Positions 1 through 64,000 of a stretch of DNA of 64,000 nt are shown in pieces. The DNA comes from an uncultured Opitutia bacterium (GTDB lineage Bacteria > Verrucomicrobiota > Verrucomicrobiia > Opitutales > Opitutaceae): positions 1 through 64,000 of the forward strand of contig CAITWF010000072.1 of the NCBI GenBank assembly GCA_903896015.1. Direction: 5' to 3'. Each line of letters starts with the position of its first letter. Position 1 is the first letter of the stretch. The notes under the pieces are model-generated. The model was not told the origin of the DNA. It saw nothing but the letters and a program-made list of their open reading frames with translations, and did no database searches. A program made the translations under genes and the position numbers.

Positions 1-149
1 GCGGCCCAGCTTCAGCGCCGACTCGACCGTCAGCTCCGATGTTCTTGCTACGTTGGCCTCGTCCTTTGGTACGTGTTTCATCCGACACGACTCTACCACC
101 AGAGTCGCCGCCTGTCTTCACGTCCAAGTTAGACATTTACGCATCATCG
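1..149. other. Left-edge segment without a confident gene
   Basis: No gene can be supported here. A minus-strand frame opens with ATG at 81 and runs off the left edge, reading MKHVPKDEANVARTSELTVE..., but its codons (GTA, CCA, GCA, AGA, ACA) are unlike the GC-ending codons of every neighbour. It may be noncoding or transferred DNA. A small inverted repeat (GACTCT, 6-base gap, AGAGTC; 89-106) lies downstream of the ABC ATPase stop and could be a weak transcript end. In an ABC-2 efflux operon, permease genes would be expected next, beyond this edge. Confidence 0.3.
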
Positions 150-1076
150 TCAGGAAAAATTATCCTGTGCCTCGTCCATCAGGCTGATGAACACATCCTC
201 TAGGCCGGAGCGGATTTTTTTCCACTCGTGGCGTGGATCGCGCACGGCGGCGATCGCGGTTTCAATTTTTTGCGCGTCGCGGCCGCTGACGTGCAGCGCG
301 GTGCCGAACGCCACGACCTGCTCGACGCCGTCGCGAATGCGGAGTTTTGCGGCGAGTTCGCGGAGATCGGGGCCGCTCACGGACCACGTCGTGAGCTTGG
401 CCGAGGCAATCACGTCGGCGGTGGTGCCGCGGGCGAGGAGGTTGCCATAGGCGAGGTAGGCGAGTTGATCGCAGCGTTCAGCCTCGTCCATGTAGTGCGT
501 GGTGATGAGCACGGTAAGGCCGCCGGCGGCGAGCGTGTGAATCTCCTCCCAAAACTCGCGGCGCGCCTTTGGATCGACGCCGGCGGTCGGCTCGTCGAGC
601 AGGAGGAGTTGCGGCGAGTGGATGAGACACGCGGCGAGCGCGAGGCGTTGTTTCCAGCCGCCGGAAAGCTGGCCGGCGAGTTGCGCGCTGCGGTTTTGCA
701 GGCCGAGGCGTTCGAGGCTGCGCTGCACCGCGGCGGCGCGATCCGGGACCGCGTAGATGCGCGCGATGAAATCGAGATTCTCGCGGATGCTGAGGTCCTC
801 GTAGTAACTGAACTTCTGCGTCATGTAGCCGACGTTGCGCTTGATCGCGGCTTGGTCGTGGAGGACATCGTAGCCGAGGCACGTGCCGCGGCCGGCGTCG
901 GGCGTGAGCAGTCCGCAGAGCATGCGGATGAACGTGGTCTTGCCCGAGCCGTTGGGCCCGAGGAAGCCGTAGATTTCTCCGCGCTTCACCTGAAGATCGA
1001 TCGTGTTGACGACCGTCTTGGTGCCGAATTTTTTGGTGACGCCGCTGACGTCGATGGCGAATTCCGGCGCGCTCAT
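150..1076 (-). CDS. ABC-2-type efflux transporter ATP-binding protein
   Basis: This is a 308-residue cytoplasmic ATPase that would power an ABC-2 drug or efflux pump. Walker A is GPNGSGKT (40-47), the signature is LSGGW (137-141), Walker B ends in DEP (161-163), and the switch histidine is in ITTHYMDEAE (about 194). The C-terminal ~90 residues match the accessory domain of YbhF/CcmA-like ATPases. It follows the HlyD-type adaptor gene by 6 bases on the same strand, the usual adaptor, ATPase, permease order of YbhGFSR-type pumps. The membrane subunits are not in the window, so the substrate cannot be named. Confidence 0.9.
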   Translation of the reverse strand: MSAPEFAIDVSGVTKKFGTKTVVNTIDLQVKRGEIYGFLGPNGSGKTTFIRMLCGLLTPDAGRGTCLGYDVLHDQAAIKRNVGYMTQKFSYYEDLSIRENLDFIARIYAVPDRAAAVQRSLERLGLQNRSAQLAGQLSGGWKQRLALAACLIHSPQLLLLDEPTAGVDPKARREFWEEIHTLAAGGLTVLITTHYMDEAERCDQLAYLAYGNLLARGTTADVIASAKLTTWSVSGPDLRELAAKLRIRDGVEQVVAFGTALHVSGRDAQKIETAIAAVRDPRHEWKKIRSGLEDVFISLMDEAQDNFS

Positions 1077-1082
1077 CGCTGA

Positions 1083-2033
1083 TTATTTCGCGAGGGACAC
1101 GTCCACGGGCTGGCCGGGGTGCAAATCGCGGGCGCGCGCGGGATCAGTGAAAATCGCCTCGATCATGAAGACGAGCTTCGCGCGGTTGTCGCGGTTGTAG
1201 AGAATCGGCGGCGTGTATTCCGGCTGCGGCGAGAGGTAGCTGATGTGTGCCTCGGCGGGGGCGCCGCCGTCGAGCGCGACGCGCACGGTGTCGCCCGCCT
1301 TGAGCGTGGCGAATTCCGTTTCGTTGACGAAGAAGCGCACTTTCAGATTTTCCGGCGGCAGCAGCGCGACGACAGGCAGCGCGGCGGCGACGAACTCGCC
1401 CTCGCGGTAAAGCGTGTCGTAGACGAGCGCTGCGCGCGGCGCCGCCTGAGATTTCTGGGCGACGTTCCAGTCGGCGCGCTCCTTCGCGGCGAGCGCGGCG
1501 CTGGTATCGGCCTCGGCGGCGGCGATGGCGTCGGTGCGGCCACCCAGCTTCGCGGTTTCGATTTGCGTGGTAAGTTCGTCGACGGCGCGCGTGTCGCGTT
1601 GGTGGGTAAGGCGGGCGCGATCGATGTCGCTGTCGGCGATGACGCGGGTTTTGAAGAGGTTCTCCTGCCGCGCGAGATCGAGCTTTGAAAGTTCGGCGGC
1701 GGCCCGGGCTTGTTCGAGACGGGCAGTGAGCGTGGCGAGTTCGCTCGGGCGCGAACCCTTTTTCAAATCGGCGAGGCGAGCCTGTGCGCCGGCGAGTTGT
1801 TCGGCGGCCTGGCGTTGGGCGGCGAGTTCGGCGCTGCGTTCGAGCGCGAAAAGCGGGGCGCCAGCGGTGATGCGCGCGCCTTTTTGCACGGAAAGCATTT
1901 CGAGCTGTCCGGCAAGCGGTGCGGCGACGTAAACGAATTCGCCCTCAAGGTAGCCCTGCCAGCCGGCCGGACCTTGGCGTGCGCAGCCGGCGAGCGTGAA
2001 TGCAGCGAGGATCGCGAGGAGGACGGTGCGCAT
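1083..2033 (-). CDS. HlyD/YbhG-type periplasmic adaptor lipoprotein
   Basis: This 316-residue membrane-fusion (adaptor) protein should link an inner-membrane ABC pump to the outer membrane. It opens with a lipoprotein signal peptide whose lipobox LAGC puts the lipidated cysteine at residue 17. A biotinyl-lipoyl half motif (GQLEMLSVQKGARITAGAPLF) follows, then a long Ala/Gln/Arg-rich coiled-coil hairpin (about 70-180) and a beta-barrel domain (about 220-316). It is the first gene of the pair with the downstream ATPase (6-base gap). Family assignment is strong; the substrate is unknown. Confidence 0.88.
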   Translation of the reverse strand: MRTVLLAILAAFTLAGCARQGPAGWQGYLEGEFVYVAAPLAGQLEMLSVQKGARITAGAPLFALERSAELAAQRQAAEQLAGAQARLADLKKGSRPSELATLTARLEQARAAAELSKLDLARQENLFKTRVIADSDIDRARLTHQRDTRAVDELTTQIETAKLGGRTDAIAAAEADTSAALAAKERADWNVAQKSQAAPRAALVYDTLYREGEFVAAALPVVALLPPENLKVRFFVNETEFATLKAGDTVRVALDGGAPAEAHISYLSPQPEYTPPILYNRDNRAKLVFMIEAIFTDPARARDLHPGQPVDVSLAK

Positions 2034-2120
2034 AAGAGGAAGGGAGCTAACTCGTGCCTAGCACATGCAAAATCGGGGATTTTGCCAGCCGCGACGGGGC
2101 GCGCGCCGACCGGAGCGGCG

Positions 2121-2942
2121 CTAAGCGGCCGGTCCGACTGCCACGCAATCGTAGAGCACACGACCCGCGGCAAAGGCGCGTGAGCCGACCACGTAAATCT
2201 GGCGGCCCGCCGCTGTGAATGACGGTCCGCCGGCGAGGCGCTGCGTAAGATGATTTTCCTTTTCCAGGGCGGCGACCCAGCCGGGATCCGTTGCGAGCAC
2301 GACGGAAGTGATCGGCCCGGTGAGGATTTGAAAGACGACGACCCTGGCCTCGGGGCGGGCGCCGGGCGCGACTGCCAACTCGGGCGCAGCGGTCGGAGTC
2401 GGCGCGGGTGCGGGCCCCTGCGTTTGCCGGACATCGAGCTTGATCATCCGGGCGACGGCCTCAGGGCCGGTGTCGCCGAGCACGGTGCTCACCCAGTCAA
2501 GCAGGAGATTGCGGACGGCGTTGAGATCGGGCGCGTGCGCGATCGGCTCGATGCCGCCGCTCTTGCGCATCGCTTTCACGAGCGTGGAGATTTCCTTGAG
2601 GTAGACGTTTTTCTGCGCGCCCGGGATGTAATACATCACGACGAGATGCACGGGGAGTCCGTCGGGAGCGCCGTAGTCGATGCCCTGGGCGGACCAGCCG
2701 ACGGCACAGAACAATTCTCCTTCCTCGCGGCGCGCGCGGATGTGCGGCACGCCGACGCCCATGCCGATGCCGGTGTTGCACTCCAGTTCGCGCTTCTGGA
2801 CCTCCTCGATCGTGTCGGTGCCGACCTCGATGTCGGGATTGGCGTCGAGGATGCGCGCGAGAAACTCGAGCGCGCGGGCTTTGCCGGCTTCGGGAAGTTC
2901 GAAGAGCCGGCCTTCCTGCAGGGCGGTAAGGATGCTGCGCAT
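2121..2942 (-). CDS. PTS EIIA (Ntr/fructose-type) domain protein
   Basis: The N-terminal ~150 residues form a PTS EIIA type-2 domain, with the phosphorylatable histidine in GVGVPHIR (His67). Such domains accept phosphate from HPr/NPr, and in the Ntr branch they control ion transporters rather than move sugar. The C-terminal ~100 residues, after a Pro/Ala linker, form a further domain I do not recognise. The start codon lies only 2 bases after the stop of the MgtA-type ATPase, so the two are almost certainly co-transcribed. A regulatory role in cation homeostasis is inferred from that pairing. No EIIB or EIIC partner is visible. Confidence 0.82.
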   Translation of the reverse strand: MRSILTALQEGRLFELPEAGKARALEFLARILDANPDIEVGTDTIEEVQKRELECNTGIGMGVGVPHIRARREEGELFCAVGWSAQGIDYGAPDGLPVHLVVMYYIPGAQKNVYLKEISTLVKAMRKSGGIEPIAHAPDLNAVRNLLLDWVSTVLGDTGPEAVARMIKLDVRQTQGPAPAPTPTAAPELAVAPGARPEARVVVFQILTGPITSVVLATDPGWVAALEKENHLTQRLAGGPSFTAAGRQIYVVGSRAFAAGRVLYDCVAVGPAA

Positions 2943-2944
2943 GA

Positions 2945-5533
2945 TCAGTCGGAGCCGAATTTACGGATGAACCACGTTTTCACCGTGTGCGTGAGCACGC
3001 TGTAGGCGAGCAGGAACGCCACCATCCACGCAAAGAACACCGCCGGCAGCGGCTCGAAGCCGAGGAAGTGCGCCAGCGGCGAAAAGGGCAGCCAGCAACC
3101 CACCGCCATTACCGACAGCGTGGCGAAGAGCATGGTCCAGCTCGCTCGGCTCTGGATGAACGGAATCCGATTCGTGCGGATGATGTGGACGATCAGCGTC
3201 TGCGTGAGGATCGACTCGACGAACCAGCCGGTGTGAAACAGCCGCTCGAACATCGCGCTCGACGTCGTGGCGGCCGTGCCGTCCGCCGGCGCCACGTAGG
3301 CGGCGCAGCCAAAGAAATAGAGCATGAGCCCAAACGTCGCGTAGTCGAAGATCGAACTGATCGGCCCGATGAAGATCATGAATTTCTGGATGCTCTTGAT
3401 ATTCCAGCTGCGCGGCTTCGCGAGGTATTCCTCGTCGACGTGATCAAGCGGGATACCGACCTGCGAGGCGTCGTAGAGGAGATTGTTCACGAGCACTTGA
3501 ATCGGAGCCATCGGGAGGAACGGCAGAAAATACGCGCCGCCGACCACGCTGAACATGTTTCCGAAATTCGAACTCGCGCCCATCTTGATGTATTTCGTGA
3601 TGTTCGCGAACACCCGCCGGCCTTCGATGATGCCGTCTTCCAGCACGAGCAGGCTTTTTTCGAGGAGGATGATGTCCGCCGACTCCTTCGCGACATCGAC
3701 GGCAGTGTCGACCGAGATGCCGACGTCGGCGGCTTTCATCGCCAGCACGTCGTTGATGCCGTCGCCCATGAAGCCGACCACGTGGCCGTTCGCACGGAGC
3801 GTCTTGATGACTTTTTCCTTTTGATCCGGTGTGAGCCGCGCGAAGACATTGGCTTCCTCGACCGTCCGGCCGAACGCCGCTTCGTCGAGCGCGGCGAGCT
3901 GCGGGCCGGTGACGATCTGCGTGATCGTCATGGCAACGTCGCTGCAAACCTTGCGCGTGACGAGCTCGTTGTCGCCGGTGAGAATTTTCACGGCGACGCC
4001 GGAGCGGGTGAGCGCCTCGATCGCCTTGGCGGAGGTCTCCTTGGCGGGATCGAAGAACGCGATGTAGCCGAGGAGCGTCATCTCGGATTCGTCGGCGACG
4101 GCGAAGGTCGATTTAGTTTTGTCGAACTCACGGTACGCGATCGCCAGCACGCGATAGCCGTCGGCGCTGAGGTGGCGGTATTCGTCGAGCAGATCGTCGC
4201 GGATAAGTTTGATGAGCGGGTTGATGTCCTCGTCGACTTGGTAATTTTCGCAGACGGCAGAGACTTCCTCGACGGCGCCCTTGCAGATGAGCACGTGGCG
4301 GTCCTCGTAGTCGATTACGACGGACATGCGGCGGCGTTTGAAGTCGAAGGGGATTTCATCGACCTTCCGGCACTCGCGCTCCACATCCAGATCGGTGTGG
4401 GCGAGGATCGCGCGATCGAGCAGGTTGCGCAGGCCGGTCTGGTAAAAACTGTTCATGTAGGCGTAGCGCAGCACGTCCTCGCTCTGGCGGTTGGTGACGT
4501 CGACGTAGCGCTCGAGCACGACATGATCCTGGGTGAGCGTGCCGGTCTTGTCGGTGCAGAGCACGTCCATCGCCCCGAAGTTCTGGATCGCGTGAAGGTG
4601 TTTCACGATGACCTTTTTTCGTGACATCATCAGCGCGCCCTTCGAGAGGCAGACGGTGATGATCATCGGGAGCATTTCGGGCGTGAGTCCGACGGCGACG
4701 GACAGCGCGAAGAGCAGCGCCTCGGCCCAGTTGTGCTTCGTGAGCCCGACGATCAGGAACGTGATCGAGACCATCACGATCATGAACCGGATCATGAGCC
4801 ACGTGAAATCCTTGATGCCCTTGTCGAAGCTGGTGGCTTCGCGCTTGCCCAGCATTTTTTCGGCGAGCGCGCCGAAATACGTGCGGCTCCCCGTTGTGAT
4901 CACGATGCCGCGGGCGGAGCCGCTGAGGACGTTGCTGCCCATGAAGCACGCGTTGGTGAAATCGAACGGCGCGCGGCCGGTGGGCTGGTTGGCGTCGGCG
5001 TTTTTCTCGACGGGCATCGACTCGCCGGTGAGTGCGGACTGCGAGACGAAGAAATCCTTCGCCGACAAAATCCGCAGGTCGGCCGGGATCAGGCTGCCCG
5101 CCGCGAGGATGATCACGTCTCCCGGCGCGATCTCTTCGAGGGATACTTCGACTTCCTTGCCGTCGCGCAGCGCCGTGACGGTGGTCTTGACGAGCTTCTG
5201 GAGTTTTTCGACGGCGCGCGAGGAGCGCGTTTCCTGCACGTAGGATAGCACCACGCTCAGAAACACCATGCCGCCTACGACGATCGTCGAGCGGATGTCG
5301 TCCATGAGGTAGGACACAGCGGCAATGACGAGCAGCTGGATAACGAGCGGGTTGCGGCAACGTTCGAGCAAGTCGCGGATGAAGGAGTGGCGTCCGCCCG
5401 ACGTCACGGTGTTGGGCCCGGCGGAGCGCAAAGCCTGTTCGGCGCTCTCGGCGCTGTGGCCCGTGCTGGAGGTGCCGAGTTGTTTGCACAACTCTGCTTC
5501 CGGGGCGGTGAAGGGAGCGGGATCGAATTGCAC
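2945..5533 (-). CDS. mgtA: Magnesium-translocating P-type ATPase (MgtA/MgtB type)
   Basis: This 862-residue inner-membrane P-type ATPase (P3B) should import Mg2+. The phosphorylation motif CTDKTGTLTQ places the catalytic aspartate at 328; TGES is in the actuator domain and MGDGIND in the hinge. The C-terminal stretch NNLLYDASQVGIPLDHVDEEYLAKPRSW is typical of MgtA/MgtB and separates it from Ca2+ pumps. Length is slightly below the ~900 of E. coli MgtA. It begins an operon with the EIIA gene. The 246-base leader (5534-5779), shared with a divergent gene, contains a strong hairpin but no regulatory element I can name. Confidence 0.92.
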   Translation of the reverse strand: MQFDPAPFTAPEAELCKQLGTSSTGHSAESAEQALRSAGPNTVTSGGRHSFIRDLLERCRNPLVIQLLVIAAVSYLMDDIRSTIVVGGMVFLSVVLSYVQETRSSRAVEKLQKLVKTTVTALRDGKEVEVSLEEIAPGDVIILAAGSLIPADLRILSAKDFFVSQSALTGESMPVEKNADANQPTGRAPFDFTNACFMGSNVLSGSARGIVITTGSRTYFGALAEKMLGKREATSFDKGIKDFTWLMIRFMIVMVSITFLIVGLTKHNWAEALLFALSVAVGLTPEMLPMIITVCLSKGALMMSRKKVIVKHLHAIQNFGAMDVLCTDKTGTLTQDHVVLERYVDVTNRQSEDVLRYAYMNSFYQTGLRNLLDRAILAHTDLDVERECRKVDEIPFDFKRRRMSVVIDYEDRHVLICKGAVEEVSAVCENYQVDEDINPLIKLIRDDLLDEYRHLSADGYRVLAIAYREFDKTKSTFAVADESEMTLLGYIAFFDPAKETSAKAIEALTRSGVAVKILTGDNELVTRKVCSDVAMTITQIVTGPQLAALDEAAFGRTVEEANVFARLTPDQKEKVIKTLRANGHVVGFMGDGINDVLAMKAADVGISVDTAVDVAKESADIILLEKSLLVLEDGIIEGRRVFANITKYIKMGASSNFGNMFSVVGGAYFLPFLPMAPIQVLVNNLLYDASQVGIPLDHVDEEYLAKPRSWNIKSIQKFMIFIGPISSIFDYATFGLMLYFFGCAAYVAPADGTAATTSSAMFERLFHTGWFVESILTQTLIVHIIRTNRIPFIQSRASWTMLFATLSVMAVGCWLPFSPLAHFLGFEPLPAVFFAWMVAFLLAYSVLTHTVKTWFIRKFGSD

Positions 5534-5653
5534 GCGAGGAAGAGTTCATGCTTCTGGCGCGCCGATTCAAGGCGATTGGAGCGATTGCGGCAGCTTGTCG
5601 CCGATTCTTCACGTAGCGGAATTGCGGCCGGGTCCGGCTCATTGGGTTGATGC

Positions 5654-5679
5654 GGCCGCCTATGATCGCGGAGGCGGCC
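5654..5679. repeat. 8-bp inverted repeat in the mgtA leader/divergent region
   Basis: GGCCGCCT and AGGCGGCC are perfect inverted arms separated by 10 bases. They lie between the divergent mgtA and the secreted-protein gene at 5780, about 120 bases upstream of the mgtA start. There is no T-tract on either strand. It could be an operator or a leader hairpin; nothing in the sequence decides this. Confidence 0.4.
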
Positions 5680-5779
5680 TTGATTCCGCGGTGTCGTGTG
5701 CGGGACTTTGCAGCAGGCGGCTGAAAATCGGCGTCACTTGACGCCGCGGGCGCGCGTCCTAACTTCTCGTTCCCACGCC

Positions 5780-6418
5780 ATGCCGTCCCGCGTCCAACCC
5801 CTGCGCCGTCTTGCCGTCGCCAGCCTCGCGTGGCTCGCGGTGATTCGTGCGGACGCGCAGCTCGCGGCCAAGTCGCCCTTCCTGCCCGTGGCCGGGCCGG
5901 GTGCCGCGGCACCCACGACCAATGCCCCGCTCGAATATCGCGGCCTGATGCAGACGGGCGAGGGCCTCAAGGTCCGCATCGTCGATCCGTCGCGGCGGGG
6001 CGGCGCTTCGGGCGTGTGGCTGCGTTTGAATGAACGCGATCCGAGTTTCGATTTCGTGGTGAAAAAAATCGATGTCGAGCGCGACACCGTGACGCTCGAT
6101 TACCAGGGCCGCCCGCTCACCCTCGCGCAGCACGTCGCGAAAGTTGCCTCGGCTGGAGCGCCGCAGATGCCGCCGCCCGGGATGCCGGGCCCCGCCTCCA
6201 ACGTTCCGCCCGCGATCATGAATTCCGTGGTCGTCAATCCGACGCCCGCCGACGAGCAGCGCCGGCTTGAGGCCGTCGCTTCCGAAGTGGCGCGTCGCCG
6301 GCAGTTGCGCGAACAGGCCGCGCAGCAGGTCGGCCAGGGCGCGCCGGCGGCCTCGCCCAATGCTGCGCTCCGCCCGGCGCCCGGCAATCCGCAGCAACCG
6401 CGCGGCAACCAACCGTAA
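5780..6418 (+). CDS. Secreted protein of unknown function, Pro/Gln-rich tail
   Basis: I do not recognise this 212-residue protein. The ATG at 5780 gives a clear Sec signal peptide (MPSRVQPLRRLAVASLAWLA, cleavage near ADAQLA); the open frame extends further upstream but without hydrophobic character. Residues about 50-115 form a compact beta-rich segment (YRGLMQTGEGLKVRIVDPS, then VWLRLNERDPSFDFVVKKID, then VTLDYQGRPLTL). The rest is low complexity, rich in Pro, Ala and Gln. It is divergent from mgtA and precedes the ABC exporter genes by 91 bases. An exported location is well supported; no function is. Confidence 0.75.
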   Translation: MPSRVQPLRRLAVASLAWLAVIRADAQLAAKSPFLPVAGPGAAAPTTNAPLEYRGLMQTGEGLKVRIVDPSRRGGASGVWLRLNERDPSFDFVVKKIDVERDTVTLDYQGRPLTLAQHVAKVASAGAPQMPPPGMPGPASNVPPAIMNSVVVNPTPADEQRRLEAVASEVARRRQLREQAAQQVGQGAPAASPNAALRPAPGNPQQPRGNQP

Positions 6419-6509
6419 ACCGTGCCGGTTAGTCCGGTGACGGAGTGCGCGCTGGTGCGAAAAATATTTCGTGCGCCGCTGCGCGTCGGCCTGTAGCCTG
6501 CTGGGCTGA

Positions 6510-8387
6510 ATGTCCCTCGTGCCGACACTCTCCGCTGCCACCACAGAAGCGCCCACCAATAGCGCGCTTGTCCGCCGGATGTTCGCGCTCGCGTGGCGCT
6601 ACCGGTTGCACTGCCTCTGGGTGCTCTCACTCCAGCTCGTCCTGCTCACCATGGGCATCGCCGGCCTGAGTTTCACCGGCCTCGGGATCGATTACATCCG
6701 CCACAAGGTTGAGGGCACGCCGCTCGCGCAAAACCGCCTGCACCTCACGCTGCCTGAAACGTGGACTTACTGGCAGGTGCTCGGTCTCCTCGCGGGCCTC
6801 ATCCTCCTGCTCTCGCTTCTCCGCGCGGTGTTCAACTACGTCTACACCGTCTCCGTCAACCGCCTTGTGCAACAGCGCCTCGTCGTCGATCTGCGCGGCG
6901 AGGTTTACGACAAGTTGCAGCGGCTGAGCTTCCGCTTCTTCGACGCCAACAACACCAGTTCGATCATCACGCGCGTGACGAGCGATGTGCAGAGCGTCCG
7001 CATGTTCGTCGATCAAGTGCTCATCCAAAGCGTGATCATGGTAATCTCGCTCACGGTTTACGTGATCTACATGGCGAGCCTGAGTCCGGGTCTCACGCTC
7101 GCCTGTCTCGCGACCACGCCGCTCCTCGCGCTGCTCTCCGCGTGGCACACCCGCCACACCCAGCCCGAATACGCGCAGAACCGCACGCTCGTGGAGCGCA
7201 TGATTCAGATTTTCGTCGAGAGCCTGTCAGGCATCGCTGTCACAAAGGGCTTCGGCCGCGAGCCCGAGGAGCGGAAAAAATTTGAAACCGCCAACAACGC
7301 CGTACTCACGCAGCAGCATGTGATTTTCTGGCGCGTGAGCCTCTTCTCGCCGGTCATCGGCTTTCTCACGCGCATCAACATGATGGTGCTGCTCGCCTAT
7401 GGCGGCTGGCTCGTGATTCACGGGCAGCTCCCGCTCGGCACCGGCCTCGTCGTGTTCGCCGGCCTGCTCGAGCAGTTTTCCGGGCAGGTCAATAACGTCG
7501 CCACCATCGTCAACTCCGTGCAGCAGTCGCTCATCGGCGCGCGCCGGGTGTTTGAAATCCTCGATGCGCCGATCGAAATCAAGAATGCGCCCGACGCGAT
7601 CCGCCGTCCCAAGCTCACGGGCCGCGTGACCTTCGAAAACGTTTCCTTCACCTACGACGGCGCCGAGGCCGTCGTCCGTGATATCGATCTCGAGGTGAAG
7701 CCCGGCCAATGTGTCGCGATTCTCGGCGCGACGGGCGCCGGCAAGAGCGTCCTCATGAGCCTCATCCCGCGCTTCTTCGATCCGACGGCGGGCCGCGTGC
7801 TGCTCGACGGCCTCGACGCTCGCCAGCTCCACCTCGACGATCTGCGGCGCAACATCGGCCTCGTGTTTCAGGAAAGCTTTTTGTTTTCCAACACCGTCGC
7901 GGCCAACATCGCCTTCGGCCACCCCGAGGCGACGCGCGCGCAAATCGAGAAGGCCGCCCGCATCGCCGCCGCGCACGATTTTATTTCGGCGCTCCCGCAA
8001 GGCTACGACACGATCCTCGGCGAGAGCGGCAACACTCTCTCGGGCGGCCAGCGCCAGCGCCTCGCGATCGCGCGCGCCGTCCTGCTCGAGCCCGCGATCC
8101 TCCTGCTCGACGATCCGACCGCCGCGATCGACAGCGAGACGGAGCACGAAATCTTCGAGGCGCTCGATCGCGCCATCGCGGGGCGCACGACGTTCATCGT
8201 CGCGCACCGGCTGAGCACGCTGCGTCGCGCGGACTTCATCATCGTGATGGAGGACGGCCGCATCGTGCAGCGCGGCACGCATGAGCAGCTCATGCGCGAG
8301 CCCGGACCCTACCTGCGCGTAGCCAACCTGCAGTTGGTCGACAACCGCGAACTTGTGCAGCTCAAGCTCAAGGAGGGCGCCGCATGA
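6510..8387 (+). CDS. Heterodimeric ABC exporter, subunit with degenerate Walker B
   Basis: This is a 625-residue fused membrane/ATPase subunit of the MsbA/LmrA/BmrC type. Six transmembrane helices lie in about 30-320 and the nucleotide-binding domain in about 365-600. Walker A lysine is K412 in GATGAGKS and the signature is canonical LSGGQ (510-514). Walker B reads LLLDDPT, so the catalytic glutamate is replaced by Asp535. The gene overlaps the next subunit by 4 bases (ATGA). In known asymmetric exporters such as TM287/288 this Asp marks the non-hydrolysing site. The substrate (lipid, drug or peptide) is not evident. Confidence 0.9.
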   Translation: MSLVPTLSAATTEAPTNSALVRRMFALAWRYRLHCLWVLSLQLVLLTMGIAGLSFTGLGIDYIRHKVEGTPLAQNRLHLTLPETWTYWQVLGLLAGLILLLSLLRAVFNYVYTVSVNRLVQQRLVVDLRGEVYDKLQRLSFRFFDANNTSSIITRVTSDVQSVRMFVDQVLIQSVIMVISLTVYVIYMASLSPGLTLACLATTPLLALLSAWHTRHTQPEYAQNRTLVERMIQIFVESLSGIAVTKGFGREPEERKKFETANNAVLTQQHVIFWRVSLFSPVIGFLTRINMMVLLAYGGWLVIHGQLPLGTGLVVFAGLLEQFSGQVNNVATIVNSVQQSLIGARRVFEILDAPIEIKNAPDAIRRPKLTGRVTFENVSFTYDGAEAVVRDIDLEVKPGQCVAILGATGAGKSVLMSLIPRFFDPTAGRVLLDGLDARQLHLDDLRRNIGLVFQESFLFSNTVAANIAFGHPEATRAQIEKAARIAAAHDFISALPQGYDTILGESGNTLSGGQRQRLAIARAVLLEPAILLLDDPTAAIDSETEHEIFEALDRAIAGRTTFIVAHRLSTLRRADFIIVMEDGRIVQRGTHEQLMREPGPYLRVANLQLVDNRELVQLKLKEGAA

Positions 8388-10222
8388 GTTTCCAGACCGC
8401 CCCGATCCGCGATCTCGGGCTCGTGCGCCGCGTGCGAGACGACGACGAGGAAAACGAGGAGCTGCAAAAACCGCTCGAGTGGTCGATCATTCGCCGGCTC
8501 TTCACCTACGCTGCGCCCGTGCAGAAGAAACTCACGGCGCTCAGCGTGATGACCGTCATCCGCGCCGCGCAGCTCCCCGCGCTTGTCTGGATCACGACGC
8601 TCATCATCAAGGGCCCGATCGCCCGCGGCGATTTCGGCGGCATCATGCTCGGCGTGCTGGCCTACGCGCTGCTCGCGATCTGGACGGACGGGATGTTTCA
8701 CTTCCGCCAACGCTATGCGCTCGAAATCGGAGAGACGGTCGTCAACGGCCTGCGCGCCGACATCTTCGCCAAGGTCCAGCGGCAGCCGATGAGTTTTTTT
8801 CACCGTGTGAAACTCGGCCGCATCATCGGCCGCGTGACCAGCGACGTGGAGGCGCTTCGTGTCGGCGTGCAGGACGTGCTCTTCATGAGCGCGATTCAGG
8901 CCGGCCAGATGGTGTTCTCCGCGGCGGTGATGGCGTGGTGCGACTGGGCGCTGTTCCTTGTCGTGCTCGCGCTCGCGCCGATCCTCTGGGTGATCAACCG
9001 GCACTTCCGCGTGCAACTCAGCCATTATTCGCGCGCGGCGAGCGACAGCTTCTCGCGTGTGACGGCGACGCTCGCGGAATCGGTCAACGGCATCCGCGTC
9101 ACGCAGGGCTTCGTGCGCCAGCAGACCAACTCCGGCCTCTTCCGCGATCTGCTCGCCGATCATTCCAAGTTCAGCGTCGCGCTCGCGCGCACTTCCGCGA
9201 TCCTCACGCCGCTGCTTGAGCTCAACAGCCAGTTCTTTGTCGCGATCCTGCTGCTGTTCGGCGGCTGGCGCGTATTTCACCACGCGATGGGCATCGGCGA
9301 TCTGATCACGTTCTTCCTGCTGGCGAACCAGTTCTTCGCGCCGATTGCCGTGATCGGCAACCAATACAATCAGGCGCTCATCGCGATGGCGGGCGCCGAG
9401 CGCGTCTTCCGCCTGATCGACGAGGTGCCGGACTGGGTCGATGCGCCCGACGCGACTGTGCTGCCCGCGGCGCGCGGCACCGGCGTGCGCGTGGAATTTC
9501 GTGGCGTGACGTTCGGCTACAACCCCGCGCGGCCGGTCCTGCACGAGGTGAGTTTCACCGCGGAACCTGGCCAGACGATCGCGCTGGTCGGCCACACGGG
9601 CAGCGGCAAGAGTTCGATTATTAACTTGGCGGCGAAGTTCTATCTGCCGACGCGCGGCGAGCTGCTCATCGACGGTCGCGAGGTGCGCACGATCACAGGC
9701 GAGTCGCTGCACCGGCAGATGGGCATGGTGCAGCAGGCGAATTTTCTCTTCAGTGGCACGGTGATCGAAAACATTCGGTTCGCGAAACCCGGGGCGACCG
9801 GGGACGAAGTGCGCGCGGCGGCGCGGCAGCTCGACTGCCTCGATATTTTCGAGGCGCTACCGAACGGCCTGCACACCGAAGTGGGTGAGCGCGGCGCGAG
9901 TTTGTCCGTCGGCCAGCGCCAACTCGTGTGCTTCACCCGCGCACTGCTGGCCGATCCGCGTCTCGTGATTCTCGACGAGGCGACGAGCGCGATCGATGCG
10001 CTCACCGAGGCGCGTTTGCAGCACGCGCTGAGCACGCTGCTGCGCGGGCGTACGAGCTTTGTGGTCGCGCACCGCCTCTCGACGATTCGCCACGCCGACC
10101 TCGTACTCGTGCTCGATCAAGGCCGCATCATCGAGCGCGGCACGCATGCGGAATTGCTCGCGCGCGACGGCCACTACGCGGCGCTCTACCGCCAGTTCGT
10201 GCAAGTCGACGAACGCCCGTGA
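8384..10222 (+). CDS. Heterodimeric ABC exporter, subunit with catalytic Walker B
   Basis: This 612-residue partner has membrane helices in about 45-340 after an acidic N-terminal stretch (RRVRDDDEENEELQKP). Walker A lysine is K409 (GHTGSGKS), and Walker B carries the canonical glutamate (LDEATS, E532). The signature is altered to LSVGQ (507-511) instead of LSGGQ. In the dimer, that deviant signature would face the Asp-type Walker B of the upstream subunit, giving one degenerate and one active ATP site. The 4-base overlap with the upstream gene supports paired translation. Confidence 0.9.
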   Translation: MSFQTAPIRDLGLVRRVRDDDEENEELQKPLEWSIIRRLFTYAAPVQKKLTALSVMTVIRAAQLPALVWITTLIIKGPIARGDFGGIMLGVLAYALLAIWTDGMFHFRQRYALEIGETVVNGLRADIFAKVQRQPMSFFHRVKLGRIIGRVTSDVEALRVGVQDVLFMSAIQAGQMVFSAAVMAWCDWALFLVVLALAPILWVINRHFRVQLSHYSRAASDSFSRVTATLAESVNGIRVTQGFVRQQTNSGLFRDLLADHSKFSVALARTSAILTPLLELNSQFFVAILLLFGGWRVFHHAMGIGDLITFFLLANQFFAPIAVIGNQYNQALIAMAGAERVFRLIDEVPDWVDAPDATVLPAARGTGVRVEFRGVTFGYNPARPVLHEVSFTAEPGQTIALVGHTGSGKSSIINLAAKFYLPTRGELLIDGREVRTITGESLHRQMGMVQQANFLFSGTVIENIRFAKPGATGDEVRAAARQLDCLDIFEALPNGLHTEVGERGASLSVGQRQLVCFTRALLADPRLVILDEATSAIDALTEARLQHALSTLLRGRTSFVVAHRLSTIRHADLVLVLDQGRIIERGTHAELLARDGHYAALYRQFVQVDERP

Positions 10223-10360
10223 GCGTTTCGCCAGCGGTTTTACGAGGGAAAACGCGATTGGCGTCCGCGAAAAAATTGCAGATTCTCCTAGGCAAACGCC
10301 CGTTTTTCCCTCTAGAAGTGCCTTGCTTTCGAGTGAAAGCGCTCTAAACCCACAATCACT

Positions 10361-10630
10361 ATGGCTAAAAAAACCGCTCGTAAACCGAATGCTGCGTTCA
10401 TGAAACCCGTCACGCCCGATGCCGCGCTCGCGGCGGTCGTCGGCTCGACTCCCCTCCCGCGCACGGAGCTCACCAAGAAGCTCTGGGCCTACATCAAGAA
10501 GAACAAGCTCCAGGACGCCAAGGTTAAGACCCAGATCAACGCGGACGCCGCGCTGAAGGTCGTCTTCGGCGGCAAGGCGAAGGTCTCGATGTTCGAGATG
10601 ACAAAGCTCGTTTCGGGTCACGTTTCCTAA
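10361..10630 (+). CDS. SWIB/MDM2-domain protein
   Basis: This is an 89-residue basic protein made almost entirely of a SWIB domain: LPRTELTKKLWAYIKKNKLQD is the hallmark helix, followed by the INADAALKVVFGGKAKVSMFEMTKLV half. The SWIB fold is best known in eukaryotic chromatin remodelling; free-standing bacterial copies occur in Chlamydiae, Verrucomicrobia and relatives, sometimes fused to topoisomerase. A nucleoid or DNA-topology role is a guess. It is monocistronic: a 138-base leader with a small hairpin (GCTTTC, 4-base loop, GAAAGC; 10325-10340) precedes it, and a strong terminator follows 17 bases after its stop. Confidence 0.88.
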   Translation: MAKKTARKPNAAFMKPVTPDAALAAVVGSTPLPRTELTKKLWAYIKKNKLQDAKVKTQINADAALKVVFGGKAKVSMFEMTKLVSGHVS

Positions 10631-10647
10631 TTGGAAATTGTCCTTTT

Positions 10648-10681
10648 AAAAACGCCGCGAGTTCGCTCGCGGCGTTTTTTT
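10648..10681 (+). terminator. Rho-independent terminator after SWIB gene
   Basis: An 11-bp perfect stem (AACGCCGCGAG at 10651-10661 with CTCGCGGCGTT at 10666-10676) closes on a TTCG tetraloop. It runs into seven T residues, with A residues on the opposite flank that extend the stem. This is the clearest intrinsic terminator in the window. Confidence 0.93.
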
Positions 10682-10729
10682 GTGCCCATCGCCGCGGGGT
10701 TGCTCGCGGGGGCGGTGACAAAGATTTTC

Positions 10730-10760
10730 TGTAAGGAATCCCGCGCGCCCGGCGACTAAT
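10730..10760 (+). promoter_or_regulatory. Possible ECF-type promoter of the sigma-factor operon
   Basis: TGTAAGGAATC (10730-10740) and CGACTAAT (10753-10760) sit 12-40 bases before the sigma factor start and resemble a GGAA-type -35 with a -10-like element. Autoregulated ECF sigma genes often have such promoters. The spacing is somewhat short, so this is only a candidate. Confidence 0.35.
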
Positions 10761-10771
10761 CTGGCAAACGG

Positions 10772-11302
10772 ATGAGCATCGACGAACAACGCGAGGCCCG
10801 CTTCACGGCTTGGTTGACCGAGTTTCGCGGTGTGTTGCTCAAGATCGCCCGTGCCTACGCCGTCGGTGACGCCGACCGGGCGGACCTTTTTCAAGAGATG
10901 GCGGTGCAGCTTTGGCGATCGTTGCCGGCGTTTCGCCAAGAGGCGGCGCCCGCGACGTGGATTTATCGGGTGTGCCTCAACACGGCAATGACATGGCGTC
11001 GCGGCACCACGCGCCGCGAAAAAAAGATTCAACCGGATGCCGATCTTGGGAGACTGAGCGCGGCCGCCGCGACACCGGCCGAGAGCGCGGATCACCACTT
11101 GTTGCTGGAGCAACTCTACGCGGCGATTCACGCATTGCCGGACTTTGATCGGGCGCTCGTCCTGCTGATGCTCGACGGTCTGGCTTATCGCGAAATCGCG
11201 GCGGTGATCGGACTGACCGAAAACCACGTAGGCGTGGCGCTGACCCGCGCGCGCAAACGCCTCTCCGAACTTATGGAAGGAGTAACCGATGAACTGGAAT
11301 GA
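10772..11302 (+). CDS. ECF-family RNA polymerase sigma factor
   Basis: This 176-residue sigma-70 protein has only regions 2 and 4, as expected for the ECF class. Region 2 is around 25-85 (ADRADLFQEMAVQLWRSLPAF, then ATWIYRVCLNTAMTWRR), and region 4 around 110-165 (HALPDFDRALVLLMLDGLAYREIAAVIGLTENHVGVALTRARKRL). It would redirect RNA polymerase to a small regulon. The next gene starts inside its last codons (14-base overlap) and encodes a membrane protein, the usual arrangement for an anti-sigma partner. Confidence 0.92.
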   Translation: MSIDEQREARFTAWLTEFRGVLLKIARAYAVGDADRADLFQEMAVQLWRSLPAFRQEAAPATWIYRVCLNTAMTWRRGTTRREKKIQPDADLGRLSAAAATPAESADHHLLLEQLYAAIHALPDFDRALVLLMLDGLAYREIAAVIGLTENHVGVALTRARKRLSELMEGVTDELE

Positions 11303-11903
11303 TTACGAAGCCGTCTGGCGGAGACAGCCGCTGCCGCTGGGTGCAATGGCCGACCTCGCGACGATTAAGGAAACGTTTGAGGCCAAGCGCCGCAAAATGG
11401 CGGCGACGCTTTTTGTGCGCGATATCGCCGAGGCATCGGCGGGAATCGTCGTCTGTGTCGTATTTGCGTTTTTTTGGTGGCAGCAGGGCGCCAAAGGCTG
11501 GCCGATCGGGCTGGCGATCGCGCTGACCCTCGGCGTCACGCTGAGTTTCGTGCGAGAGCGGATTCGGGCTAACCGTTATCAGATCGGAGAAGAGGCGCCG
11601 ATGCTGGCCAAGCTCGAGGCGGACATGGCGGAACTGCGCCACCAACGCCGCCTGCTCCTGAACGTATGGAAATGGTATCTCGCCCCGCTGGGAGCGGCGG
11701 GCCTGATTGTGCTGGCGAACTTCTTGTTCCGGGCTCCGGCTTGGGCGCTGACCCTGCACCTGCTTTTTCTAGCGGGCTTTCTTCCGGTTTTCGGATTCAC
11801 GTTTTGGTTTGCGTGGAAAATCAATCGCCGCGCAGTCCGTCAGCGGATCGAGCCTCGCCTTCTCGAACTCGAAAAACTTCGCTCCGAGTTGCTCGCCCCA
11901 TGA
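11289..11903 (+). CDS. Membrane protein, probable anti-sigma partner
   Basis: This 204-residue protein has an N-terminal soluble stretch (about 1-45) and about four transmembrane helices (roughly 50-67, 72-88, 128-146, 150-172), with charged helical segments at 95-120 and at the C-terminus. It overlaps the sigma gene by 14 bases and the serine hydrolase gene by 4. No zinc-binding HxxxCxxC anti-sigma motif is present. The anti-sigma role is inferred from position only. Confidence 0.7.
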   Translation: MNWNDYEAVWRRQPLPLGAMADLATIKETFEAKRRKMAATLFVRDIAEASAGIVVCVVFAFFWWQQGAKGWPIGLAIALTLGVTLSFVRERIRANRYQIGEEAPMLAKLEADMAELRHQRRLLLNVWKWYLAPLGAAGLIVLANFLFRAPAWALTLHLLFLAGFLPVFGFTFWFAWKINRRAVRQRIEPRLLELEKLRSELLAP

Positions 11904-13525
11904 AAACTCCCTGCTTAGTCCTCCTCGGGCTCGCGCTCATGACCCCTGTCGCCGCCAAACCGCCCGCCGATTTGCAGGCGCAGCTCGATGCGTGGAGTCA
12001 CGGCCTGCCCGGCGGGATCGCGGCGACGTGGGTCGATGCCGACGGCGTGAAGTTTGCGCAGAGCGGAAGATTTTCCGCCGACGACCCACAGGCGCTTTCG
12101 GCCGACACGCGCTTCGAGATCGGATCGGTGACGAAGGTCTTCACCGCGCTGCTGCTCGCGGAGAGCGAGCGGGCGGGCAAAGTTTCGCGCAACGATTCGG
12201 CGGCGAAACTACTGCTGCCGGCCAACGATCCCGATCAGGCGAAGCTCGCGGCGATCACGCTGCTTTCGCTTACGACGCACAGCTCCGGTCTGCCGCGGCT
12301 GCCAGCGAACATCGGTGCGAACCCCGACGCGGCCCCCAACCCTTACGCGCACTACGATCGCGTGGCCCTGATCGAAGCTCTGCGCATGCACGGTCCGACG
12401 GCGCCGGTGGGCCGCGCGGTGAGTTATTCGAACTTCGGCGTCGGCGTGCTCGGTGAGGCGCTCGGCGCGGCGTGGGGCACGAGCTACTCGGAGGCGCTCA
12501 CGACGCATGTGCTTGCGCCGCTCAAGCTGACCGCGACTTCGCTCGCCCTCACCGATGCGCCGCCCCCGGCGGATCTCGCCCCCGGTCACGCTGCGGGCGT
12601 GCGCGTGCCGACGTGGACGTTTCAGGCTGAGGCGCCGGCCGGCGCGATCGTATCGACGCCGCGCGATCTCGGCGTGTTTCTGGAATTTTGCCTCGGGCGC
12701 ACCGACACGCCGCTGAAGGCGGCGCTCGCGGAGGCGCTCAAGCCGCAGCGCGACGCAACAGACGTCGGCGGCCAGATCGGTTTCGGTTGGTTCATCGGTG
12801 GCGAAAGAGGTCGGCCAGTTTACTGGCACAACGGCGCGACGAACGGCTATCATGCTTTCATCGCGTTTTGTCCGGCAGCGGGGCGTGGCATCGCATTGGT
12901 TGCCAATGTTGCGAAGAGCTGCGATGTGCTTGGCTTCGCGCTGATCGGCATGAAGCCGCCGGCGCCGGTCGCGGAGAAGCTGCCCAACGCAGGCGACTAC
13001 CCGGGCCGCTACCCGCTCGCGAGCACGTTCGCGATCGACATCACGGAACGCAATGGCGCGCTGGCATTGCAGGCGACGGGCCAGCCACGGCTGGCGTTGC
13101 GCAAAGTGGCCGACGATCGGTTCGCGGTCGTGGGTGTACCGGCGGAGGTGTCCTTCGAGCGCGACGCCGGCGGAAAAGTGAGTGCACTCGTGCTGCACCA
13201 AAACGGCCGCGACCTGCGTGGCGCGCGCAGCGAACTCCCGCCGCCGACGACGACAATCGCGCTGCCGGCCGAGACGCGGCGCGCGTATGCCGGCGACTAT
13301 GCGCTCACGCCGCAGTTCGTGATCACGATCAGCGAGACAGGCGGGGCGTTGTTCGCGCAGGCGACCGGACAGTCGAAGGCGCCGATCTTTGCGTCGGCGA
13401 AAGACGAGTTTTTCTACACGATCGTCGATGCGCGGATTTCCTTTGAGCGCGACGCGGCCGGCCGGGTGATCGCGCTGACGCTGCATCAGGGCGGCCGCGA
13501 TTTGCACGCGAAGAAGCGCGAGTAA
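11900..13525 (+). CDS. Beta-lactamase-family (class C/DD-peptidase fold) serine hydrolase
   Basis: The ATG at 11900 overlaps the previous stop (ATGA) and gives a signal peptide (MKTPCLVLLGLALMTPVAA), so the product is exported; 541 residues. The catalytic motifs are SVTK (Ser76, Lys79), YSN (Tyr176, Asn178) and HNG (His310). The C-terminal ~190 residues are two tandem copies of a DUF3471-like beta domain, each ending in ALxLHQxGRDL (about 375-450 and 460-541). This family includes esterases, peptidases and beta-lactamase relatives; substrate unknown. Its place behind an ECF sigma factor suggests an envelope-stress or cell-wall role. Confidence 0.88.
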   Translation: MKTPCLVLLGLALMTPVAAKPPADLQAQLDAWSHGLPGGIAATWVDADGVKFAQSGRFSADDPQALSADTRFEIGSVTKVFTALLLAESERAGKVSRNDSAAKLLLPANDPDQAKLAAITLLSLTTHSSGLPRLPANIGANPDAAPNPYAHYDRVALIEALRMHGPTAPVGRAVSYSNFGVGVLGEALGAAWGTSYSEALTTHVLAPLKLTATSLALTDAPPPADLAPGHAAGVRVPTWTFQAEAPAGAIVSTPRDLGVFLEFCLGRTDTPLKAALAEALKPQRDATDVGGQIGFGWFIGGERGRPVYWHNGATNGYHAFIAFCPAAGRGIALVANVAKSCDVLGFALIGMKPPAPVAEKLPNAGDYPGRYPLASTFAIDITERNGALALQATGQPRLALRKVADDRFAVVGVPAEVSFERDAGGKVSALVLHQNGRDLRGARSELPPPTTTIALPAETRRAYAGDYALTPQFVITISETGGALFAQATGQSKAPIFASAKDEFFYTIVDARISFERDAAGRVIALTLHQGGRDLHAKKRE

Positions 13526-13589
13526 AGTGCGGCCTTCGGGGTTGCGCCACGGGCCGGCGCGGCGTTGAGTGCGGTCGCCTCTCCGCGCC

Positions 13590-16163
13590 ATGCTGCTGCC
13601 CCGCCTGAGCCCTCCGATGATCACCGCCGTGTGGGCGGGAATTTTTTTGCTGGGCGTGGGCGCGGGCTGGGTGGGCGGGCGCAACGCCCGCGAGGCGCTT
13701 GCGACCGACCTGCTCAACGAGGCGACGCATTGCGCGGCGGCGTTCGATGCGACGGAGACGGACATGCTGGCGGCCGCACCGCGGAGCAAAATTGTCGCCA
13801 CCGCAAAACTCCGTCTGCGCCGCCTGCGCGAGGCGAATCCACGCATGCGCATCGTGAGTCTGTTTCGCTTTACGCCCGAGACCGGCGCCGGAGTCCGGCT
13901 CGCGGACTCGGAACTGCACGGGCCGGGTGCTGACACCCCGGGCGCGGCGATCGCCCTGACCAACGGATTGAGGGAGGTCCTTCGCACTGGCCAGCGGTCG
14001 ATGGACGCGCTCTTTACCGACGAGCGCGGCGTCTGGGCGACGGGTTACGCGCTCGTGGCGGAAACGCCGTCGGCGAAAAACGCCGGGCCGATCAGGGATG
14101 TGATCGGCGTGGTGGTGGAGGCCGACGACTGGCTGCGCGTGGGCGCCGACGCGGCGGTGGAGCGCGCGGTGATCATGTGGCTGCTGCTCGGGTTGCCGTT
14201 TGCTGCGTGGCGCGTGACGCGGCGTCAGCACGCACAGCGCGAGGCGATCCGTAATCTTTCCGAGGCGATGGAGCAGAGCCACTCCGCGCTCATGATCGTC
14301 GATCTCGACAGCACGATCGAATATGCGAACCGCGGGCTGGCTAATCAAATCGGCTACTCGCGCCGCGAACTCATCGGCCGCAACTGGCGCGATTTTCAGG
14401 TCGCCGATACGCCGCCCGAGCGCCTCGCCGAACTCGTCTCGACAGTCCGTTCCGGCCGCTCGTGGCAGGGCGAGTGGTTCAACCGCCGCAAGGACGGCAC
14501 GATCTATCCGGTGCGCGGCGTGGTCACACCGGTAAAAGATCGCGACGGGCGGGTGATGAGTTTTGTCGCGGTGTTCGACGACATGACGGAGATCAAGCGG
14601 CAGGAAGCGGAGCTCCGCGAGGCCCGCGATCGCGCGCAGGCGGGCGATCGGGCGAAGGGACAGTTTCTCGCGACGATGAGCCACGAGGTGCGCACTCCGC
14701 TCAACGGCATCATCGGTTTCACCCACCTGCTGCTCGACTCGCCGCTCAACGACGAGCAGCGCGAATACGTCCAAACCATCCGCACGGGCGGCGAGGCGCT
14801 CATCCAACTCACGGGCGACATCCTCGACTACGCGCGGATCGAAACGGGCAAACTCAAACTCGATCTGGCGCCCGGCGATCCACGCACGTGCGTTGAAGAG
14901 GCGCTCGATTTGCTCGCCGACCGCGCGGCGGAAAAAAATCTCTGCCTGCTGCACTGGATCGGCGATGGCGTGCCCGCCGCGATCGTCGCGGACTGCGGGC
15001 GCCTGCGACAGGTGCTCGTCAATCTCGTGAGCAATGCCGTGAAATTTACCGACGCGGGCGAGGTGGAGGTGACCGTCAGCCTCGCGCCCGAGAGCGAGGC
15101 CGGCGGCTCGCGGGATTCGGGTTCGTGCCTGCTTGCGTTTGCGGTGCGCGACACGGGCGTCGGCATCGCGCCCGAGGAGGGCGCGAAACTGTTCAAGCCG
15201 TTCAGCCAGCTCGACTCTTCCTCGACGCGGAAACACGGCGGCACCGGCCTCGGCCTGGCCATCAGCCGCGATCTCGTGCGGTTGATGGGCGGAGACATCA
15301 CGCTGGTGAGTCAGGCGGGCCGGGGTGCGACCTTCTCCTTTACGCTGCGGGTGGCGATCGCGAGCGCCGCGGAAGCGCCACCCTCGCTCGCGGGACTGCG
15401 GCTCGCGCTGGTCGCGCCGCCCGATGCACGCCGCGCCGAACTCGCGCGCCTCGTTGCGCGCTGGGGCGCGCTCGGGATCGAGGTTGATTCGCTGGCTCAG
15501 TTGCCGCCGCCCGACGGATGGGATCTCGCGCTCGTGACGATCGATGAGGCGCGTGCGCGCGCTCTCGCGGCGCAGGCCGCACCTTCGCCCGAGTTGCCGC
15601 TGGATCGCGCGCTGGCGCTCGTGCCGGTCGCGTTGAGCACAGAGCTGCGCGCGGCGTTGCGGCCGCACTTCCGCCTGCTCACCAACCTGCCGCTGCACCA
15701 CTCGGCCCTGTTCGATCTTTTGAGCGGCGGCCGGCCGGCCACGCCGCGCCACGCCCCGCCGCCGACGCATTTCGGACTGCGCGTGCTGTTGGTCGAGGAT
15801 AACGCCGTCAACCAGCGGCTCATGCAGCGCGTCCTGCAAAACCTCGGCTGCACCTGGCATGTCGCCGCCAACGGCCGGCTCGCTATCGAAGAGCTGGCGC
15901 GCACCGGGGGCGACTACGATTTGGTGTTGCTCGATCTACACATGCCGGAACTCGACGGCCTCGGCGTGCTCGAAGAAATTCGTGCGGGACAGGCCGGCCC
16001 TCGCGCGCAGTCGATCTGGATTTCGGCGCTGACCGCCGATGTGCGTGAGGAGCAGAAAATCCGCGCGCGTGCCGCCGGCATTGATGACTATCTCGTGAAG
16101 CCGGTGCAACTGCCCGAGCTTGAGGCGGCATTTCGACGCTACCGCGCCGCGCGCAAAAAGTAG
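13590..16163 (+). CDS. Hybrid sensor histidine kinase/response regulator
   Basis: This is an 857-residue membrane kinase (ATG at 13590 preferred; an in-frame GTG at 13569 is possible). An N-terminal helix and one near 195-210 flank a periplasmic sensor region, followed by PAS (about 225-340), HisKA with phospho-acceptor His365 (SHEVRTPL) and HATPase (NLVSNAVKF, DTGVGIAP, GTGLGLA; about 475-590). A region at about 595-715 looks like a decayed receiver that has lost its aspartate. An intact C-terminal receiver follows (Asp782 in LLDLHMPELDG, Lys in YLVKPV). No output gene is adjacent, so the phosphorelay target is unknown. Confidence 0.9.
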   Translation: MLLPRLSPPMITAVWAGIFLLGVGAGWVGGRNAREALATDLLNEATHCAAAFDATETDMLAAAPRSKIVATAKLRLRRLREANPRMRIVSLFRFTPETGAGVRLADSELHGPGADTPGAAIALTNGLREVLRTGQRSMDALFTDERGVWATGYALVAETPSAKNAGPIRDVIGVVVEADDWLRVGADAAVERAVIMWLLLGLPFAAWRVTRRQHAQREAIRNLSEAMEQSHSALMIVDLDSTIEYANRGLANQIGYSRRELIGRNWRDFQVADTPPERLAELVSTVRSGRSWQGEWFNRRKDGTIYPVRGVVTPVKDRDGRVMSFVAVFDDMTEIKRQEAELREARDRAQAGDRAKGQFLATMSHEVRTPLNGIIGFTHLLLDSPLNDEQREYVQTIRTGGEALIQLTGDILDYARIETGKLKLDLAPGDPRTCVEEALDLLADRAAEKNLCLLHWIGDGVPAAIVADCGRLRQVLVNLVSNAVKFTDAGEVEVTVSLAPESEAGGSRDSGSCLLAFAVRDTGVGIAPEEGAKLFKPFSQLDSSSTRKHGGTGLGLAISRDLVRLMGGDITLVSQAGRGATFSFTLRVAIASAAEAPPSLAGLRLALVAPPDARRAELARLVARWGALGIEVDSLAQLPPPDGWDLALVTIDEARARALAAQAAPSPELPLDRALALVPVALSTELRAALRPHFRLLTNLPLHHSALFDLLSGGRPATPRHAPPPTHFGLRVLLVEDNAVNQRLMQRVLQNLGCTWHVAANGRLAIEELARTGGDYDLVLLDLHMPELDGLGVLEEIRAGQAGPRAQSIWISALTADVREEQKIRARAAGIDDYLVKPVQLPELEAAFRRYRAARKK

Positions 16164-16216
16164 GGCGAGCGTTCAGCCCGCCCTCGGAAAAAACATTTTC
16201 AACCGCTGATTACGCC

Positions 16217-16244
16217 GATCGCGTGGATTGGGATCTACGCGATC
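16217..16244. repeat. 8-bp inverted repeat between convergent genes
   Basis: GATCGCGT and ACGCGATC with a 12-base gap lie between the convergent kinase and PPK2 genes, within the 148-base gene-free gap. The flanking text (AACCGCTGATTACGCC) resembles a type of dispersed intergenic repeat. I see only one copy here, and there is no T-tract to make it a standard terminator. Confidence 0.4.
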
Positions 16245-16311
16245 GAAATTTCATCCGCATCATTCGGGGTCAAGAATCTGAGGTTGGCCAACGGGGTGCT
16301 GAACCCGCGCC

Positions 16312-17793
16312 CTACTCGCCCAGCGCTGCGGCAATCTGCTTGCACGAGACCTTCAAAATCTCGAGGCGCGCGTGGCGCTTGTTGTCGGCCGGCACGAGGT
16401 GCCACGGCGCGCCGGCGTGCTGCGTGAGCGCGAGCATGTCGCCGACGGCGATCTCGTAGGCGGGCCACTGGCGGCGATTGCGCCAGTCCTCGGCGTTGAT
16501 CTTGTGGCGCTTGTAGTCGGTCTCCTCGCGGTGGCGGAAGCGGCGCAACTGCTCCTCGCGCGAGAGTTGCAGCCAGAATTTCAACACGATGATGCCGTGC
16601 TCGGTGAGCTGCTGCTCAAAATCGTTGAGCTCGCCGAACGCGCGCCGCCACTCGTCTTCGCGGCAAAACCCCTCAATGCGCTCGACCAGCACGCGTCCAA
16701 ACCACGAGCGATCGTAGATTGTCACGCGGCCGGCGCGCGGCACGTGGCGCCAGAAACGCCAGAGGTAGTGGTGCGATTTTTCCTCGTCGGTGGGCTTCGC
16801 GACGGGAATCACGCGGCAGTCACGCGCATCGATCGCACTCGTGAGGCGGCGGATCGCGCCGCCCTTGCCGGCGGCGTCCCAGCCCTCAAACACCCATACG
16901 ATCGAGCGGCCGCGCTCGGCGGCGGAGCGGACCGCACGGTTGAGGCGGCCGAGCCACTTGTCGCGTTTGAGCTGGTAGGATTCCTCCGAGAGCACCTGGT
17001 CGAGCGAAAGTGCGAGGAGCTTTTCGCGGCCGGCGGGACGGAGCGGGGTAATGCGTCGCGGTTTGGCGGGGCGGGGGACCTTTTTCTGCGCCCGCAGGTG
17101 CGTGCGAAAGCGCGCGAGCAGTGTTTCGCCCACGGTGAGGTTGCGCGCCCGCGAATCGATCGCGTCGATCACGTGCCACGGTGCGCCGGGCCGGTGCGTG
17201 GCGCGGCGCATGTCGGCGGCGAGCTCCGCGCGCCGATCATAGTCGCGGTGGCTTTGCCAATCGGCGGGCGTGACGCGCCAGGCGGTGTCGGGATCTTCCT
17301 CGAGTTCGCGGAGGCGGGCACGCTGCGCCTCTTTCGGAAGCCGCAGCCAGAGTTTCACGATGAGGGCGCCGTCGGCGGCGAGCAGGTGTTCAAAATGCGC
17401 GAGTCGCCGGAGCGTGGCGCGAAAATGAGCGAACTCGGCTGGCGTGTGTGGATCCTCGGCGAGCGCGTCGGTGTGCCAGCCGCCCGCATAGATCGCCATG
17501 CGGCCGCGCGGCGGCAGGCAGCGCCAGTAGCGCCACATCGGCGGGCGTTCGCGCTCCTCATCGGTCGGCGCGTGAAACGCGAACGTCTCCACGCCGCGCG
17601 GATCGAGCCAGCCATTAAGGAGGTTGACGATCTCGCCCTTGCCGGCGGCCTCGTCGCCGGCGACGACGAGCAGCACGGGAAAAGGCGCGTGCTGGAGATC
17701 GACCTGCATTTGCACGAGGTCGGCGCGGAGCGCGGGGACGCGCGCCTCGTAGTCGCGCTTGGGCAGCCGGAATGCGGCGCGGGATTTCGCCAT
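16312..17793 (-). CDS. pap: Two-domain PPK2-family polyphosphate phosphotransferase
   Basis: This 493-residue enzyme contains two fused PPK2 domains. The N-terminal one has GDEAAGKGEIVN (about 45-60) and the C-terminal one FEGWDAAGKGGAIRRL (about 295-312), each with a lid-type TDEE motif. Fused proteins of this length are class II PPK2 enzymes (polyphosphate:AMP phosphotransferase), which make ADP from AMP and polyphosphate. In that class the C-terminal domain is the catalytic one. The ATG at 17793 is preferred over an upstream TTG. It acts in the cytoplasm in energy or polyphosphate balance; exact nucleotide preference cannot be read from sequence. Confidence 0.87.
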   Translation of the reverse strand: MAKSRAAFRLPKRDYEARVPALRADLVQMQVDLQHAPFPVLLVVAGDEAAGKGEIVNLLNGWLDPRGVETFAFHAPTDEERERPPMWRYWRCLPPRGRMAIYAGGWHTDALAEDPHTPAEFAHFRATLRRLAHFEHLLAADGALIVKLWLRLPKEAQRARLRELEEDPDTAWRVTPADWQSHRDYDRRAELAADMRRATHRPGAPWHVIDAIDSRARNLTVGETLLARFRTHLRAQKKVPRPAKPRRITPLRPAGREKLLALSLDQVLSEESYQLKRDKWLGRLNRAVRSAAERGRSIVWVFEGWDAAGKGGAIRRLTSAIDARDCRVIPVAKPTDEEKSHHYLWRFWRHVPRAGRVTIYDRSWFGRVLVERIEGFCREDEWRRAFGELNDFEQQLTEHGIIVLKFWLQLSREEQLRRFRHREETDYKRHKINAEDWRNRRQWPAYEIAVGDMLALTQHAGAPWHLVPADNKRHARLEILKVSCKQIAAALGE

Positions 17794-17861
17794 GTCGCGC
17801 AAACGTGAAGCCGCGCCGCGCGGTTGTCGAGAAACGGAAACGCGACGGTTCGGTTACGATT

Positions 17862-19055
17862 TCAATTCTTCAACGGCGGCCGCGGCGTGAGGTTCTGCAC
17901 CCACTGCCCGCCGTATTGCTTGTAGGCTTCAAAGCCTTGCGCGCCGAGGGCGGCAGTCACGCGCGTCTGCGCCTCGGTGGCGAGCGCGGAGAGTTGGGCC
18001 GTGCGATCGTCGGCGGACAGCGAGCGATCCTGGCGGAGTGCGCCGGCGCGTTGCTGAATGTCCTGCTGCACGGCGTAGACTTGGGTCGCGGTTTCGGGCG
18101 GCAGCTCGAGGCGATCGACGAGCTGACTGGTCTGGCGGAAACTGTAATTGGTTGCGCGCTGGTAATCAGCATAACGCGCGTCGCCGAGCGCGGCCGTGAT
18201 GTCGTTCTGAAGCTGCTTTTGCGCGGCGGAGCGCGCTTTCTGCTGCTCATCGGTCGGCGCGGAATAATACGACGGAAACTGTGCGTCGAACGCGCTCTGC
18301 AATTTGTAGAGGGCACGGAATTCCTGTTCCGAGGCGTCCAAGGCGCTGAGGTTGTAGCGCAGGCTGTTCGCCGTGCGACTGGTGCGCAGATCGTAGTCCT
18401 CGAGCTCCTGCGGGGTGAGCGTGGCGGCGAACTCGTCGTGCATCGCCTTGTCGAGCGCGTCCATCTTAGCCTGATCTTCGGGCAGCCAGGTCCGGCCAAA
18501 AGAAGTGGACAGGTCCGCCCGCTGCTCGTCGAAGCGATCGCGGATGGCGGCGAGCGAATCGATTTTGTCGTCGGAGAGAGTGGGGAACTGGCGGTGAAGC
18601 GAGGCGACATTGCCGTTTTCCGGATCTGGGCCGAGGACGTCCTTGATGGCTTTGCGCTCCGCCTTCCAGAGTTCGTTGAGCGCCGTTTGCGTCGCGGGAT
18701 CGGGGCGGATGTTTTTCCAAAAGGGCTGATCGGCCTGCGCGGCTTCGAGCGCGTGGCGGCGAGCCGCGAAGCTTTCGTGGATGCGCGCGGCGATGATCGC
18801 GCGGACGAGCGTGGGTGGAAAGCCCTCGGCGCGAAGTTTGTCGGCTTGTATTTTCAGATCGTCGTCGCGCAGCGCAGCCCACGTTTCGGAGCCGGGCGTG
18901 CCGTTGGCGTGAATCGCGGACGAATTTTTTTTCTCGGTCGCGGCGGGTGGGGTATTCACCGGCGCAGAATCGTCCGTTGAACCGAGCGCGAGCAGGCCAA
19001 TGAGCGCGGCGTTGGCGGCGAGCGATGCGGCGAGAATCAGCGGGAAAAGTTTCAT
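17862..19055 (-). CDS. Secreted/anchored helical protein, paralogue 1 of 4
   Basis: I do not recognise a named family. The 397-residue product opens with one hydrophobic helix (MKLFPLILAASLAANAALIG) acting as signal or anchor, then a long, helix-forming, Gln/Ala/Asp-rich body. Key blocks are LRAEGFPPTLVRAIIAARI and PFWK (N-terminal third), FAATLTPQELEDYDLRTS and ASEQEFRALYKLQSAFDAQF (middle), and ALGDARYADYQRATN (C-terminal). The same blocks recur in the products at 19069, 21546 and 24771. It follows paralogue 2 by 13 bases on the same strand and is probably co-transcribed. It contains no cysteine-based or catalytic motif. Confidence 0.8.
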   Translation of the reverse strand: MKLFPLILAASLAANAALIGLLALGSTDDSAPVNTPPAATEKKNSSAIHANGTPGSETWAALRDDDLKIQADKLRAEGFPPTLVRAIIAARIHESFAARRHALEAAQADQPFWKNIRPDPATQTALNELWKAERKAIKDVLGPDPENGNVASLHRQFPTLSDDKIDSLAAIRDRFDEQRADLSTSFGRTWLPEDQAKMDALDKAMHDEFAATLTPQELEDYDLRTSRTANSLRYNLSALDASEQEFRALYKLQSAFDAQFPSYYSAPTDEQQKARSAAQKQLQNDITAALGDARYADYQRATNYSFRQTSQLVDRLELPPETATQVYAVQQDIQQRAGALRQDRSLSADDRTAQLSALATEAQTRVTAALGAQGFEAYKQYGGQWVQNLTPRPPLKN

Positions 19056-19068
19056 GCGCGGCGACGCG

Positions 19069-20397
19069 TCATGGGCGCGGGGGCGGCGGCAGGTTGCGAA
19101 AATCCGGACCGCCGCCGAAAGCGATCACGGCGTTGCCGTTGCCAATCGTCATCGACATGCCGGTGAATTTTACCGCGGCGCCCCGCTCCAGGTTGCTCAG
19201 CCATTGGTTGTCGGCCATTTTCACGTAGGTGGCGCCCACGGTCGGACCGAGGGCGGCAAGCAGCTGCGAGCGGGTGTCCTGCGCAAGTGATTGCAGCGCG
19301 GCGCGCTTTTGATCGGTGCTGAGGGTGGTGTCGTCGAAGATGGCGTTGGACTGCTGGGCGACGGTGTCGCGCAGCGCGTAAGCGCGAACCGTGGCGTCGG
19401 CGGGCAGACTGTTGCGTTCGGCGAGGCTCTTCAGCTGCTGGTAATCCCAGCTCGTCTCGCGTGCGTAGTCGGTGTAACGCGCATTGCCGAGCGTGGCCTT
19501 GAGCTGGTCATTGAGCTGCGTGATCGCGGCCTGGCGCTGCTGGTAATCGCTGCCACCGAAGTTGCCGTTGTAGGGAAATTTTTCGCCGAATGACTGCTGC
19601 ATGGCGAAAATCGCGCGATACTCGGCCTCGCTGGGGTTGAAATCAGCAAGCTGGTTGCGGAGCAGCTGGGTGATCGGCGAGGAGCGGACTTCATAATCGG
19701 CGAGTTCCTCGGGCGAGAGCACGGCGGCGAGATCGGCGTGCTTTTCGCGCGTGAGCAACGCGAGCTGGTCGCGATCTTGGGGGAGGGTGATGCCTTTCAT
19801 CGCGGCCCGGATCGCGGAGTTCATGTCGGCGTAATCGTCCTCGATACGCTGCACAGCGTCGATCTTGGCGCGAGTGAGGTTGCCGAACTGGCGCCGCTGA
19901 TCGACGGTGACGTCGCTGGTCGCGAAGAAATCATCGCCGAGCAGCTCGCGGGTAAGCTTAGCGCGTTCGCGCTGCAACTGGGCAATCTCCTCGTAGCGTT
20001 TGGCGCTCGTGCCGGCGGACATATAAGTCGAGGGCAGTTTCCAAAACGGCGTGTTGGGATCGGGGTCGCGGAGGGCGCGGATTCGGGTGTCGTAGCGGGC
20101 GCTGAGCTGGGCCTGAACAATCGCGCGGATGATCTCGGGCGGAAACCCCGCCGCGCGCAGGCGCGCGACGAGCGTCGCGAGATCCTCGGTCGCGAGGGCG
20201 GACCAAAGTTTGATTTTTTCGGGCGGCGGAGCGCGGACGACAGGGGCCACTGCAGTTGGTGGCTCGGCGAAATGAAAATTCCGCGCGAAAAAATCCCGGG
20301 CAAACGGCGGCGCGAGCGCGGGCTGCCACGCGAGCACGCTGAAAAGCGCAGCGTTGGCCGCCAGCGAGCCGGCGAACACGAGCGGGGCAAGTTTCAT
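19069..20397 (-). CDS. Secreted/anchored helical protein, paralogue 2 of 4
   Basis: This 442-residue paralogue starts at the ATG at 20397, giving MKLAPLVFAGSLAANAALFS, almost the same leader as paralogue 1. It repeats the family blocks: LRAAGFPPEIIRAIVQAQL and PFWK, then DLAAVLSPEELADYEVRSS, SEAEYRAIFAMQQSFGEKFP, and TLGNARYTDYARETS. The ~40-residue C-terminal tail (GNGNAVIAFGGGPDFRNLPPPPRP) is Gly/Pro-rich and absent from paralogue 1. It leads the two-gene operon with paralogue 1 and is divergent from an EamA permease. A periplasmic location is likely; the function is unknown. Confidence 0.8.
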   Translation of the reverse strand: MKLAPLVFAGSLAANAALFSVLAWQPALAPPFARDFFARNFHFAEPPTAVAPVVRAPPPEKIKLWSALATEDLATLVARLRAAGFPPEIIRAIVQAQLSARYDTRIRALRDPDPNTPFWKLPSTYMSAGTSAKRYEEIAQLQRERAKLTRELLGDDFFATSDVTVDQRRQFGNLTRAKIDAVQRIEDDYADMNSAIRAAMKGITLPQDRDQLALLTREKHADLAAVLSPEELADYEVRSSPITQLLRNQLADFNPSEAEYRAIFAMQQSFGEKFPYNGNFGGSDYQQRQAAITQLNDQLKATLGNARYTDYARETSWDYQQLKSLAERNSLPADATVRAYALRDTVAQQSNAIFDDTTLSTDQKRAALQSLAQDTRSQLLAALGPTVGATYVKMADNQWLSNLERGAAVKFTGMSMTIGNGNAVIAFGGGPDFRNLPPPPRP

Positions 20398-20564
20398 GGG
20401 TGGGGAAACGATCCGGGCGAGCGAACGACGGGGAATTCGTTGGGGCAAGACGCGGAAAACGCCAGTCTGACTTGCGGGAAAGGGCTTTGGGCCGAGGCAG
20501 GCGGACGATGTAGGCAATTCGCTTGGCGACCACCGGGCCAGCGCCCCACGCTGCCCGGTTCCTC

Positions 20565-21533
20565 ATGAGCGATCCGCACCATCCGCAACGCCCGCGCGCC
20601 CTCGCGATGCTCGTGCTCGCGAATCTGTTTTGGGCGATAAGTTTCCCGGTGGTGAAGACGTTGCTGTTGCTGCACGCGCAGTTGTTGCCGGCGGCGGGCC
20701 CGTGGTTCGACGCGATCTACACGATGGCGCCGCGCTTCCTGCTCGCGGTCGCGGTCCTCCTGGTCTGGCGGCCGCGAACGATCGTGCGGATCACGCGGAA
20801 GGAAATCGCGCAGGGCGCGCCGCTCGGGCTGTTCACGACGGGCGGAATGTTTTTGCAGAACGACGCGCTGCAATTCACCGCAGCGAGCACCTCGGCGTTT
20901 CTCACGCAGTGCTACGCCATCATCATCCCGGTCTGGCTGGCGGTGCGTGCGTGGAAAAATCCCGGCGCGCGAATCTGGGTCTGCTGCGCGCTCGTGCTCG
21001 CGGGCGTGGCGCTGCTCGGGCATTTTAACTGGCGCACGCTGCAGTTCGGGCGCGGCGAATGGGAAACGCTGCTGTGCTCGGTATTTTTCACCGGGCAAAT
21101 CCTGTGGCTGGAGCGAAAGAAATTTGCCGGCAACGATCCGATTCGGTTGTCGTTCGTGGCGTTTGTCACGCAGGCGATCGTGTTGTGGAGCGCGGCGGTG
21201 GCGATCGCGCCGGATGCGCATGCGCTGCTCGTGCCTTGGACCTCGGGGCCGTGGCTCGGGCTCACAGCCATCCTGACCGTGTTCTGCACGCTCGGGGCGT
21301 TCATGATGATGAACATGTGGCAGCCGAAAATCACCGCGACCGAAGCGGGTCTAATCTACTGCGTCGAGCCGATCTTCGGGTCGGTGATGGCGCTGTTCTT
21401 CCCGGCGATTTTTTCGGTGTGGGCCGGCGTGAACTATCCGAACGAGACCGCGACGTGGACGCTGCTCGTCGGCGGAGGTTTGATCACGCTCGCCAACATC
21501 GTGCTGCAACTGAAGCCGCCGAGCGAAGCGTGA
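20565..21533 (+). CDS. EamA/DMT-family permease
   Basis: This 322-residue inner-membrane protein has about ten hydrophobic helices in two EamA repeats (first starting MLVLANLFWAISFPVVKTLL). The ATG at 20565 is chosen over an upstream open frame because the membrane domain begins directly after it. DMT permeases export or import metabolites such as amino acids; the substrate is not deducible. It is divergent from paralogue 2, sharing a 167-base promoter region, and converges on paralogue 3 with an 11-12-base gap. Confidence 0.87.
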   Translation: MSDPHHPQRPRALAMLVLANLFWAISFPVVKTLLLLHAQLLPAAGPWFDAIYTMAPRFLLAVAVLLVWRPRTIVRITRKEIAQGAPLGLFTTGGMFLQNDALQFTAASTSAFLTQCYAIIIPVWLAVRAWKNPGARIWVCCALVLAGVALLGHFNWRTLQFGRGEWETLLCSVFFTGQILWLERKKFAGNDPIRLSFVAFVTQAIVLWSAAVAIAPDAHALLVPWTSGPWLGLTAILTVFCTLGAFMMMNMWQPKITATEAGLIYCVEPIFGSVMALFFPAIFSVWAGVNYPNETATWTLLVGGGLITLANIVLQLKPPSEA

Positions 21534-21545
21534 CGCGGCACGCTC

Positions 21546-23009
21546 TCAGGGTTTCGGCGCGGGCGTCGCGGGCGGCACATCACTCGGAGGCGCGACGATC
21601 ACCTTGGTGGTGGTGGTGCCGTCGGATGAACTGTGGTCGCCCGTCGTCGAGGAGCTGACCGATATTACCTGGGTCTGCACGCCGCTGGGAGGCGCGCCGG
21701 CCGGTGCGAACAGCATCGTGCCGCCGCCGGTGTTGCTTGAGGTGTTGCTGATGACGTTGACCATTTGGCGCGAGCCGTTGGTGCCGGCTCCGGCGGGCAT
21801 CACCGGATAAACGCTCGGGGCGCCGGCGCCGCCGAGCGAGAGCGCGCCGGGTGAATTCGCGGACGGAGTGGTTGAGTAGCCAATCCCGCTGTTGAGGAGG
21901 TTGAGCCATTGGGCGCGTTGCGCGTAGGCCTCGGCCGCCTCGGCCCCGAGCGCGCCGGTGAGATCGGCTTTGGCGTGCGCGGCAAGCGCCAAAATTTGAT
22001 CGCGGCGCTGCGGAAAAGGTATGGTGGCGTCGGCCATGATTTTTTGCGACTCGGCGGAGTAGCTGTCGCGCAGGGCGGCGACGCGGTCAGTGGTGTCGGC
22101 GGGGAGACTGAGCCGCGAGACGAGCGCATCGACGCTCTTGAGATCGCTGTCGCTGGCGCGGCGGAGCGTGGCATAGGCGTCGTCGCCGACGGCGGCGCGC
22201 ATGTCGGCCTGGAGTTGGAGCGCGGCCTCTGAGCGCGCCTTCATCAGGTCTGGTGAAACGCGGCCATTGAAGCTTTCCGCGGGAAACTGATCGTCGAATG
22301 CTTTCTGCAGAGCGTAGAGCTTTTTGAATTCGTCTTCGGAGGCGATGCCATCGCCGTAGCGGTTCATCAACGCTTGGGCGCTCGGTGAGTTGCGCATCTG
22401 GTAATCGGCGAACTCGGCAGGGGAAAGGAGCGCGGCGATGTCGCGGTCGCGCTCGGCGTTGAGCAGCTTGAGTTTCTCCCTATCCGACGCGAGTTGCGGG
22501 CCACCCTGCGTGCCGAACTTCGCCATCAACTCGCTGTAGTCCTCGAGAATCGCGCGAAGTTTGTCGCGCTTTTCCTCCGGCAGAAACGCGAGCCGGTTTT
22601 GATCGATGCCGCCGATGCCGAGGTCGTCGCCGAACGCGGCGATCATCGCATCGGACAATTCGCGGCGGGCCTGGAGGAGTTGTTCGCTGGCGAGAGTGCC
22701 GATGCCGGAGCGGCGCCACCATTTGCCGTCGCCGCCCGTCGCGGCGCGAGCGGCGCGCATTTTATCTGCGAAGCGCGCAAAGGCGCGGCCGAGGGCCTGC
22801 TCGCGGGCCGAGTCGTTGGCCGCGCCACCGGCGGATCCCGCAGCCTGAGCGCTGGAGTCGGAGGCTTTGGCCGCGAGGCTTGAAGGGCTCGAGGATTTTT
22901 CCGCAACGATCGTTTTGGCGCTGTCGGACGAGCGGGTAGTATAGAAAACGCCTAACAATGCGACGTTGGCGGTGAGCGAAGCAGCGAGCAGGAGGGCGAT
23001 GGGTTTCAC
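21546..23009 (-). CDS. Secreted/anchored helical protein, paralogue 3 of 4
   Basis: This is the longest member at 487 residues. The leader MKPIALLLAASLTANVALLG matches paralogues 1 and 2. The middle blocks DIAALLSPAEFADYQMRNS and SEDEFKKLYALQKAFDDQFP match the family, while the GFPP/PFWK block is replaced by a Ser/Ala-rich linker and a KWWRRSGIG segment. From about residue 380 it carries a long Ser/Thr/Gly/Pro tail (SSSTTGDHSSSDGTTTT), which looks like an unstructured or surface segment. It lies 75 bases downstream of the hydrolase gene on the same strand. Confidence 0.8.
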   Translation of the reverse strand: MKPIALLLAASLTANVALLGVFYTTRSSDSAKTIVAEKSSSPSSLAAKASDSSAQAAGSAGGAANDSAREQALGRAFARFADKMRAARAATGGDGKWWRRSGIGTLASEQLLQARRELSDAMIAAFGDDLGIGGIDQNRLAFLPEEKRDKLRAILEDYSELMAKFGTQGGPQLASDREKLKLLNAERDRDIAALLSPAEFADYQMRNSPSAQALMNRYGDGIASEDEFKKLYALQKAFDDQFPAESFNGRVSPDLMKARSEAALQLQADMRAAVGDDAYATLRRASDSDLKSVDALVSRLSLPADTTDRVAALRDSYSAESQKIMADATIPFPQRRDQILALAAHAKADLTGALGAEAAEAYAQRAQWLNLLNSGIGYSTTPSANSPGALSLGGAGAPSVYPVMPAGAGTNGSRQMVNVISNTSSNTGGGTMLFAPAGAPPSGVQTQVISVSSSTTGDHSSSDGTTTTKVIVAPPSDVPPATPAPKP

Positions 23010-23084
23010 GGCAAGGAAGCGGGGCGAAGTTGCGGGTGGATCGAAAGGAAGCGCCGCCGCGGCGCGGCTTTGTCTGACAAAAAA

Positions 23085-23822
23085 TCACGCGGCCGCGACG
23101 CGGGTGAATTGTCCATGGACGAGAAAGTGCCGGAGTTGTGCGAGTGTGTCCGCGCGCCAAGTGAGCCACGTGTGTGAGTGGTGCAGCACGATGAAGTCGC
23201 TCATGCCGTCGAGCCGCGTTCGGGCGACGCTGACCTTGCCGTCGTCCGGACCAGCGAGCCACGAGGAAAAAAGTGGGTTGAGCGATCGATCGCCGGCGAT
23301 GATGCCTAGCGTGCCCGCGCGGACCGGCCAGGCGCCGAGTTTGCATGGTAGATCCGCGGCGTCCGTGCCGAGCCGTCGGCCGTTCACGCCGGTGAACCAG
23401 CGGAATGGCAGGAATGTTTTCAACCGATCGGTGACCTCGCTGCCGGCATTCGGCGGCGCGATCATCACAACGTGCCCGAGGTTTTCCGGCGCGGGCGAAG
23501 TCGCCAGCCATTGCCGCAACACGATGCCGCCCATCGAGTGCGTGACGAAATGCACGCGCGGCGCTTCCTTGATTCGCGCCTCGCGCAGCCGCGCCGGCAG
23601 CCACTCGGCCGCGATCGTTTCGATCGGCAGGGTGCGCGACGGGTAGGAGAGGTTCACCACGCGGTAGCCGTCGCGCTCGAGGGACAGCGCGAGCCGCGTC
23701 AGCATCCAGTGCGGGCAGGCGAGGCCGTGCAGCAGCACGACCGTCTCCGTCGAATTGGCGGCATGAGCGAAGTTGGCGGCGGCCATGGTCAGACTACACG
23801 CGAGCGTGCGGAAAAGTTTCAC
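23085..23822 (-). CDS. Secreted alpha/beta-hydrolase (lipase/esterase-like)
   Basis: The GTG at 23822 is selected because it overlaps the upstream permease stop by 4 bases (GTGA) and yields a signal peptide (VKLFRTLACSLTMAAANFAHA); 245 residues. The fold shows the HG oxyanion segment VVLLHGLACPHW, the nucleophile elbow FVTHSMGGIV and a C-terminal histidine region (VLHHSHTWL). These features fit the triacylglycerol-lipase/PGAP1-like group. Substrate unknown. It is coupled to the EamA permease and probably to paralogue 3 downstream. Confidence 0.83.
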   Translation of the reverse strand: MKLFRTLACSLTMAAANFAHAANSTETVVLLHGLACPHWMLTRLALSLERDGYRVVNLSYPSRTLPIETIAAEWLPARLREARIKEAPRVHFVTHSMGGIVLRQWLATSPAPENLGHVVMIAPPNAGSEVTDRLKTFLPFRWFTGVNGRRLGTDAADLPCKLGAWPVRAGTLGIIAGDRSLNPLFSSWLAGPDDGKVSVARTRLDGMSDFIVLHHSHTWLTWRADTLAQLRHFLVHGQFTRVAAA

Positions 23823-24688
23823 GAAGGAATCGCGCCGGTCCCGAGCCGTCGCACGCGCACCGAATGGGTGGCGCGCCATGTCACGGCGCCGAGCACGATG
23901 ACGCCTCCGACCAGCGCGAGCCGCGAAGGTTTCTCGCCAAACGCGATCAGCACCCACACGGGATTCAGGATCGGTTCGATCACCGGAATGAGCACGGCCT
24001 CAAGCGCCGTCACGTGTTTGATTGCGCGCGCATAGAGCCAATACGAAATGCCGAGTTGCACGACGCCGAGCAGCGCGAGCGAGAGCCACGCACCGCTGTC
24101 GAGCGCCGGCGCGCGCACGATCCACGGCAGGCCGACGAGACATGCGAGCGCGTTGCCGATGATGATCGATTCGCTCGCGGAAGTGTCCTTCTGTTTGCGG
24201 AGCGCGAGCGTCATGCCGGCGAAACACACGCCGCTGATAACCGCTAGCACGTCGCCCATCACGTGGCCGAATTCGAGGCTGTCCGCGAAAAACAGCGCCA
24301 TCCCGCCGAGCACGATCGCGATGGTGATCCAGTCGGCGCGCGTCGCCCGTTCGCCGAGCAGCCATGCGCCTGCGAGCGCGATCCAGATTGGCGCGGTGTA
24401 TTGAAGGAGGATGGCGTTGGCGGCGGTCGTGAGTGTCGTCGCCCAGCAAAACGTGATGGTGCACGCCGCGTAGCCGATCGCGCCGAGAATTTGATCGCGG
24501 GAAAAATGGAAACGCAGCCCGCGGTTGGTGGCGACGAGAAACACCGCCGCGATCGCGCCGCGGCCGCCCGCGACCGCGAGTCCCGGCCAGAATGCTCCGA
24601 CGCGCTTGATCAAGAGTCCGCCAAGGCTCCAGCACAGCGCGGCGACGACGAGTAGCACGAGTGAGCGGGAGTGGGCGGGGTCTTTCAC
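23819..24688 (-). CDS. EamA/DMT-family permease
   Basis: This is a 289-residue permease with about ten helices, starting from a GTG at 24688 (VKDPAHSRSLVLLVVAALCW). The open frame extends 109 codons further, but that part is not membrane-like and would run into the divergent gene at 24771. The repeat signature AIGYAACTITFCWATTLTTAANAILLQYTAPIWIALA is typical of EamA proteins. The stop overlaps the hydrolase start. It is a different subfamily from the permease at 20565. Confidence 0.85.
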   Translation of the reverse strand: MKDPAHSRSLVLLVVAALCWSLGGLLIKRVGAFWPGLAVAGGRGAIAAVFLVATNRGLRFHFSRDQILGAIGYAACTITFCWATTLTTAANAILLQYTAPIWIALAGAWLLGERATRADWITIAIVLGGMALFFADSLEFGHVMGDVLAVISGVCFAGMTLALRKQKDTSASESIIIGNALACLVGLPWIVRAPALDSGAWLSLALLGVVQLGISYWLYARAIKHVTALEAVLIPVIEPILNPVWVLIAFGEKPSRLALVGGVIVLGAVTWRATHSVRVRRLGTGAIPS

Positions 24689-24770
24689 GCGGGTCAGAGA
24701 TGCGGCAGCGTGCAGTGGCACGCACGCGAAAAAATTCGCCGCACACAACGAGGCGATTATTGTTCTGCGG

Positions 24771-25697
24771 ATGAGACGCTGGTTGCTTCTGATTACCTTT
24801 GCCGCGGTGGTCGGCGTGATGGGGTTTCTTGCTGTGATTTGGTGGCAAGTGCGCGATGCGCAAACCGAACCGGCACGTCCGCGTGAGGCTGGCAAATCCG
24901 CAGATGCATACGATCCTTCGCTTCGGGTGCGAGGGCCTGTGGTTAAACCAACTGAATCGCAGCCTAAGGTCGATGCGACCGCTTCAGCCGCCGATCGCGC
25001 CGCGAGCGCCGACAAAATCCGCCGCGACTACGACGAAATCACCAAAAAAATTTCCGCCGAATACGCGGCGGCGGGCGACACGTTTCCCGGCGGACTCAAC
25101 GCCTACCTGCGCCAGCTCGCGTTGCTCCAGCGTGAGAAGCACGCCGATCTGGCAGCGCTGCTCACGCCCCGCGAACTCGAGGATCTGGAGATGCGCGACA
25201 CCAACGCCGGCCAGAGCGTGCAGCGACTGCTTGGCGAGTCGGCCGCGACCGAAGAGCAGCGGCGCGCCGTATTTCGCCTGGAGCAGGAATTCGAGGACAA
25301 GTTTGCCCTTACCTTCGATCTCACGCCGGCAGCGCTGTTCGCGCGCGAGACGGAGCGCGTGGCTACGCAGCAGAAAATTCGCGTCGCACTCGGCGATGAT
25401 CTATTCGGCGCTTGGCTGCGCGGCGAGGGTGCGGACTACGCGGCCTCGGCCGCGCTTGCGCAGCAGCAGGGGCTGGCGGCGGGCGTGCCGCTCGAGCTGT
25501 GGCAGGCAAAAAACGACTTCTTGCTCGCGCGACTCCAACTCAAGGCGCGCGCCGATTTGACCGCGGTGCAGCGCGCGGATACCGAGAGTGCGCTCGCGAG
25601 CCAGGCGCTCATACGCGTGACGAGTTTGATTGGCACGGCGGCATCGACCGATGCCGGGCGCGCGGCGCTCTCGTGGCTCCCGCCGCCGCGGCGCTGA
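24771..25697 (+). CDS. Membrane-anchored helical protein, paralogue 4 of 4 (short)
   Basis: This 308-residue protein starts at the ATG at 24771 with one hydrophobic helix (MRRWLLLITFAAVVGVMGFL) and keeps the family's central blocks: HADLAALLTPRELEDLEMRDT, TEEQRRAVFRLEQEFEDKFA, and VALGDDLFGAWLRGEG. The N-terminal GFPP/PFWK region is missing and the leader differs, so it is the most divergent member. It is divergent from the second EamA permease across 82 bases. Function unknown. Confidence 0.78.
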   Translation: MRRWLLLITFAAVVGVMGFLAVIWWQVRDAQTEPARPREAGKSADAYDPSLRVRGPVVKPTESQPKVDATASAADRAASADKIRRDYDEITKKISAEYAAAGDTFPGGLNAYLRQLALLQREKHADLAALLTPRELEDLEMRDTNAGQSVQRLLGESAATEEQRRAVFRLEQEFEDKFALTFDLTPAALFARETERVATQQKIRVALGDDLFGAWLRGEGADYAASAALAQQQGLAAGVPLELWQAKNDFLLARLQLKARADLTAVQRADTESALASQALIRVTSLIGTAASTDAGRAALSWLPPPRR

Positions 25698-25811
25698 CGC
25701 GCCGGGGGAAAACGCCGCGCGGTGTTGTCAACTGCGCCGGCCGGTTTCTTTTGTCTCTTTTGATTCGCGCGGCGCGACGTTCGCCGTTTCAAACCGTCTC
25801 TCCCACTCACT

Positions 25812-26693
25812 ATGAAAGTTCTCCTGCTTCGCTTCCGTTTGCTGATGGTTTTTGCCACCGCGGTTTTCGCGACCAGTCTGTTTGCCCAGACGCTTGCGCC
25901 CAAACTCGACATCCCGCAGCCCAGCCCGACCGCCACGCTCAAACAGCGCGTCGGCCTCACCGACATCGAAATCACCTACTCGCGGCCGGGCATGAAGGGC
26001 CGGAAAATTTTCGGCGCGCTCGAGCCGTTTGGTGAAGTCTGGCGCGCGGGTGCGAACAACGCCACCAAGGTCGTCTTTAGCACGAGCGTGAAAATCGGCG
26101 GCACCGAAATTCCCGCGGGCACCTACGGCCTCTTCGCGCAGCTCGGTGAGAAAGAGTGGACGATCATTCTCAACAAAATCGCCCAGCAATGGGGCGCGTA
26201 TTCCTACAACCCGAAGGACGATGTCGTGCGCATCCCGGCGAAGGTGCAGAAACTCGCCGAGCCGGTCGAAACCTTCACGATCGACATCAACGACATTCGC
26301 GACGAGTCCGCCACGCTCGCGCTCAGTTGGGAAAACACGCGCGTCGTGGTTCCGTTCCAAGTCGATGTCGTCGGCGTGGTGCAGCCGCAGATCGAGGCCA
26401 TCATGGCATCCGACGCCGCGAAGAAGTATTACGTCCCGGCGGCGATGTTCTACCTCGATCATAGTCTCGATTTGAAAAAGGCGCTCGCGTGGATGGATGC
26501 CGCGATTGCCGACCAGCCGAAGGGTTACTACCTCCACTACCGCAAGGCCAAGGTGCAGGCCGCACTCGGTGACAAGCCCGGCGCAATCGCGACCGCCAAC
26601 CAGTCGATCGCCCTCGCCAAGGGGGATGCCAAGAATCCCGCCAGCGCGGAATACATCCGCCTCAACCAGGCGCTGCTCGCCACCCTGAAATAA
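25812..26693 (+). CDS. Secreted DUF2911-domain protein
   Basis: The 293-residue product has a signal peptide (MKVLLLRFRLLMVFATAVFATSLFAQ) and a DUF2911 domain (about 45-190: ITYSRPGMKGRKIFG, VWRAGANNATKVVFS, PAGTYGLFA, EWTIILNK). A helical C-terminal part resembles TPR-type repeats (AMFYLDHSLDLKKALAWMD, YYLHYRKAKVQAALGDK). DUF2911 proteins are common in Bacteroidetes and Verrucomicrobia; their role is unknown. It opens the seven-gene run that ends at bshA, 8 bases before the large PIG-L gene. Confidence 0.87.
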   Translation: MKVLLLRFRLLMVFATAVFATSLFAQTLAPKLDIPQPSPTATLKQRVGLTDIEITYSRPGMKGRKIFGALEPFGEVWRAGANNATKVVFSTSVKIGGTEIPAGTYGLFAQLGEKEWTIILNKIAQQWGAYSYNPKDDVVRIPAKVQKLAEPVETFTIDINDIRDESATLALSWENTRVVVPFQVDVVGVVQPQIEAIMASDAAKKYYVPAAMFYLDHSLDLKKALAWMDAAIADQPKGYYLHYRKAKVQAALGDKPGAIATANQSIALAKGDAKNPASAEYIRLNQALLATLK

Positions 26694-26701
26694 TTGCGAC
26701 G

Positions 26702-29233
26702 ATGTCCCCGGCCCGCGTTTTCCTCTGTGCGAGTGCAGCGTGGCTGCTCGCGCTCGCCCCGGCGGCGTTTGCCGGCGACACTGTGCCGGCCACGCCCGCG
26801 GCGATTGGCCAGGAACTGAAGAGCTTCGCGACGCTCGGCTCCGTGCTCTACGTCGCCGCGCACCCCGACGACGAGAACACGCAGCTCATCACCTACCTCG
26901 CCCGCGGTCGCGGCTACCGCACCGCGTATCTTTCCGTCACGCGCGGTGACGGCGGCCAGAATGAACTTGGTCCCGAGTTCGGCGAAAAACTAGGCGTTGC
27001 CCGCACGCAGGAATTGCTCGCCGCACGCCGGCTCGACGGCGGCCGACAGTTTTTCACCCGCGCGCTCGACTTCGGTTTCACCAAGGACGTTAACGAAACG
27101 CTCCGCATCTGGGATCACAAGGAAGTGCTCGGCGACGTGGTGCGCGTCTTTCGCACTTACCGCCCCGACGTTGTGATCGCTGGCATGAATCCCGTGCAGA
27201 CGCCCGGCCAGCACGGTCAGCACGTGGCCTCGGCTCAGCTCGCGATTGAGGCGTTCAAGCTTTCCGGCGACCCAGCGGCTTATCCCGAGCAGATTGCGGA
27301 AGGCCTCCTGCCGTGGCAGCCGAAACGCATCCTGCAAAACGTCCGTTTCGGCGGACGCGGCAACCCGAACTTCACCACCATCACGTTGGACGGCGGCGGC
27401 GACGATCCGGTGACGGGTGAGAGTTTCGCCTCGATCGCGAATCGCAGCCGCAGCCAGCACAAGACGCAGGGCTTTGGAAATTTTGCCGCCGCTGCCGGCG
27501 GTCGCGGTGGCCCGCGACAAGAAACCTTCGCGATGATCAACGGTGACCCGGCCACGACCGACATCGCCGACGGGCTCGATCTGACGTTCGGACGCTTCGG
27601 AGCGGCCGGCGCCGAAATTGCGAAAATTGCTGGCGAAGCCGTGGCAAATTTTAAAGCCGACGATCCGTCGGCGAGCGTGCCGGCGCTGCTCACGATCCGC
27701 GGGAAACTTGCCACGCTGCCTACCGATCCAGTGGTCGCCGACAAACGTGCGCAGCTCGACCGCATTTTGCAGGCGTGTCTTGGGCTCAGCGTCGAAACGA
27801 CCGTTGCAACCGCCGAGGTTGTGCCGGGCGAGACCCTGGCGTTGCACCACACCGCGACCGTCGGTGGCAAGTTGGCCGTGCGCTGGAAAGGGCTGGCATT
27901 TCGCGCGGCCGGAAGCGAAGGCAGTGCGAATTTCGGCGACGAAATCGCGGCCGGCCAGTCTGCGGGCCACGATTCAACCAATGTCCTCGCCGCGTCAACG
28001 CCCGTCAGCCAGCCTTACTGGCTCCGTGAGCCAAGCACCGCTGGAATGTTCGTCGTGAGGCCGGCGGACGTGAGCCTTGTCGGCACGCCGGAAAATCCAT
28101 CTGCGTTTCCGATCGACTATCGTTTCGAAGTCGGCGGGCAGACGCTCGCGATCGCGACACAGCCCGTGCAACTCGTGTCCGCTGCGTCCGAAGCGCAGGC
28201 GAAGCGCAAGCTCGTCGCGATTCCTCCGGTGGCTCTCAGCTTCCCGTTCGAGGTTGCGCTGTTTGCGCCTAGCGCGACGAAATCCGTCGTTGTCGAAGTG
28301 AAATCCGCGCGTGCCGGCGCAAGCGGCACAGTTCGCCTCGAAGCGCCGGCCGGCTGGAAAGTCTCCCCCGCGAGTCGCGCGTTTGAATTCAAAAACGTTG
28401 GCGACAAGTCGGACTTCACGTTCGATCTCACGGCGCCGGCGCAGATTGCGACCGCGGAATTCGTCGCGGTCGCGACGGTCGGGAAAAATTCCTACACCAA
28501 CGGTCGCGTCGCGATTAATTACCCGCATCTGCCCGTGCAACTGCTGCTACCGCCGGCGCGGCTGCGCGTCGCCGCCTTCGATCTGAAAATCCGCGGCCAG
28601 AAAGTCGGCTATCTGCCGGGGGCGGGCGACAGCACCGCAGAAAATCTCACCGAGATGGGCTATCAGGTCGTCACGCTCAGCGGCCTCGATCTTACCCCGG
28701 AAAAACTGAAGGGCCTCGATGCCGTCGTGATCGGCGTGCGGGCGTTCAACGAGCGAAAAGATCTCGAGCCGAATCTGCCCGGCCTCTTCGCCTGGGTGGA
28801 TCAGGGCGGCACCGTGATCGCGCAATACAACCGGCCCGCGAACAACCTGACGAAAAATCTCGGGCCCTATCCGCTCTCGATCGCGGGCAATGCGCCCGAC
28901 CTCCGCGTGACCGACGAAAATGCGCCGGTGATTTTCCTCGCGGCTGATCATCCAGCGCTGAATTTCCCCAACAAGATTACGAAGGCGGACTTCGACGGCT
29001 GGGTGCAGGAGCGCGGCGCGTATTTCCCGAGCAAGTGGGATGAGCACTACGTCCCGCTCTTTGCGATGAGCGATCCGGGCGAAAAGCAGCCCGACAGCAG
29101 CCTGCTGGTCGCAAAATACGGGAAGGGCTATTACGTTTACACGGGGCTCGGTTTCTTCCGGCAACTGCCGGCGGGCGTGCCGGGCGCGTATCGGCTGTTC
29201 GCAAACCTCGTGTCCCTCGGCAAAGAGCAATGA
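26702..29233 (+). CDS. Large exported PIG-L-family deacetylase
   Basis: This 843-residue secreted protein has a signal peptide and an N-terminal PIG-L/LmbE domain with the zinc/catalytic motif AHPDDE (54-58) and SVTRGDGGQNELG. The middle (about 350-610) looks like NEW3/Ig-type beta domains. The C-terminal ~220 residues resemble a ThuA/class I amidotransferase-like fold (LDAVVIGVRAFNERKDL, FAWVDQGGTVIAQYNRP). PIG-L enzymes remove N-acetyl groups from GlcNAc-containing compounds. The stop codon overlaps the start of the 46-residue gene (ATGA). The natural substrate is unknown; a link to a bacillithiol-type GlcNAc compound is inference from the operon. Confidence 0.87.
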   Translation: MSPARVFLCASAAWLLALAPAAFAGDTVPATPAAIGQELKSFATLGSVLYVAAHPDDENTQLITYLARGRGYRTAYLSVTRGDGGQNELGPEFGEKLGVARTQELLAARRLDGGRQFFTRALDFGFTKDVNETLRIWDHKEVLGDVVRVFRTYRPDVVIAGMNPVQTPGQHGQHVASAQLAIEAFKLSGDPAAYPEQIAEGLLPWQPKRILQNVRFGGRGNPNFTTITLDGGGDDPVTGESFASIANRSRSQHKTQGFGNFAAAAGGRGGPRQETFAMINGDPATTDIADGLDLTFGRFGAAGAEIAKIAGEAVANFKADDPSASVPALLTIRGKLATLPTDPVVADKRAQLDRILQACLGLSVETTVATAEVVPGETLALHHTATVGGKLAVRWKGLAFRAAGSEGSANFGDEIAAGQSAGHDSTNVLAASTPVSQPYWLREPSTAGMFVVRPADVSLVGTPENPSAFPIDYRFEVGGQTLAIATQPVQLVSAASEAQAKRKLVAIPPVALSFPFEVALFAPSATKSVVVEVKSARAGASGTVRLEAPAGWKVSPASRAFEFKNVGDKSDFTFDLTAPAQIATAEFVAVATVGKNSYTNGRVAINYPHLPVQLLLPPARLRVAAFDLKIRGQKVGYLPGAGDSTAENLTEMGYQVVTLSGLDLTPEKLKGLDAVVIGVRAFNERKDLEPNLPGLFAWVDQGGTVIAQYNRPANNLTKNLGPYPLSIAGNAPDLRVTDENAPVIFLAADHPALNFPNKITKADFDGWVQERGAYFPSKWDEHYVPLFAMSDPGEKQPDSSLLVAKYGKGYYVYTGLGFFRQLPAGVPGAYRLFANLVSLGKEQ

Positions 29234-29370
29234 CGCCTGCGCCGGAGCCCGAAGATAACGATACCGGCTTGCCAGGCCTGCGCTCGTGGCGCGGCGTGTA
29301 TCTGTTCGTGCTCGGTTGCTTCGCCACCTACGTCGCGGCGCTCGCGATCTTCGGACGCTATTTTGCGTGA
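29230..29370 (+). CDS. 46-residue single-helix membrane peptide
   Basis: This small gene overlaps the PIG-L stop by 4 bases (ATGA) and the symporter start by 4 (GTGA). The 46-residue product has an acidic N-terminus (MTPAPEPEDNDTG), a basic-aromatic junction (LRSWRGVY), then one hydrophobic helix (LFVLGCFATYVAALAIFG). The double translational coupling and good codon use make it very likely real. By analogy with small subunits of secondary transporters it may stabilise or regulate the symporter; that is inference. Confidence 0.75.
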   Translation: MTPAPEPEDNDTGLPGLRSWRGVYLFVLGCFATYVAALAIFGRYFA

Positions 29371-31064
29371 ACACCCTCGATTACATCGTGCTCGTCGGCA
29401 CGCTCGTGAGCATCGCGGCGTATGGCTTGTGGCGCACGCGCGGCCGGCGCGACCTGCACGGCTACCTAAAGGGTGCCGGCAACACGCCGTGGTTTGTGAT
29501 CGGCCTGTCGATCATGGCGACGCAGGCGAGCTCGACGACGTTCCTGTCGACACCCGGCCAGGGCTTTGAAAGCGGTCTCGGTTTCGTGCAGAATTATTTC
29601 GGCGCGCCCCTCGCGCTCATCGTGATCGCGATCGTGTTCGTGCCGATTTACCGGCGGCTGAACGTCTACACAGCTTACGAATTTCTCGGGAAACGCTTCG
29701 ACCAAAAAACCCGGTTGCTCGGCGCCGCGCTCTTTCTCGTGCAGCGTGGCATTGGCGCCGCGATTACGATTTACGCTCCGGCGATTGTGCTTTCGACGGT
29801 CATGGGCTGGTCGCTCAACGCCACCATTCTCTGCACCGGCGCGCTCGTCCTGATCTACACGGCGGTCGGCGGCAGCGACGCCGTTAACCTCACGCAGAAA
29901 TACCAAATTGGCGTGATCTTTCTGGGGATGTTCGCGGCGTTCGGCGTGCTCGTGAGCAAACTGCCGGAGTGGCTATCGTTCGGTGACGCGCTGACGGTAG
30001 CCGGCGGGCTGAAGAAACTCGAGGCGGTGGATTTCAGTTTCGATGTGCACAAGCGCTACACTCTTTGGTCCGGCATTTTTGGCGGGATGTTTCTCGCGCT
30101 GTCGTATTTCGGAACCGATCAGTCGCAGGTGCAGCGGTATCTTTCTGGCGGCTCGGTGCGCGAGAGCCGGCTGGGGTTGATGTTCAACGGCGTTTTCAAA
30201 ATTCCGATGCAGTTTTTCATCCTGCTGCTCGGCGCGTTGGTGTTCGTATTTTATCAGTTCGAGCGCCCGCCGATCTTCTTCAACCAAACCGCGTGGCAGC
30301 AGCACGCCCGCGGCGAATCGGCGGAGAAAATGCACGCGCTTGAGACGAATTTCGCCGCCGCGCACGCCCAGAGGCGCGACCTCTTGAAGGCGTGGATCGA
30401 AGCCAAGCACAGCGGCGATCCGGCCCGGATCGAATCGGCGCGCTCGGCGGCGCTCGCTGCCAATGATCGTGCGGAAGCGATTCGCACCGAGGCGAAGAAG
30501 GCGATGAGTCCCGAGCCGGGCAAGTCGGCCAAGGACTCCGACTACGTCTTCATCACGTTCGTCCTCGATTACCTGCCGCATGGCTTGATCGGGCTGCTGG
30601 TGACGGTGTTCTTTGCGGCGGCGTTGTCATCGAAGGCTGGCGAACTCAACGCGCTCGGCTCGACGACGACAGTCGATCTTTACCGTCACGTGATTCGACG
30701 GGATGCGGCTGACGCCCACTATGTGATCGCGTCGAAATGGTTTACGGCCGGCTGGGGCGTGGTCGCCATCGCCCTCGCGCTGTGCGCCACGCTGACGGAA
30801 AACCTGATCGAGTTTACCAACATCGTCGGTTCGATCTTTTACGGCGTGCCGCTCGGATTGTTTCTCACGGCGTTTTTTCTGGAAAAGGTCGGCGGCACCG
30901 CCGTGTTCTGGGGCGCGCTGATCGCGCAGGTGCTGGTGATCGTGTGCTATTTCGCCACGGACATCGGTTACCTCTGGCTCAACCCGCTCGGCTGCGGATT
31001 GTGCATGCTGTTTGGCGTGATCTTGCAGGCGGTGGGCGGTGAAAAGAAACTGAGTTTCGCATGA
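29367..31064 (+). CDS. Sodium:solute symporter (SSS family)
   Basis: A GTG start at 29367 overlapping the small gene's stop gives a 565-residue transporter beginning VNTLDYIVLVGTLVSIAAYG. It has about 14 hydrophobic helices and the SSS features GLSIMATQASSTTFLSTPGQ and YFGTDQSQVQRYLSGGS. A charged loop of about 85 residues (roughly 315-400, rich in Ala/Glu/Lys) interrupts the membrane domain. It would import a small organic solute with Na+. The stop overlaps the start of the BshC-like gene (ATGA), tying transport to bacillithiol synthesis genetically. Confidence 0.9.
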   Translation: MNTLDYIVLVGTLVSIAAYGLWRTRGRRDLHGYLKGAGNTPWFVIGLSIMATQASSTTFLSTPGQGFESGLGFVQNYFGAPLALIVIAIVFVPIYRRLNVYTAYEFLGKRFDQKTRLLGAALFLVQRGIGAAITIYAPAIVLSTVMGWSLNATILCTGALVLIYTAVGGSDAVNLTQKYQIGVIFLGMFAAFGVLVSKLPEWLSFGDALTVAGGLKKLEAVDFSFDVHKRYTLWSGIFGGMFLALSYFGTDQSQVQRYLSGGSVRESRLGLMFNGVFKIPMQFFILLLGALVFVFYQFERPPIFFNQTAWQQHARGESAEKMHALETNFAAAHAQRRDLLKAWIEAKHSGDPARIESARSAALAANDRAEAIRTEAKKAMSPEPGKSAKDSDYVFITFVLDYLPHGLIGLLVTVFFAAALSSKAGELNALGSTTTVDLYRHVIRRDAADAHYVIASKWFTAGWGVVAIALALCATLTENLIEFTNIVGSIFYGVPLGLFLTAFFLEKVGGTAVFWGALIAQVLVIVCYFATDIGYLWLNPLGCGLCMLFGVILQAVGGEKKLSFA

Positions 31065-31834
31065 GCGCCCCTATCATTTGTTTCGGCCAGCAGCCGTGTG
31101 GATTTTTCCCGCGACGATTTCTTTATGCGAAATTTGCGACAGCGCGCCGCCTTCAGGCGGAGATCGGCGGCGAGATCGTGTTCTTCTGTCACGACAGCGA
31201 TCATGACTGTCGCGAGACGCAGACGACGCTGCGGCATCGCAAGACCGGCGAGCCGCTCACGTTCAACTTTGCGTTCGAGAACAAGCTCCAGCGGAAATTT
31301 TCACCGCTGAGTTTAAAGCGCATCCCGGCGGGCTGGCGCGACAACACCGCGCGGCAGCTGGGCGCCTACGTCGCACCGCCGCTCGCGGAATTGTTCAAGG
31401 GCAACGCGGCAACAACCGCCGGTGATTTTTGTTTGGAGATGTATCGTCGCATGGGGCTGCTCGAAGGCGTGCGCGTCGTGCGCTCAGCTGATCCGGCGGT
31501 ACGGACGGCGGCGTGCGACATCACGGATTTTTTCGTGGATGTGGCGCACGGCGGGGAAATCGTGCGCGCGCGCTGGATGGACGGAGCGCTGAAGCTCCAC
31601 GAGGGCGGCGACAGCTATACGACGCTGCCGGCGGGCGCGTTCACCAAGGCGCAGGTTAGCCCGACGCGCGATTCGCGGCTGCGCTGGATGCAATCGGTGC
31701 TTCACTGCACGCACTACATCGCCGGCGCGGGCGAGCAGGCTTACTTGAATAAAGCCGACGCGCCTGACATTACCTTCGTCAACCGCGACCCCATCGAACG
31801 ATCTGATGAAGCCTATGCCGAAATCCCCGCCTGA
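31061..31834 (+). CDS. bshC: Minimal BshC-like cysteine ligase (bacillithiol synthesis)
   Basis: BshC adds cysteine to GlcN-malate, the last step of bacillithiol synthesis, and is usually about 540 residues. This 257-residue protein keeps the core landmarks in order: GQQ near the N-terminus (FGQQPCGFF), VFFCHDSDHDCRET matching the BshC FWVAGEDHDxxE motif, LEGVRVVRSADPAVR matching its EGLVLLNSGDP segment, and LRWMQSVLHCTHYIAGAGEQAY matching RPLMQxxLxPTxxIAGPGExxYW. The usual N-terminal ~90 residues and the C-terminal coiled-coil half are absent. It lies directly before bshB1 and bshA, overlapping both neighbours. Alignment is from memory; activity is unproven. Confidence 0.75.
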   Translation: MSAPIICFGQQPCGFFPRRFLYAKFATARRLQAEIGGEIVFFCHDSDHDCRETQTTLRHRKTGEPLTFNFAFENKLQRKFSPLSLKRIPAGWRDNTARQLGAYVAPPLAELFKGNAATTAGDFCLEMYRRMGLLEGVRVVRSADPAVRTAACDITDFFVDVAHGGEIVRARWMDGALKLHEGGDSYTTLPAGAFTKAQVSPTRDSRLRWMQSVLHCTHYIAGAGEQAYLNKADAPDITFVNRDPIERSDEAYAEIPA

Positions 31835-32543
31835 TGGCCCGCTGATCCTCGCGTTTGGCGCGCATCCGGATGACATTGAGTTTGGCTGCGGCGGAGTGAT
31901 TGCGCGCGAGACGCAGGCCGGGCAGGCGGCGCATTTTGTGGTTTGCTCGCGCGGCGAATCGGGCACCAACGGCGCGCCCGCGCAGCGCACGGCCGAGGCG
32001 AAAAAAGCCGCCGCGCTCCTCGGCGCGACGATCGAGTTTGTCGACCTCGGCGGCGACGCGCACATGGAGGCGACGGTCGCCCGCCGCCTGAAGATTGCGG
32101 CGATCATCCGTCGAGTGCGGCCGCGGCTCGTGCTGGCGCCGACGATCGTCGAAAACCAGCATGCGGATCATGTCGTCGTGGGTCGGCTCGTGCGCGACGC
32201 GGCGCGACTTGCGCGATTTGGCGGAGTGAAAGAGTTAAAGAAACTCCCGCGCCACGCGGTCGAGCAGCTGTGGTTCTATGCGGTGTCGCACGATGCAGAG
32301 CCGCGCGACGGCTCGGCGGTGTTGATGGACATTTCGGCGTCGATGGTCGTGGACGCGTGGACCGCCGCGATGGCGGCGCACGCTTCGCAGGCGAAGACCC
32401 GCGACTACGTGGAGCAGCAGCTGCGACGCGCGCAGCTGCACGGCGGGCGCTGCGGGGCGAGCCACGCACAGCCCTTGTTTCCGGGCGACGCGCTCGTCTG
32501 TGAATCGCTCGCGACGTTTGGCCGCGCGGCGCGTCAGTTCTGA
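31806..32543 (+). CDS. bshB1: Bacillithiol deacetylase BshB1 (PIG-L family)
   Basis: This 245-residue PIG-L enzyme should deacetylate GlcNAc-malate to GlcN-malate, the second step of bacillithiol synthesis. It has the zinc motif GAHPDD (18-23) and a second ligand set in ENQHADH, plus the BshB1-type stretch RLARFGGVKEL. It overlaps the BshC-like gene by 29 bases if the first ATG is used; ATG 31815 is an alternative. BshA starts 1 base after its stop, which strongly supports the assignment. Confidence 0.87.
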   Translation: MKPMPKSPPDGPLILAFGAHPDDIEFGCGGVIARETQAGQAAHFVVCSRGESGTNGAPAQRTAEAKKAAALLGATIEFVDLGGDAHMEATVARRLKIAAIIRRVRPRLVLAPTIVENQHADHVVVGRLVRDAARLARFGGVKELKKLPRHAVEQLWFYAVSHDAEPRDGSAVLMDISASMVVDAWTAAMAAHASQAKTRDYVEQQLRRAQLHGGRCGASHAQPLFPGDALVCESLATFGRAARQF

Positions 32544-32544
32544 C

Positions 32545-33681
32545 ATGGCCCGCGCGCGTCCGCTGAAAATCGGCATCACTTGTTATCCGTCCGTTGGCGG
32601 CAGCGGGATCATGGCGTCGGAACTCGGCGAGGAGCTGGCCGCGCGCGGTCACGATGTGCATTTTATCAGCTACGAGCGGCCGTTTCGCGTGCCGCAGGAT
32701 CGGCCGCGGCTGACATTCCATCCGGTCGTAATCAACGACTATGGGCTGTTCAAGTATCCCGACTATACGCTGCCGCTGTCGGTGAAGATGGCCGAAGTCA
32801 GTCGCAGTGTCGGGCTGGACGTGTTGCACGTGCATTATGCGGTGCCGCACGCGACGGCGGCGATCCTCGCGCGCGACATGCTGCCTCTCGGCAAGAAACC
32901 GAAGGTCGTTACAACGCTGCACGGCACAGATACAACGCTCCTCGGTCGCGATCCCGGCTACGGTCCGGCGATCGCGCACGCGCTGGCGTGCTCGGACGCC
33001 GTCACCACCGTTTCCGAATATCTGCGGCGTGAGACGCTGGAGGTGATGTCGGTCACGCGGCCGATCGAAGTGATCTATAATTTTTTCGAGCCGCGTGCGC
33101 CAACGCGTTCGCGGGCGGCAGTGCGACGCGAACTCGGGCTCGGCGCGCGGGCGATGCTGCTCCATGTCTCCAATTTGCGCGCGCCGAAGCGAATCGATCT
33201 TTTGTTGGAGGTGGCGGCGCGGATTCGACCGAAGGATGCGTTCAAGCTCGTCGTGCTAGCGGGCGCGAGTTGGGCGCCGTTTGAGAAGGAGGTGCGCCGG
33301 CTCGGCCTCACCGATCGCGTGATTGTGCGCGAGCGGGTAACGGACATTGAAGACTATCTGCAGGCGGCGGATCTCGGGCTGTTTACCTCGGAGATGGAGA
33401 GCTTTTGCGTGAGCATTCTGGAGGCGATGAACTTCGCGTGTCCTAGCGTCGCGCCCGCGGTCGGCGGAATTCCCGAGGTGACCGTCTCGGGTAAGACGGG
33501 CGAACTCGTGCCGTTCGGCGAAGTCGACACGATGGCGCGGGCTGTCGAGGCGCTGATTAAGAATCCGGCCGAACGCCGCAAGCTGGGTGCGGCGGCGAAG
33601 GCACGCGCGCGGAAATTTTTTTCCGCCGATGCGATCGTGCCGCTTTACGAGGCGCTGTATCGGCGCGTATGCGCACAGTGA
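32545..33681 (+). CDS. bshA: N-acetyl-alpha-D-glucosaminyl L-malate synthase
   Basis: BshA is a retaining GT4 glycosyltransferase joining UDP-GlcNAc to L-malate, the first step of bacillithiol synthesis. The ATG at 32545 gives 378 residues, the usual length. Hallmarks are KIGITCYPSVGGSGIMASELG, HFISYERPFR, GLFKYPDYTLPLSVKMAEV, LDVLHVHYAVPHA, TTLHGTDTTLLG and the C-terminal EAMNFACPSVAPAVGGIPEV donor-binding segment. These match Bacillus and Bacteroidetes BshA closely. It closes the seven-gene run and converges with the MFS gene. Confidence 0.93.
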   Translation: MARARPLKIGITCYPSVGGSGIMASELGEELAARGHDVHFISYERPFRVPQDRPRLTFHPVVINDYGLFKYPDYTLPLSVKMAEVSRSVGLDVLHVHYAVPHATAAILARDMLPLGKKPKVVTTLHGTDTTLLGRDPGYGPAIAHALACSDAVTTVSEYLRRETLEVMSVTRPIEVIYNFFEPRAPTRSRAAVRRELGLGARAMLLHVSNLRAPKRIDLLLEVAARIRPKDAFKLVVLAGASWAPFEKEVRRLGLTDRVIVRERVTDIEDYLQAADLGLFTSEMESFCVSILEAMNFACPSVAPAVGGIPEVTVSGKTGELVPFGEVDTMARAVEALIKNPAERRKLGAAAKARARKFFSADAIVPLYEALYRRVCAQ

Positions 33682-33731
33682 GCCGTGCTCAGGCGCGCCG
33701 ATTTGGGTTACAGCGTTTGGTTTGAGGTGCT

Positions 33732-34979
33732 CTAGGCCGCCGGCGTCGCGTCGAGCAGTGGCTTTAGCTCCGTGCCGCCGCTCCGTCGCTGGCGATAGCG
33801 GATCACGATCACAAACATCACCGCGGTGAGCGCCGCCGATACGAAGAACAGTCCGCGGTGACCGAGCGGTCGCGCGAAAGCTCCGAACGCAAAGTAACCC
33901 AAGAGGGCGCCGAGGTTAGTGGCGTTGGCGTAGATCGCGGTCGCGAGGCCGGCCTGGCCGGGCACGAGTTCCTGAAAAAACACCATGCCCACGTTGGAGA
34001 TTACGGCGAACGACAGGCCGTGCAGGATTTGCATGGGAAACACCTGCCACGGAGCCTGCGCGCACGGCAGCAGTAGAAAATAGCAGATTGTGGCTGCCGC
34101 GCCGAAGCGGATGAGACCGAGTTGGTGGCCGCCCGCCGCGAGCAGACCAAACCACAGCATGAGCGGCACCTCGGCCGCCGGGCCGATGCCGAACGCGATG
34201 CCCACGTCACGTCCCTTGCCGGCCAGATCCCCCGTGAGAAAGAGCGGCAGGTTGAGGAGGTTGATCGTGTGGGCCGCGATGATCAGCAGGATCGCGAGAA
34301 ACATCGCCAATACGTCGCCGCGCGTGACGACGCGCCACACGGATTCGCGCACCGCCGCACGCACGTGCGCCGGCCGCGCCTCGTGCGGCACGAACCAGCA
34401 CACGCCCGCGAAAAATACGCCGAACAATCCCGCCGCGCCGAGAAACAGCCCGCGGAACCCTGTCAGCACCATCACCAACGCCCCGAGCGAGGGCCCGGCC
34501 ACCCAGGCGACGGAAAAACACATCCGGACCACGCTCATCAGGAACGTCGGCGGCACGCCCTCGACGCCGCGTGCCACAAATCGATCGCGCACATGCGCGA
34601 AGAGCTGTGAAAAACAAATTGCCGCGAGCGCCAGCACCGTCGTGCCGATGAGCAGCAGCGCGCGCGGATCGCGCACGAGCGCGTAGCCGGTGTAGCCGAG
34701 CACGCCGCCACCCGCACCGATCAGCAGCACGGTCTTGCGTGCGAGGTGGCTGTCCGACCACCGCGCGAGCGCTGTCGTGACAAACAGCGCGCTGAGCGAC
34801 GTTGCCGTCATGAAAAGCCCGAATTGCGCCGGCGACAGGCCGACTTCCTGAGTGCCCCAGAGCGAAAGGAACGGCGAGACAAATGAAAACCCGAGCCCGA
34901 GCGCGATCGTCGACGCCAGCAACCCGGGGTAGTCAGGCTGGGCAAGGATGCGTTTGGCGCGTGGCAGAATGTCCGGCAT
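33732..34979 (-). CDS. MFS transporter, sugar-efflux (SetA-like) type
   Basis: This 415-residue permease (ATG 34979) has 12 predicted helices. The opening region (LGFSFVSPFLSLWGTQEVGLSPAQFGLFMTA, then ARWSDSHLARK) resembles the SET sugar-efflux family, where Set proteins export small sugars and derivatives. The second half includes NVGMVFFQELVPGQAGLATAIYANATNLG. Substrate is inferred only from family resemblance. It is on the same strand as the ParB-like pseudogene, 64 bases downstream of it, and converges with bshA. Confidence 0.83.
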   Translation of the reverse strand: MPDILPRAKRILAQPDYPGLLASTIALGLGFSFVSPFLSLWGTQEVGLSPAQFGLFMTATSLSALFVTTALARWSDSHLARKTVLLIGAGGGVLGYTGYALVRDPRALLLIGTTVLALAAICFSQLFAHVRDRFVARGVEGVPPTFLMSVVRMCFSVAWVAGPSLGALVMVLTGFRGLFLGAAGLFGVFFAGVCWFVPHEARPAHVRAAVRESVWRVVTRGDVLAMFLAILLIIAAHTINLLNLPLFLTGDLAGKGRDVGIAFGIGPAAEVPLMLWFGLLAAGGHQLGLIRFGAAATICYFLLLPCAQAPWQVFPMQILHGLSFAVISNVGMVFFQELVPGQAGLATAIYANATNLGALLGYFAFGAFARPLGHRGLFFVSAALTAVMFVIVIRYRQRRSGGTELKPLLDATPAA

Positions 34980-35043
34980 GAAACGATCATCCCAGCACGC
35001 GCCGGGCCTGAAACCCAACCTCAATCTGCGATCGGCGCCCGGC

Positions 35044-36014
35044 CTACTCGTCGTCCGCAGCGCCGCCGCCCGACGCGGTGATGTCTTCCTGTTTGATCTT
35101 ATCGACGTTGAACCGCTCCACCTTGCTGCGGATCGTCTTGATCAACTCTTCAAGTGGCGGTGGCGCGCTCATGAAGCGCAGCGGATTCGATCGACCGACC
35201 ACGAACGCTTTCAGATACGGACTCACAAAACCCTTCGCCTTTAACTTCACGACGACCTCGCCGACCTTCGCGTCGAGATCGAGCAGCATCTCGGCGTGGC
35301 GCTCGTGGTCCTTCAGGGCTTTCGTGAGCGACGCGTCGCTGAATGTGCTCAGGCGCCGCACGAAAGGGTTGTAGACGCCGCCGCTGAACCGCGGGGCCTT
35401 CTCGTAGCAGAGGCCCAGCGTGATGAACGCCGCCTCCTCGAAATAGTAGCCGAATTCTTTCTCCGGTTTTTCCGCGCGATCCTCGATCAGGTTGCGGAAA
35501 ATCCGGATCACCTCGAGCGACTTGTCCTTCAGGTTGTGCGCCTTCTCGGTGTTGAGCGCGAGAATCTGCCATGCCACCTCACGCTTTGGCACGACGAGCG
35601 CAGTGATCGCCTTCGCGCCGAGTCGCCGCATCGCCGCGAGGCGGTGCCCGCCGTTGGGCGTCCAGAATCCACCCTTCGGCGCCGTGATCGCGATGATCGG
35701 ATCGAGAAAATGCCCGTGCGATCGATCACGTCGGCGAGTCGCTTGTGATGTGAATCCGACACGTCGCGCTGAAACGGCGTCGGCTCCACCTGATCGATCG
35801 GCAGCACCGCGAGCAGCAACGGCTGTGCGCCGATCGGATCGAGATACTGTCCCGTCACCACACCGCCGGCCTGCTCAATCGCGGCTTTCGTCGCGAGCGC
35901 ATCGCCGGAAAGTTCGCGCAACACGCTGTCCCTCGCCGCCGCGCCGCGCGTTCCGGCCTTGGCTTTCCGCGGACGCTTTCTCGGAGGGAGGCGTTTGAGG
36001 GTGGGCTTGGGCAT
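35044..36014 (-). pseudogene. ParB-like N-terminal-domain protein, split by a frameshift
   Basis: Two frames together encode one ~323-residue protein. The upstream part (from ATG 36014) reads a basic N-terminus, then AVLPIDQVEPTPFQRDVSDSHHKRLADVIDRTGIF. The downstream part continues from 35703 as DPIIAITAPKGGFWTPNGGHRLAAMRRLGA, the next stretch of a ParB/sulfiredoxin-like domain. A single missing base at about 35704-35706 (TTC-TC-GAT where F-L-D is expected) breaks the gene. The C-terminal ~180 residues (ALNTEKAHNLKDKSLEVIRIF, FEEAAFITLGLCYE, SPYLKAFVVGRSNPLRF) are conserved in a stand-alone ParB-like family. It could be a true pseudogene or a sequencing error. An accessory DNA-binding role is inferred. 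Confidence 0.8.
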
Positions 36015-36042
36015 GGGAGAAATGAGGACGGGTGAAGGGAGG

Positions 36043-36600
36043 TTAGCGCGAAATCACCTTATGCCAGAGCGTCACGAGACCTTGGCGTTCCAGCCAAGGT
36101 TGCATCATGGTTTCATCCAAAACAGTGACCTCGCGGATCGCGGTGATGTCAGTCACGTGTTCGGTTGAGCGGTCTTCGCGATAGAACTCCAACTTCAGAA
36201 GCACCACATATTCGGGTGGTGCGAGTGCGATCGCCAACGCCTCGGTCCAGCGGTGACTTCGCCGGAGCGGCAGGGCCCAGGCGTGCAGCGGGTCCTTGCC
36301 TGCTAGGTAGATGTCCGCTTTGTAGCCTGACTCGAAGTGAATTCGTTTGAAGTGTCCGCGCTGGGAGCGTGCCTGTTCGGTCCGAATGAACGACTCGGGT
36401 GGCACGTAGAACTCGGATTCGGGAAACGCGAGGAGCAAGGAGGCGCGCCCGGCGTCGTCGAGACTCAGCACGACATCCAAGTCGTTCGTGACCCGCGGTT
36501 GGCCGTAGAAAATCGCCGCCGTCGCGCCGGTGACCATGTAGGGCGCCGCCGTCGCCTCCAGTCGCCGCACGAACAAACTCAACTCATCCGGTTCGGGCAT
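36043..36600 (-). CDS. Nucleotidyltransferase-like protein (AbiEii/DUF6036 type)
   Basis: This 185-residue protein contains the nucleotidyltransferase-fold pattern YMVTGATAAIFYGQPRVTNDLDVVL (about 20-45), where the G-x-x-A-x-x-x-YG-x-PRxTxDxD signature typifies AbiEii-related or DUF6036 proteins. A later acidic residue is in GYKADIY. Members often act as toxins or as partners in two-gene modules. Its start lies inside the end of a 51-residue ORF (17-base overlap) and the ParB-like gene begins 28 bases after its stop, so the three look like one operon. Toxicity is only inferred. Confidence 0.75.
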   Translation of the reverse strand: MPEPDELSLFVRRLEATAAPYMVTGATAAIFYGQPRVTNDLDVVLSLDDAGRASLLLAFPESEFYVPPESFIRTEQARSQRGHFKRIHFESGYKADIYLAGKDPLHAWALPLRRSHRWTEALAIALAPPEYVVLLKLEFYREDRSTEHVTDITAIREVTVLDETMMQPWLERQGLVTLWHKVISR

Positions 36601-36739
36601 ACAAAATTCGATCGGCGACTGCGCGTTTTATCCGTGTCTCAGCCCATTCGGGATGGCGGTGGCGGAAACCGGCGGCTAGCAATTCGCGGGAGGCGCGATT
36701 CAACTTAAGCGCGCGCTGCATCCTCTCGGTCGGCGTCAT
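36584..36739 (-). CDS. 51-residue antitoxin-like small protein, possibly truncated
   Basis: The short ORF begins at ATG 36739 and reads MTPTERMQRALKLNRASREL followed by LAAGFRHRHPEWAET and a basic helix. The pattern MTPxER...AGxRxRHPxW is familiar from small partners encoded just before nucleotidyltransferase-like genes. In the same frame upstream, ATG 36808 opens MSVIAEPEHVIAAYQR, which stops at a TAG (36758-36760) seven codons before ATG 36739. The family usually has an N-terminal helix there, so the gene may be a larger one cut by a nonsense mutation. It overlaps the nucleotidyltransferase gene by 17 bases. Confidence 0.55.
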   Translation of the reverse strand: MTPTERMQRALKLNRASRELLAAGFRHRHPEWAETRIKRAVADRILYARTG

Positions 36740-36873
36740 ACCCTGAATAATCGCGATCTAGCGCTGGTACGCGGCGATCACGTGCTCGGGTTCGGCGATG
36801 ACGGACATGGGGACAGGGTAAGACCGGCGGAATGTTCGGCAACGCCGAGGTGGGACCGAAATTGCGATTGAGG

Positions 36874-38157
36874 TTACGGCGTTACCGTCACTTGCGCGTT
36901 GCTCGTTGAGAGTTTGTTTATGCCGTCGGGCGTTGTGATCGTGCAGTGATCGAAGCGGATGTTTTCGCCGTTGTAGATGCCGAAGGGGAGGTCGGCGGTG
37001 ATGGCGACGTTTTGGAAAAGGATGTTTTCGGCGGGGGCTTCGGGCAGGCCCCAGAGCAAACCGGCACGGTGCTTCGGTGACGCCGTCGCGGTGATGTTGC
37101 GGAAAGTGATGTTTTTGAAAACGGGTGTGAGTTTGCCAAGCGGGGCGGCGGGGTAGCGCGCGGCGATCTCGGGCGTGAGTTTGTGGAGGTCGCGAAACTC
37201 GCGCTCCTTCGCCATGTAAGTCCCATAGATCAAAATCGGGAAATTCACATCGGTCATTTTGAGATCTTCGTAGACGAGGTTTTCGATCACGCCGCCGCGA
37301 TCGCGGTCGGATTTGATGCGGATGCCGCAGTCGGTGCCGGTGAAGGTGCAGTTGCGCACGGTGATATTCGAGACACCATTTCGAGCGTAGCTTCCGATGG
37401 AGACGCCGTGTCCGTTGCCGTAAGTGTTGTGCTGGATGAGCACATCGTGGGTGTCGCCGCCGCAGGTGTAGTTGTCGTCGCCGACGGAGATGTCGCAGTG
37501 CTCGACGAGAATGGTGCGACCGGAGACGTCGCACGCATCGGTGTTGTGGCTGGGAACCGGCGCGGTGGAGGCGGGGGCGCGGATGGTCACGCCGCGCACG
37601 GTGACGTGTGACATGCCGCTGAAGGCGATATGAAACATCGGCGAGTTTTTCAGCGTGACGCCCTCGACGAGCACGCGCTCGCACTTGTTGAGCTTGAACA
37701 TGCGCGGGCGTTTTGCGCCGCCGGTCTTGGCGAACGGCCACCACGGCTCACCCTGGCCGTCAATCGTGCCGGCACCCGTTAGAGCAACGTCGTGAAGATC
37801 GGCGCCGCTGAGGAAATCTTCTCCGCGCGAGGTGCCGCCGGGATAACGATCGAGCGGAAGCATCTTCAGCGTGGCGCCGCTCGCGAGGTGGAGATTGAGA
37901 CTGCTGGAGAGCATGAGCGGGCCGCTCAGGTAAACACCGGCGGGGATTTCGATCGTGCCGCCGCCGGCTTTGCTGGCCGTGTTGATCGCGGCCTGGAGCG
38001 CGGCGGTGTCGTCGGTCGTGCCGTCGCCCTTCGCGCCGGAGGTGCGGACGTTGAACGTCTTTTCGGGAATTCTCGGGAGGTCGGGTTTGACGTCCGCGGC
38101 GACGAGTGCGGAGGCCGTGAGCAGGGCGCTGGCGAGGAAAAATTTGGGGAATTTCAT
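36874..38157 (-). CDS. Secreted GH28 polygalacturonase-family enzyme
   Basis: This 427-residue exported enzyme (ATG 38157, signal MKFPKFFLASALLTASALVAA) has the right-handed beta-helix of glycoside hydrolase family 28. The entry segment is VRTSGAKGDGTTDDTAALQAAI. The catalytic region reads NTDACDV, then GDDNYTCGG, then GNGHGVSIGSY and GIRIKSDRD, matching NTDG, GDD, GHG and RIK of GH28 with three aspartates retained. It should hydrolyse galacturonan or rhamnogalacturonan linkages in pectin. Minus-strand; divergent from the ADOP permease across about 120 bases. Confidence 0.88.
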   Translation of the reverse strand: MKFPKFFLASALLTASALVAADVKPDLPRIPEKTFNVRTSGAKGDGTTDDTAALQAAINTASKAGGGTIEIPAGVYLSGPLMLSSSLNLHLASGATLKMLPLDRYPGGTSRGEDFLSGADLHDVALTGAGTIDGQGEPWWPFAKTGGAKRPRMFKLNKCERVLVEGVTLKNSPMFHIAFSGMSHVTVRGVTIRAPASTAPVPSHNTDACDVSGRTILVEHCDISVGDDNYTCGGDTHDVLIQHNTYGNGHGVSIGSYARNGVSNITVRNCTFTGTDCGIRIKSDRDRGGVIENLVYEDLKMTDVNFPILIYGTYMAKEREFRDLHKLTPEIAARYPAAPLGKLTPVFKNITFRNITATASPKHRAGLLWGLPEAPAENILFQNVAITADLPFGIYNGENIRFDHCTITTPDGINKLSTSNAQVTVTP

Positions 38158-38296
38158 GCGCGGAAAGCTGAGGCGCGACGGGAACGTGCGCGAACCTTTC
38201 CGGTGCTCATCGTCGAGCGCGCCATATAGGTTGTCGGGGCTGGCCGCGCTCCTCATTGCGCTCGCCACCCGCCGACGAATGCCCCATCCCGCTCGC

Positions 38297-40729
38297 ATGC
38301 TCAGTCTGCGTTACGCCCTGCGCAGCCTCGCCCGCGCCCCCGGCTTCAGCCTTTCGGTCTTCGGTTCACTCGCGGTGTGTCTCGGTCCCAACGCCGCGAT
38401 CCTGTCCGTGCTCTACGCGCTTGTGTTGAAATCGCTGCCGTTTCCCGCGCCCGCGCAACTGGTCGCAATCGTCAATGTCGGCGAAAAAAGCGGCGGGCAG
38501 CTCCTGCCCTCGAGCACGCCGCAGTTCGTCGATTTCCGCGCACACGCGGATCGGTTTGAAGAGCTGGCGGGCGTCCGCACCGACACCTTTACCATCGAAA
38601 GCGACGACGCACCGTTGCGATTGCCGGGCGCCGCGATCTGCGGAAATTTTTTCCGCGTGCTGGATGTCCGTCCGATCCTCGGCCGGTTTTTCACCAGCGA
38701 AGAGGAGGTCGCCGGCAGCGATCACGTGCTCGTGCTCACCCAGAGCTTTTGGGAGCGCCAGTTCAACACCGACCCGGCCGTCCTCGGCCGCCGGCTCCGC
38801 ATCGCGGGTCAACTTTACACGGTCGTGGGCGTTGCACCGCGCAGCGTCGAAAGCCTCAATCCTGCGACCGCACTCTTTCTGCCCTATGTGCCGGCCGCGT
38901 CGAAATTCGATCCGCAGGCACGCTACCGTGGCGATCTCGCGCTCTACGGGCGGCTTACGCCCGGCACCACGCCCGCGGCGGCGCGGGATCAACTTGCTGC
39001 GCTGGAAAACGCATTCGAGAAAAACACCGCCACGCCGGCGATGCGCGTGTTCATGGCCAATGCCGGTTTCCGCGTCGCCGTCGCGCCGCTGCGGCCGGGC
39101 AACATCATTGCCGAGAAAGATTCGCTCTGGCTGCTGCAGGGCGGCGCGCTGCTCGTGCTGCTGATAGGCGGGGTGAACGTCGGGAATCTTTTCCTCGCGC
39201 GGCTCAATGCGAAGCGGCCCGAGCTCGCGATCCGCGTCGCGCTCGGAGCGGGGCGCGCCGCGCTGCTGCGGCAGTTGCTCGTGGAAAGTTTTCTGCTGAC
39301 CGGCGCCGCGACCGTTGCCGGCCTCGTGTTCGCAGTCGCGGCGCTGGGGGTCTTCAACCGTTATCTGCCCTTGCTGCTGCCAGCGGCGCCACCCGTGACG
39401 CTCGATCCCGTGATCGCGGGCGTGATGGTGGCGGTGGCGTTCGCGCTCGCTTTGCTGCTTGGTTTCTTTCCGCTCCACCTGCTGTGGCGCGGCGGCCTGC
39501 GCGTCGATGAATCGCGCGCCGCGTCGTCGGGCGGACGGTCCCGGGCCGTGAGCAGCGCACTGGTCACCGCGCAGGTAGCGATCGCGGTCGTGTTGCTCGT
39601 CGGTGCGGGCTTATTACTGCGCAGCTTCGCGAAAGTCATGGCGGTTAATCCAGGCTTTGACGCGGCGCATGTCGTGCAGGCGCGCCTCACGCTGCCGGCG
39701 CGCTACGCGCGCGCCGCCGACAACGTCGGCATGCAGCATCGCATCGTGGAGGCCTTTCAAACGGTCCCTGGCGTCGAGCACGTGGCCGAATCGCTCGACT
39801 CGCTCATCGTTTCGAACCTCCGCCCAGTGCCGTTCTCGTTGCGCGGTGCGCCCAACACCGATGCGGAAAGCCAGCCACTGATCCACATCAACGCCGTGTC
39901 GCCCGATTTCTTCGCGACGATGGGCATGCGCGTGCTGGCCGGCCGCGGTTTCACCGACGCCGAGGATTTTGCGAAGAATCCCGTGGCGATCGTTGATGAG
40001 ACCTTCGCGCAAAAATATTTTCCCGGACGAATCGTCGAAGGACAGGAGATTTATCTGAGCCGCGGATTTCCCCTCGGGGTTGACGCGTGGCCGCGAATTG
40101 TCGGCGTCGTCAACCGCGCCAATCTCACCGGCCTCGACAGTCACGACGACCTGCCAATCGTGTATGTGCCACTGGTCGGCTTTCGCACCAGTAGCTTTGA
40201 GGTGCTCGTGCGCTCCACGCGGCCGACGGCCGATCTTCTGCGCGATCTGCGGGTGACGCTCGCCGTCCTTGATCCGGCGACGCCGCTCTACGGCGCGGGC
40301 TCGCTGGAGGCGCGTTTCAACGAACTGCTCGCCGCGCGGCGGGGACTCACCCTGCTGATTGCGGCGTTTGCCGGACTCGCGCTGCTGCTCGCCGCGATCG
40401 GGCTCTATGGCGTGCTCGCCTACGATGTATCGCAACGCACGCGCGAAATCGGCATCCGCGGCGCGATCGGTGCGTCGCCACGGCAGATTGTCGTTCTCAT
40501 CCTGTGCCAGGGTCTCGGCAGGACCGTGTTTGGCCTTGTCGCTGGATTGATCGGCGCGGTCTGGCTGACACGTTACCTGAACGCGCTCCTCTTCGGCCTC
40601 GGCTCCGTCGACGCGATTTCCTACGTGGCAGTGTGCGCGTTGCTCACTGGCGTGGCCTTGCTCGCGTGCTGGCTCCCGGCGCGACGCGCGGCGAAAATCG
40701 ATCCGATCGTCGCGCTGCGCTCGGAGTGA
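38297..40729 (+). CDS. ADOP-type ABC permease (FtsX/MacB-like)
   Basis: This 810-residue membrane protein starts MLSLRYALRSLARAPGFSLS, the signature opening of acidobacterial duplicated orphan permeases (ATG 38279 is an alternative start, adding six residues). It has an N-terminal helix, a MacB-type periplasmic domain (about 60-280), three further helices (about 285-410), a linker, and a second periplasmic domain and FtsX half (to 810; LARDV-type motif AYDVSQRTREIGIRGAIGAS). No ATPase gene is adjacent, as is typical of the orphan family. The function is unknown; these proteins are thought to couple to a general ATPase or act in export. Confidence 0.86.
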   Translation: MLSLRYALRSLARAPGFSLSVFGSLAVCLGPNAAILSVLYALVLKSLPFPAPAQLVAIVNVGEKSGGQLLPSSTPQFVDFRAHADRFEELAGVRTDTFTIESDDAPLRLPGAAICGNFFRVLDVRPILGRFFTSEEEVAGSDHVLVLTQSFWERQFNTDPAVLGRRLRIAGQLYTVVGVAPRSVESLNPATALFLPYVPAASKFDPQARYRGDLALYGRLTPGTTPAAARDQLAALENAFEKNTATPAMRVFMANAGFRVAVAPLRPGNIIAEKDSLWLLQGGALLVLLIGGVNVGNLFLARLNAKRPELAIRVALGAGRAALLRQLLVESFLLTGAATVAGLVFAVAALGVFNRYLPLLLPAAPPVTLDPVIAGVMVAVAFALALLLGFFPLHLLWRGGLRVDESRAASSGGRSRAVSSALVTAQVAIAVVLLVGAGLLLRSFAKVMAVNPGFDAAHVVQARLTLPARYARAADNVGMQHRIVEAFQTVPGVEHVAESLDSLIVSNLRPVPFSLRGAPNTDAESQPLIHINAVSPDFFATMGMRVLAGRGFTDAEDFAKNPVAIVDETFAQKYFPGRIVEGQEIYLSRGFPLGVDAWPRIVGVVNRANLTGLDSHDDLPIVYVPLVGFRTSSFEVLVRSTRPTADLLRDLRVTLAVLDPATPLYGAGSLEARFNELLAARRGLTLLIAAFAGLALLLAAIGLYGVLAYDVSQRTREIGIRGAIGASPRQIVVLILCQGLGRTVFGLVAGLIGAVWLTRYLNALLFGLGSVDAISYVAVCALLTGVALLACWLPARRAAKIDPIVALRSE

Positions 40730-40759
40730 AATGCGCCGGCGTTTTTTCGCGGTTGAGGC

Positions 40760-40778
40760 AGAGCCCAGGCTGGGCTCT
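40760..40778. repeat. 19-bp hyphenated palindrome between ADOP permease and amidase
   Basis: AGAGCCCAG and CTGGGCTCT are perfect 9-base arms around a single G. They sit 31 bases after the permease stop and 19 before the amidase start. As RNA it folds into a 7-bp stem with a 5-base loop and a short TTG tail, so it may be a weak terminator or a processing or regulator site. Confidence 0.5.
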
Positions 40779-40796
40779 TGTCTACCTGCCGTGAAG

Positions 40797-41813
40797 ATGA
40801 ACCGCCTGCCTCAATTTTCACCCGCCGTGCTCTTGCTGGCCGCGCTCGCGTTCACCGGCTGCCACACGGCGCGACCGCGGACGTTTGTGCCGCGCAAGGG
40901 CGACGAGATCGTGGTCGCGGGACAGTTGTTTCACACCGGTACGCGCGTGGTCACGTGGATGGATCCGGGCGGCTACGACGCGTATCGCACCGAGCGGCGC
41001 TTCAGTCCGATCGACGAGAGCAGTTGGGAGAAGACGAAGGATGTCGCCAAAGACGTGAAGTCGCCCGCGCGCTATGGGCTGCGCCGCGACCCGCTCACGC
41101 CCAACGAGACGGAGCGCGTGCGCGGCGGCGGCTGGGATTTGCCGACACTCCAACACGTGATCGATCAATTCGTGATTCACTACGATGCGTCGGGCATTTC
41201 CAAAAATTGCTTCAAGACACTGCAGGATTTCCGCGGACTGAGCGTGCATTTCATGTTGGATCTGGATGGGACCATTTACCAGACGCTCGACGTGAAGGAA
41301 CGGGCGTTTCACGCGACCACGTCTAATACGCGATCGATCGGCATCGAGATCGCGCATGTCGGCGCGTTTGCGCCGGGCAACCACCGGCTGGTTGAGGAGT
41401 GGTATCAACACGACGCCCGCGGTCAGACCTTCGTGAGAATTCCCGAGCGCTTTGGCGATGCGATGATTCATACGCCGAATTTCGTGGCGCGGCCAGCGCG
41501 GCCCGAGCCGGTGCATGGCGCGATTCAGGGCAGCGAGCTCGCGCAATATGATTTCACGCCCGAGCAATACGCCGCTCTGATCAAGCTCACGGCCGCACTC
41601 TGCAAAGCGTTTCCGGCGATTACGTGCGACTATCCGCGCGGACCGGATGGAAAACTTGTCCGCCAAAAGCTGTCCGACGAGGAACTAAAAAACTACCACG
41701 GCGTGCTGGGCCACTTCCACGTGCAGACAAACAAAATTGATCCGGGTCCGGCGTTTGACTGGGACAAAGTGATCGGCGGCGCGCGACGGGAACTCGGTTT
41801 GCCCGCGCGCTGA
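40797..41813 (+). CDS. N-acetylmuramoyl-L-alanine amidase (Amidase_2) lipoprotein
   Basis: This 338-residue protein (ATG 40797) has a lipoprotein leader with lipobox FTGC (MNRLPQFSPAVLLLAALAFTGC). The C-terminal ~190 residues form an Amidase_2 (type 2 amidase/PGRP) zinc domain: FVIHYDASG and HATTSNTRSIGIEIAH provide metal and catalytic residues. It would cut the amide between N-acetylmuramate and the peptide of peptidoglycan, likely in recycling or cell separation, from a membrane-anchored location. It is preceded by the palindrome at 40760 and is not obviously coupled to the permease. Confidence 0.86.
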   Translation: MNRLPQFSPAVLLLAALAFTGCHTARPRTFVPRKGDEIVVAGQLFHTGTRVVTWMDPGGYDAYRTERRFSPIDESSWEKTKDVAKDVKSPARYGLRRDPLTPNETERVRGGGWDLPTLQHVIDQFVIHYDASGISKNCFKTLQDFRGLSVHFMLDLDGTIYQTLDVKERAFHATTSNTRSIGIEIAHVGAFAPGNHRLVEEWYQHDARGQTFVRIPERFGDAMIHTPNFVARPARPEPVHGAIQGSELAQYDFTPEQYAALIKLTAALCKAFPAITCDYPRGPDGKLVRQKLSDEELKNYHGVLGHFHVQTNKIDPGPAFDWDKVIGGARRELGLPAR

Positions 41814-41887
41814 TCGTTAGCGGAAGGCGACGCGCGACCTCGACTTCGGTCGTGCGTCGGCGATGCTCGGATCAGTCCCTTTACCTC

Positions 41888-42736
41888 ATGAAAATGCTCG
41901 CCCTCATGTTTTTCACGGCTGCGGCACTGTGCGCCTCGCCGGAGCCGTTCAAGACCAACGCCCCGATCGTGCGGATTTGGCCCGGAGTCGCGCCCGGTTC
42001 CGAGGGGAAGGAGAACATCCCGGAGCGCTGGGTTGAGGGTGGCACGCCGGATATTTTTCACCGTGTAACTGACATCCACAATCCCTCGCTGACGATCTAT
42101 CTGCCGCCGAAGGGCAAGGCCAACGGCGCGGCGGTGGTCATCGCGCCGGGCGGCGCTCATCGCTATCTCGTGGTCGATCTCGAGGGCGAATTCGTCGCAC
42201 AAAAACTCAACGCGATGGGCATCGCGGCCTTTGTGCTGCGCAGCCGGCTCGCGCGGGCGGAGGGATCGACTTACAAGGCCGAGGTCGAGTCGCTCGCCGA
42301 TGTGCTGCAGTCGATCCGCATCGTGCGCGAGCGCGCAAAAGAGTGGGGCGTCGATCCGGCGCGGGTGGGCGTGATGGGTTTTTCGGCGGGTGGTCATCTC
42401 GCGGCACTGGCGGAAAATAATTTCGACGCGGCCACGCGCCCCGCGTTTGCGGTGCTCGGTTATCCCGGTTACGTCGGTGCGAGCACGCCGGTGGGGAAAA
42501 ACGTGCCGCCGACTTTCATCTTCGTAAACGACGATGATCCGCTCGCAACCGGCGCGGGCGAATACTACCTCTCGCTGCGAAAGGCGAAAGTCTCGGTCGA
42601 GTTTCACGTGTTTCGCCGCGGCGGGCATGGTGTCGGCGCCACGGGCCGCAACACGCCGGGGTTCGACGCGCTAAGCGTGGCCAAATGGCCGGAGCTTTTC
42701 GGTGCGTGGCTCGGCGATCTCGGGTTGTTGCGCTGA
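41888..42736 (+). CDS. Secreted alpha/beta hydrolase, acetyl-esterase type
   Basis: This 282-residue protein (ATG 41888, signal MKMLALMFFTAAALCASP) has the BD-FAE-like esterase fold. Motifs are IAPGGAHRYL (oxyanion loop), VGVMGFSAGGHLA (nucleophile Ser) and RRGGHGVG (histidine). Close relatives in this clade are acetyl xylan esterases or carbohydrate esterases. Near-duplicates in function lie at 51651 and 63637. Substrate inferred, not shown. Confidence 0.84.
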   Translation: MKMLALMFFTAAALCASPEPFKTNAPIVRIWPGVAPGSEGKENIPERWVEGGTPDIFHRVTDIHNPSLTIYLPPKGKANGAAVVIAPGGAHRYLVVDLEGEFVAQKLNAMGIAAFVLRSRLARAEGSTYKAEVESLADVLQSIRIVRERAKEWGVDPARVGVMGFSAGGHLAALAENNFDAATRPAFAVLGYPGYVGASTPVGKNVPPTFIFVNDDDPLATGAGEYYLSLRKAKVSVEFHVFRRGGHGVGATGRNTPGFDALSVAKWPELFGAWLGDLGLLR

Positions 42737-43069
42737 AAAACGATCACGGCGCGGTGTTGCCGACGCGCGGGCGATCAGTTCGACGCTTCGCGGCCAGCAG
42801 AGGCGCTCGCGGCCCTGAAAAAATCCCGCGCGTGGGAAATGCGCGTGTCGAATTCGAAAGCAAAACCGGACGGCGCGCGACGGGTGATCGCCGCCGGAAT
42901 TTCTTTTTCGCTGAAGGCGAGGCGTTAACAGAAGCGTGAAAACGTTGGCACGGGCGCTGCAAAAGGAGTGCGCATGTTCGCGATGATCAGGAAATTTTCC
43001 GGACGCGCGGACAAAAGGAAAAATCCATACCAACCCAACCTCAATGCTCCGCTGCAAGGAGCCTTCCCA
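42737..43069. other. 333-base gene-free stretch with sigma-54-type promoter
   Basis: No coding sequence is supported; short frames run through it with poor start sites. It contains the sigma-54-like element at 42946-42961 and an A-rich leader (AAAAGG after the element, AAGGAAAAATCC near 43015) before the TonB-C-like gene. The upstream half (42737-42900) shows nothing I can name. Confidence 0.6.
42946..42961 (+). promoter_or_regulatory. Sigma-54 (RpoN)-type promoter
   Basis: The sequence TGGCACGGGCGCTGCA matches the -24/-12 consensus TGGCACG-N4-TTGCW at 15 of 16 informative positions, differing only in one T (C at the first T of TTGC). GG and GC are separated by exactly 10 bases, the invariant spacing. 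Transcription would start near 42973, about 100 bases before the start at 43070. No enhancer-binding activator is visible in the window. Confidence 0.65.
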
Positions 43070-43426
43070 ATGATTAAAAAAATCCTCCTCCTCGCCGCCC
43101 TCACGGGTGTGGCTCTCACTGGCACTGCGTTCGCCTATTCACCGAAAGATGCGGTCAAACCCGATGAGCCTCGCGTCATCACCGCCTCCGTCGTTCAGCC
43201 CACCGGATTGCCGCGCACGTTCGCCGGCGAAACGGTCAACGTCGAATTCTCCCTCGATGCAAAAGGCCAGCCGCGCGACATCCAAGTGCTGTGGGTCAGC
43301 GACGCGGTGCTGAAGAAGCAACTGGTGGCCGCGTTTCGCCAGTGGCGCTTCGAGGCCGGCACGACTGCGGCGGACGTGTCGCCGCGCCGTTACATCCTGC
43401 CGATCCAGTTGAATCCGGAGGCCTGA
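43070..43426 (+). CDS. Small secreted TonB-C-like protein
   Basis: This 118-residue protein (ATG 43070; an upstream in-frame ATG adds a non-signal stretch) has a signal peptide (MIKKILLLAALTGVALTGTA, ending AFAYS). Most of the rest is a TonB C-terminal-like domain: VEFSLDAKGQPRDIQVLWVS and VAAFRQWRFEAGTTA. It lacks the membrane anchor and proline-rich stretch of full TonB, so it is a stand-alone periplasmic domain. It sits behind the sigma-54-type promoter and before a large hairpin that probably ends the transcript. Function unknown. Confidence 0.78.
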   Translation: MIKKILLLAALTGVALTGTAFAYSPKDAVKPDEPRVITASVVQPTGLPRTFAGETVNVEFSLDAKGQPRDIQVLWVSDAVLKKQLVAAFRQWRFEAGTTAADVSPRRYILPIQLNPEA

Positions 43427-43440
43427 GCCCGCGTGATTTT

Positions 43441-43454
43441 TGACCGGCCGGTCA
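43441..43454. repeat. 14-bp perfect palindrome
   Basis: TGACCGGCCGGTCA at 43441-43454 is fully self-complementary, 15 bases after the TonB-C-like stop. It may be a repressor or operator site, or part of the terminator region that follows. Confidence 0.4.
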
Positions 43455-43460
43455 TGCCGC

Positions 43461-43515
43461 GCCCGGTCGCGCAGTGCCGCTGATGTTGTGGTCAGCGGTG
43501 CCGGCGCGACCGGGC
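43461..43515 (+). terminator. Large hairpin downstream of the TonB-C-like gene
   Basis: A 12-bp outer stem (GCCCGGTCGCGC at 43461-43472 with its complement at 43504-43515) contains an inner 7-bp stem (CCGCTGA with TCAGCGG). The tail is ATTTCGTTTT, which makes it a plausible terminator though less T-rich than the one at 10648. It also precedes a membrane-protein gene by about 60 bases. Confidence 0.55.
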
Positions 43516-43575
43516 ATTTCGTTTTGCGCGGTCGCGGCATTGACGCAGCGCTGAAGCTGCTTTCGCTGGGGTGCC

Positions 43576-45208
<1,633 letters not shown>

Positions 45209-45248
45209 GCGCTGGCGAAATCACGAAAACCCGACGACTATTTTCGCC

Positions 45249-45644
45249 ATGGAAATCAAACGCGCTGGTTCCCAACCCTCTGCCAAAGGTCCCGCCGACT
45301 GGTTCACGGGCACCGTGCGGATCGATCCTTTATTTCCCGTTGCCGAGCCCGCGCACGCCGCGGCGAACGCCGTGACCTTCGAGCCCGGTGCACGCACCGC
45401 GTGGCACGCGCATCCGCTCGGGCAGAAGTTGATCGTTATTTTTGGCTGCGGTCGCGCACAGCGCGAAGGCGGACCGATCGAGGAGATCCGGCCGGGCGAT
45501 GTCGTCATCTTCGCGCCGAACGAAAAACACTGGCACGGCGCTGCGCCAAACACGGCGATGACTCACATCGCCGTTCAGGAATCCCTCAACGGCAAGGCAG
45601 TCGACTGGCTCGAGCACGTTTCCGACGAACAATATCTTGCCTGA
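45249..45644 (+). CDS. Cupin-domain protein
   Basis: This 131-residue single-domain cupin shows motif 1 as [21 protein letters not shown] (His, His, Gln/Glu ligand positions) and motif 2 around [20 protein letters not shown] divalent metal site is likely. Such proteins are often carboxymuconolactone-decarboxylase-associated or quercetinase-like. It is between an aldo/keto reductase and an alcohol dehydrogenase on the same strand, suggesting a shared oxidative-stress or aromatic-metabolite role. Confidence 0.82.
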
Positions 45645-45697
45645 CCTTGCGCCGCCGCAAAATCGAACACCTTCCGATTCGAAACACGCTCACTCTA

Positions 45698-46756
45698 ATG
45701 TCCAAACCACGCGCTTATTCCGTCAAAGCCTATTCCGCGACCGCTGCCACGACGCCGCTCGCCGACACCACGATCCCGCGCCGCGAGCCGACCGATCGCG
45801 ACGTGCAGATCAAAATTCTCTTCTGCGGCGTCTGCCACTCGGATCTTCATTTTGCGCGCAACGAGTGGGGCTTCACCCAGTTTCCCGCCGTGCCCGGCCA
45901 CGAAATCGTCGGCCGTGTGACCAAGGTCGGTCCGAAGGTCACGAAATTTAAACCCGGCGACATTGCCGGCGTCGGTTGTCTCGTCGACGCCGATCTGTCG
46001 TGTCCGATGTGTCGAAAAGGCCTTGAGCAATTTTCGCCGACGATGGTCGGCACCTATGGCGGCGCCGACAAGCACCTCGGCGGCTTCACGTTTGGCGGTT
46101 ACTCGCAGGGCATTGTCGTCGATGAGCACTTCGTCCTCCGCATCCCGAAGAATCTCAATCTCGCCGCCGTCGCGCCGCTGCTCTGCGCGGGTATCACCAC
46201 CTATTCGCCGCTGCGCCACTGGAAGGTCGGCCCCGGCAAGAAGGTCGGCATCGTCGGTCTCGGCGGGCTCGGTCACATGGGTGTGAAATTCGCCCGCGCT
46301 TTCGGCGCTCAGGTCGTCGTTTTCACCACCTCGCCCTCAAAGCGCGACGACGCGATCCGGCTCGGCGCGCACGAGGTGGCGGTCTCGACCAACGCTGACG
46401 AAATGGCGAAGCACGCCGGCACGTTCGATTTTATCCTCGACGCCGTCTCGGCCGAGCACGACCTCAACGCGTATCTCCAGATGCTCACCACCGACGGCAA
46501 CCTCACGCTCGTCGGTGCGCCGGAGAAGCCGCTGCCCGTCGCCGCGTTCGCCCTGATCATGGGCCGCAAGAGCCTGTCGGGTTCACTTATCGGCGGCCTC
46601 GCGGAGACACAGGAGATGCTCGATTTCTGCGGCGAGCACAACATCACGTCCGACATCGAAATGATCCGCATGGATCAGATTAACGAAGCCTACGAACGCA
46701 TGCTGAAGAGCGACGTGAAATACCGTTTCGTGATCGACATGGCGTCGCTCGCGTGA
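45698..46756 (+). CDS. NAD(P)-dependent zinc alcohol dehydrogenase, structural-zinc site decayed
   Basis: This 352-residue medium-chain dehydrogenase (ATG 45698) resembles YahK/cinnamyl-alcohol-type enzymes. Catalytic-zinc ligands are kept: Cys43 (FCGVCHSD), His68/Glu69 (GHEIVG) and a Cys in LLCAGITTY. The Rossmann site reads VGIVGLGGLGHMGVK. The structural-zinc lobe has lost two of four cysteines: CLVDADLSCPMCRKGLEQFS has Asp99 and Ser113 where relatives have Cys, leaving Cys102 and Cys105. It should reduce aldehydes. It sits 53 bases after the cupin gene. Confidence 0.87.
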   Translation: MSKPRAYSVKAYSATAATTPLADTTIPRREPTDRDVQIKILFCGVCHSDLHFARNEWGFTQFPAVPGHEIVGRVTKVGPKVTKFKPGDIAGVGCLVDADLSCPMCRKGLEQFSPTMVGTYGGADKHLGGFTFGGYSQGIVVDEHFVLRIPKNLNLAAVAPLLCAGITTYSPLRHWKVGPGKKVGIVGLGGLGHMGVKFARAFGAQVVVFTTSPSKRDDAIRLGAHEVAVSTNADEMAKHAGTFDFILDAVSAEHDLNAYLQMLTTDGNLTLVGAPEKPLPVAAFALIMGRKSLSGSLIGGLAETQEMLDFCGEHNITSDIEMIRMDQINEAYERMLKSDVKYRFVIDMASLA

Positions 46757-46781
46757 GCGCACGCGCACGCGTGGGCGACCG

Positions 46782-48665
46782 TCACTCGGCGCTCTTCGGC
46801 GCAGGCTTTGCCTGCGTCGCGAACTGCGTGCGGTGGAGTTGCGCGTAGAGGCCGCCCGCCTCGATCAATTCCGCGTGGCGGCCGCGCTCGACGATCCGGC
46901 CTTTGTCCAGCACGAGAATCTGGTCCGCCTGCTGGACGGTCGAGAGCCGGTGCGCGATCACGAGCGACGTGCGGCCTTTAAGTGCTGAGCGGAAGGCTTC
47001 CTGAATCGCGTGCTCCGATTCGGAATCGAGGTGCGCGGTGGCTTCGTCGAGAATGACCACCGGCGGCGCCTTGAGGAGTAGTCGCGCGATTGCGACGCGT
47101 TGTTTCTCGCCGCCCGACAGGCGATGGCCGCGATCACCGACGACAGTGTCGAGTCCCTGCGGCATCGCGGCGACGACGGCGGTGAGTTGGGCGTCGTGCA
47201 GGGCGATCGCGAGCTCGGCCTCCGTCGCCTCCGGCCGGGCATAGAGGAGATTGGCGCGGAGTGTGTCGTGAAATAGATGCGTCTCCTGCATCACCATGCC
47301 GACGGTTCGCCGCACCGAGTCGAGCGTGGCATCGCGCAAATCGACGCCGTTGAAACGAATCGCGCCAGACCTCGCGTCGTAGAGCCGCGCGACGAGTTGC
47401 GCGAGCGTGGTCTTGCCGGCGCCCGAGGGGCCAACCAGCGCGATCATCTGGCCCCGCTCCGCGACGAAGCTCACGTCGTGCAGCACGGGGCGCTCGGGAT
47501 GCTTGCTCAACACCGCCACCGATTCGAGCGAGGCAAGCGACACTTCTTCGGCGGTCGGATAGCGAAAGCCGACCGACGCAAACTCGATTCGCACGGGCCC
47601 GGCCGGAATCGGTTTTGCGTCGGGCTTTTCCGTCACCATCGGCTTGAGATCGAGCACCTCGAAGACGCGCTCGAACGAGACGAGTGTGGTCATTACATCG
47701 ATCTGCAAGTTGGAGAGTGCGGTCAGCGGGCCGTAGAGCCGCAGCAGATAGGAAATCAGCGCGACAAGCGTGCCCACATCGAGCACGTGGCGCGACGCTT
47801 CCACGCCGCCCCAGCCGTAAACCAACGCGACCGCGAGCGACGCCACGAGGCCCAAGCCAATGAAGAGCAGCCGGCCGTAGGTGGAAGATTTGAGCCCAAT
47901 GTCGCGCACGCGACTCGCCTGCCGCACGAAGGCCGCGCGCTCATCGTCGGGCCGGCCGAAAATTTTCGAGACCATCGCGCCAGCGACATTGAAACGCTCG
48001 ACCATGAGGTTGTTCATCTCGGCCACGCGATCGTAGGTCTCTCGCGTGAGCGCCCGCAGCCGCCGTCCGACGTAGCGTGCGGGCAGCAGAATGATCGGCA
48101 CGAGCAGCAGCGTGACCAGAGTGAGTTTCCACGACAGCGCAAACATCGCAATCAGCACGAGCGTGACCGTCACGAGATTGCCGACCGCCGTGGACAAAAT
48201 GTCGGTGAACGCGTCGCGCACGCCCGAGAGATCGGTGTTGAGTCGGCTCACCAGCGCACCGGTGCGGGCGCGGGTGAAGAACGCGAGCGACATTTGCTGA
48301 ATGTGGACGAAAACGCGCGTGCGCAGATCGAGCAGGATATCGAGGCCGACCTTCGCCGCGATTTGTCGCTGCCAAAACGTCAGCCCCGAATCGACGATGG
48401 CGACGCCCGCTGCGATTAACGCGAGTTTGATGATGAGCGATTCGTTGCCACCCAGAATGCCGCGGTTGATCAGCATCCGGTAGATCAGCGGATTGATCAC
48501 GCCGGTCGCCGCATCGAGGACGACGAGCACGAGGAAGAACGCGAGGATGCCCGCATACGGCCGGCCGAACCGCAGCGTCCGCCGCACGAGACCGGGCGCG
48601 AGTTTGTGCTTCAGCACCGACTCGTCCTTCATTAGCGAGTGCCCGCCGTGCATTCCGGGGTTCAT
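46782..48665 (-). CDS. ABC exporter half-transporter (fused TMD-NBD)
   Basis: This 627-residue homodimer-type exporter has six membrane helices (about 35-330) and a nucleotide-binding domain. Walker A is GPSGAGKT, the signature LSGGEKQR, and Walker B VVILDEATAHLD with the catalytic glutamate kept. Both ATP sites of a homodimer would be canonical, unlike the 6510/8384 pair. The starting MNPGMHGGHSLMKDE leads into helix 1. Substrate unknown. It is 204 bases downstream of the mqo gene; nothing coding is supported in that gap. Confidence 0.88.
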   Translation of the reverse strand: MNPGMHGGHSLMKDESVLKHKLAPGLVRRTLRFGRPYAGILAFFLVLVVLDAATGVINPLIYRMLINRGILGGNESLIIKLALIAAGVAIVDSGLTFWQRQIAAKVGLDILLDLRTRVFVHIQQMSLAFFTRARTGALVSRLNTDLSGVRDAFTDILSTAVGNLVTVTLVLIAMFALSWKLTLVTLLLVPIILLPARYVGRRLRALTRETYDRVAEMNNLMVERFNVAGAMVSKIFGRPDDERAAFVRQASRVRDIGLKSSTYGRLLFIGLGLVASLAVALVYGWGGVEASRHVLDVGTLVALISYLLRLYGPLTALSNLQIDVMTTLVSFERVFEVLDLKPMVTEKPDAKPIPAGPVRIEFASVGFRYPTAEEVSLASLESVAVLSKHPERPVLHDVSFVAERGQMIALVGPSGAGKTTLAQLVARLYDARSGAIRFNGVDLRDATLDSVRRTVGMVMQETHLFHDTLRANLLYARPEATEAELAIALHDAQLTAVVAAMPQGLDTVVGDRGHRLSGGEKQRVAIARLLLKAPPVVILDEATAHLDSESEHAIQEAFRSALKGRTSLVIAHRLSTVQQADQILVLDKGRIVERGRHAELIEAGGLYAQLHRTQFATQAKPAPKSAE

Positions 48666-48869
48666 GAAGAGGGCGACCCGGGATGGGGAGGCAGCAAGGC
48701 GATGTTCGAGTGGCGCGGCACGAGACCGGGAGCGTTTCGATCGCGGTGGGCGTGTCGAACTTCATTTGGCGCGGTGTCGCGGCGGCGAGAGTGGGCGAAC
48801 ATCGATCAACCCAGCGAAGCCGACGAGCGCAGATAGGAGCCAACCCGTTCTGTTTTTCGCCTCCGCTCC

Positions 48870-50366
48870 TCAGGGGTTCGGCTGTAGCTGAAGCAGCGCG
48901 TCGATCTGCGTGGAGCGCCGCGCGTAGTCGGCGGCTGCGGCGGGTTGGCTGAGGTCGGTGTCGAAGGTTGGCAGCATTTCCTTCAGGCGCGCGTGGCCAT
49001 CGGCCGCGCGGATGCGATCAGGGAAGCAGCGCTGGATGATCTCGAGCGCGATGTTCGCAGAGACAGACGCGCCGGGCGACGCGCCGAGGAGTGCCGCAAG
49101 CGAGCCGTCGGGCGCCGTGACGACCTCGGTCCCGAAAAAAAGCCGGCCAGAGTCGGCCATTTTCAGCGCCTGCACTCGGATGCCGGCGTCGACGAGCCGC
49201 CAGTCGGCGGCGCGGGCCTCGGGATAGAACACGCGCAGCGCGCGGAGGCGCGACTCCATGCTTTGCAGCGCCTCGCGTACGAGGAAGCGCGTGAGGACAA
49301 AATTGTGCGCGCAGGTGCGGAGCAGCGTGCCGACGTTGTCTGTCCGAATCGATCGCGGCAGATCGGTGATGCGCCCGGTGCGGTGGAGGAATTTCGTCGT
49401 CCACGTGGCGAACGGTCCGAAGAGCAGCACGCGTTTGCCGTTGAGGTGGCGGACGTCGAGGTGCGGACCGCCGAGCGCACCGGAATCGGGCGGCGGCGGG
49501 CCATAGACCTTTCCGAAGTGCCGCGCGACGACCGAGGGATTTTCGCAGACGAGCCACTGCCCCGCGATCGGAAATCCGGCGAGACCGTGCGCCACGGGAA
49601 GGTCGGCCGCTTGGAGCAGGGAGATCGTGCCGCCGCCGGCGCCGACGAAAACGAACCGAGCACTCGCGGACCGCGCTTCGCCTGAATTCGCGATGCGGGC
49701 GGCGAGCTCCCAACGCGCGTCGACGCGGCGCAACTGTGTGACGCGATGGCCGGTGAAAACGCGGCAGCCCTCTTGCGCCCCGAGCCACCCGAGCAGCCGG
49801 CGCGAGAGCTCACCGAAATTTACGTCGGTGCCGGCATCGACCTTCGTCGCGGCGATCGGCTCTTGGTCGGTGCGGCCGTCGACGAGCAGCGGCGTCCAAC
49901 GGCGGAGCACATCGCGCTCTGCCGTGAATTCCATCCCGCGAAAAAACGGATGGGCGACCAGCGCCGCGTGCCGCGCGCGAAGAAAATCCACGGCCGCCAC
50001 GCCGCGAGCGAAGCTCAGATGTGGCACCGCGCGGATCCATTCGGCCGGTTGCGGTGCGATCCCGTGCGCGACCGCGTAACTCCAAAATTGCCGCGACTGC
50101 TCGAAGCGTGCGAATATTTCGAGCGCCTTGGTGACATCGAACGGCGCGCCCGCGACCGACGGTGGCGGGGTGTAGTTGAGTTCGCACAGCCCGGCGTGAC
50201 CCGTGCCGGCGTTGTTCCAGCCATCAGAACTTTCCCGCGCGAGCTCGGACGCGGCCTCGTAGACCGCGATCGTCAGCCGCGGATCGATCCGCTTGAGCAT
50301 CACTCCCAGATGCGCGGACATGATGCCGCCGCCAATGAGGATGATGTCAGGGTCGGAGGACGGCAT
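48870..50366 (-). CDS. mqo: Malate:quinone oxidoreductase
   Basis: This 498-residue FAD enzyme oxidises L-malate to oxaloacetate and passes electrons to quinone at the inner membrane, as a TCA-cycle step. The ATG at 50366 gives the FAD-binding start PDIILIGGGIMSAHLGVMLK and the GWNNAGTGHAGLCELNYTP motif typical of Mqo. Conserved GTxVNFGELSRRLL-type and LIGASPGAS-type segments follow. It is divergent from an esterase gene (about 100 bases). Confidence 0.9.
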   Translation of the reverse strand: MPSSDPDIILIGGGIMSAHLGVMLKRIDPRLTIAVYEAASELARESSDGWNNAGTGHAGLCELNYTPPPSVAGAPFDVTKALEIFARFEQSRQFWSYAVAHGIAPQPAEWIRAVPHLSFARGVAAVDFLRARHAALVAHPFFRGMEFTAERDVLRRWTPLLVDGRTDQEPIAATKVDAGTDVNFGELSRRLLGWLGAQEGCRVFTGHRVTQLRRVDARWELAARIANSGEARSASARFVFVGAGGGTISLLQAADLPVAHGLAGFPIAGQWLVCENPSVVARHFGKVYGPPPPDSGALGGPHLDVRHLNGKRVLLFGPFATWTTKFLHRTGRITDLPRSIRTDNVGTLLRTCAHNFVLTRFLVREALQSMESRLRALRVFYPEARAADWRLVDAGIRVQALKMADSGRLFFGTEVVTAPDGSLAALLGASPGASVSANIALEIIQRCFPDRIRAADGHARLKEMLPTFDTDLSQPAAAADYARRSTQIDALLQLQPNP

Positions 50367-50467
50367 GAAGGCGTGAAAGGCAGAGGCGATCCCTGTGCAA
50401 CGCGTGAGGCTCGACAATCCCAATCACTGAAGCCAATCGTGGCGCAGCAAAGCAACCCCGCATCCCC

Positions 50468-51589
50468 ATGAGAAACCGCTTGTTCTTCTCCGCAGTGATC
50501 CTGTTGACGCCGTTGAGCTTCGCCAAGGCCCAGCCCGCCGCGGCTCCGGCCCCGTCCGCGGGACGTGCGGCGCGTCCGCCGGCGCCGGTGCGTGATCCGC
50601 TCGCGGCGGGATATGTGAAGGCCACCGAATTGCCCGACGGGTCGGTCCCGCCGCTCGAGGCTGAGGGAAATTTCATCATCGGTCCCACGCACAAGCCGGC
50701 TCCGGAAATGAGTCCGGTCGCGGATGGCCAGCCCAAGGGCACCATCCATAAATTCACGCTCAGCTCGACCGACAGTAAATTTTACGCGGGCGTGGAACGC
50801 GATGAACCCGCCGCCGGAGCCGCCGCGCCGACCGGACCGAACGGAACCGTGAGCAATCATCCCAAACCTTATAAGCGCACCGTTTCCGTTTACGTGCCCG
50901 CGCAGTATGTGCCCGGGACGATGGCGCCGGTGATGATCACGACCGATGGCGATGGCCGGGCGTTTAACGTCCTCGATCATCTCATCCCGCAGAAAAAACT
51001 GCCCGTGATGATTGTGGTCGCGATTCCTCCCGGCGGGCCCGACGGACGCGGCGGTGAGCGCAATCTGGAATACGATACGGTGTCCGGCCGCTACAGCGAC
51101 TTCGTCGAAACCGAGGTCCTGCCGATGGCCGAAAAAGTAGCCCACGTGAAGCTCACGAACGACCCGGATGGCCGCGCTGTGATGGGCACCAGCTCCGGTG
51201 CCGCGGCGAGCATGATCATGGCGTGGCTGCACCCGGAACGCTATCATCGCGTGCTCACGTTCTCCGGTACATTCACCAACAACCAGTGGCCGACCGATCC
51301 GGAATTTCCGCACGGCGCGTGGGGACTTCACGAAACGCTCATCCCCAACAGCCCCGTGAAACCGCTGCGCATTTATCTGGAGTGCGGCGACCGCGATAAT
51401 TTCAACGGGCCGACGCGCGACTGGGTGGAGGCCAACGAAGCCATGGCGAAGGTACTGACTGAAAAAAGCTATCACTACAAATTCGTCTTTGCCCGTGGCG
51501 CCGGCCACACCGACCGCCCCACCATCGGCCAACTTTACCCCACCGCGTTGCAATGGATCTGGCAGGGTTATCCGATTGGGGGGAATTAG
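50468..51589 (+). CDS. Secreted esterase (Fes/IroE-like alpha/beta hydrolase)
   Basis: This 373-residue protein has a signal peptide (MRNRLFFSAVILLTPLSFAKAQ) and a low-complexity Pro/Ala region to about residue 45. The catalytic domain shows VPAQYVPGTMAPVMITTDGD, VVAIPPGGPDG and the nucleophile elbow AVMGTSSGAAASMIM, with a late GAGHTD histidine. It fits the enterochelin-esterase/D-family group of putative esterases in plant-cell-wall degraders, such as feruloyl esterase relatives. Convergent with the next gene. Confidence 0.84.
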   Translation: MRNRLFFSAVILLTPLSFAKAQPAAAPAPSAGRAARPPAPVRDPLAAGYVKATELPDGSVPPLEAEGNFIIGPTHKPAPEMSPVADGQPKGTIHKFTLSSTDSKFYAGVERDEPAAGAAAPTGPNGTVSNHPKPYKRTVSVYVPAQYVPGTMAPVMITTDGDGRAFNVLDHLIPQKKLPVMIVVAIPPGGPDGRGGERNLEYDTVSGRYSDFVETEVLPMAEKVAHVKLTNDPDGRAVMGTSSGAAASMIMAWLHPERYHRVLTFSGTFTNNQWPTDPEFPHGAWGLHETLIPNSPVKPLRIYLECGDRDNFNGPTRDWVEANEAMAKVLTEKSYHYKFVFARGAGHTDRPTIGQLYPTALQWIWQGYPIGGN

Positions 51590-51650
51590 TTACGCAGGCA
51601 GCTGGGGCACGTTGCCCTCGACGCGCTTGGTTTGCGCAACAGCCAAAGCG

Positions 51651-52703
51651 CTACCGACCGGCCGGTTTCGGCGCGGTTTTCCCGCTTCGGGCTGCCGCTT
51701 CGGTGGCGGTTTGCACTTTCATCAGCGAGGTCGGAGACGGGGGAACCCAGCCGTTGAAGCGCATCCACTCCTCGCACAATTTTGGCCAGAGGGCGGTGGG
51801 ACCGAAGTTCGGGTCCTGACCCGATCCATGGGTGCCCAGCGGGTAAAGATGCAATTCCACCGGCACGTTGTTTTTCCGCAGGGCCGCATACACCTGGAGT
51901 TCGTTTTCCAATTTCACCGTCGTGTCCCCTTGGGTGTGGACGAGGAACGCCGGCGGGGTGCTGGCCGTGACCTGCCGTTCGATGGAATAATGTGCCATCA
52001 ATTCCGGCGTCGGGTTCGCGCCGAGAAGTGCTTTGCGCGAGCTGGCACTCGCGGTGGGGTCCTCCATGGAAAGCACGGAAAAGATCAGAATCATGAAGTC
52101 CGGGCGGGCGCTGACGCGGTCGAGGGGCGAACCGGTCCGGCCGAGCGGGTCGTCATACAACGTGCCCGCACTCCCCGCCACGTGGGCACCGGCAGAGCCG
52201 CCCAGCACGCCGATGTGCGCGGGGTTGAGGCCGAATTCCGCCGCGTGGGTGCGCACGAGGCGCACGGCGCGCAGCACATCCTGCAGCGGAGCGGGCGCGC
52301 CAAATTCCTGGCACCGGTAGAGCAGGGCAAAGACGGTCACGCCGAGGGGATTGAAGAGGCCCTGGATGCCGCCGCCGGTGTTCACGTGGACGTAGCCGCC
52401 GCCGGGGCAGTAGATGATGGCCGTGCCGTCGGACGGCGTGCCCGCAGGCGGAGGGTAGACGATCAGCCGCGGGTTGCTGATATTCGTGTAAGTCGTGCCC
52501 GACACTTTTTCCGGCCCAATATCTTTCCATCCCGGCACGCCCTCCGGCCACAGAGGAATAACCTGACCCGTCGCGAGCGGCGTGGGAATGGCCGGATTGG
52601 AAGTTGGCGTGGCGGTGGCTGCCGCCACCGGGGTTTCAGCTCCGCAGGCGTCGGCGGCGAGGAAGACGAGGGCGGTCAGAGCAAGCAACCGGGTGGCATT
52701 CAT
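51651..52703 (-). CDS. Secreted alpha/beta hydrolase, acetyl-esterase type
   Basis: This 350-residue protein (ATG 52703, signal MNATRLLALTALVFLAADA) carries the BD-FAE/acetyl-esterase motifs: YCPGGGYVHVNTGGG (oxyanion loop), VLGGSAGAHVAGSAG (nucleophile) and GTHGSGQDP (histidine). N-terminal Thr/Ala-rich linker at about 25-45. Likely removes acetyl groups from hemicellulose or similar; the substrate is inferred from family. Divergent from the DUF5069 gene. Confidence 0.83.
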   Translation of the reverse strand: MNATRLLALTALVFLAADACGAETPVAAATATPTSNPAIPTPLATGQVIPLWPEGVPGWKDIGPEKVSGTTYTNISNPRLIVYPPPAGTPSDGTAIIYCPGGGYVHVNTGGGIQGLFNPLGVTVFALLYRCQEFGAPAPLQDVLRAVRLVRTHAAEFGLNPAHIGVLGGSAGAHVAGSAGTLYDDPLGRTGSPLDRVSARPDFMILIFSVLSMEDPTASASSRKALLGANPTPELMAHYSIERQVTASTPPAFLVHTQGDTTVKLENELQVYAALRKNNVPVELHLYPLGTHGSGQDPNFGPTALWPKLCEEWMRFNGWVPPSPTSLMKVQTATEAAARSGKTAPKPAGR

Positions 52704-52878
52704 AAGTGGGGTAGCGCCCGATTGGAGCCAGTCGTTGCGGAGACGCAAGGGAGTTGGTCACACCGGGGCAGCCTGGGATAGCGCATCCCCTCACTGTTCC
52801 CGTCGACCGAGCGACCTGCTGTGACGGACGGTGAATGAATTGCTCTGGCCGGCGAGGGGGATGGCGGGATTCTTCGCC

Positions 52879-53340
52879 ATGCCCCACGTCCCCGGTTTGC
52901 GGAGTTGTTACGCGAAGGTTGGCCGGGTTGTTTATTTCGGACGGATGCTCGACAAGATTCGGCTGCACGCCGCGGGAAAATTGCCGGCCGACTACCAGGC
53001 GAATCTCGGCGACGGCAAGTTTCTCCAACTCGACGGACGCTGCTGCCGCTTCCTCGGCGTGAGTTACGCCGATCTCTGCGAGCGCGCGTTGGCCGGCGGA
53101 TCGGATGAGGAGGTGCTCGCGTGGGCGCACGCGCACGGCACGCCCCGCACCGACGAGGAATGCCACATGTGGAATCGGTTCATCGTGAAACTCGGCTGGC
53201 GTGACGAACGCTCCTTCGTGTTGCCGCAGCGCATCCTCGACGCCGGCCTCGCCGGCAAACCGATCGAGACGCTCGTGGACCACATCGAGTTCGACGAAGG
53301 CCGCGATCCAATCGCGACGAAGGCCTGGGATTCCGTCTGA
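52879..53340 (+). CDS. DUF5069-domain protein
   Basis: This 153-residue protein (ATG 52879 preferred, since homologues begin near PGLRSCYAKVGRVVYFGRMLDK; ATG 52831 would add 16 residues) has the DUF5069 core: FGRMLDKIRLHAAGKLPADY, RCCRFLGVSYADL and EECHMWNRFIVKLGW. DUF5069 is common in Verrucomicrobia and Planctomycetes with no known function. It is cytoplasmic and unlinked to neighbours. Confidence 0.8.
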   Translation: MPHVPGLRSCYAKVGRVVYFGRMLDKIRLHAAGKLPADYQANLGDGKFLQLDGRCCRFLGVSYADLCERALAGGSDEEVLAWAHAHGTPRTDEECHMWNRFIVKLGWRDERSFVLPQRILDAGLAGKPIETLVDHIEFDEGRDPIATKAWDSV

Positions 53341-53404
53341 GCGGCGGCAGCGGAAAGCTCCACTGCGCCGGTCGATGTGAGCTGGATCGGTTACGCTGGC
53401 TTGG

Positions 53405-53417
53405 GACAACTGTTGTC
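53405..53417. repeat. 13-bp palindrome upstream of AraC regulator
   Basis: GACAACTGTTGTC is a perfect 6-1-6 palindrome 25 bases before the AraC-family start. It could be an operator for the regulator or another factor. Confidence 0.4.
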
Positions 53418-53442
53418 ATCCGTGAGCTCGCGGATTTGATGC

Positions 53443-54363
53443 ATGACCTCCCTGCGCATGCCGGTTCCGCACACAACCTCCGCTGAGGCCCTTGATCGCT
53501 ACGCGATGGGAAAGAGGATCGTGGCTGGCCAAGGGCCCGCCTGGCAGGACCTGTGGTTCTCGGTCCTCGCGCTCCCACCGGTGTCAGATATTTTCACCAT
53601 GCCGGCGGTGATGGAGCCGTTCATCGCGTGGACTTCATCGGGCGAGGCGGAAGCGCAGGAGCGCGAACCCGGCGGACCGTGGGTCACGAGCCGCTTAAAA
53701 AGGGGATCGCTGTTTCTCACGACAGGAGGCGCGCCGTATGAGTTTCGTTTTCGCACGCTCACACCGGAGCCGTTTGAGGTGACGCTCGTGGTGTTGAGTC
53801 TGCCGTTGTTCAACGAGGCGCTGGCGGACGTCTTCGGCAGGGATGCTGCTCAAGCGCGCCTCAGCGATTTGTCCGGTTTCGAGGATCCGACGCTCACCTC
53901 AATGTTGCAGCAGTTGCGAGCCGAAGCGGTGCGGCGTTTGGCGAGCCGGGTCTTCGTCCGTGGGATCGCGCAGGCGATCGCCGTTCATCTGGCTCGAAAT
54001 TACGCGGCGCTCAGCGACAACGCGCGCGGGGACAGCCCATCGCTCCCGGGCTTCAAACTGCGCCGGATCACCGCGTGGATGGCAGATCATCGGACGGAAG
54101 AATTCAGTCTCGCGCGCCTGGCGAAGCAGGCGGGCCTGAGCGAGTTTCACTTCAACCGGCTGTTCAAACGCGCCACCGGCGTTCCCCCTTCGCAGTACCA
54201 GATCAAGCTGCGGATGGATGCGGCGCGGCGGCTCCTGCGCGAGACGAAGAAGAGCGTGATCACGATAGCCAACGAGGTCGGTTACTCCACGCCGAGCCAC
54301 TTCGCGCAACTTTTTCGCAAGGAGACCGGTCTCTCCCCGACTAACTACCGGCGCGAACGGTAG
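53443..54363 (+). CDS. AraC-family transcriptional regulator
   Basis: This 306-residue protein pairs an N-terminal cupin-like sensing domain (about 1-190) with a C-terminal double helix-turn-helix AraC domain (about 205-305): FSLARLAKQAGLSEFHFNRLFKRATGVPPSQY, then TIANEVGYSTPSHFAQLFRKETGLSPTNYR. It binds DNA as a dimer and probably regulates the GH30 gene that starts 83 bases downstream, by analogy with xylan-utilisation regulators. The ligand is unknown. A palindrome precedes it. Confidence 0.87.
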   Translation: MTSLRMPVPHTTSAEALDRYAMGKRIVAGQGPAWQDLWFSVLALPPVSDIFTMPAVMEPFIAWTSSGEAEAQEREPGGPWVTSRLKRGSLFLTTGGAPYEFRFRTLTPEPFEVTLVVLSLPLFNEALADVFGRDAAQARLSDLSGFEDPTLTSMLQQLRAEAVRRLASRVFVRGIAQAIAVHLARNYAALSDNARGDSPSLPGFKLRRITAWMADHRTEEFSLARLAKQAGLSEFHFNRLFKRATGVPPSQYQIKLRMDAARRLLRETKKSVITIANEVGYSTPSHFAQLFRKETGLSPTNYRRER

Positions 54364-54446
54364 CGCGGCCGGCGGTCTTTAGTTAGCCTCGCGCGGCACT
54401 TTCGCGGCTGCGGTGACGGCGCTACCGTGCCGGAGAACTTCGCTCC

Positions 54447-56783
54447 GTGAAACTCATCCCCGATTGTTCCGCTCTGGTTCGCTTCCTCGCGCTTCATCGC
54501 GGCGCCTTCGGCCGAAGCGTCGCGGTGATCGTGACAACCGTCTCGCTCACCGTTAGTGCCACCGCTGCAACCGCGCAGATCGATGCGAGTGCCCCGCAGC
54601 AGACGATCCGCGGGTTCGGCGGCGCGACGGTATTCCAGCCGCCCGGCCTGTCGGCTTCGCTCACGCCGGCCGAACTCGATCTCCTGTTTGGCAACGCTCC
54701 GAATCAGATTGGCCTCTCGCTGCTGCGCATCCGCGTCGCGACCGATGACGCTTGGCGTGCGATCGAGCTTGGACATGCGCGCGGCGCGATCGCGCGCGGC
54801 GCAAGCGTCATGGCCACGCCGTGGTCGCCGCCCGCGCAGATGAAGAGCAACAACAGCCTCATCGACGGCTCGCTGAACGCCTCGGCGTATGCCGACTACG
54901 CCAAATATCTGAACGACTTCGCCGTCTACATGGCGGCCAACGGCGCGCCGCTCACGGCGATCTCGGTCCAGAATGAACCCGACATCGTTGTGACCTATGA
55001 GTCGTGCGAATGGACCTCCGCGCAGATGCTCGCGTTCTGCCGCAATAACGCCGGTGCAATCACCGCCACGAAAGTCATCGCGCCCGAGTCCTTCCAGTTT
55101 CGGCGCCCGATGTCCGATCCACTCCTCAACGACGACATCGCGGCCGAGAACCTCGACATCATTGGCGGCCACATCTACGGCGCCGGCCTCGCCGCCTATC
55201 CGCTTGCCGCCGCGAAAGGCAAGGAGGTCTGGATGACGGAGCATTACGACAATCAGGCGACGGACTGGCCGGGTGCGCTATCGACCGCCAAGGAAATCCA
55301 CGACTGCCTCGCGACGGCCAATTTTAGCGCCTACATTTGGTGGTATGCCCGGCGGTTTTACGGGCCGCTCGGCGAGGACGATGCCATCACCAAACGCGGC
55401 TGGGCGATGGCGCAGTTTAGCAAGTTTATCCGCCCCGGCTCCTCCCGTGTGACCGCCACCGGCAACCCGGCGACGGGCGTCTACGTTTCCGCCTATAAAT
55501 ATGACAAGCTTGTGATCGTCGCCCTCAACCTCGGCACCTCCGATGCGACTCAGTCATTCTCCGTCGCGAATCTCAATGCCGCCCTCGCTACGGTAAATCC
55601 GTGGGTTTCGTCGCCCACCGCCAGCCTCGCGGCCCAGTCGGCGATCACGGTGACGGGCGGGACGTTCACTGCGACGCTCCCCGCCCAGAGCATTTCGACC
55701 TTTGTCGGCAACCTCGTGTTTCCTGCGCCAACGATCGTCGCGCCACCGCACAGCGCGAGCATCGCGCCGGGCGGTACCGTCGTGCTCGATGCAAACGCGA
55801 CGGGCGATTTTCTATCCTATCAGTGGAACAAGAACGGCGTCGCACTGAGCGGCGCAACCGACCGGCAGCTCACGCTGACGAACATGACCCCGGCCGACGC
55901 GGCGAATTATTCCGTCACCGTTACGAATTCTGGCGGCACGATCACGAGCGCCCTCGCGACGGTCGGTCTCGCGTCTTCGGACAGCGCCGGCCGCCTCACG
56001 AATCTGTCGACGCGATCACTCGTCGGTCCGGGCGACAACGCGCAGATCGCCGGCTTCGTGATTGGCGGCAGCGGTACGAAGAAAGTGCTCGTGCGTGCTG
56101 CCGGTCCCGCGCTGCGCACCGTGTTTGGTTTCACCAACGCCCTCGACGATCCGTCGCTCGAACTGCGCAACGCCGCGACCGGCGCGATCGTGGCGACGAA
56201 TGACGACTGGGACGCGAACGTTGAGCCGGCGTTCTCGGCGGTGGGCGCGTTTGCCTGGACGCGCGGCAGCAAGGACGCCGCGTTGCTCATTTCACTCCCG
56301 CCCGGAGCCTACACCGCGATCGTCCGCGGCGTCGGCACAAGCACGGGCGTCGCGCTCGTCGAGGTTTACGATGCCGATGGCGGCGCTGGCGCGAGCTTGA
56401 TCAATCTTTCGACGCGATCGTTCGTCGGTGCCGACGACAACGCGCAGATCGGCGGCTTCGTCGTGAACGGCGGCGGACCGAGGACCGTGGTCGTGCGCGC
56501 GACGGGTCCGACCCTCCACAAAGCCTTCGGTCTCGTGGGCGCGCTGGGCGATCCGGTGATCGAGTTGCGCGCCGCGGGCCGCACCGATCCGATCGCGACG
56601 TCGGATGACTGGAGCAGTTATCTCGCGCCGCACTTCGCACGCGTGGGCGCGTTTGCATGGCCGGCGGACAGCCGCGATGCCGCGATCGTGGCCACGCTGG
56701 ATCCGGGCGCATATTCCGTGGTCGTGCACGGAAAGGTCACGGGCACCGGGCTCGCGTTGGTCGAGGTTTACGCGGAGCCGTGA
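54447..56783 (+). CDS. Secreted GH30 xylanase-type enzyme with Ig and repeat modules
   Basis: This 778-residue exported enzyme has a signal peptide and a GH30 catalytic domain (about 45-420). The acid/base is Glu177 (ISVQNEPD), the nucleophile Glu265 (VWMTEH), and YESCEWTSAQM is typical of bacterial glucuronoxylanases (GH30_8). An Ig-like domain follows (about 425-510; SIAPGGTVVLDANATG, YQWNKNG). Then two tandem ~125-residue modules appear (LTNLSTRS..GPGDNAQIAGFVI and LINLSTRS..GADDNAQIGGFVV), each ending in GVALVEVYD-like or GLALVEVYAEP. It likely cleaves glucuronoxylan outside the cell. Confidence 0.87.
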   Translation: MKLIPDCSALVRFLALHRGAFGRSVAVIVTTVSLTVSATAATAQIDASAPQQTIRGFGGATVFQPPGLSASLTPAELDLLFGNAPNQIGLSLLRIRVATDDAWRAIELGHARGAIARGASVMATPWSPPAQMKSNNSLIDGSLNASAYADYAKYLNDFAVYMAANGAPLTAISVQNEPDIVVTYESCEWTSAQMLAFCRNNAGAITATKVIAPESFQFRRPMSDPLLNDDIAAENLDIIGGHIYGAGLAAYPLAAAKGKEVWMTEHYDNQATDWPGALSTAKEIHDCLATANFSAYIWWYARRFYGPLGEDDAITKRGWAMAQFSKFIRPGSSRVTATGNPATGVYVSAYKYDKLVIVALNLGTSDATQSFSVANLNAALATVNPWVSSPTASLAAQSAITVTGGTFTATLPAQSISTFVGNLVFPAPTIVAPPHSASIAPGGTVVLDANATGDFLSYQWNKNGVALSGATDRQLTLTNMTPADAANYSVTVTNSGGTITSALATVGLASSDSAGRLTNLSTRSLVGPGDNAQIAGFVIGGSGTKKVLVRAAGPALRTVFGFTNALDDPSLELRNAATGAIVATNDDWDANVEPAFSAVGAFAWTRGSKDAALLISLPPGAYTAIVRGVGTSTGVALVEVYDADGGAGASLINLSTRSFVGADDNAQIGGFVVNGGGPRTVVVRATGPTLHKAFGLVGALGDPVIELRAAGRTDPIATSDDWSSYLAPHFARVGAFAWPADSRDAAIVATLDPGAYSVVVHGKVTGTGLALVEVYAEP

Positions 56784-56808
56784 CGTAGGTCTGCGCCTAC
56801 AACGACCT

Positions 56809-58932
56809 TCAGTCCTTCTTTAGGGCTTCTAAAACCACCGAGGGGCCAAGGAGTTCAGGGAGCAGTACCGGATCTTTTTTTCCGGGGAACCAGATGAGGT
56901 TGAACGGGACGGCGCTGCGGTTGTAGGCGCCGAGTTCGGCGGTGATGCGGGCATCCTTGTTGGTCCAGTCGCCGCGGAGGGTGACGATCTTTTTCTCCGC
57001 GAAATAGCGCAGGACGTCGTCGGAGTGGAACACGAGTTTCTTGTTCGCCTGGCAGGTCGCACACCAGCGCGCGGTGAAATCCACATAGACGATGCGGCCC
57101 TCCGAGCGGAATTTCGCGACGGCTTCGGGGCTCCACGGCTCCCACACAACTTCGGGCGCGCCGGAAGCGAGACCAGCGGCGGTCTTCGCCGCGGCATCGT
57201 GCGGCCAGCCGAGCCAAGCACCGGCAGCGGCGGCAATGATGAGACCGGCGACGCCGAAGCGAACGCGGCCCGCGGATGCGCCGGGTGCAGTCCAGCGGCC
57301 GTAAACCCAGACGCCGAGCGCAACGAGCACGAGGCCAAAGAGCGCGTTTTGCAGACCCTCGTCCGAAGTCTGGCCGGCGAGCACCCACACGAGATAGCCG
57401 ACGGTGGCATAGAGCGGGAAGGCCATGAACTGCTTGAACGTCTCCATCCACGCGCCGGGCCGCGGCAGCACCCTGATCGCTGCGGGAAAAATTGACAGTA
57501 ACAGGTAGGGCGTAGCGAGCCCGATCGCGATCGCGGTGAAGATCGCGAACGATTCGATCGTGGAGAGCGCGAGCGCAGCACCGAGCGCGGGCGCGAGAAA
57601 CGGCGCACTGCACGGCGTGGCGACAACAGTCGCGAGCACGCCCGTAAAAAACGATCCGGCAAAGCCCGACTTTTGCTGCAACTCGGAGCCGACGGCGGTG
57701 GCGCCGAGGCCGAATTCGAACACGCCGCTCATGTTCATGGCGAACGCAAGCATCACGGCGGCGAGTGAAAACACGAAGGGCGCCGACTGCAGTTGGAAGC
57801 CCCAGCCGAGTTGCGAGCCGCCCGCGCGGAGCACGGCGAGCGTGGCGGCGAGCGTCCAGAACGAGAGCAGCACGCCGAGCGCGAACACGAGGCCGTGCAT
57901 CACGACTTTCTTTTTGTCGTGGCCGGACTGGTTGACGAATCCGAGAATCTTGATGCCTAGCACCGGGAAGACGCAGGGCATGAGGTTGAGGATGAGACCG
58001 CCGACGAGGGCGAGGAGGAGTGTGCCGGCGAGCGACGTGGTCGCGCCGGGCGCGGCTTGCGCGCTGGTGGTTGGGGCGGCGATCGAGGCGACGACGGTCA
58101 GTGGCGTGTCGACGCGCAGGCCGCGCAGTGCGCCGCCGGCGAGCCAGCCAGTTTCGCTCGTGAGCACGCCGATGAGATTTTTCGCGTCGGCCGGGCCGTC
58201 GGGAGAAATCGGCAACGTGAGCGCGAAGCCGCCGTGGCTGTCGGGCTTGATCGTTTGAGGGAGTTCGTAGGCGACGAGCGCATCGTCGGCGAAGAAGTGA
58301 AGATCGGTCGGGGTGGGAGCGCCGGGGTAGGACGGTGCGAGGTTGAGCAGGATATTTTTTCCGGAGCGCGAGGCCGACACTTTCCACGCGGCGTCAGAAC
58401 GCGGTAGCCCGGTAACGGTGGCGCGTATTTTTTCGCCCCACGCGGCGTCGGGTTTCGGCGCGTCGGCCGCAGCTTCGATCGTGAGGGAGAGTTTGGCGTC
58501 ACCGGGGACGCAGACGTCTTCGCACATCAGCCACTCCGCGCTCGCGTTGAGAACGATTTTTTCGCCGGGCTTGAGAGCGGCGGGCGGCGTGAGCGTGACC
58601 GGGAGAAGGATTTCGTCGTTGTAGCCATTGCCGACGGTGGCACCGGTGTGATCTTTTAGGATGTGGGGCGCGGGCCATTGAACTTCGCCGGCGGTCCAGC
58701 CCGCGGGGAGTTTCCATTCGATCTTGGTGGCGTAGCCGGTTCCGGGGTTGATCCAATAGGTGTGCCAGTGCGGATCGTGGACGAGGCGGAGCGCAACCGT
58801 CAGAGGGTGGCCGGGCTGCACGGTGGCGTCGGCCGCGACGAGCGAGGCCTGGACGTGCGAGGGCGTCGCGGCCCGGAGCAACGGAAGAAACACGAGCGGC
58901 AACGCGCACAGCAGGCGGCGGACGAAAAACAT
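56809..58932 (-). CDS. dsbD: Thiol:disulfide interchange protein DsbD/ScsB type
   Basis: This 707-residue inner-membrane protein carries reducing power from cytoplasmic thioredoxin to periplasmic dithiol proteins. A signal sequence leads to an N-terminal beta domain with WLMCEDVCVPGD (about 140-150). Eight-helix membrane domain cysteines lie in NLMPCVFPVL and ATPCSAPFL. A C-terminal thioredoxin domain has WCATC (Cys624-Cys627). The domain set matches DsbD/ScsB. It is convergent with the GH30 gene and divergent from the OPA transporter. Confidence 0.9.
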   Translation of the reverse strand: MFFVRRLLCALPLVFLPLLRAATPSHVQASLVAADATVQPGHPLTVALRLVHDPHWHTYWINPGTGYATKIEWKLPAGWTAGEVQWPAPHILKDHTGATVGNGYNDEILLPVTLTPPAALKPGEKIVLNASAEWLMCEDVCVPGDAKLSLTIEAAADAPKPDAAWGEKIRATVTGLPRSDAAWKVSASRSGKNILLNLAPSYPGAPTPTDLHFFADDALVAYELPQTIKPDSHGGFALTLPISPDGPADAKNLIGVLTSETGWLAGGALRGLRVDTPLTVVASIAAPTTSAQAAPGATTSLAGTLLLALVGGLILNLMPCVFPVLGIKILGFVNQSGHDKKKVVMHGLVFALGVLLSFWTLAATLAVLRAGGSQLGWGFQLQSAPFVFSLAAVMLAFAMNMSGVFEFGLGATAVGSELQQKSGFAGSFFTGVLATVVATPCSAPFLAPALGAALALSTIESFAIFTAIAIGLATPYLLLSIFPAAIRVLPRPGAWMETFKQFMAFPLYATVGYLVWVLAGQTSDEGLQNALFGLVLVALGVWVYGRWTAPGASAGRVRFGVAGLIIAAAAGAWLGWPHDAAAKTAAGLASGAPEVVWEPWSPEAVAKFRSEGRIVYVDFTARWCATCQANKKLVFHSDDVLRYFAEKKIVTLRGDWTNKDARITAELGAYNRSAVPFNLIWFPGKKDPVLLPELLGPSVVLEALKKD

Positions 58933-59123
58933 GGAAGAGAGTGTGGAGCTTTCGGTGCGAGGCGCAAACGCGGAGGTTTGTTCCCCGGGTCGGTGATATT
59001 CGGGGTGAGTAAACGCGCCCTGCTCGCGGTGATCGACCCGCCGAACGTAACGCGGTCGTTACCCCGGCTGAAATAAATTGCCGGAGGTCGGTGCGCCTGA
59101 AACACCTGAGCGACTCACTGGCG

Positions 59124-60440
59124 ATGACCCCACTCGCTCGCATTTTCGCCGCGCTCGGCGCCCAGTCGACCGCACCGCCGATCACGGATGGCGCCGAGAT
59201 CGATCGACGCTACCGCTACTGGCGGCTGCGTGTGATGTATGCGATGGTCGCGGGGTACGCGCTGTTTTATTTTCTGCGCAACAACCTGCCGATGGCGGCC
59301 AAGGCGATCTGTGACGAGTTTCATTTTTCGAACAAGCAGTGGGGCGTCGTGATCAGCGTCTCGACGATCGTTTACGCGTTTTCTAAGTTTCTCAGCGGCA
59401 TCGTCGGCGATCGGGCGAATCCGCGTTTCCTGCTCGCGCTCGGGCTCGGGGGTTCAGCGGTCGTGAGTTTGTTTTTCGGCGCCGGGCATGGGCTCGCGTT
59501 TTTCGTTTTCCTCTGGGCGCTCAACAATCTTTTCCAGGGCACTGGCGTGCCGCCGTGCATCCGGCTGCTGACGTATTGGTATAGCCCGAGCGAGATCGGG
59601 CGCGCATGGGGCGTCTGGAATGCGTCGCACCAAATCGGCGGTGCGATCATCGCGTTGTGGGCGGGCTGGCTGGTGACGCACCTTGGGTGGCGCGCGGCGT
59701 TTTGGGCGCCGGCGATCGTCGGGCTCGTGGGCGCGGCTTGGCTCGTCAACCGGCTCACGGACTCGCCGGAGGCGATGGGCTTGCCGCCGGTGGAGGTGTT
59801 CAAGCGCGAGGCGCCGCCCAAGGAAAAACCGCGCCTGCCGTTCCGCGATATTTTCAAAACGCACATCCTGACGAACCGCTGGGTATGGATTGTGAGCGTC
59901 GCAAATTTTTTCGTCTACGTCGTGCGCATCGGTATCCTGAGCTGGACGCCGAAATACCTCGTCGAGGCGAAGGGCTTTACGCTGCAGGAGGCGAGCTACT
60001 CGCTTTCGGGATTCGAGGTCGCGGGAATTTTCGGCGCGTATGCGTCGGGCTGGCTGTCGGACAAAATTTTTCGAGGCCACCGCGCGCCGGTGTCGGTCAG
60101 CTTTATGGTGCTCCTGATCGGTGGGCTGCTTGCGCTGTTCGCGGTGCCGCACCACAGCGTGACGACGATGACGGTGGTGTTTAGCGCGCTCGGGTTTCTG
60201 GTCTATGGTCCGCAGATGCTCGTGGCGGTGGCCGCGGCGGACTTTGCGACGAAGGAGGCGGCGTCGAGCGCGGTTGGGCTGACGGGATTGTTCGGCTACA
60301 TCGGCGCATCCGTCTGCGGTGTCACCACGGGCGCGCTGATCGACGATCTCGGGTGGAATGCGGCGATTTGGTTTTACGTTGGTTCGGCGATCGTTGGCGC
60401 TCTGCTGCTGGCGTGCACCTGGCGCGCGCGGGCGCGTTGA
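59124..60440 (+). CDS. MFS transporter, organophosphate/OPA (GlpT/UhpC-like) family
   Basis: This 438-residue permease (ATG 59124) has 12 helices and the OPA-type openings YRYWRLRVMYAMVAGYALFYFLRNN and FSNKQWGVVISVSTIVYAFSKFLSG. It should exchange a phosphorylated compound such as glycerol-3-phosphate or a hexose-phosphate for phosphate, or sense one. Convergent with the peroxiredoxin-like gene (9-base gap). Confidence 0.87.
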   Translation: MTPLARIFAALGAQSTAPPITDGAEIDRRYRYWRLRVMYAMVAGYALFYFLRNNLPMAAKAICDEFHFSNKQWGVVISVSTIVYAFSKFLSGIVGDRANPRFLLALGLGGSAVVSLFFGAGHGLAFFVFLWALNNLFQGTGVPPCIRLLTYWYSPSEIGRAWGVWNASHQIGGAIIALWAGWLVTHLGWRAAFWAPAIVGLVGAAWLVNRLTDSPEAMGLPPVEVFKREAPPKEKPRLPFRDIFKTHILTNRWVWIVSVANFFVYVVRIGILSWTPKYLVEAKGFTLQEASYSLSGFEVAGIFGAYASGWLSDKIFRGHRAPVSVSFMVLLIGGLLALFAVPHHSVTTMTVVFSALGFLVYGPQMLVAVAAADFATKEAASSAVGLTGLFGYIGASVCGVTTGALIDDLGWNAAIWFYVGSAIVGALLLACTWRARAR

Positions 60441-60449
60441 TCGACGCGA

Positions 60450-61082
60450 TTATTTCGCGGCGGCTTCGGCGGCGGCGAGCAGGGCTTCGTTGGACAGGCG
60501 GACTTTGTAGTCCGGGTCGGAGAATACGAATTTGATCACGCCGTCGCGGCCGACGATGAAGACCGTCGGCACGGGCAGCCACGTCCCCTCGCCGCCGGGG
60601 ATCGGGGCGAGTTCTATGCCGTGGCCGCGATAGGATTCTTCCGTTTTGAGGGGGACTCGAAACGCGACGCCGTAGGCGAGGGAAGCGTCCATGGCGCGAT
60701 CGGAGAGCAGGCGGTAGTCGAGGTGGTTTTTGCCGGCCATCTTCTTCAGTCCGTCGGCGGTGTCAGGAGAGACGGCAAGGACTTGATAGCCGAGGGCGAG
60801 CAGCTTCGGCTCCAGTTCGCCGAGAGCCGCGAGCTGGCGGTTGCAGAACGGACACCAGCTACCGCGGTAAAACACCAGCACGGTCGGCTTCTCCGTGAAC
60901 GCCACCGCGAGATCGAGCTTTGCGCCGTTGATGTCCGATAGCGTGATGCCCGGCGCGTGCGCGCCGATGGCCAGTGGCGTGGCTTCGGCGGCGGTGGAGG
61001 CGAGCGAAGGAGCGGCGTGAACTCGGACGATCAATGCAAAGGGTGCGACCACGAGGCCGAGACAAAACAGGAATTTGTTCAT
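60450..61082 (-). CDS. Secreted peroxiredoxin/AhpC-TSA-like protein
   Basis: This 210-residue protein (ATG 61082, signal ending VHAAPS) has the redoxin fold and the active motif FYRGSWCPFCNRQL (Cys77, Cys80), followed by VSPDTADGLKKMA and PTVFIVGRDGVIKFVF. The CxxC arrangement fits BCP/PrxQ-like peroxidases or thiol redox proteins. It is likely periplasmic and could take electrons from a DsbD-like system such as the one at 56809. Substrate not shown. Confidence 0.84.
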   Translation of the reverse strand: MNKFLFCLGLVVAPFALIVRVHAAPSLASTAAEATPLAIGAHAPGITLSDINGAKLDLAVAFTEKPTVLVFYRGSWCPFCNRQLAALGELEPKLLALGYQVLAVSPDTADGLKKMAGKNHLDYRLLSDRAMDASLAYGVAFRVPLKTEESYRGHGIELAPIPGGEGTWLPVPTVFIVGRDGVIKFVFSDPDYKVRLSNEALLAAAEAAAK

Positions 61083-61126
61083 GCGACCATGAGAGCCGCA
61101 CGTGATGAAGAATATTCCGCGTCCTC

Positions 61127-62449
61127 TCAGACCAGCGGCGTAACGCCGGGCACGGCGATTTCGGCGACGGGTGCTGCGCCCCACGAGTAGGCGGGCGGTG
61201 TGAGATCGAGCTTCGATGCGCCCAGCAGCCACTGGTAGCTGACCTCGCGGCCTGTGTAGGCCGAGACGCGGCCAAGGATCGCGGTGAGCGTGGTCTCGGC
61301 GATCCGGTGACCCTCGTTGAGGGGTTGGCCCTCGCGGATGCTCCGGATGAGATCGACGTGCTCCACATCGTAGGGATTCTTCATTTCCTTTTTCCCGGCG
61401 AACTCCCACGCCTTCTCGCCGCGGATTCGTCCGGAAGGATCAGCGGTGCCACGCGTGCCGGTGAGCCGCTCGGACACGCGATTCGAAGCGCCGGGGGCCT
61501 GCCGGCAGAAGCTCTGCACGCGCGCACCGTTGGCATATTCAAACTCGATCGAGAAGTGATCCCACGCGTTGCCGTATTTCGGATCGGTGCGACTCTGGCG
61601 GCCGCCCATGCCGAGCGCTTTCACCGGCGGACCGCCAAACGCCCAGTTCATGACGTCGATGTTGTGGATGTGCTGCTCGACGACGTGATCGCCGCTGAGC
61701 CACGTGAAATAAAGCCAGTTGCGCACCTGGTATTCCATCTCGCTCCAGGCCGCCGGGCGGCCCTTGTGCCAGAGCCCGCCCTGCAGCCAGTAGCACTGAC
61801 CGCCGGTGAGTTCGCCGATCGCGCCGTCCTTGATGCGCGCCATCGTCTCAAGGTAATCGGCGGAGTGGCGGCGCTGGGTGCCGGTGACGAACGCGAGATT
61901 CTTCTGTTTCGCGAGATCGGCAAGCTGCATCACGAGCCGCGCGCCGGCCGGATCGACGGCGACGGGTTTCTCGGCGAAAACGTGGATGCCCTTTTCAAAC
62001 GCGGCCTTCAGGTGCAGCGGGCGGAAATGCGGCGGCGAGGCGAGCAGCACCAGATCGATGCCGGAGTTGATCACCTGCTGGTAGGCGTCGAAGCCGGTGA
62101 AACAGCGCTCGGGTGTGACCGAGAATTGATCGGCGACGAGGGGCGGCTTCGGGTTGTTGCCCTTCGTGCCCTGTGTGAGCTCGTTCATCGCGGCGTCGAT
62201 TTGATCGGCAAACACGTCGCCGAGTGCGACGAGTTGCACCGAGGGATCGGCGGCGAGGCAGTTGCGCACGGCACCGAGGCCGCGACCGCCGCAGCCGACG
62301 AGTCCTATCTTGATCCGATCGGTGCCGGCCGCGAAGGCGGGGGTGAAGCTACCGATCAGGGGCAGCGCGGAGAGCGCGGCGCCGGCTTTGAGAAAATCGC
62401 GACGCGTGAAATTCGGCGCGTCCGCGGCGGAGGCGGGGTTGGAGTGCAT
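61127..62449 (-). CDS. Tat-exported Gfo/Idh/MocA-family oxidoreductase
   Basis: This 440-residue oxidoreductase (ATG 62449) starts with a twin-arginine leader (FTRRDFLKAGAALSALPL), then the NAD-binding site KIGLVGCGGRGLGAVRN and the EKPVAVDPAGA signature (Lys in EKP). The C-terminal substrate domain includes GDHVVEQHIHNIDVMNWAFGG and NGARVQSF. Family members act on sugars or inositols, often in polysaccharide catabolism. Export by Tat fits a folded cofactor-bound enzyme. Divergent from an aldo/keto reductase gene. Confidence 0.9.
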   Translation of the reverse strand: MHSNPASAADAPNFTRRDFLKAGAALSALPLIGSFTPAFAAGTDRIKIGLVGCGGRGLGAVRNCLAADPSVQLVALGDVFADQIDAAMNELTQGTKGNNPKPPLVADQFSVTPERCFTGFDAYQQVINSGIDLVLLASPPHFRPLHLKAAFEKGIHVFAEKPVAVDPAGARLVMQLADLAKQKNLAFVTGTQRRHSADYLETMARIKDGAIGELTGGQCYWLQGGLWHKGRPAAWSEMEYQVRNWLYFTWLSGDHVVEQHIHNIDVMNWAFGGPPVKALGMGGRQSRTDPKYGNAWDHFSIEFEYANGARVQSFCRQAPGASNRVSERLTGTRGTADPSGRIRGEKAWEFAGKKEMKNPYDVEHVDLIRSIREGQPLNEGHRIAETTLTAILGRVSAYTGREVSYQWLLGASKLDLTPPAYSWGAAPVAEIAVPGVTPLV

Positions 62450-62608
62450 AGGGTAAAGACGAGGGGTGCGGGCAATCTGGCGAGGCCCCCGCGCGGCGGC
62501 AACGGTGGAACCCGGCGGCACGCAGGTATCACGCGACGGAATCGGCCGTAGTGAAACGTGTGTTGCCGGCACTTGCCTCGCATCGCGGGTCCGCCACGCT
62601 GCGCGACG

Positions 62609-63601
62609 ATGAACACACGCATTTTCGGACGCACCGGCCGCGCGGTCGGCGAAATCGGACTCGGCACCTGGCAACTTGGCGCGGGGTGGGGCGACGTGAC
62701 AGATGAGGTCGCACTCGCGACGCTGCGCGCCGCTTGGGACGCGGGCACCACGCTCTTCGACACCGCCGACGTCTACGGCATGGGTAGGAGCGAGACGCTC
62801 ATCGGAAAATTTCTGCGCGAGACACCCGCCGCGCGTGGCAAAGTCTACGTCGCGACGAAACTCGGCCGCTTCTCGCCGCCGGGCTGGCCGGAAAATTTCA
62901 CGCGCACGGGCGTGCGCCAGCACACCGAGGCATCGCTCAAGCGACTCGGCGTCGACGCGCTCGATCTCACGCAGTTTCACTGCATCCCGTTCGATGTCCT
63001 GAAAAAGGGCGAAGTCTTCGAGCACGCGCGCGAGCTGAAGCGAGAGGGAAAGATTCGCGACTTCGGCGTGAGCGTCGAATCGATGGAGGAGGCGGACTTT
63101 TGCGTGCGGCAGGAGGGCGTCGCGGCGCTTCAGATCATATTCAATATTTTCCGGCAGAAGCCGATCGCCACACTCTTTGCCGAGGCGAAGAAACGGAACG
63201 TCGCTCTGCTCGTCCGCCTGCCGCTCGCGAGCGGCTTGCTCGGCGGCAAGATGAAAAAGGGTCAGACGTTTCCCGCGAACGATCATCGCAACTTCAACCG
63301 CGACGGCCAGCAGTTCAACGTGGGCGAGACGTTTGCCGGCCTGCCGTTCGAGAAGGGCGTGGAGCTGGCCGACGCGCTCAAGTCCCTCGTGCCCGCCGGC
63401 GAAACACTCGCGGATTTTTCTCTGCGCTGGTGTCTCGACTTCGACGCCGTGAGCGTGCTCATCCCCGGCGCAAAAAATCCCGAGCAGGCGCGCGCCAACA
63501 CCCGAGCGTCGTCGCTCGCGCCACTCGGCGCGGCGCTCCACGCGAAGCTGGAGGAGTTCTACGCGCGCGAAGTCGCGGCGCACATCCGCGGGGCGTATTG
63601 A
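62609..63601 (+). CDS. Aldo/keto reductase (AKR family)
   Basis: This 330-residue reductase (ATG 62609) has tetrad motifs LFDTADVYGMGRSE, VYVATKLG and LTQFHC. It belongs to a different branch from the enzyme at 44216 (YghZ/AKR-type with LDLTQFHC). It shares a 159-base divergent region with the Gfo/Idh/MocA gene, consistent with linked carbohydrate metabolism. Substrate unknown. Confidence 0.87.
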   Translation: MNTRIFGRTGRAVGEIGLGTWQLGAGWGDVTDEVALATLRAAWDAGTTLFDTADVYGMGRSETLIGKFLRETPAARGKVYVATKLGRFSPPGWPENFTRTGVRQHTEASLKRLGVDALDLTQFHCIPFDVLKKGEVFEHARELKREGKIRDFGVSVESMEEADFCVRQEGVAALQIIFNIFRQKPIATLFAEAKKRNVALLVRLPLASGLLGGKMKKGQTFPANDHRNFNRDGQQFNVGETFAGLPFEKGVELADALKSLVPAGETLADFSLRWCLDFDAVSVLIPGAKNPEQARANTRASSLAPLGAALHAKLEEFYAREVAAHIRGAY

Positions 63602-63636
63602 GCGGCACTTGCTGCGTTTTCATTTCCCCATTCCCC

Positions 63637-64000
63637 ATGAAGAAAATCTTCCATGTTACGCTCCTCGGTTTCGGACTCGTCTGCAGCGCTTTACTCCGCG
63701 CGCAGGAAAAATCCGCCTTCACCCGCACCGAGGATGTGATTTATGGCCGCAAATTCGGCACGGCGCTCACACTCGATGTGTTTGAGCCGGCGAAGAAAAA
63801 CGGCGCGGCCGTCATCTATGTCGTGAGCGGCGGTTATGTGTCCGATCATGTCAGCATCTCGCCCAAGCTTTATCAGCCGCTGCTGGATCATGGTTACACG
63901 GTGTTTGCGGTCGTGCACGGTGCGCAGCCCCGGTTCATCGTGCCGGAAATCATTGAGGACATTCATCGCGCCGTCCGTTTTGTGCGGCACAACGCGCGCC
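63637..64000 (+). CDS. Alpha/beta hydrolase (partial, runs off right edge)
   Basis: This gene starts at ATG 63637 and is cut at the window end after 121 codons. It has a signal peptide (MKKIFHVTLLGFGLVCSALL) and an esterase-like opening: FGTALTLDVFEPAKKNGAAV, VVSGGYVSDH (oxyanion-type GG) and AVRFVRHNAR, the helix before the nucleophile elbow. The fold resembles the BD-FAE-like esterases at 41888 and 51651. The catalytic serine lies beyond the edge. Confidence 0.8.
   Translation, partial: MKKIFHVTLLGFGLVCSALLRAQEKSAFTRTEDVIYGRKFGTALTLDVFEPAKKNGAAVIYVVSGGYVSDHVSISPKLYQPLLDHGYTVFAVVHGAQPRFIVPEIIEDIHRAVRFVRHNAR

Follow-up and report, generated by a model that had tools for sequence, protein, structure and literature searches.

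What switches on a gene whose product resembles the C-terminal domain of TonB and stands alone? In the window, by which we mean the whole 64,000-nt stretch of DNA from an uncultured Opitutia bacterium that was analysed here, such a gene follows a gene-free stretch of 333 nt (42737-43069, from the stop of a hydrolase ORF at 42736 to the ATG at 43070), and within that stretch lies a sequence, TGGCACGGGCGCTGCA (42946-42961, + strand), with the look of a sigma-54 promoter. Sigma-54 promoters work with NtrC-family enhancer-binding proteins, as in the NtrC, ZraR and PrsR circuits. The locus asks whether TGGCACGGGCGCTGCA is a promoter at all, which activator would serve it, and what the product would do.

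Layout of the locus

The features of the locus are collected in Table 1. A sequence-only reading had described -24/-12 spacing in a gene-free stretch, a small TonB-C-like gene behind it, and a palindrome and a large hairpin after the gene, and each of these elements is found: the GG and GC of TGGCACGGGCGCTGCA are 10 nt apart, in a TGGCAC-N5-TTGCW context, with a single mismatch (C for T) relative to TGGCACGNNNNTTGCW; 42737-43069 is free of genes; the gene is an ORF of 118 codons whose product scores above the Pfam TonB_C cut-off; and the palindrome (43441-43454) is followed by a hairpin with perfect 12-bp arms (43461-43515). The distance from the end of TGGCACGGGCGCTGCA to the ATG is 108 nt, and transcription would start near 42972. 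A strong Shine-Dalgarno sequence, AAGGAG (43056-43061), lies mostly within the 3' arm of the leader hairpin. Downstream of the gene, 43427-43540 folds with -67.9 kcal/mol (z -3.96; 0 of 200 shuffles equally stable); the hairpin at 43461-43515, which a terminator consensus scan did not pick up, is the probable end of the transcript. Because a palindrome and a large, stable hairpin follow the stop codon, the 43070-43426 unit is probably monocistronic.

Table 1. Features of the mini-TonB locus, in window coordinates.
Feature	Position	Strand	Basis or remark
Upstream activator dyad TCCCGCGCGTGGGA (TCCC-N6-GGGA), predicted	42824..42837	+	begins 122 nt before T of -24 element
Second dyad TGTC-GAATTC-GAAA, weaker	42846..42859	+	read in sequence, 22 nt past first dyad
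Sigma-54 -24/-12 promoter TGGCACGGGCGCTGCA, predicted	42946..42961	+	held-out matrix score 24.8 bits
Leader hairpin GCTCC-(GCTGCAA)-GGAGC	43046..43062	+	5-bp stem; fold
Stand-alone TonB C-terminal-domain protein, 118 aa	43070..43426	+	Pfam TonB_C, structure model
Palindrome TGACCGGCCGGTCA, 14 nt	43441..43454	+	read in sequence
Large hairpin 3' of gene, then ATTTCGTTTTG	43461..43515	+	perfect 12-bp arms 43461-43472/43504-43515

Conservation of the putative sigma-54 promoter

Taken alone, TGGCACGGGCGCTGCA is at chance level for a GC-rich window of 64 kb. The window holds three matches with at most one mismatch to the sigma-54 pattern versus 1.71 expected and, by matrix, two sites that score at least as high as TGGCACGGGCGCTGCA versus 1.6 in shuffles; genome-wide, sites with one mismatch number 37 versus 54 for the reversed pattern, i.e. 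there is no enrichment. Within its own intergenic stretch, a site as good as TGGCACGGGCGCTGCA arose in 3 of 1000 shuffles on the given strand and in 5 of 500 on both strands, figures that are post hoc. We rejected site counts, in the window or in the genome, as sole evidence, since they show no enrichment and by themselves would give a verdict of chance; the significance of TGGCACGGGCGCTGCA derives from conservation in relatives rather than from these counts. As to the machinery, the genome encodes one RpoN, and the sigma-54 activator domain is matched 13 times in it, strongly in 8 cases; a consensus scan of 42700-44250 found no sigma-70-like promoter.

For the comparison we used 112 different genes of the family, each taken with at most 600 nt of upstream sequence and picked by protein similarity with the promoter ignored; 123 loci had given these 112 distinct leaders once 11 duplicates were dropped. 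The loci L116-L225 are 110 among the matches listed, 30 taken automatically and 80 chosen by the author, mostly full-length, with the weaker matches of the listing and those outside it left out of this set; one doubtful family member (L022) is counted within the 112, and not every upstream extends to 600 nt. With a literature matrix, 26 of the 112 upstreams reach the score of TGGCACGGGCGCTGCA within 300 nt, versus a mean of 0.4 in shuffles, and within at most 600 nt a score of at least 12 bits is found in 60 of 112 on the coding strand versus 0 of 112 on the opposite strand. A matrix trained on 53 family sites, with the window site held out, finds a score of at least 10 bits in 92 of the 112 upstreams in the forward direction and in 3 of 112 in reverse. 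For the window site this matrix gives 24.8 bits, 14th among the 112 family upstreams and the best site in the window (runner-up, 14.0). Upstreams of other genes reach 10 bits in 3 of 89 cases, counted with redundancy kept as these controls come partly from overlapping loci; two of the three are one place seen in two overlapping loci, and the remaining case is the regulator operon treated in the next section. The 92 family sites sit at -93 to -137, -182 to -240 or -256 to -401 from the ATG.

Twenty of the 112 family upstreams have no site of at least 10 bits, including those of L199, L202 and L203, the relatives with the leaders most similar to that of the window. The second family copy in the window's own genome (contig C111, L119) has a best site of only 10.4 bits, and the same-genus copy L118 has no sigma-54 site in the 412 nt upstream of it. 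The genomes searched yielded no close orthologue of the window protein (the best same-genus match is 35% identical) and no syntenic orthologue for direct promoter footprinting; in G081, the only genome where the next gene has a clear relative, no family gene lies beside that relative in the 3.4 kb available. It follows that the conservation of the promoter spans paralogues and subfamilies. As a separate observation, the site-free L199, L202, L203, L214 and L221 have another stretch in common, GGCACAACACGAGG (by eye).

The chance-level counts and the 20 of 112 members that have no site would fit an accidental -24/-12 match in GC-rich intergenic DNA, with a housekeeping or ECF promoter in use instead, a reading that we consider very improbable in view of the held-out score and rank of the window site, the 92 to 3 strand asymmetry, the low rate in controls, the lack of a sigma-70-like site in the scanned region and the dyad at fixed spacing to which we now turn. 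Comparison of sequences thus supports conservation of the predicted promoter.

An upstream dyad shared with a two-component operon

The sequence-only reading had suggested searching upstream for the site of an enhancer-binding protein, and such a search yields TCCC-N6-GGGA, which the gene has in common with a two-component activator operon. The dyad has a single exact copy in the window versus 0.88 expected by chance, which alone is not significant. Among the 13 family members with a sigma-54 site at a short distance (-93 to -137), a group defined with the sites already in view, the dyad is present in 12, the window included, at -112 to -127 from the -24 element; at any other gap from 0 to 15 nt it occurs in at most 1 of 13. 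Its starts fall into two classes, -112/-113 (7 members) and -122 to -127 (5 members, with the window at -122), with none between, and the classes are about one helical turn apart, as would be expected if the face of the helix matters. A scan across all 112 upstreams is positive in 15, and L204, L210 and L212 are positive without a sigma-54 site. In the protein tree the rows with the dyad are spread over more than one clade; five changes are needed, of which the starred branches force at least two. Several relatives have, by eye, stretches resembling a second dyad 22 nt past the first. The comparison supports this dyad as a candidate enhancer site.

Which activator would bind there? Among the 13 activator-domain loci, each inspected over 1.5 kb on either side, only one (L037, on contig 92) carries the dyad, 113 nt before a sigma-54 site of 18.2 bits. 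That site is followed in order by a 77-aa ORF, the regulator and a kinase: the regulator (G000:C92) has 455 aa with a receiver, a Sigma54_activat and a Fis-type HTH_8 domain, and its neighbour is a histidine kinase of 445 aa with PAS and HATPase_c domains and a HAMP match below cut-off. The regulator scores far below all cut-offs of the NCBIfam equivalog models AtoC, NtrC, PEP-CTERM regulator and ZraR. The 77-aa ORF that comes first in the operon (L256:7832-8062) is hydrophobic and has no Pfam or NCBIfam match.

Among the best 80 listed, the nearest relatives of the regulator (at most 92% identical) carry the labels Verrucomicrobia, Opitutae or Opitutaceae, for which reason the bacterium was taken as a member of Opitutaceae. 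Of these 80 we used 75, leaving out 5 that had less than 500 nt upstream. We split the 75 loci into 37 near counterparts (at least 79% identity) and 38 distant ones (at most 74%). The exact dyad occurs at -111 to -125 in 27 of the 37 near counterparts versus 1 of the 38 distant ones, and again in two classes in the near set, 11 at -111 to -114 and 16 at -121 to -125. A sigma-54 site of at least 10 bits is present in 28 of 37 near counterparts (2 in reverse) versus 3 of 38 distant ones (0 in reverse). The sharing of the dyad between the target and the regulator operon is therefore supported by sequence comparison, and because the dyad is common to both, we infer that the regulator binds it.

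Some room is left for a sigma-54 promoter served by another activator, with the dyad a motif common to several of them: strong matches to the activator domain number 8 in the genome, and the upstreams of part of the core subfamily conserve a different element, TGCAAG..GTTTC..GGAAA. We think this unlikely, as only 1 of the 13 activator-domain loci has the dyad, and there at an equal distance from the sigma-54 site, and as near counterparts of the regulator keep it (27 of 37) and distant ones do not (1 of 38). The different element, GCAAG and mostly in the form just given, stands about 83 nt before the -24 element in 20 of 45 core upstreams inspected out of 66, for example upstream of L116, L125, L128, L129, L142, L148 and others; it may be the site of another activator, and it is absent at all 13 activator-domain loci. 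We also observed a sigma-54 site of 22.8 bits, without a dyad, right after another activator gene (L039 / L055, G000:C28:52812), where it precedes an ORF of 124 aa.

The earlier claim of RpoN control is thus supported by comparison, in that RpoN and activators are encoded, the family upstreams show the strand asymmetry given above and the candidate enhancer is shared. RpoN control of the 43070-43426 gene by the dyad-linked two-component regulator appears, on these comparative grounds, to be the best reading.

A putative secreted TonB C-terminal domain

The window protein matches Pfam TonB_C with 25.1 bits against a cut-off of 24.6 (E 2.5e-5) and TIGR01352 with 25.2, below the cut-off of 27.1. 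The TonB C-terminal domain begins with a YP..A..G segment; since the match to the Pfam profile begins only at its position 17, this segment is missing or altered in the window protein. The N-terminus resembles a signal peptide, with AFA before Y23 (judged by eye). A structure model has pLDDT values of 90-95 for residues 41-90, 78-85 beyond and about 50 for the first 30 residues, and it matches TonB C-terminal domain structures over 76-85 residues (VIA Z 8.0 to 1xx3 and 7.9 to 6i97); a Foldseek search of the model returns 6i97 at E 3e-4, and TolA domains follow at VIA Z 6.7 and below. The receptor-bound TonB domains 6i97 and 2gsk are among the best structure matches. These Z values near 8 are modest, but a single family leads the matches, in agreement with Pfam, and the model supports a TonB C-terminal domain fold.

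The protein thus shares with the TonB energy transducer the Pfam domain and the predicted fold, and differs from it in its 118-aa length, in an N-terminus that looks like a cleavable signal and in the proline-rich periplasm-spanning segment, of which the sequence has none. Lacking this spacer, the window protein is unlikely to act as TonB does. The product may instead be a soluble, periplasmic, free TonB C-terminal domain that tunes TonB-dependent transport; such a domain could occupy receptors or TonB itself, and free TonB domains reportedly block uptake in E. coli, as Howard et al. 2001 are said to have found.

At E <= 1e-10 a profile of the family finds matches in 219 of the 252 genomes from the same taxonomic family, a figure that also includes other TonB_C proteins; by the author's count, 113 of the 252 have a match below 1e-20 among the matches listed. 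In the protein tree the window copy sits on a long branch and its placement is not settled. This branch and the weak Pfam score, together with an internally deleted (L236) and a strongly diverged (L243) family copy elsewhere, might be taken to mean that the window protein is a functionless, decaying duplicate. We regard this as improbable, because the window copy keeps P44, G66, W92, F94 and P111, which are invariant across the 76 aligned members, in an intact frame, and because it has a strong Shine-Dalgarno sequence and a complete promoter architecture.

A more serious possibility, though still the less probable one, is that the partner of the domain lies outside the TonB system, for instance in an envelope structure or a TolA-like contact: TolA C-terminal domains also match the model, and TonB_C occurs at 13 places in the genome, doubled in some ORFs, and yet the best matches (Z 8.0 versus 6.7 for TolA) are TonB domains, receptor-bound 6i97 and 2gsk included. 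The 13 TonB_C matches in the window's own genome include two each in the ORFs G000:C60:33686-34255 and G000:C9:90979-91566.

Leader hairpin and a candidate leader RNA

The leader hairpin of the window has a minimum free energy of -8.3 kcal/mol (z -2.1), and 7 of 200 shuffles are equally stable. Of the 112 family leaders, 77 have a terminal hairpin scoring at least 16, a value also reached by 10 of 86 other genes and by 2.5% of 560 shuffles, and the family hairpins differ in stem sequence and have variable loops. The window leader scores 13.1, and a score of at least 12 is reached by 40 of 86 other genes; with its weak 5-bp stem and the shuffle result, we did not accept the window hairpin as proof of control.

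In the core subfamily, a conserved RNA lies between promoter and ATG, of which about 190 nt were modelled. Over 47 sequences, 27 of the 35 drawn pairs vary on both sides, and the covariation score is 0.388, compared with 0.190 after shuffling and no more than 0.122 in slid versions, the helices having been chosen on the same alignment that was scored. In one helix just 73.5% of cells are paired, and variation in the terminal hairpin is slight (2 of 6 pairs). When 372 genomes of the order were searched with a covariance model under strict filters, 22 matches came out at E <= 2e-4, all directly 5' of a family gene and 11 of them already in the model; the genes include the internally deleted L236 and the strongly diverged L243. 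Eight weaker matches (E 0.001-0.01) have no family gene seen downstream. On the window, the leader model R1 has no match up to E 1, and the window has only the terminal hairpin. In 26 loci searched against Rfam (14 and 12, including L002 with the window gene), no leader match reaches the gathering score; only two tRNAs of L010 do so, and these lie outside the leader, while the remaining hits are weak and stay below that score. The structured leader RNA of the core subfamily is accordingly a candidate for a new RNA family, one supported by covariation and without an Rfam counterpart.

Copies of this leader were seen at L116-L167 and others, about 190 nt before the ATG of core mini-TonB-C genes, and in the window's own genome (G000:C111:41783-41972; L227, L257:3784-3973). 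At L236 (G003:C9:5019-5211) and L106 it stands before a 74-aa family gene seemingly without its middle part; the RNA before the shortened gene may act in its own right, or the loss may be recent.

A proposed circuit and its relation to known systems

The joint explanation that we favor, at a probability of roughly three in four, combines a sigma-54 promoter at 42946-42961, a C92 regulator bound to the dyad, a single-gene transcript and a secreted TonB C-terminal domain. Under this scheme the phosphorylated NtrC-type regulator would occupy TCCC-N6-GGGA about 120 nt upstream and contact RpoN polymerase by DNA looping, turning the promoter on. The transcript, of one gene and about 0.5 kb, would end at the 43461-43515 hairpin, and the hairpin over the Shine-Dalgarno sequence may add control of translation. 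As the regulator operon has the same promoter unit, the regulator probably autoregulates. The secreted free domain would, as its most likely job, bind the TonB boxes of outer-membrane receptors, or TonB, so that TonB-dependent transport would be tuned under the condition that the kinase senses.

Several traits of this circuit are those of the NtrC, ZraR and PrsR circuits: the -24/-12 elements with 10-nt spacing, an upstream dyad at a helically phased distance, a receiver-AAA-Fis activator beside its kinase, and a promoter unit that also precedes the activator operon. It differs from them in its target, here a stand-alone TonB C-terminal domain, and we could match no described regulator to the dyad.

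In the parts of PMC12316311 available, a survey of sigma-54 regulons across phyla places COG0810 TonB of Flavobacteriia and ABC components of Opitutia under predicted sigma-54 control; TonB is named there for Flavobacteriia only, and those parts describe no mini-TonB family, enhancer dyad or Opitutia regulator. An envelope target fits the theme announced in the title of Francke et al. 2011 (PMC3162934), sigma-54 as controller of the bacterial exterior; in the main text of that paper, as far as it was available, TonB, Verrucomicrobi and Opitutus do not occur, and the accessible text of PMC2864571 contains none of the terms looked for. Among the papers listed, none deals with mini-TonB proteins of Opitutaceae under sigma-54 control. 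Both sigma-54 circuits and TonB domains are already known, and their combination was not found in the literature searched, which holds little on sigma-54 circuits in Verrucomicrobiota. What is proposed here is such a circuit with its target, promoter, enhancer site and probable regulator, and it raises the question of why a cell would export a TonB C-terminal domain without the spacer, apparently only on demand.

A broader and rather doubtful extension, which we offer tentatively, is that across Opitutaceae free periplasmic TonB domains made from sigma-54 promoters serve as an inducible brake or tuner of TonB-dependent transport, the window-type subset through one autoregulated two-component system acting at TCCC-N6-GGGA and the core subfamily with translation also gated by the leader RNA, which closes with a hairpin over the ribosome-binding site.

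Neighbouring sequence in the window

Two observations concern the DNA beyond the gene. At 43576-44049 a membrane-like protein of 157 aa is encoded that has matches in 2 of 100 family genomes (its own and G081; 68% identity). Further on, another genus (G024) has a stretch with 96% identity to the 50 bp at 44099-44148, which lie before an aldo/keto-reductase-like ORF; the identity is 82-86% in two more (G006, G003), and one copy was found in the window's own genome.
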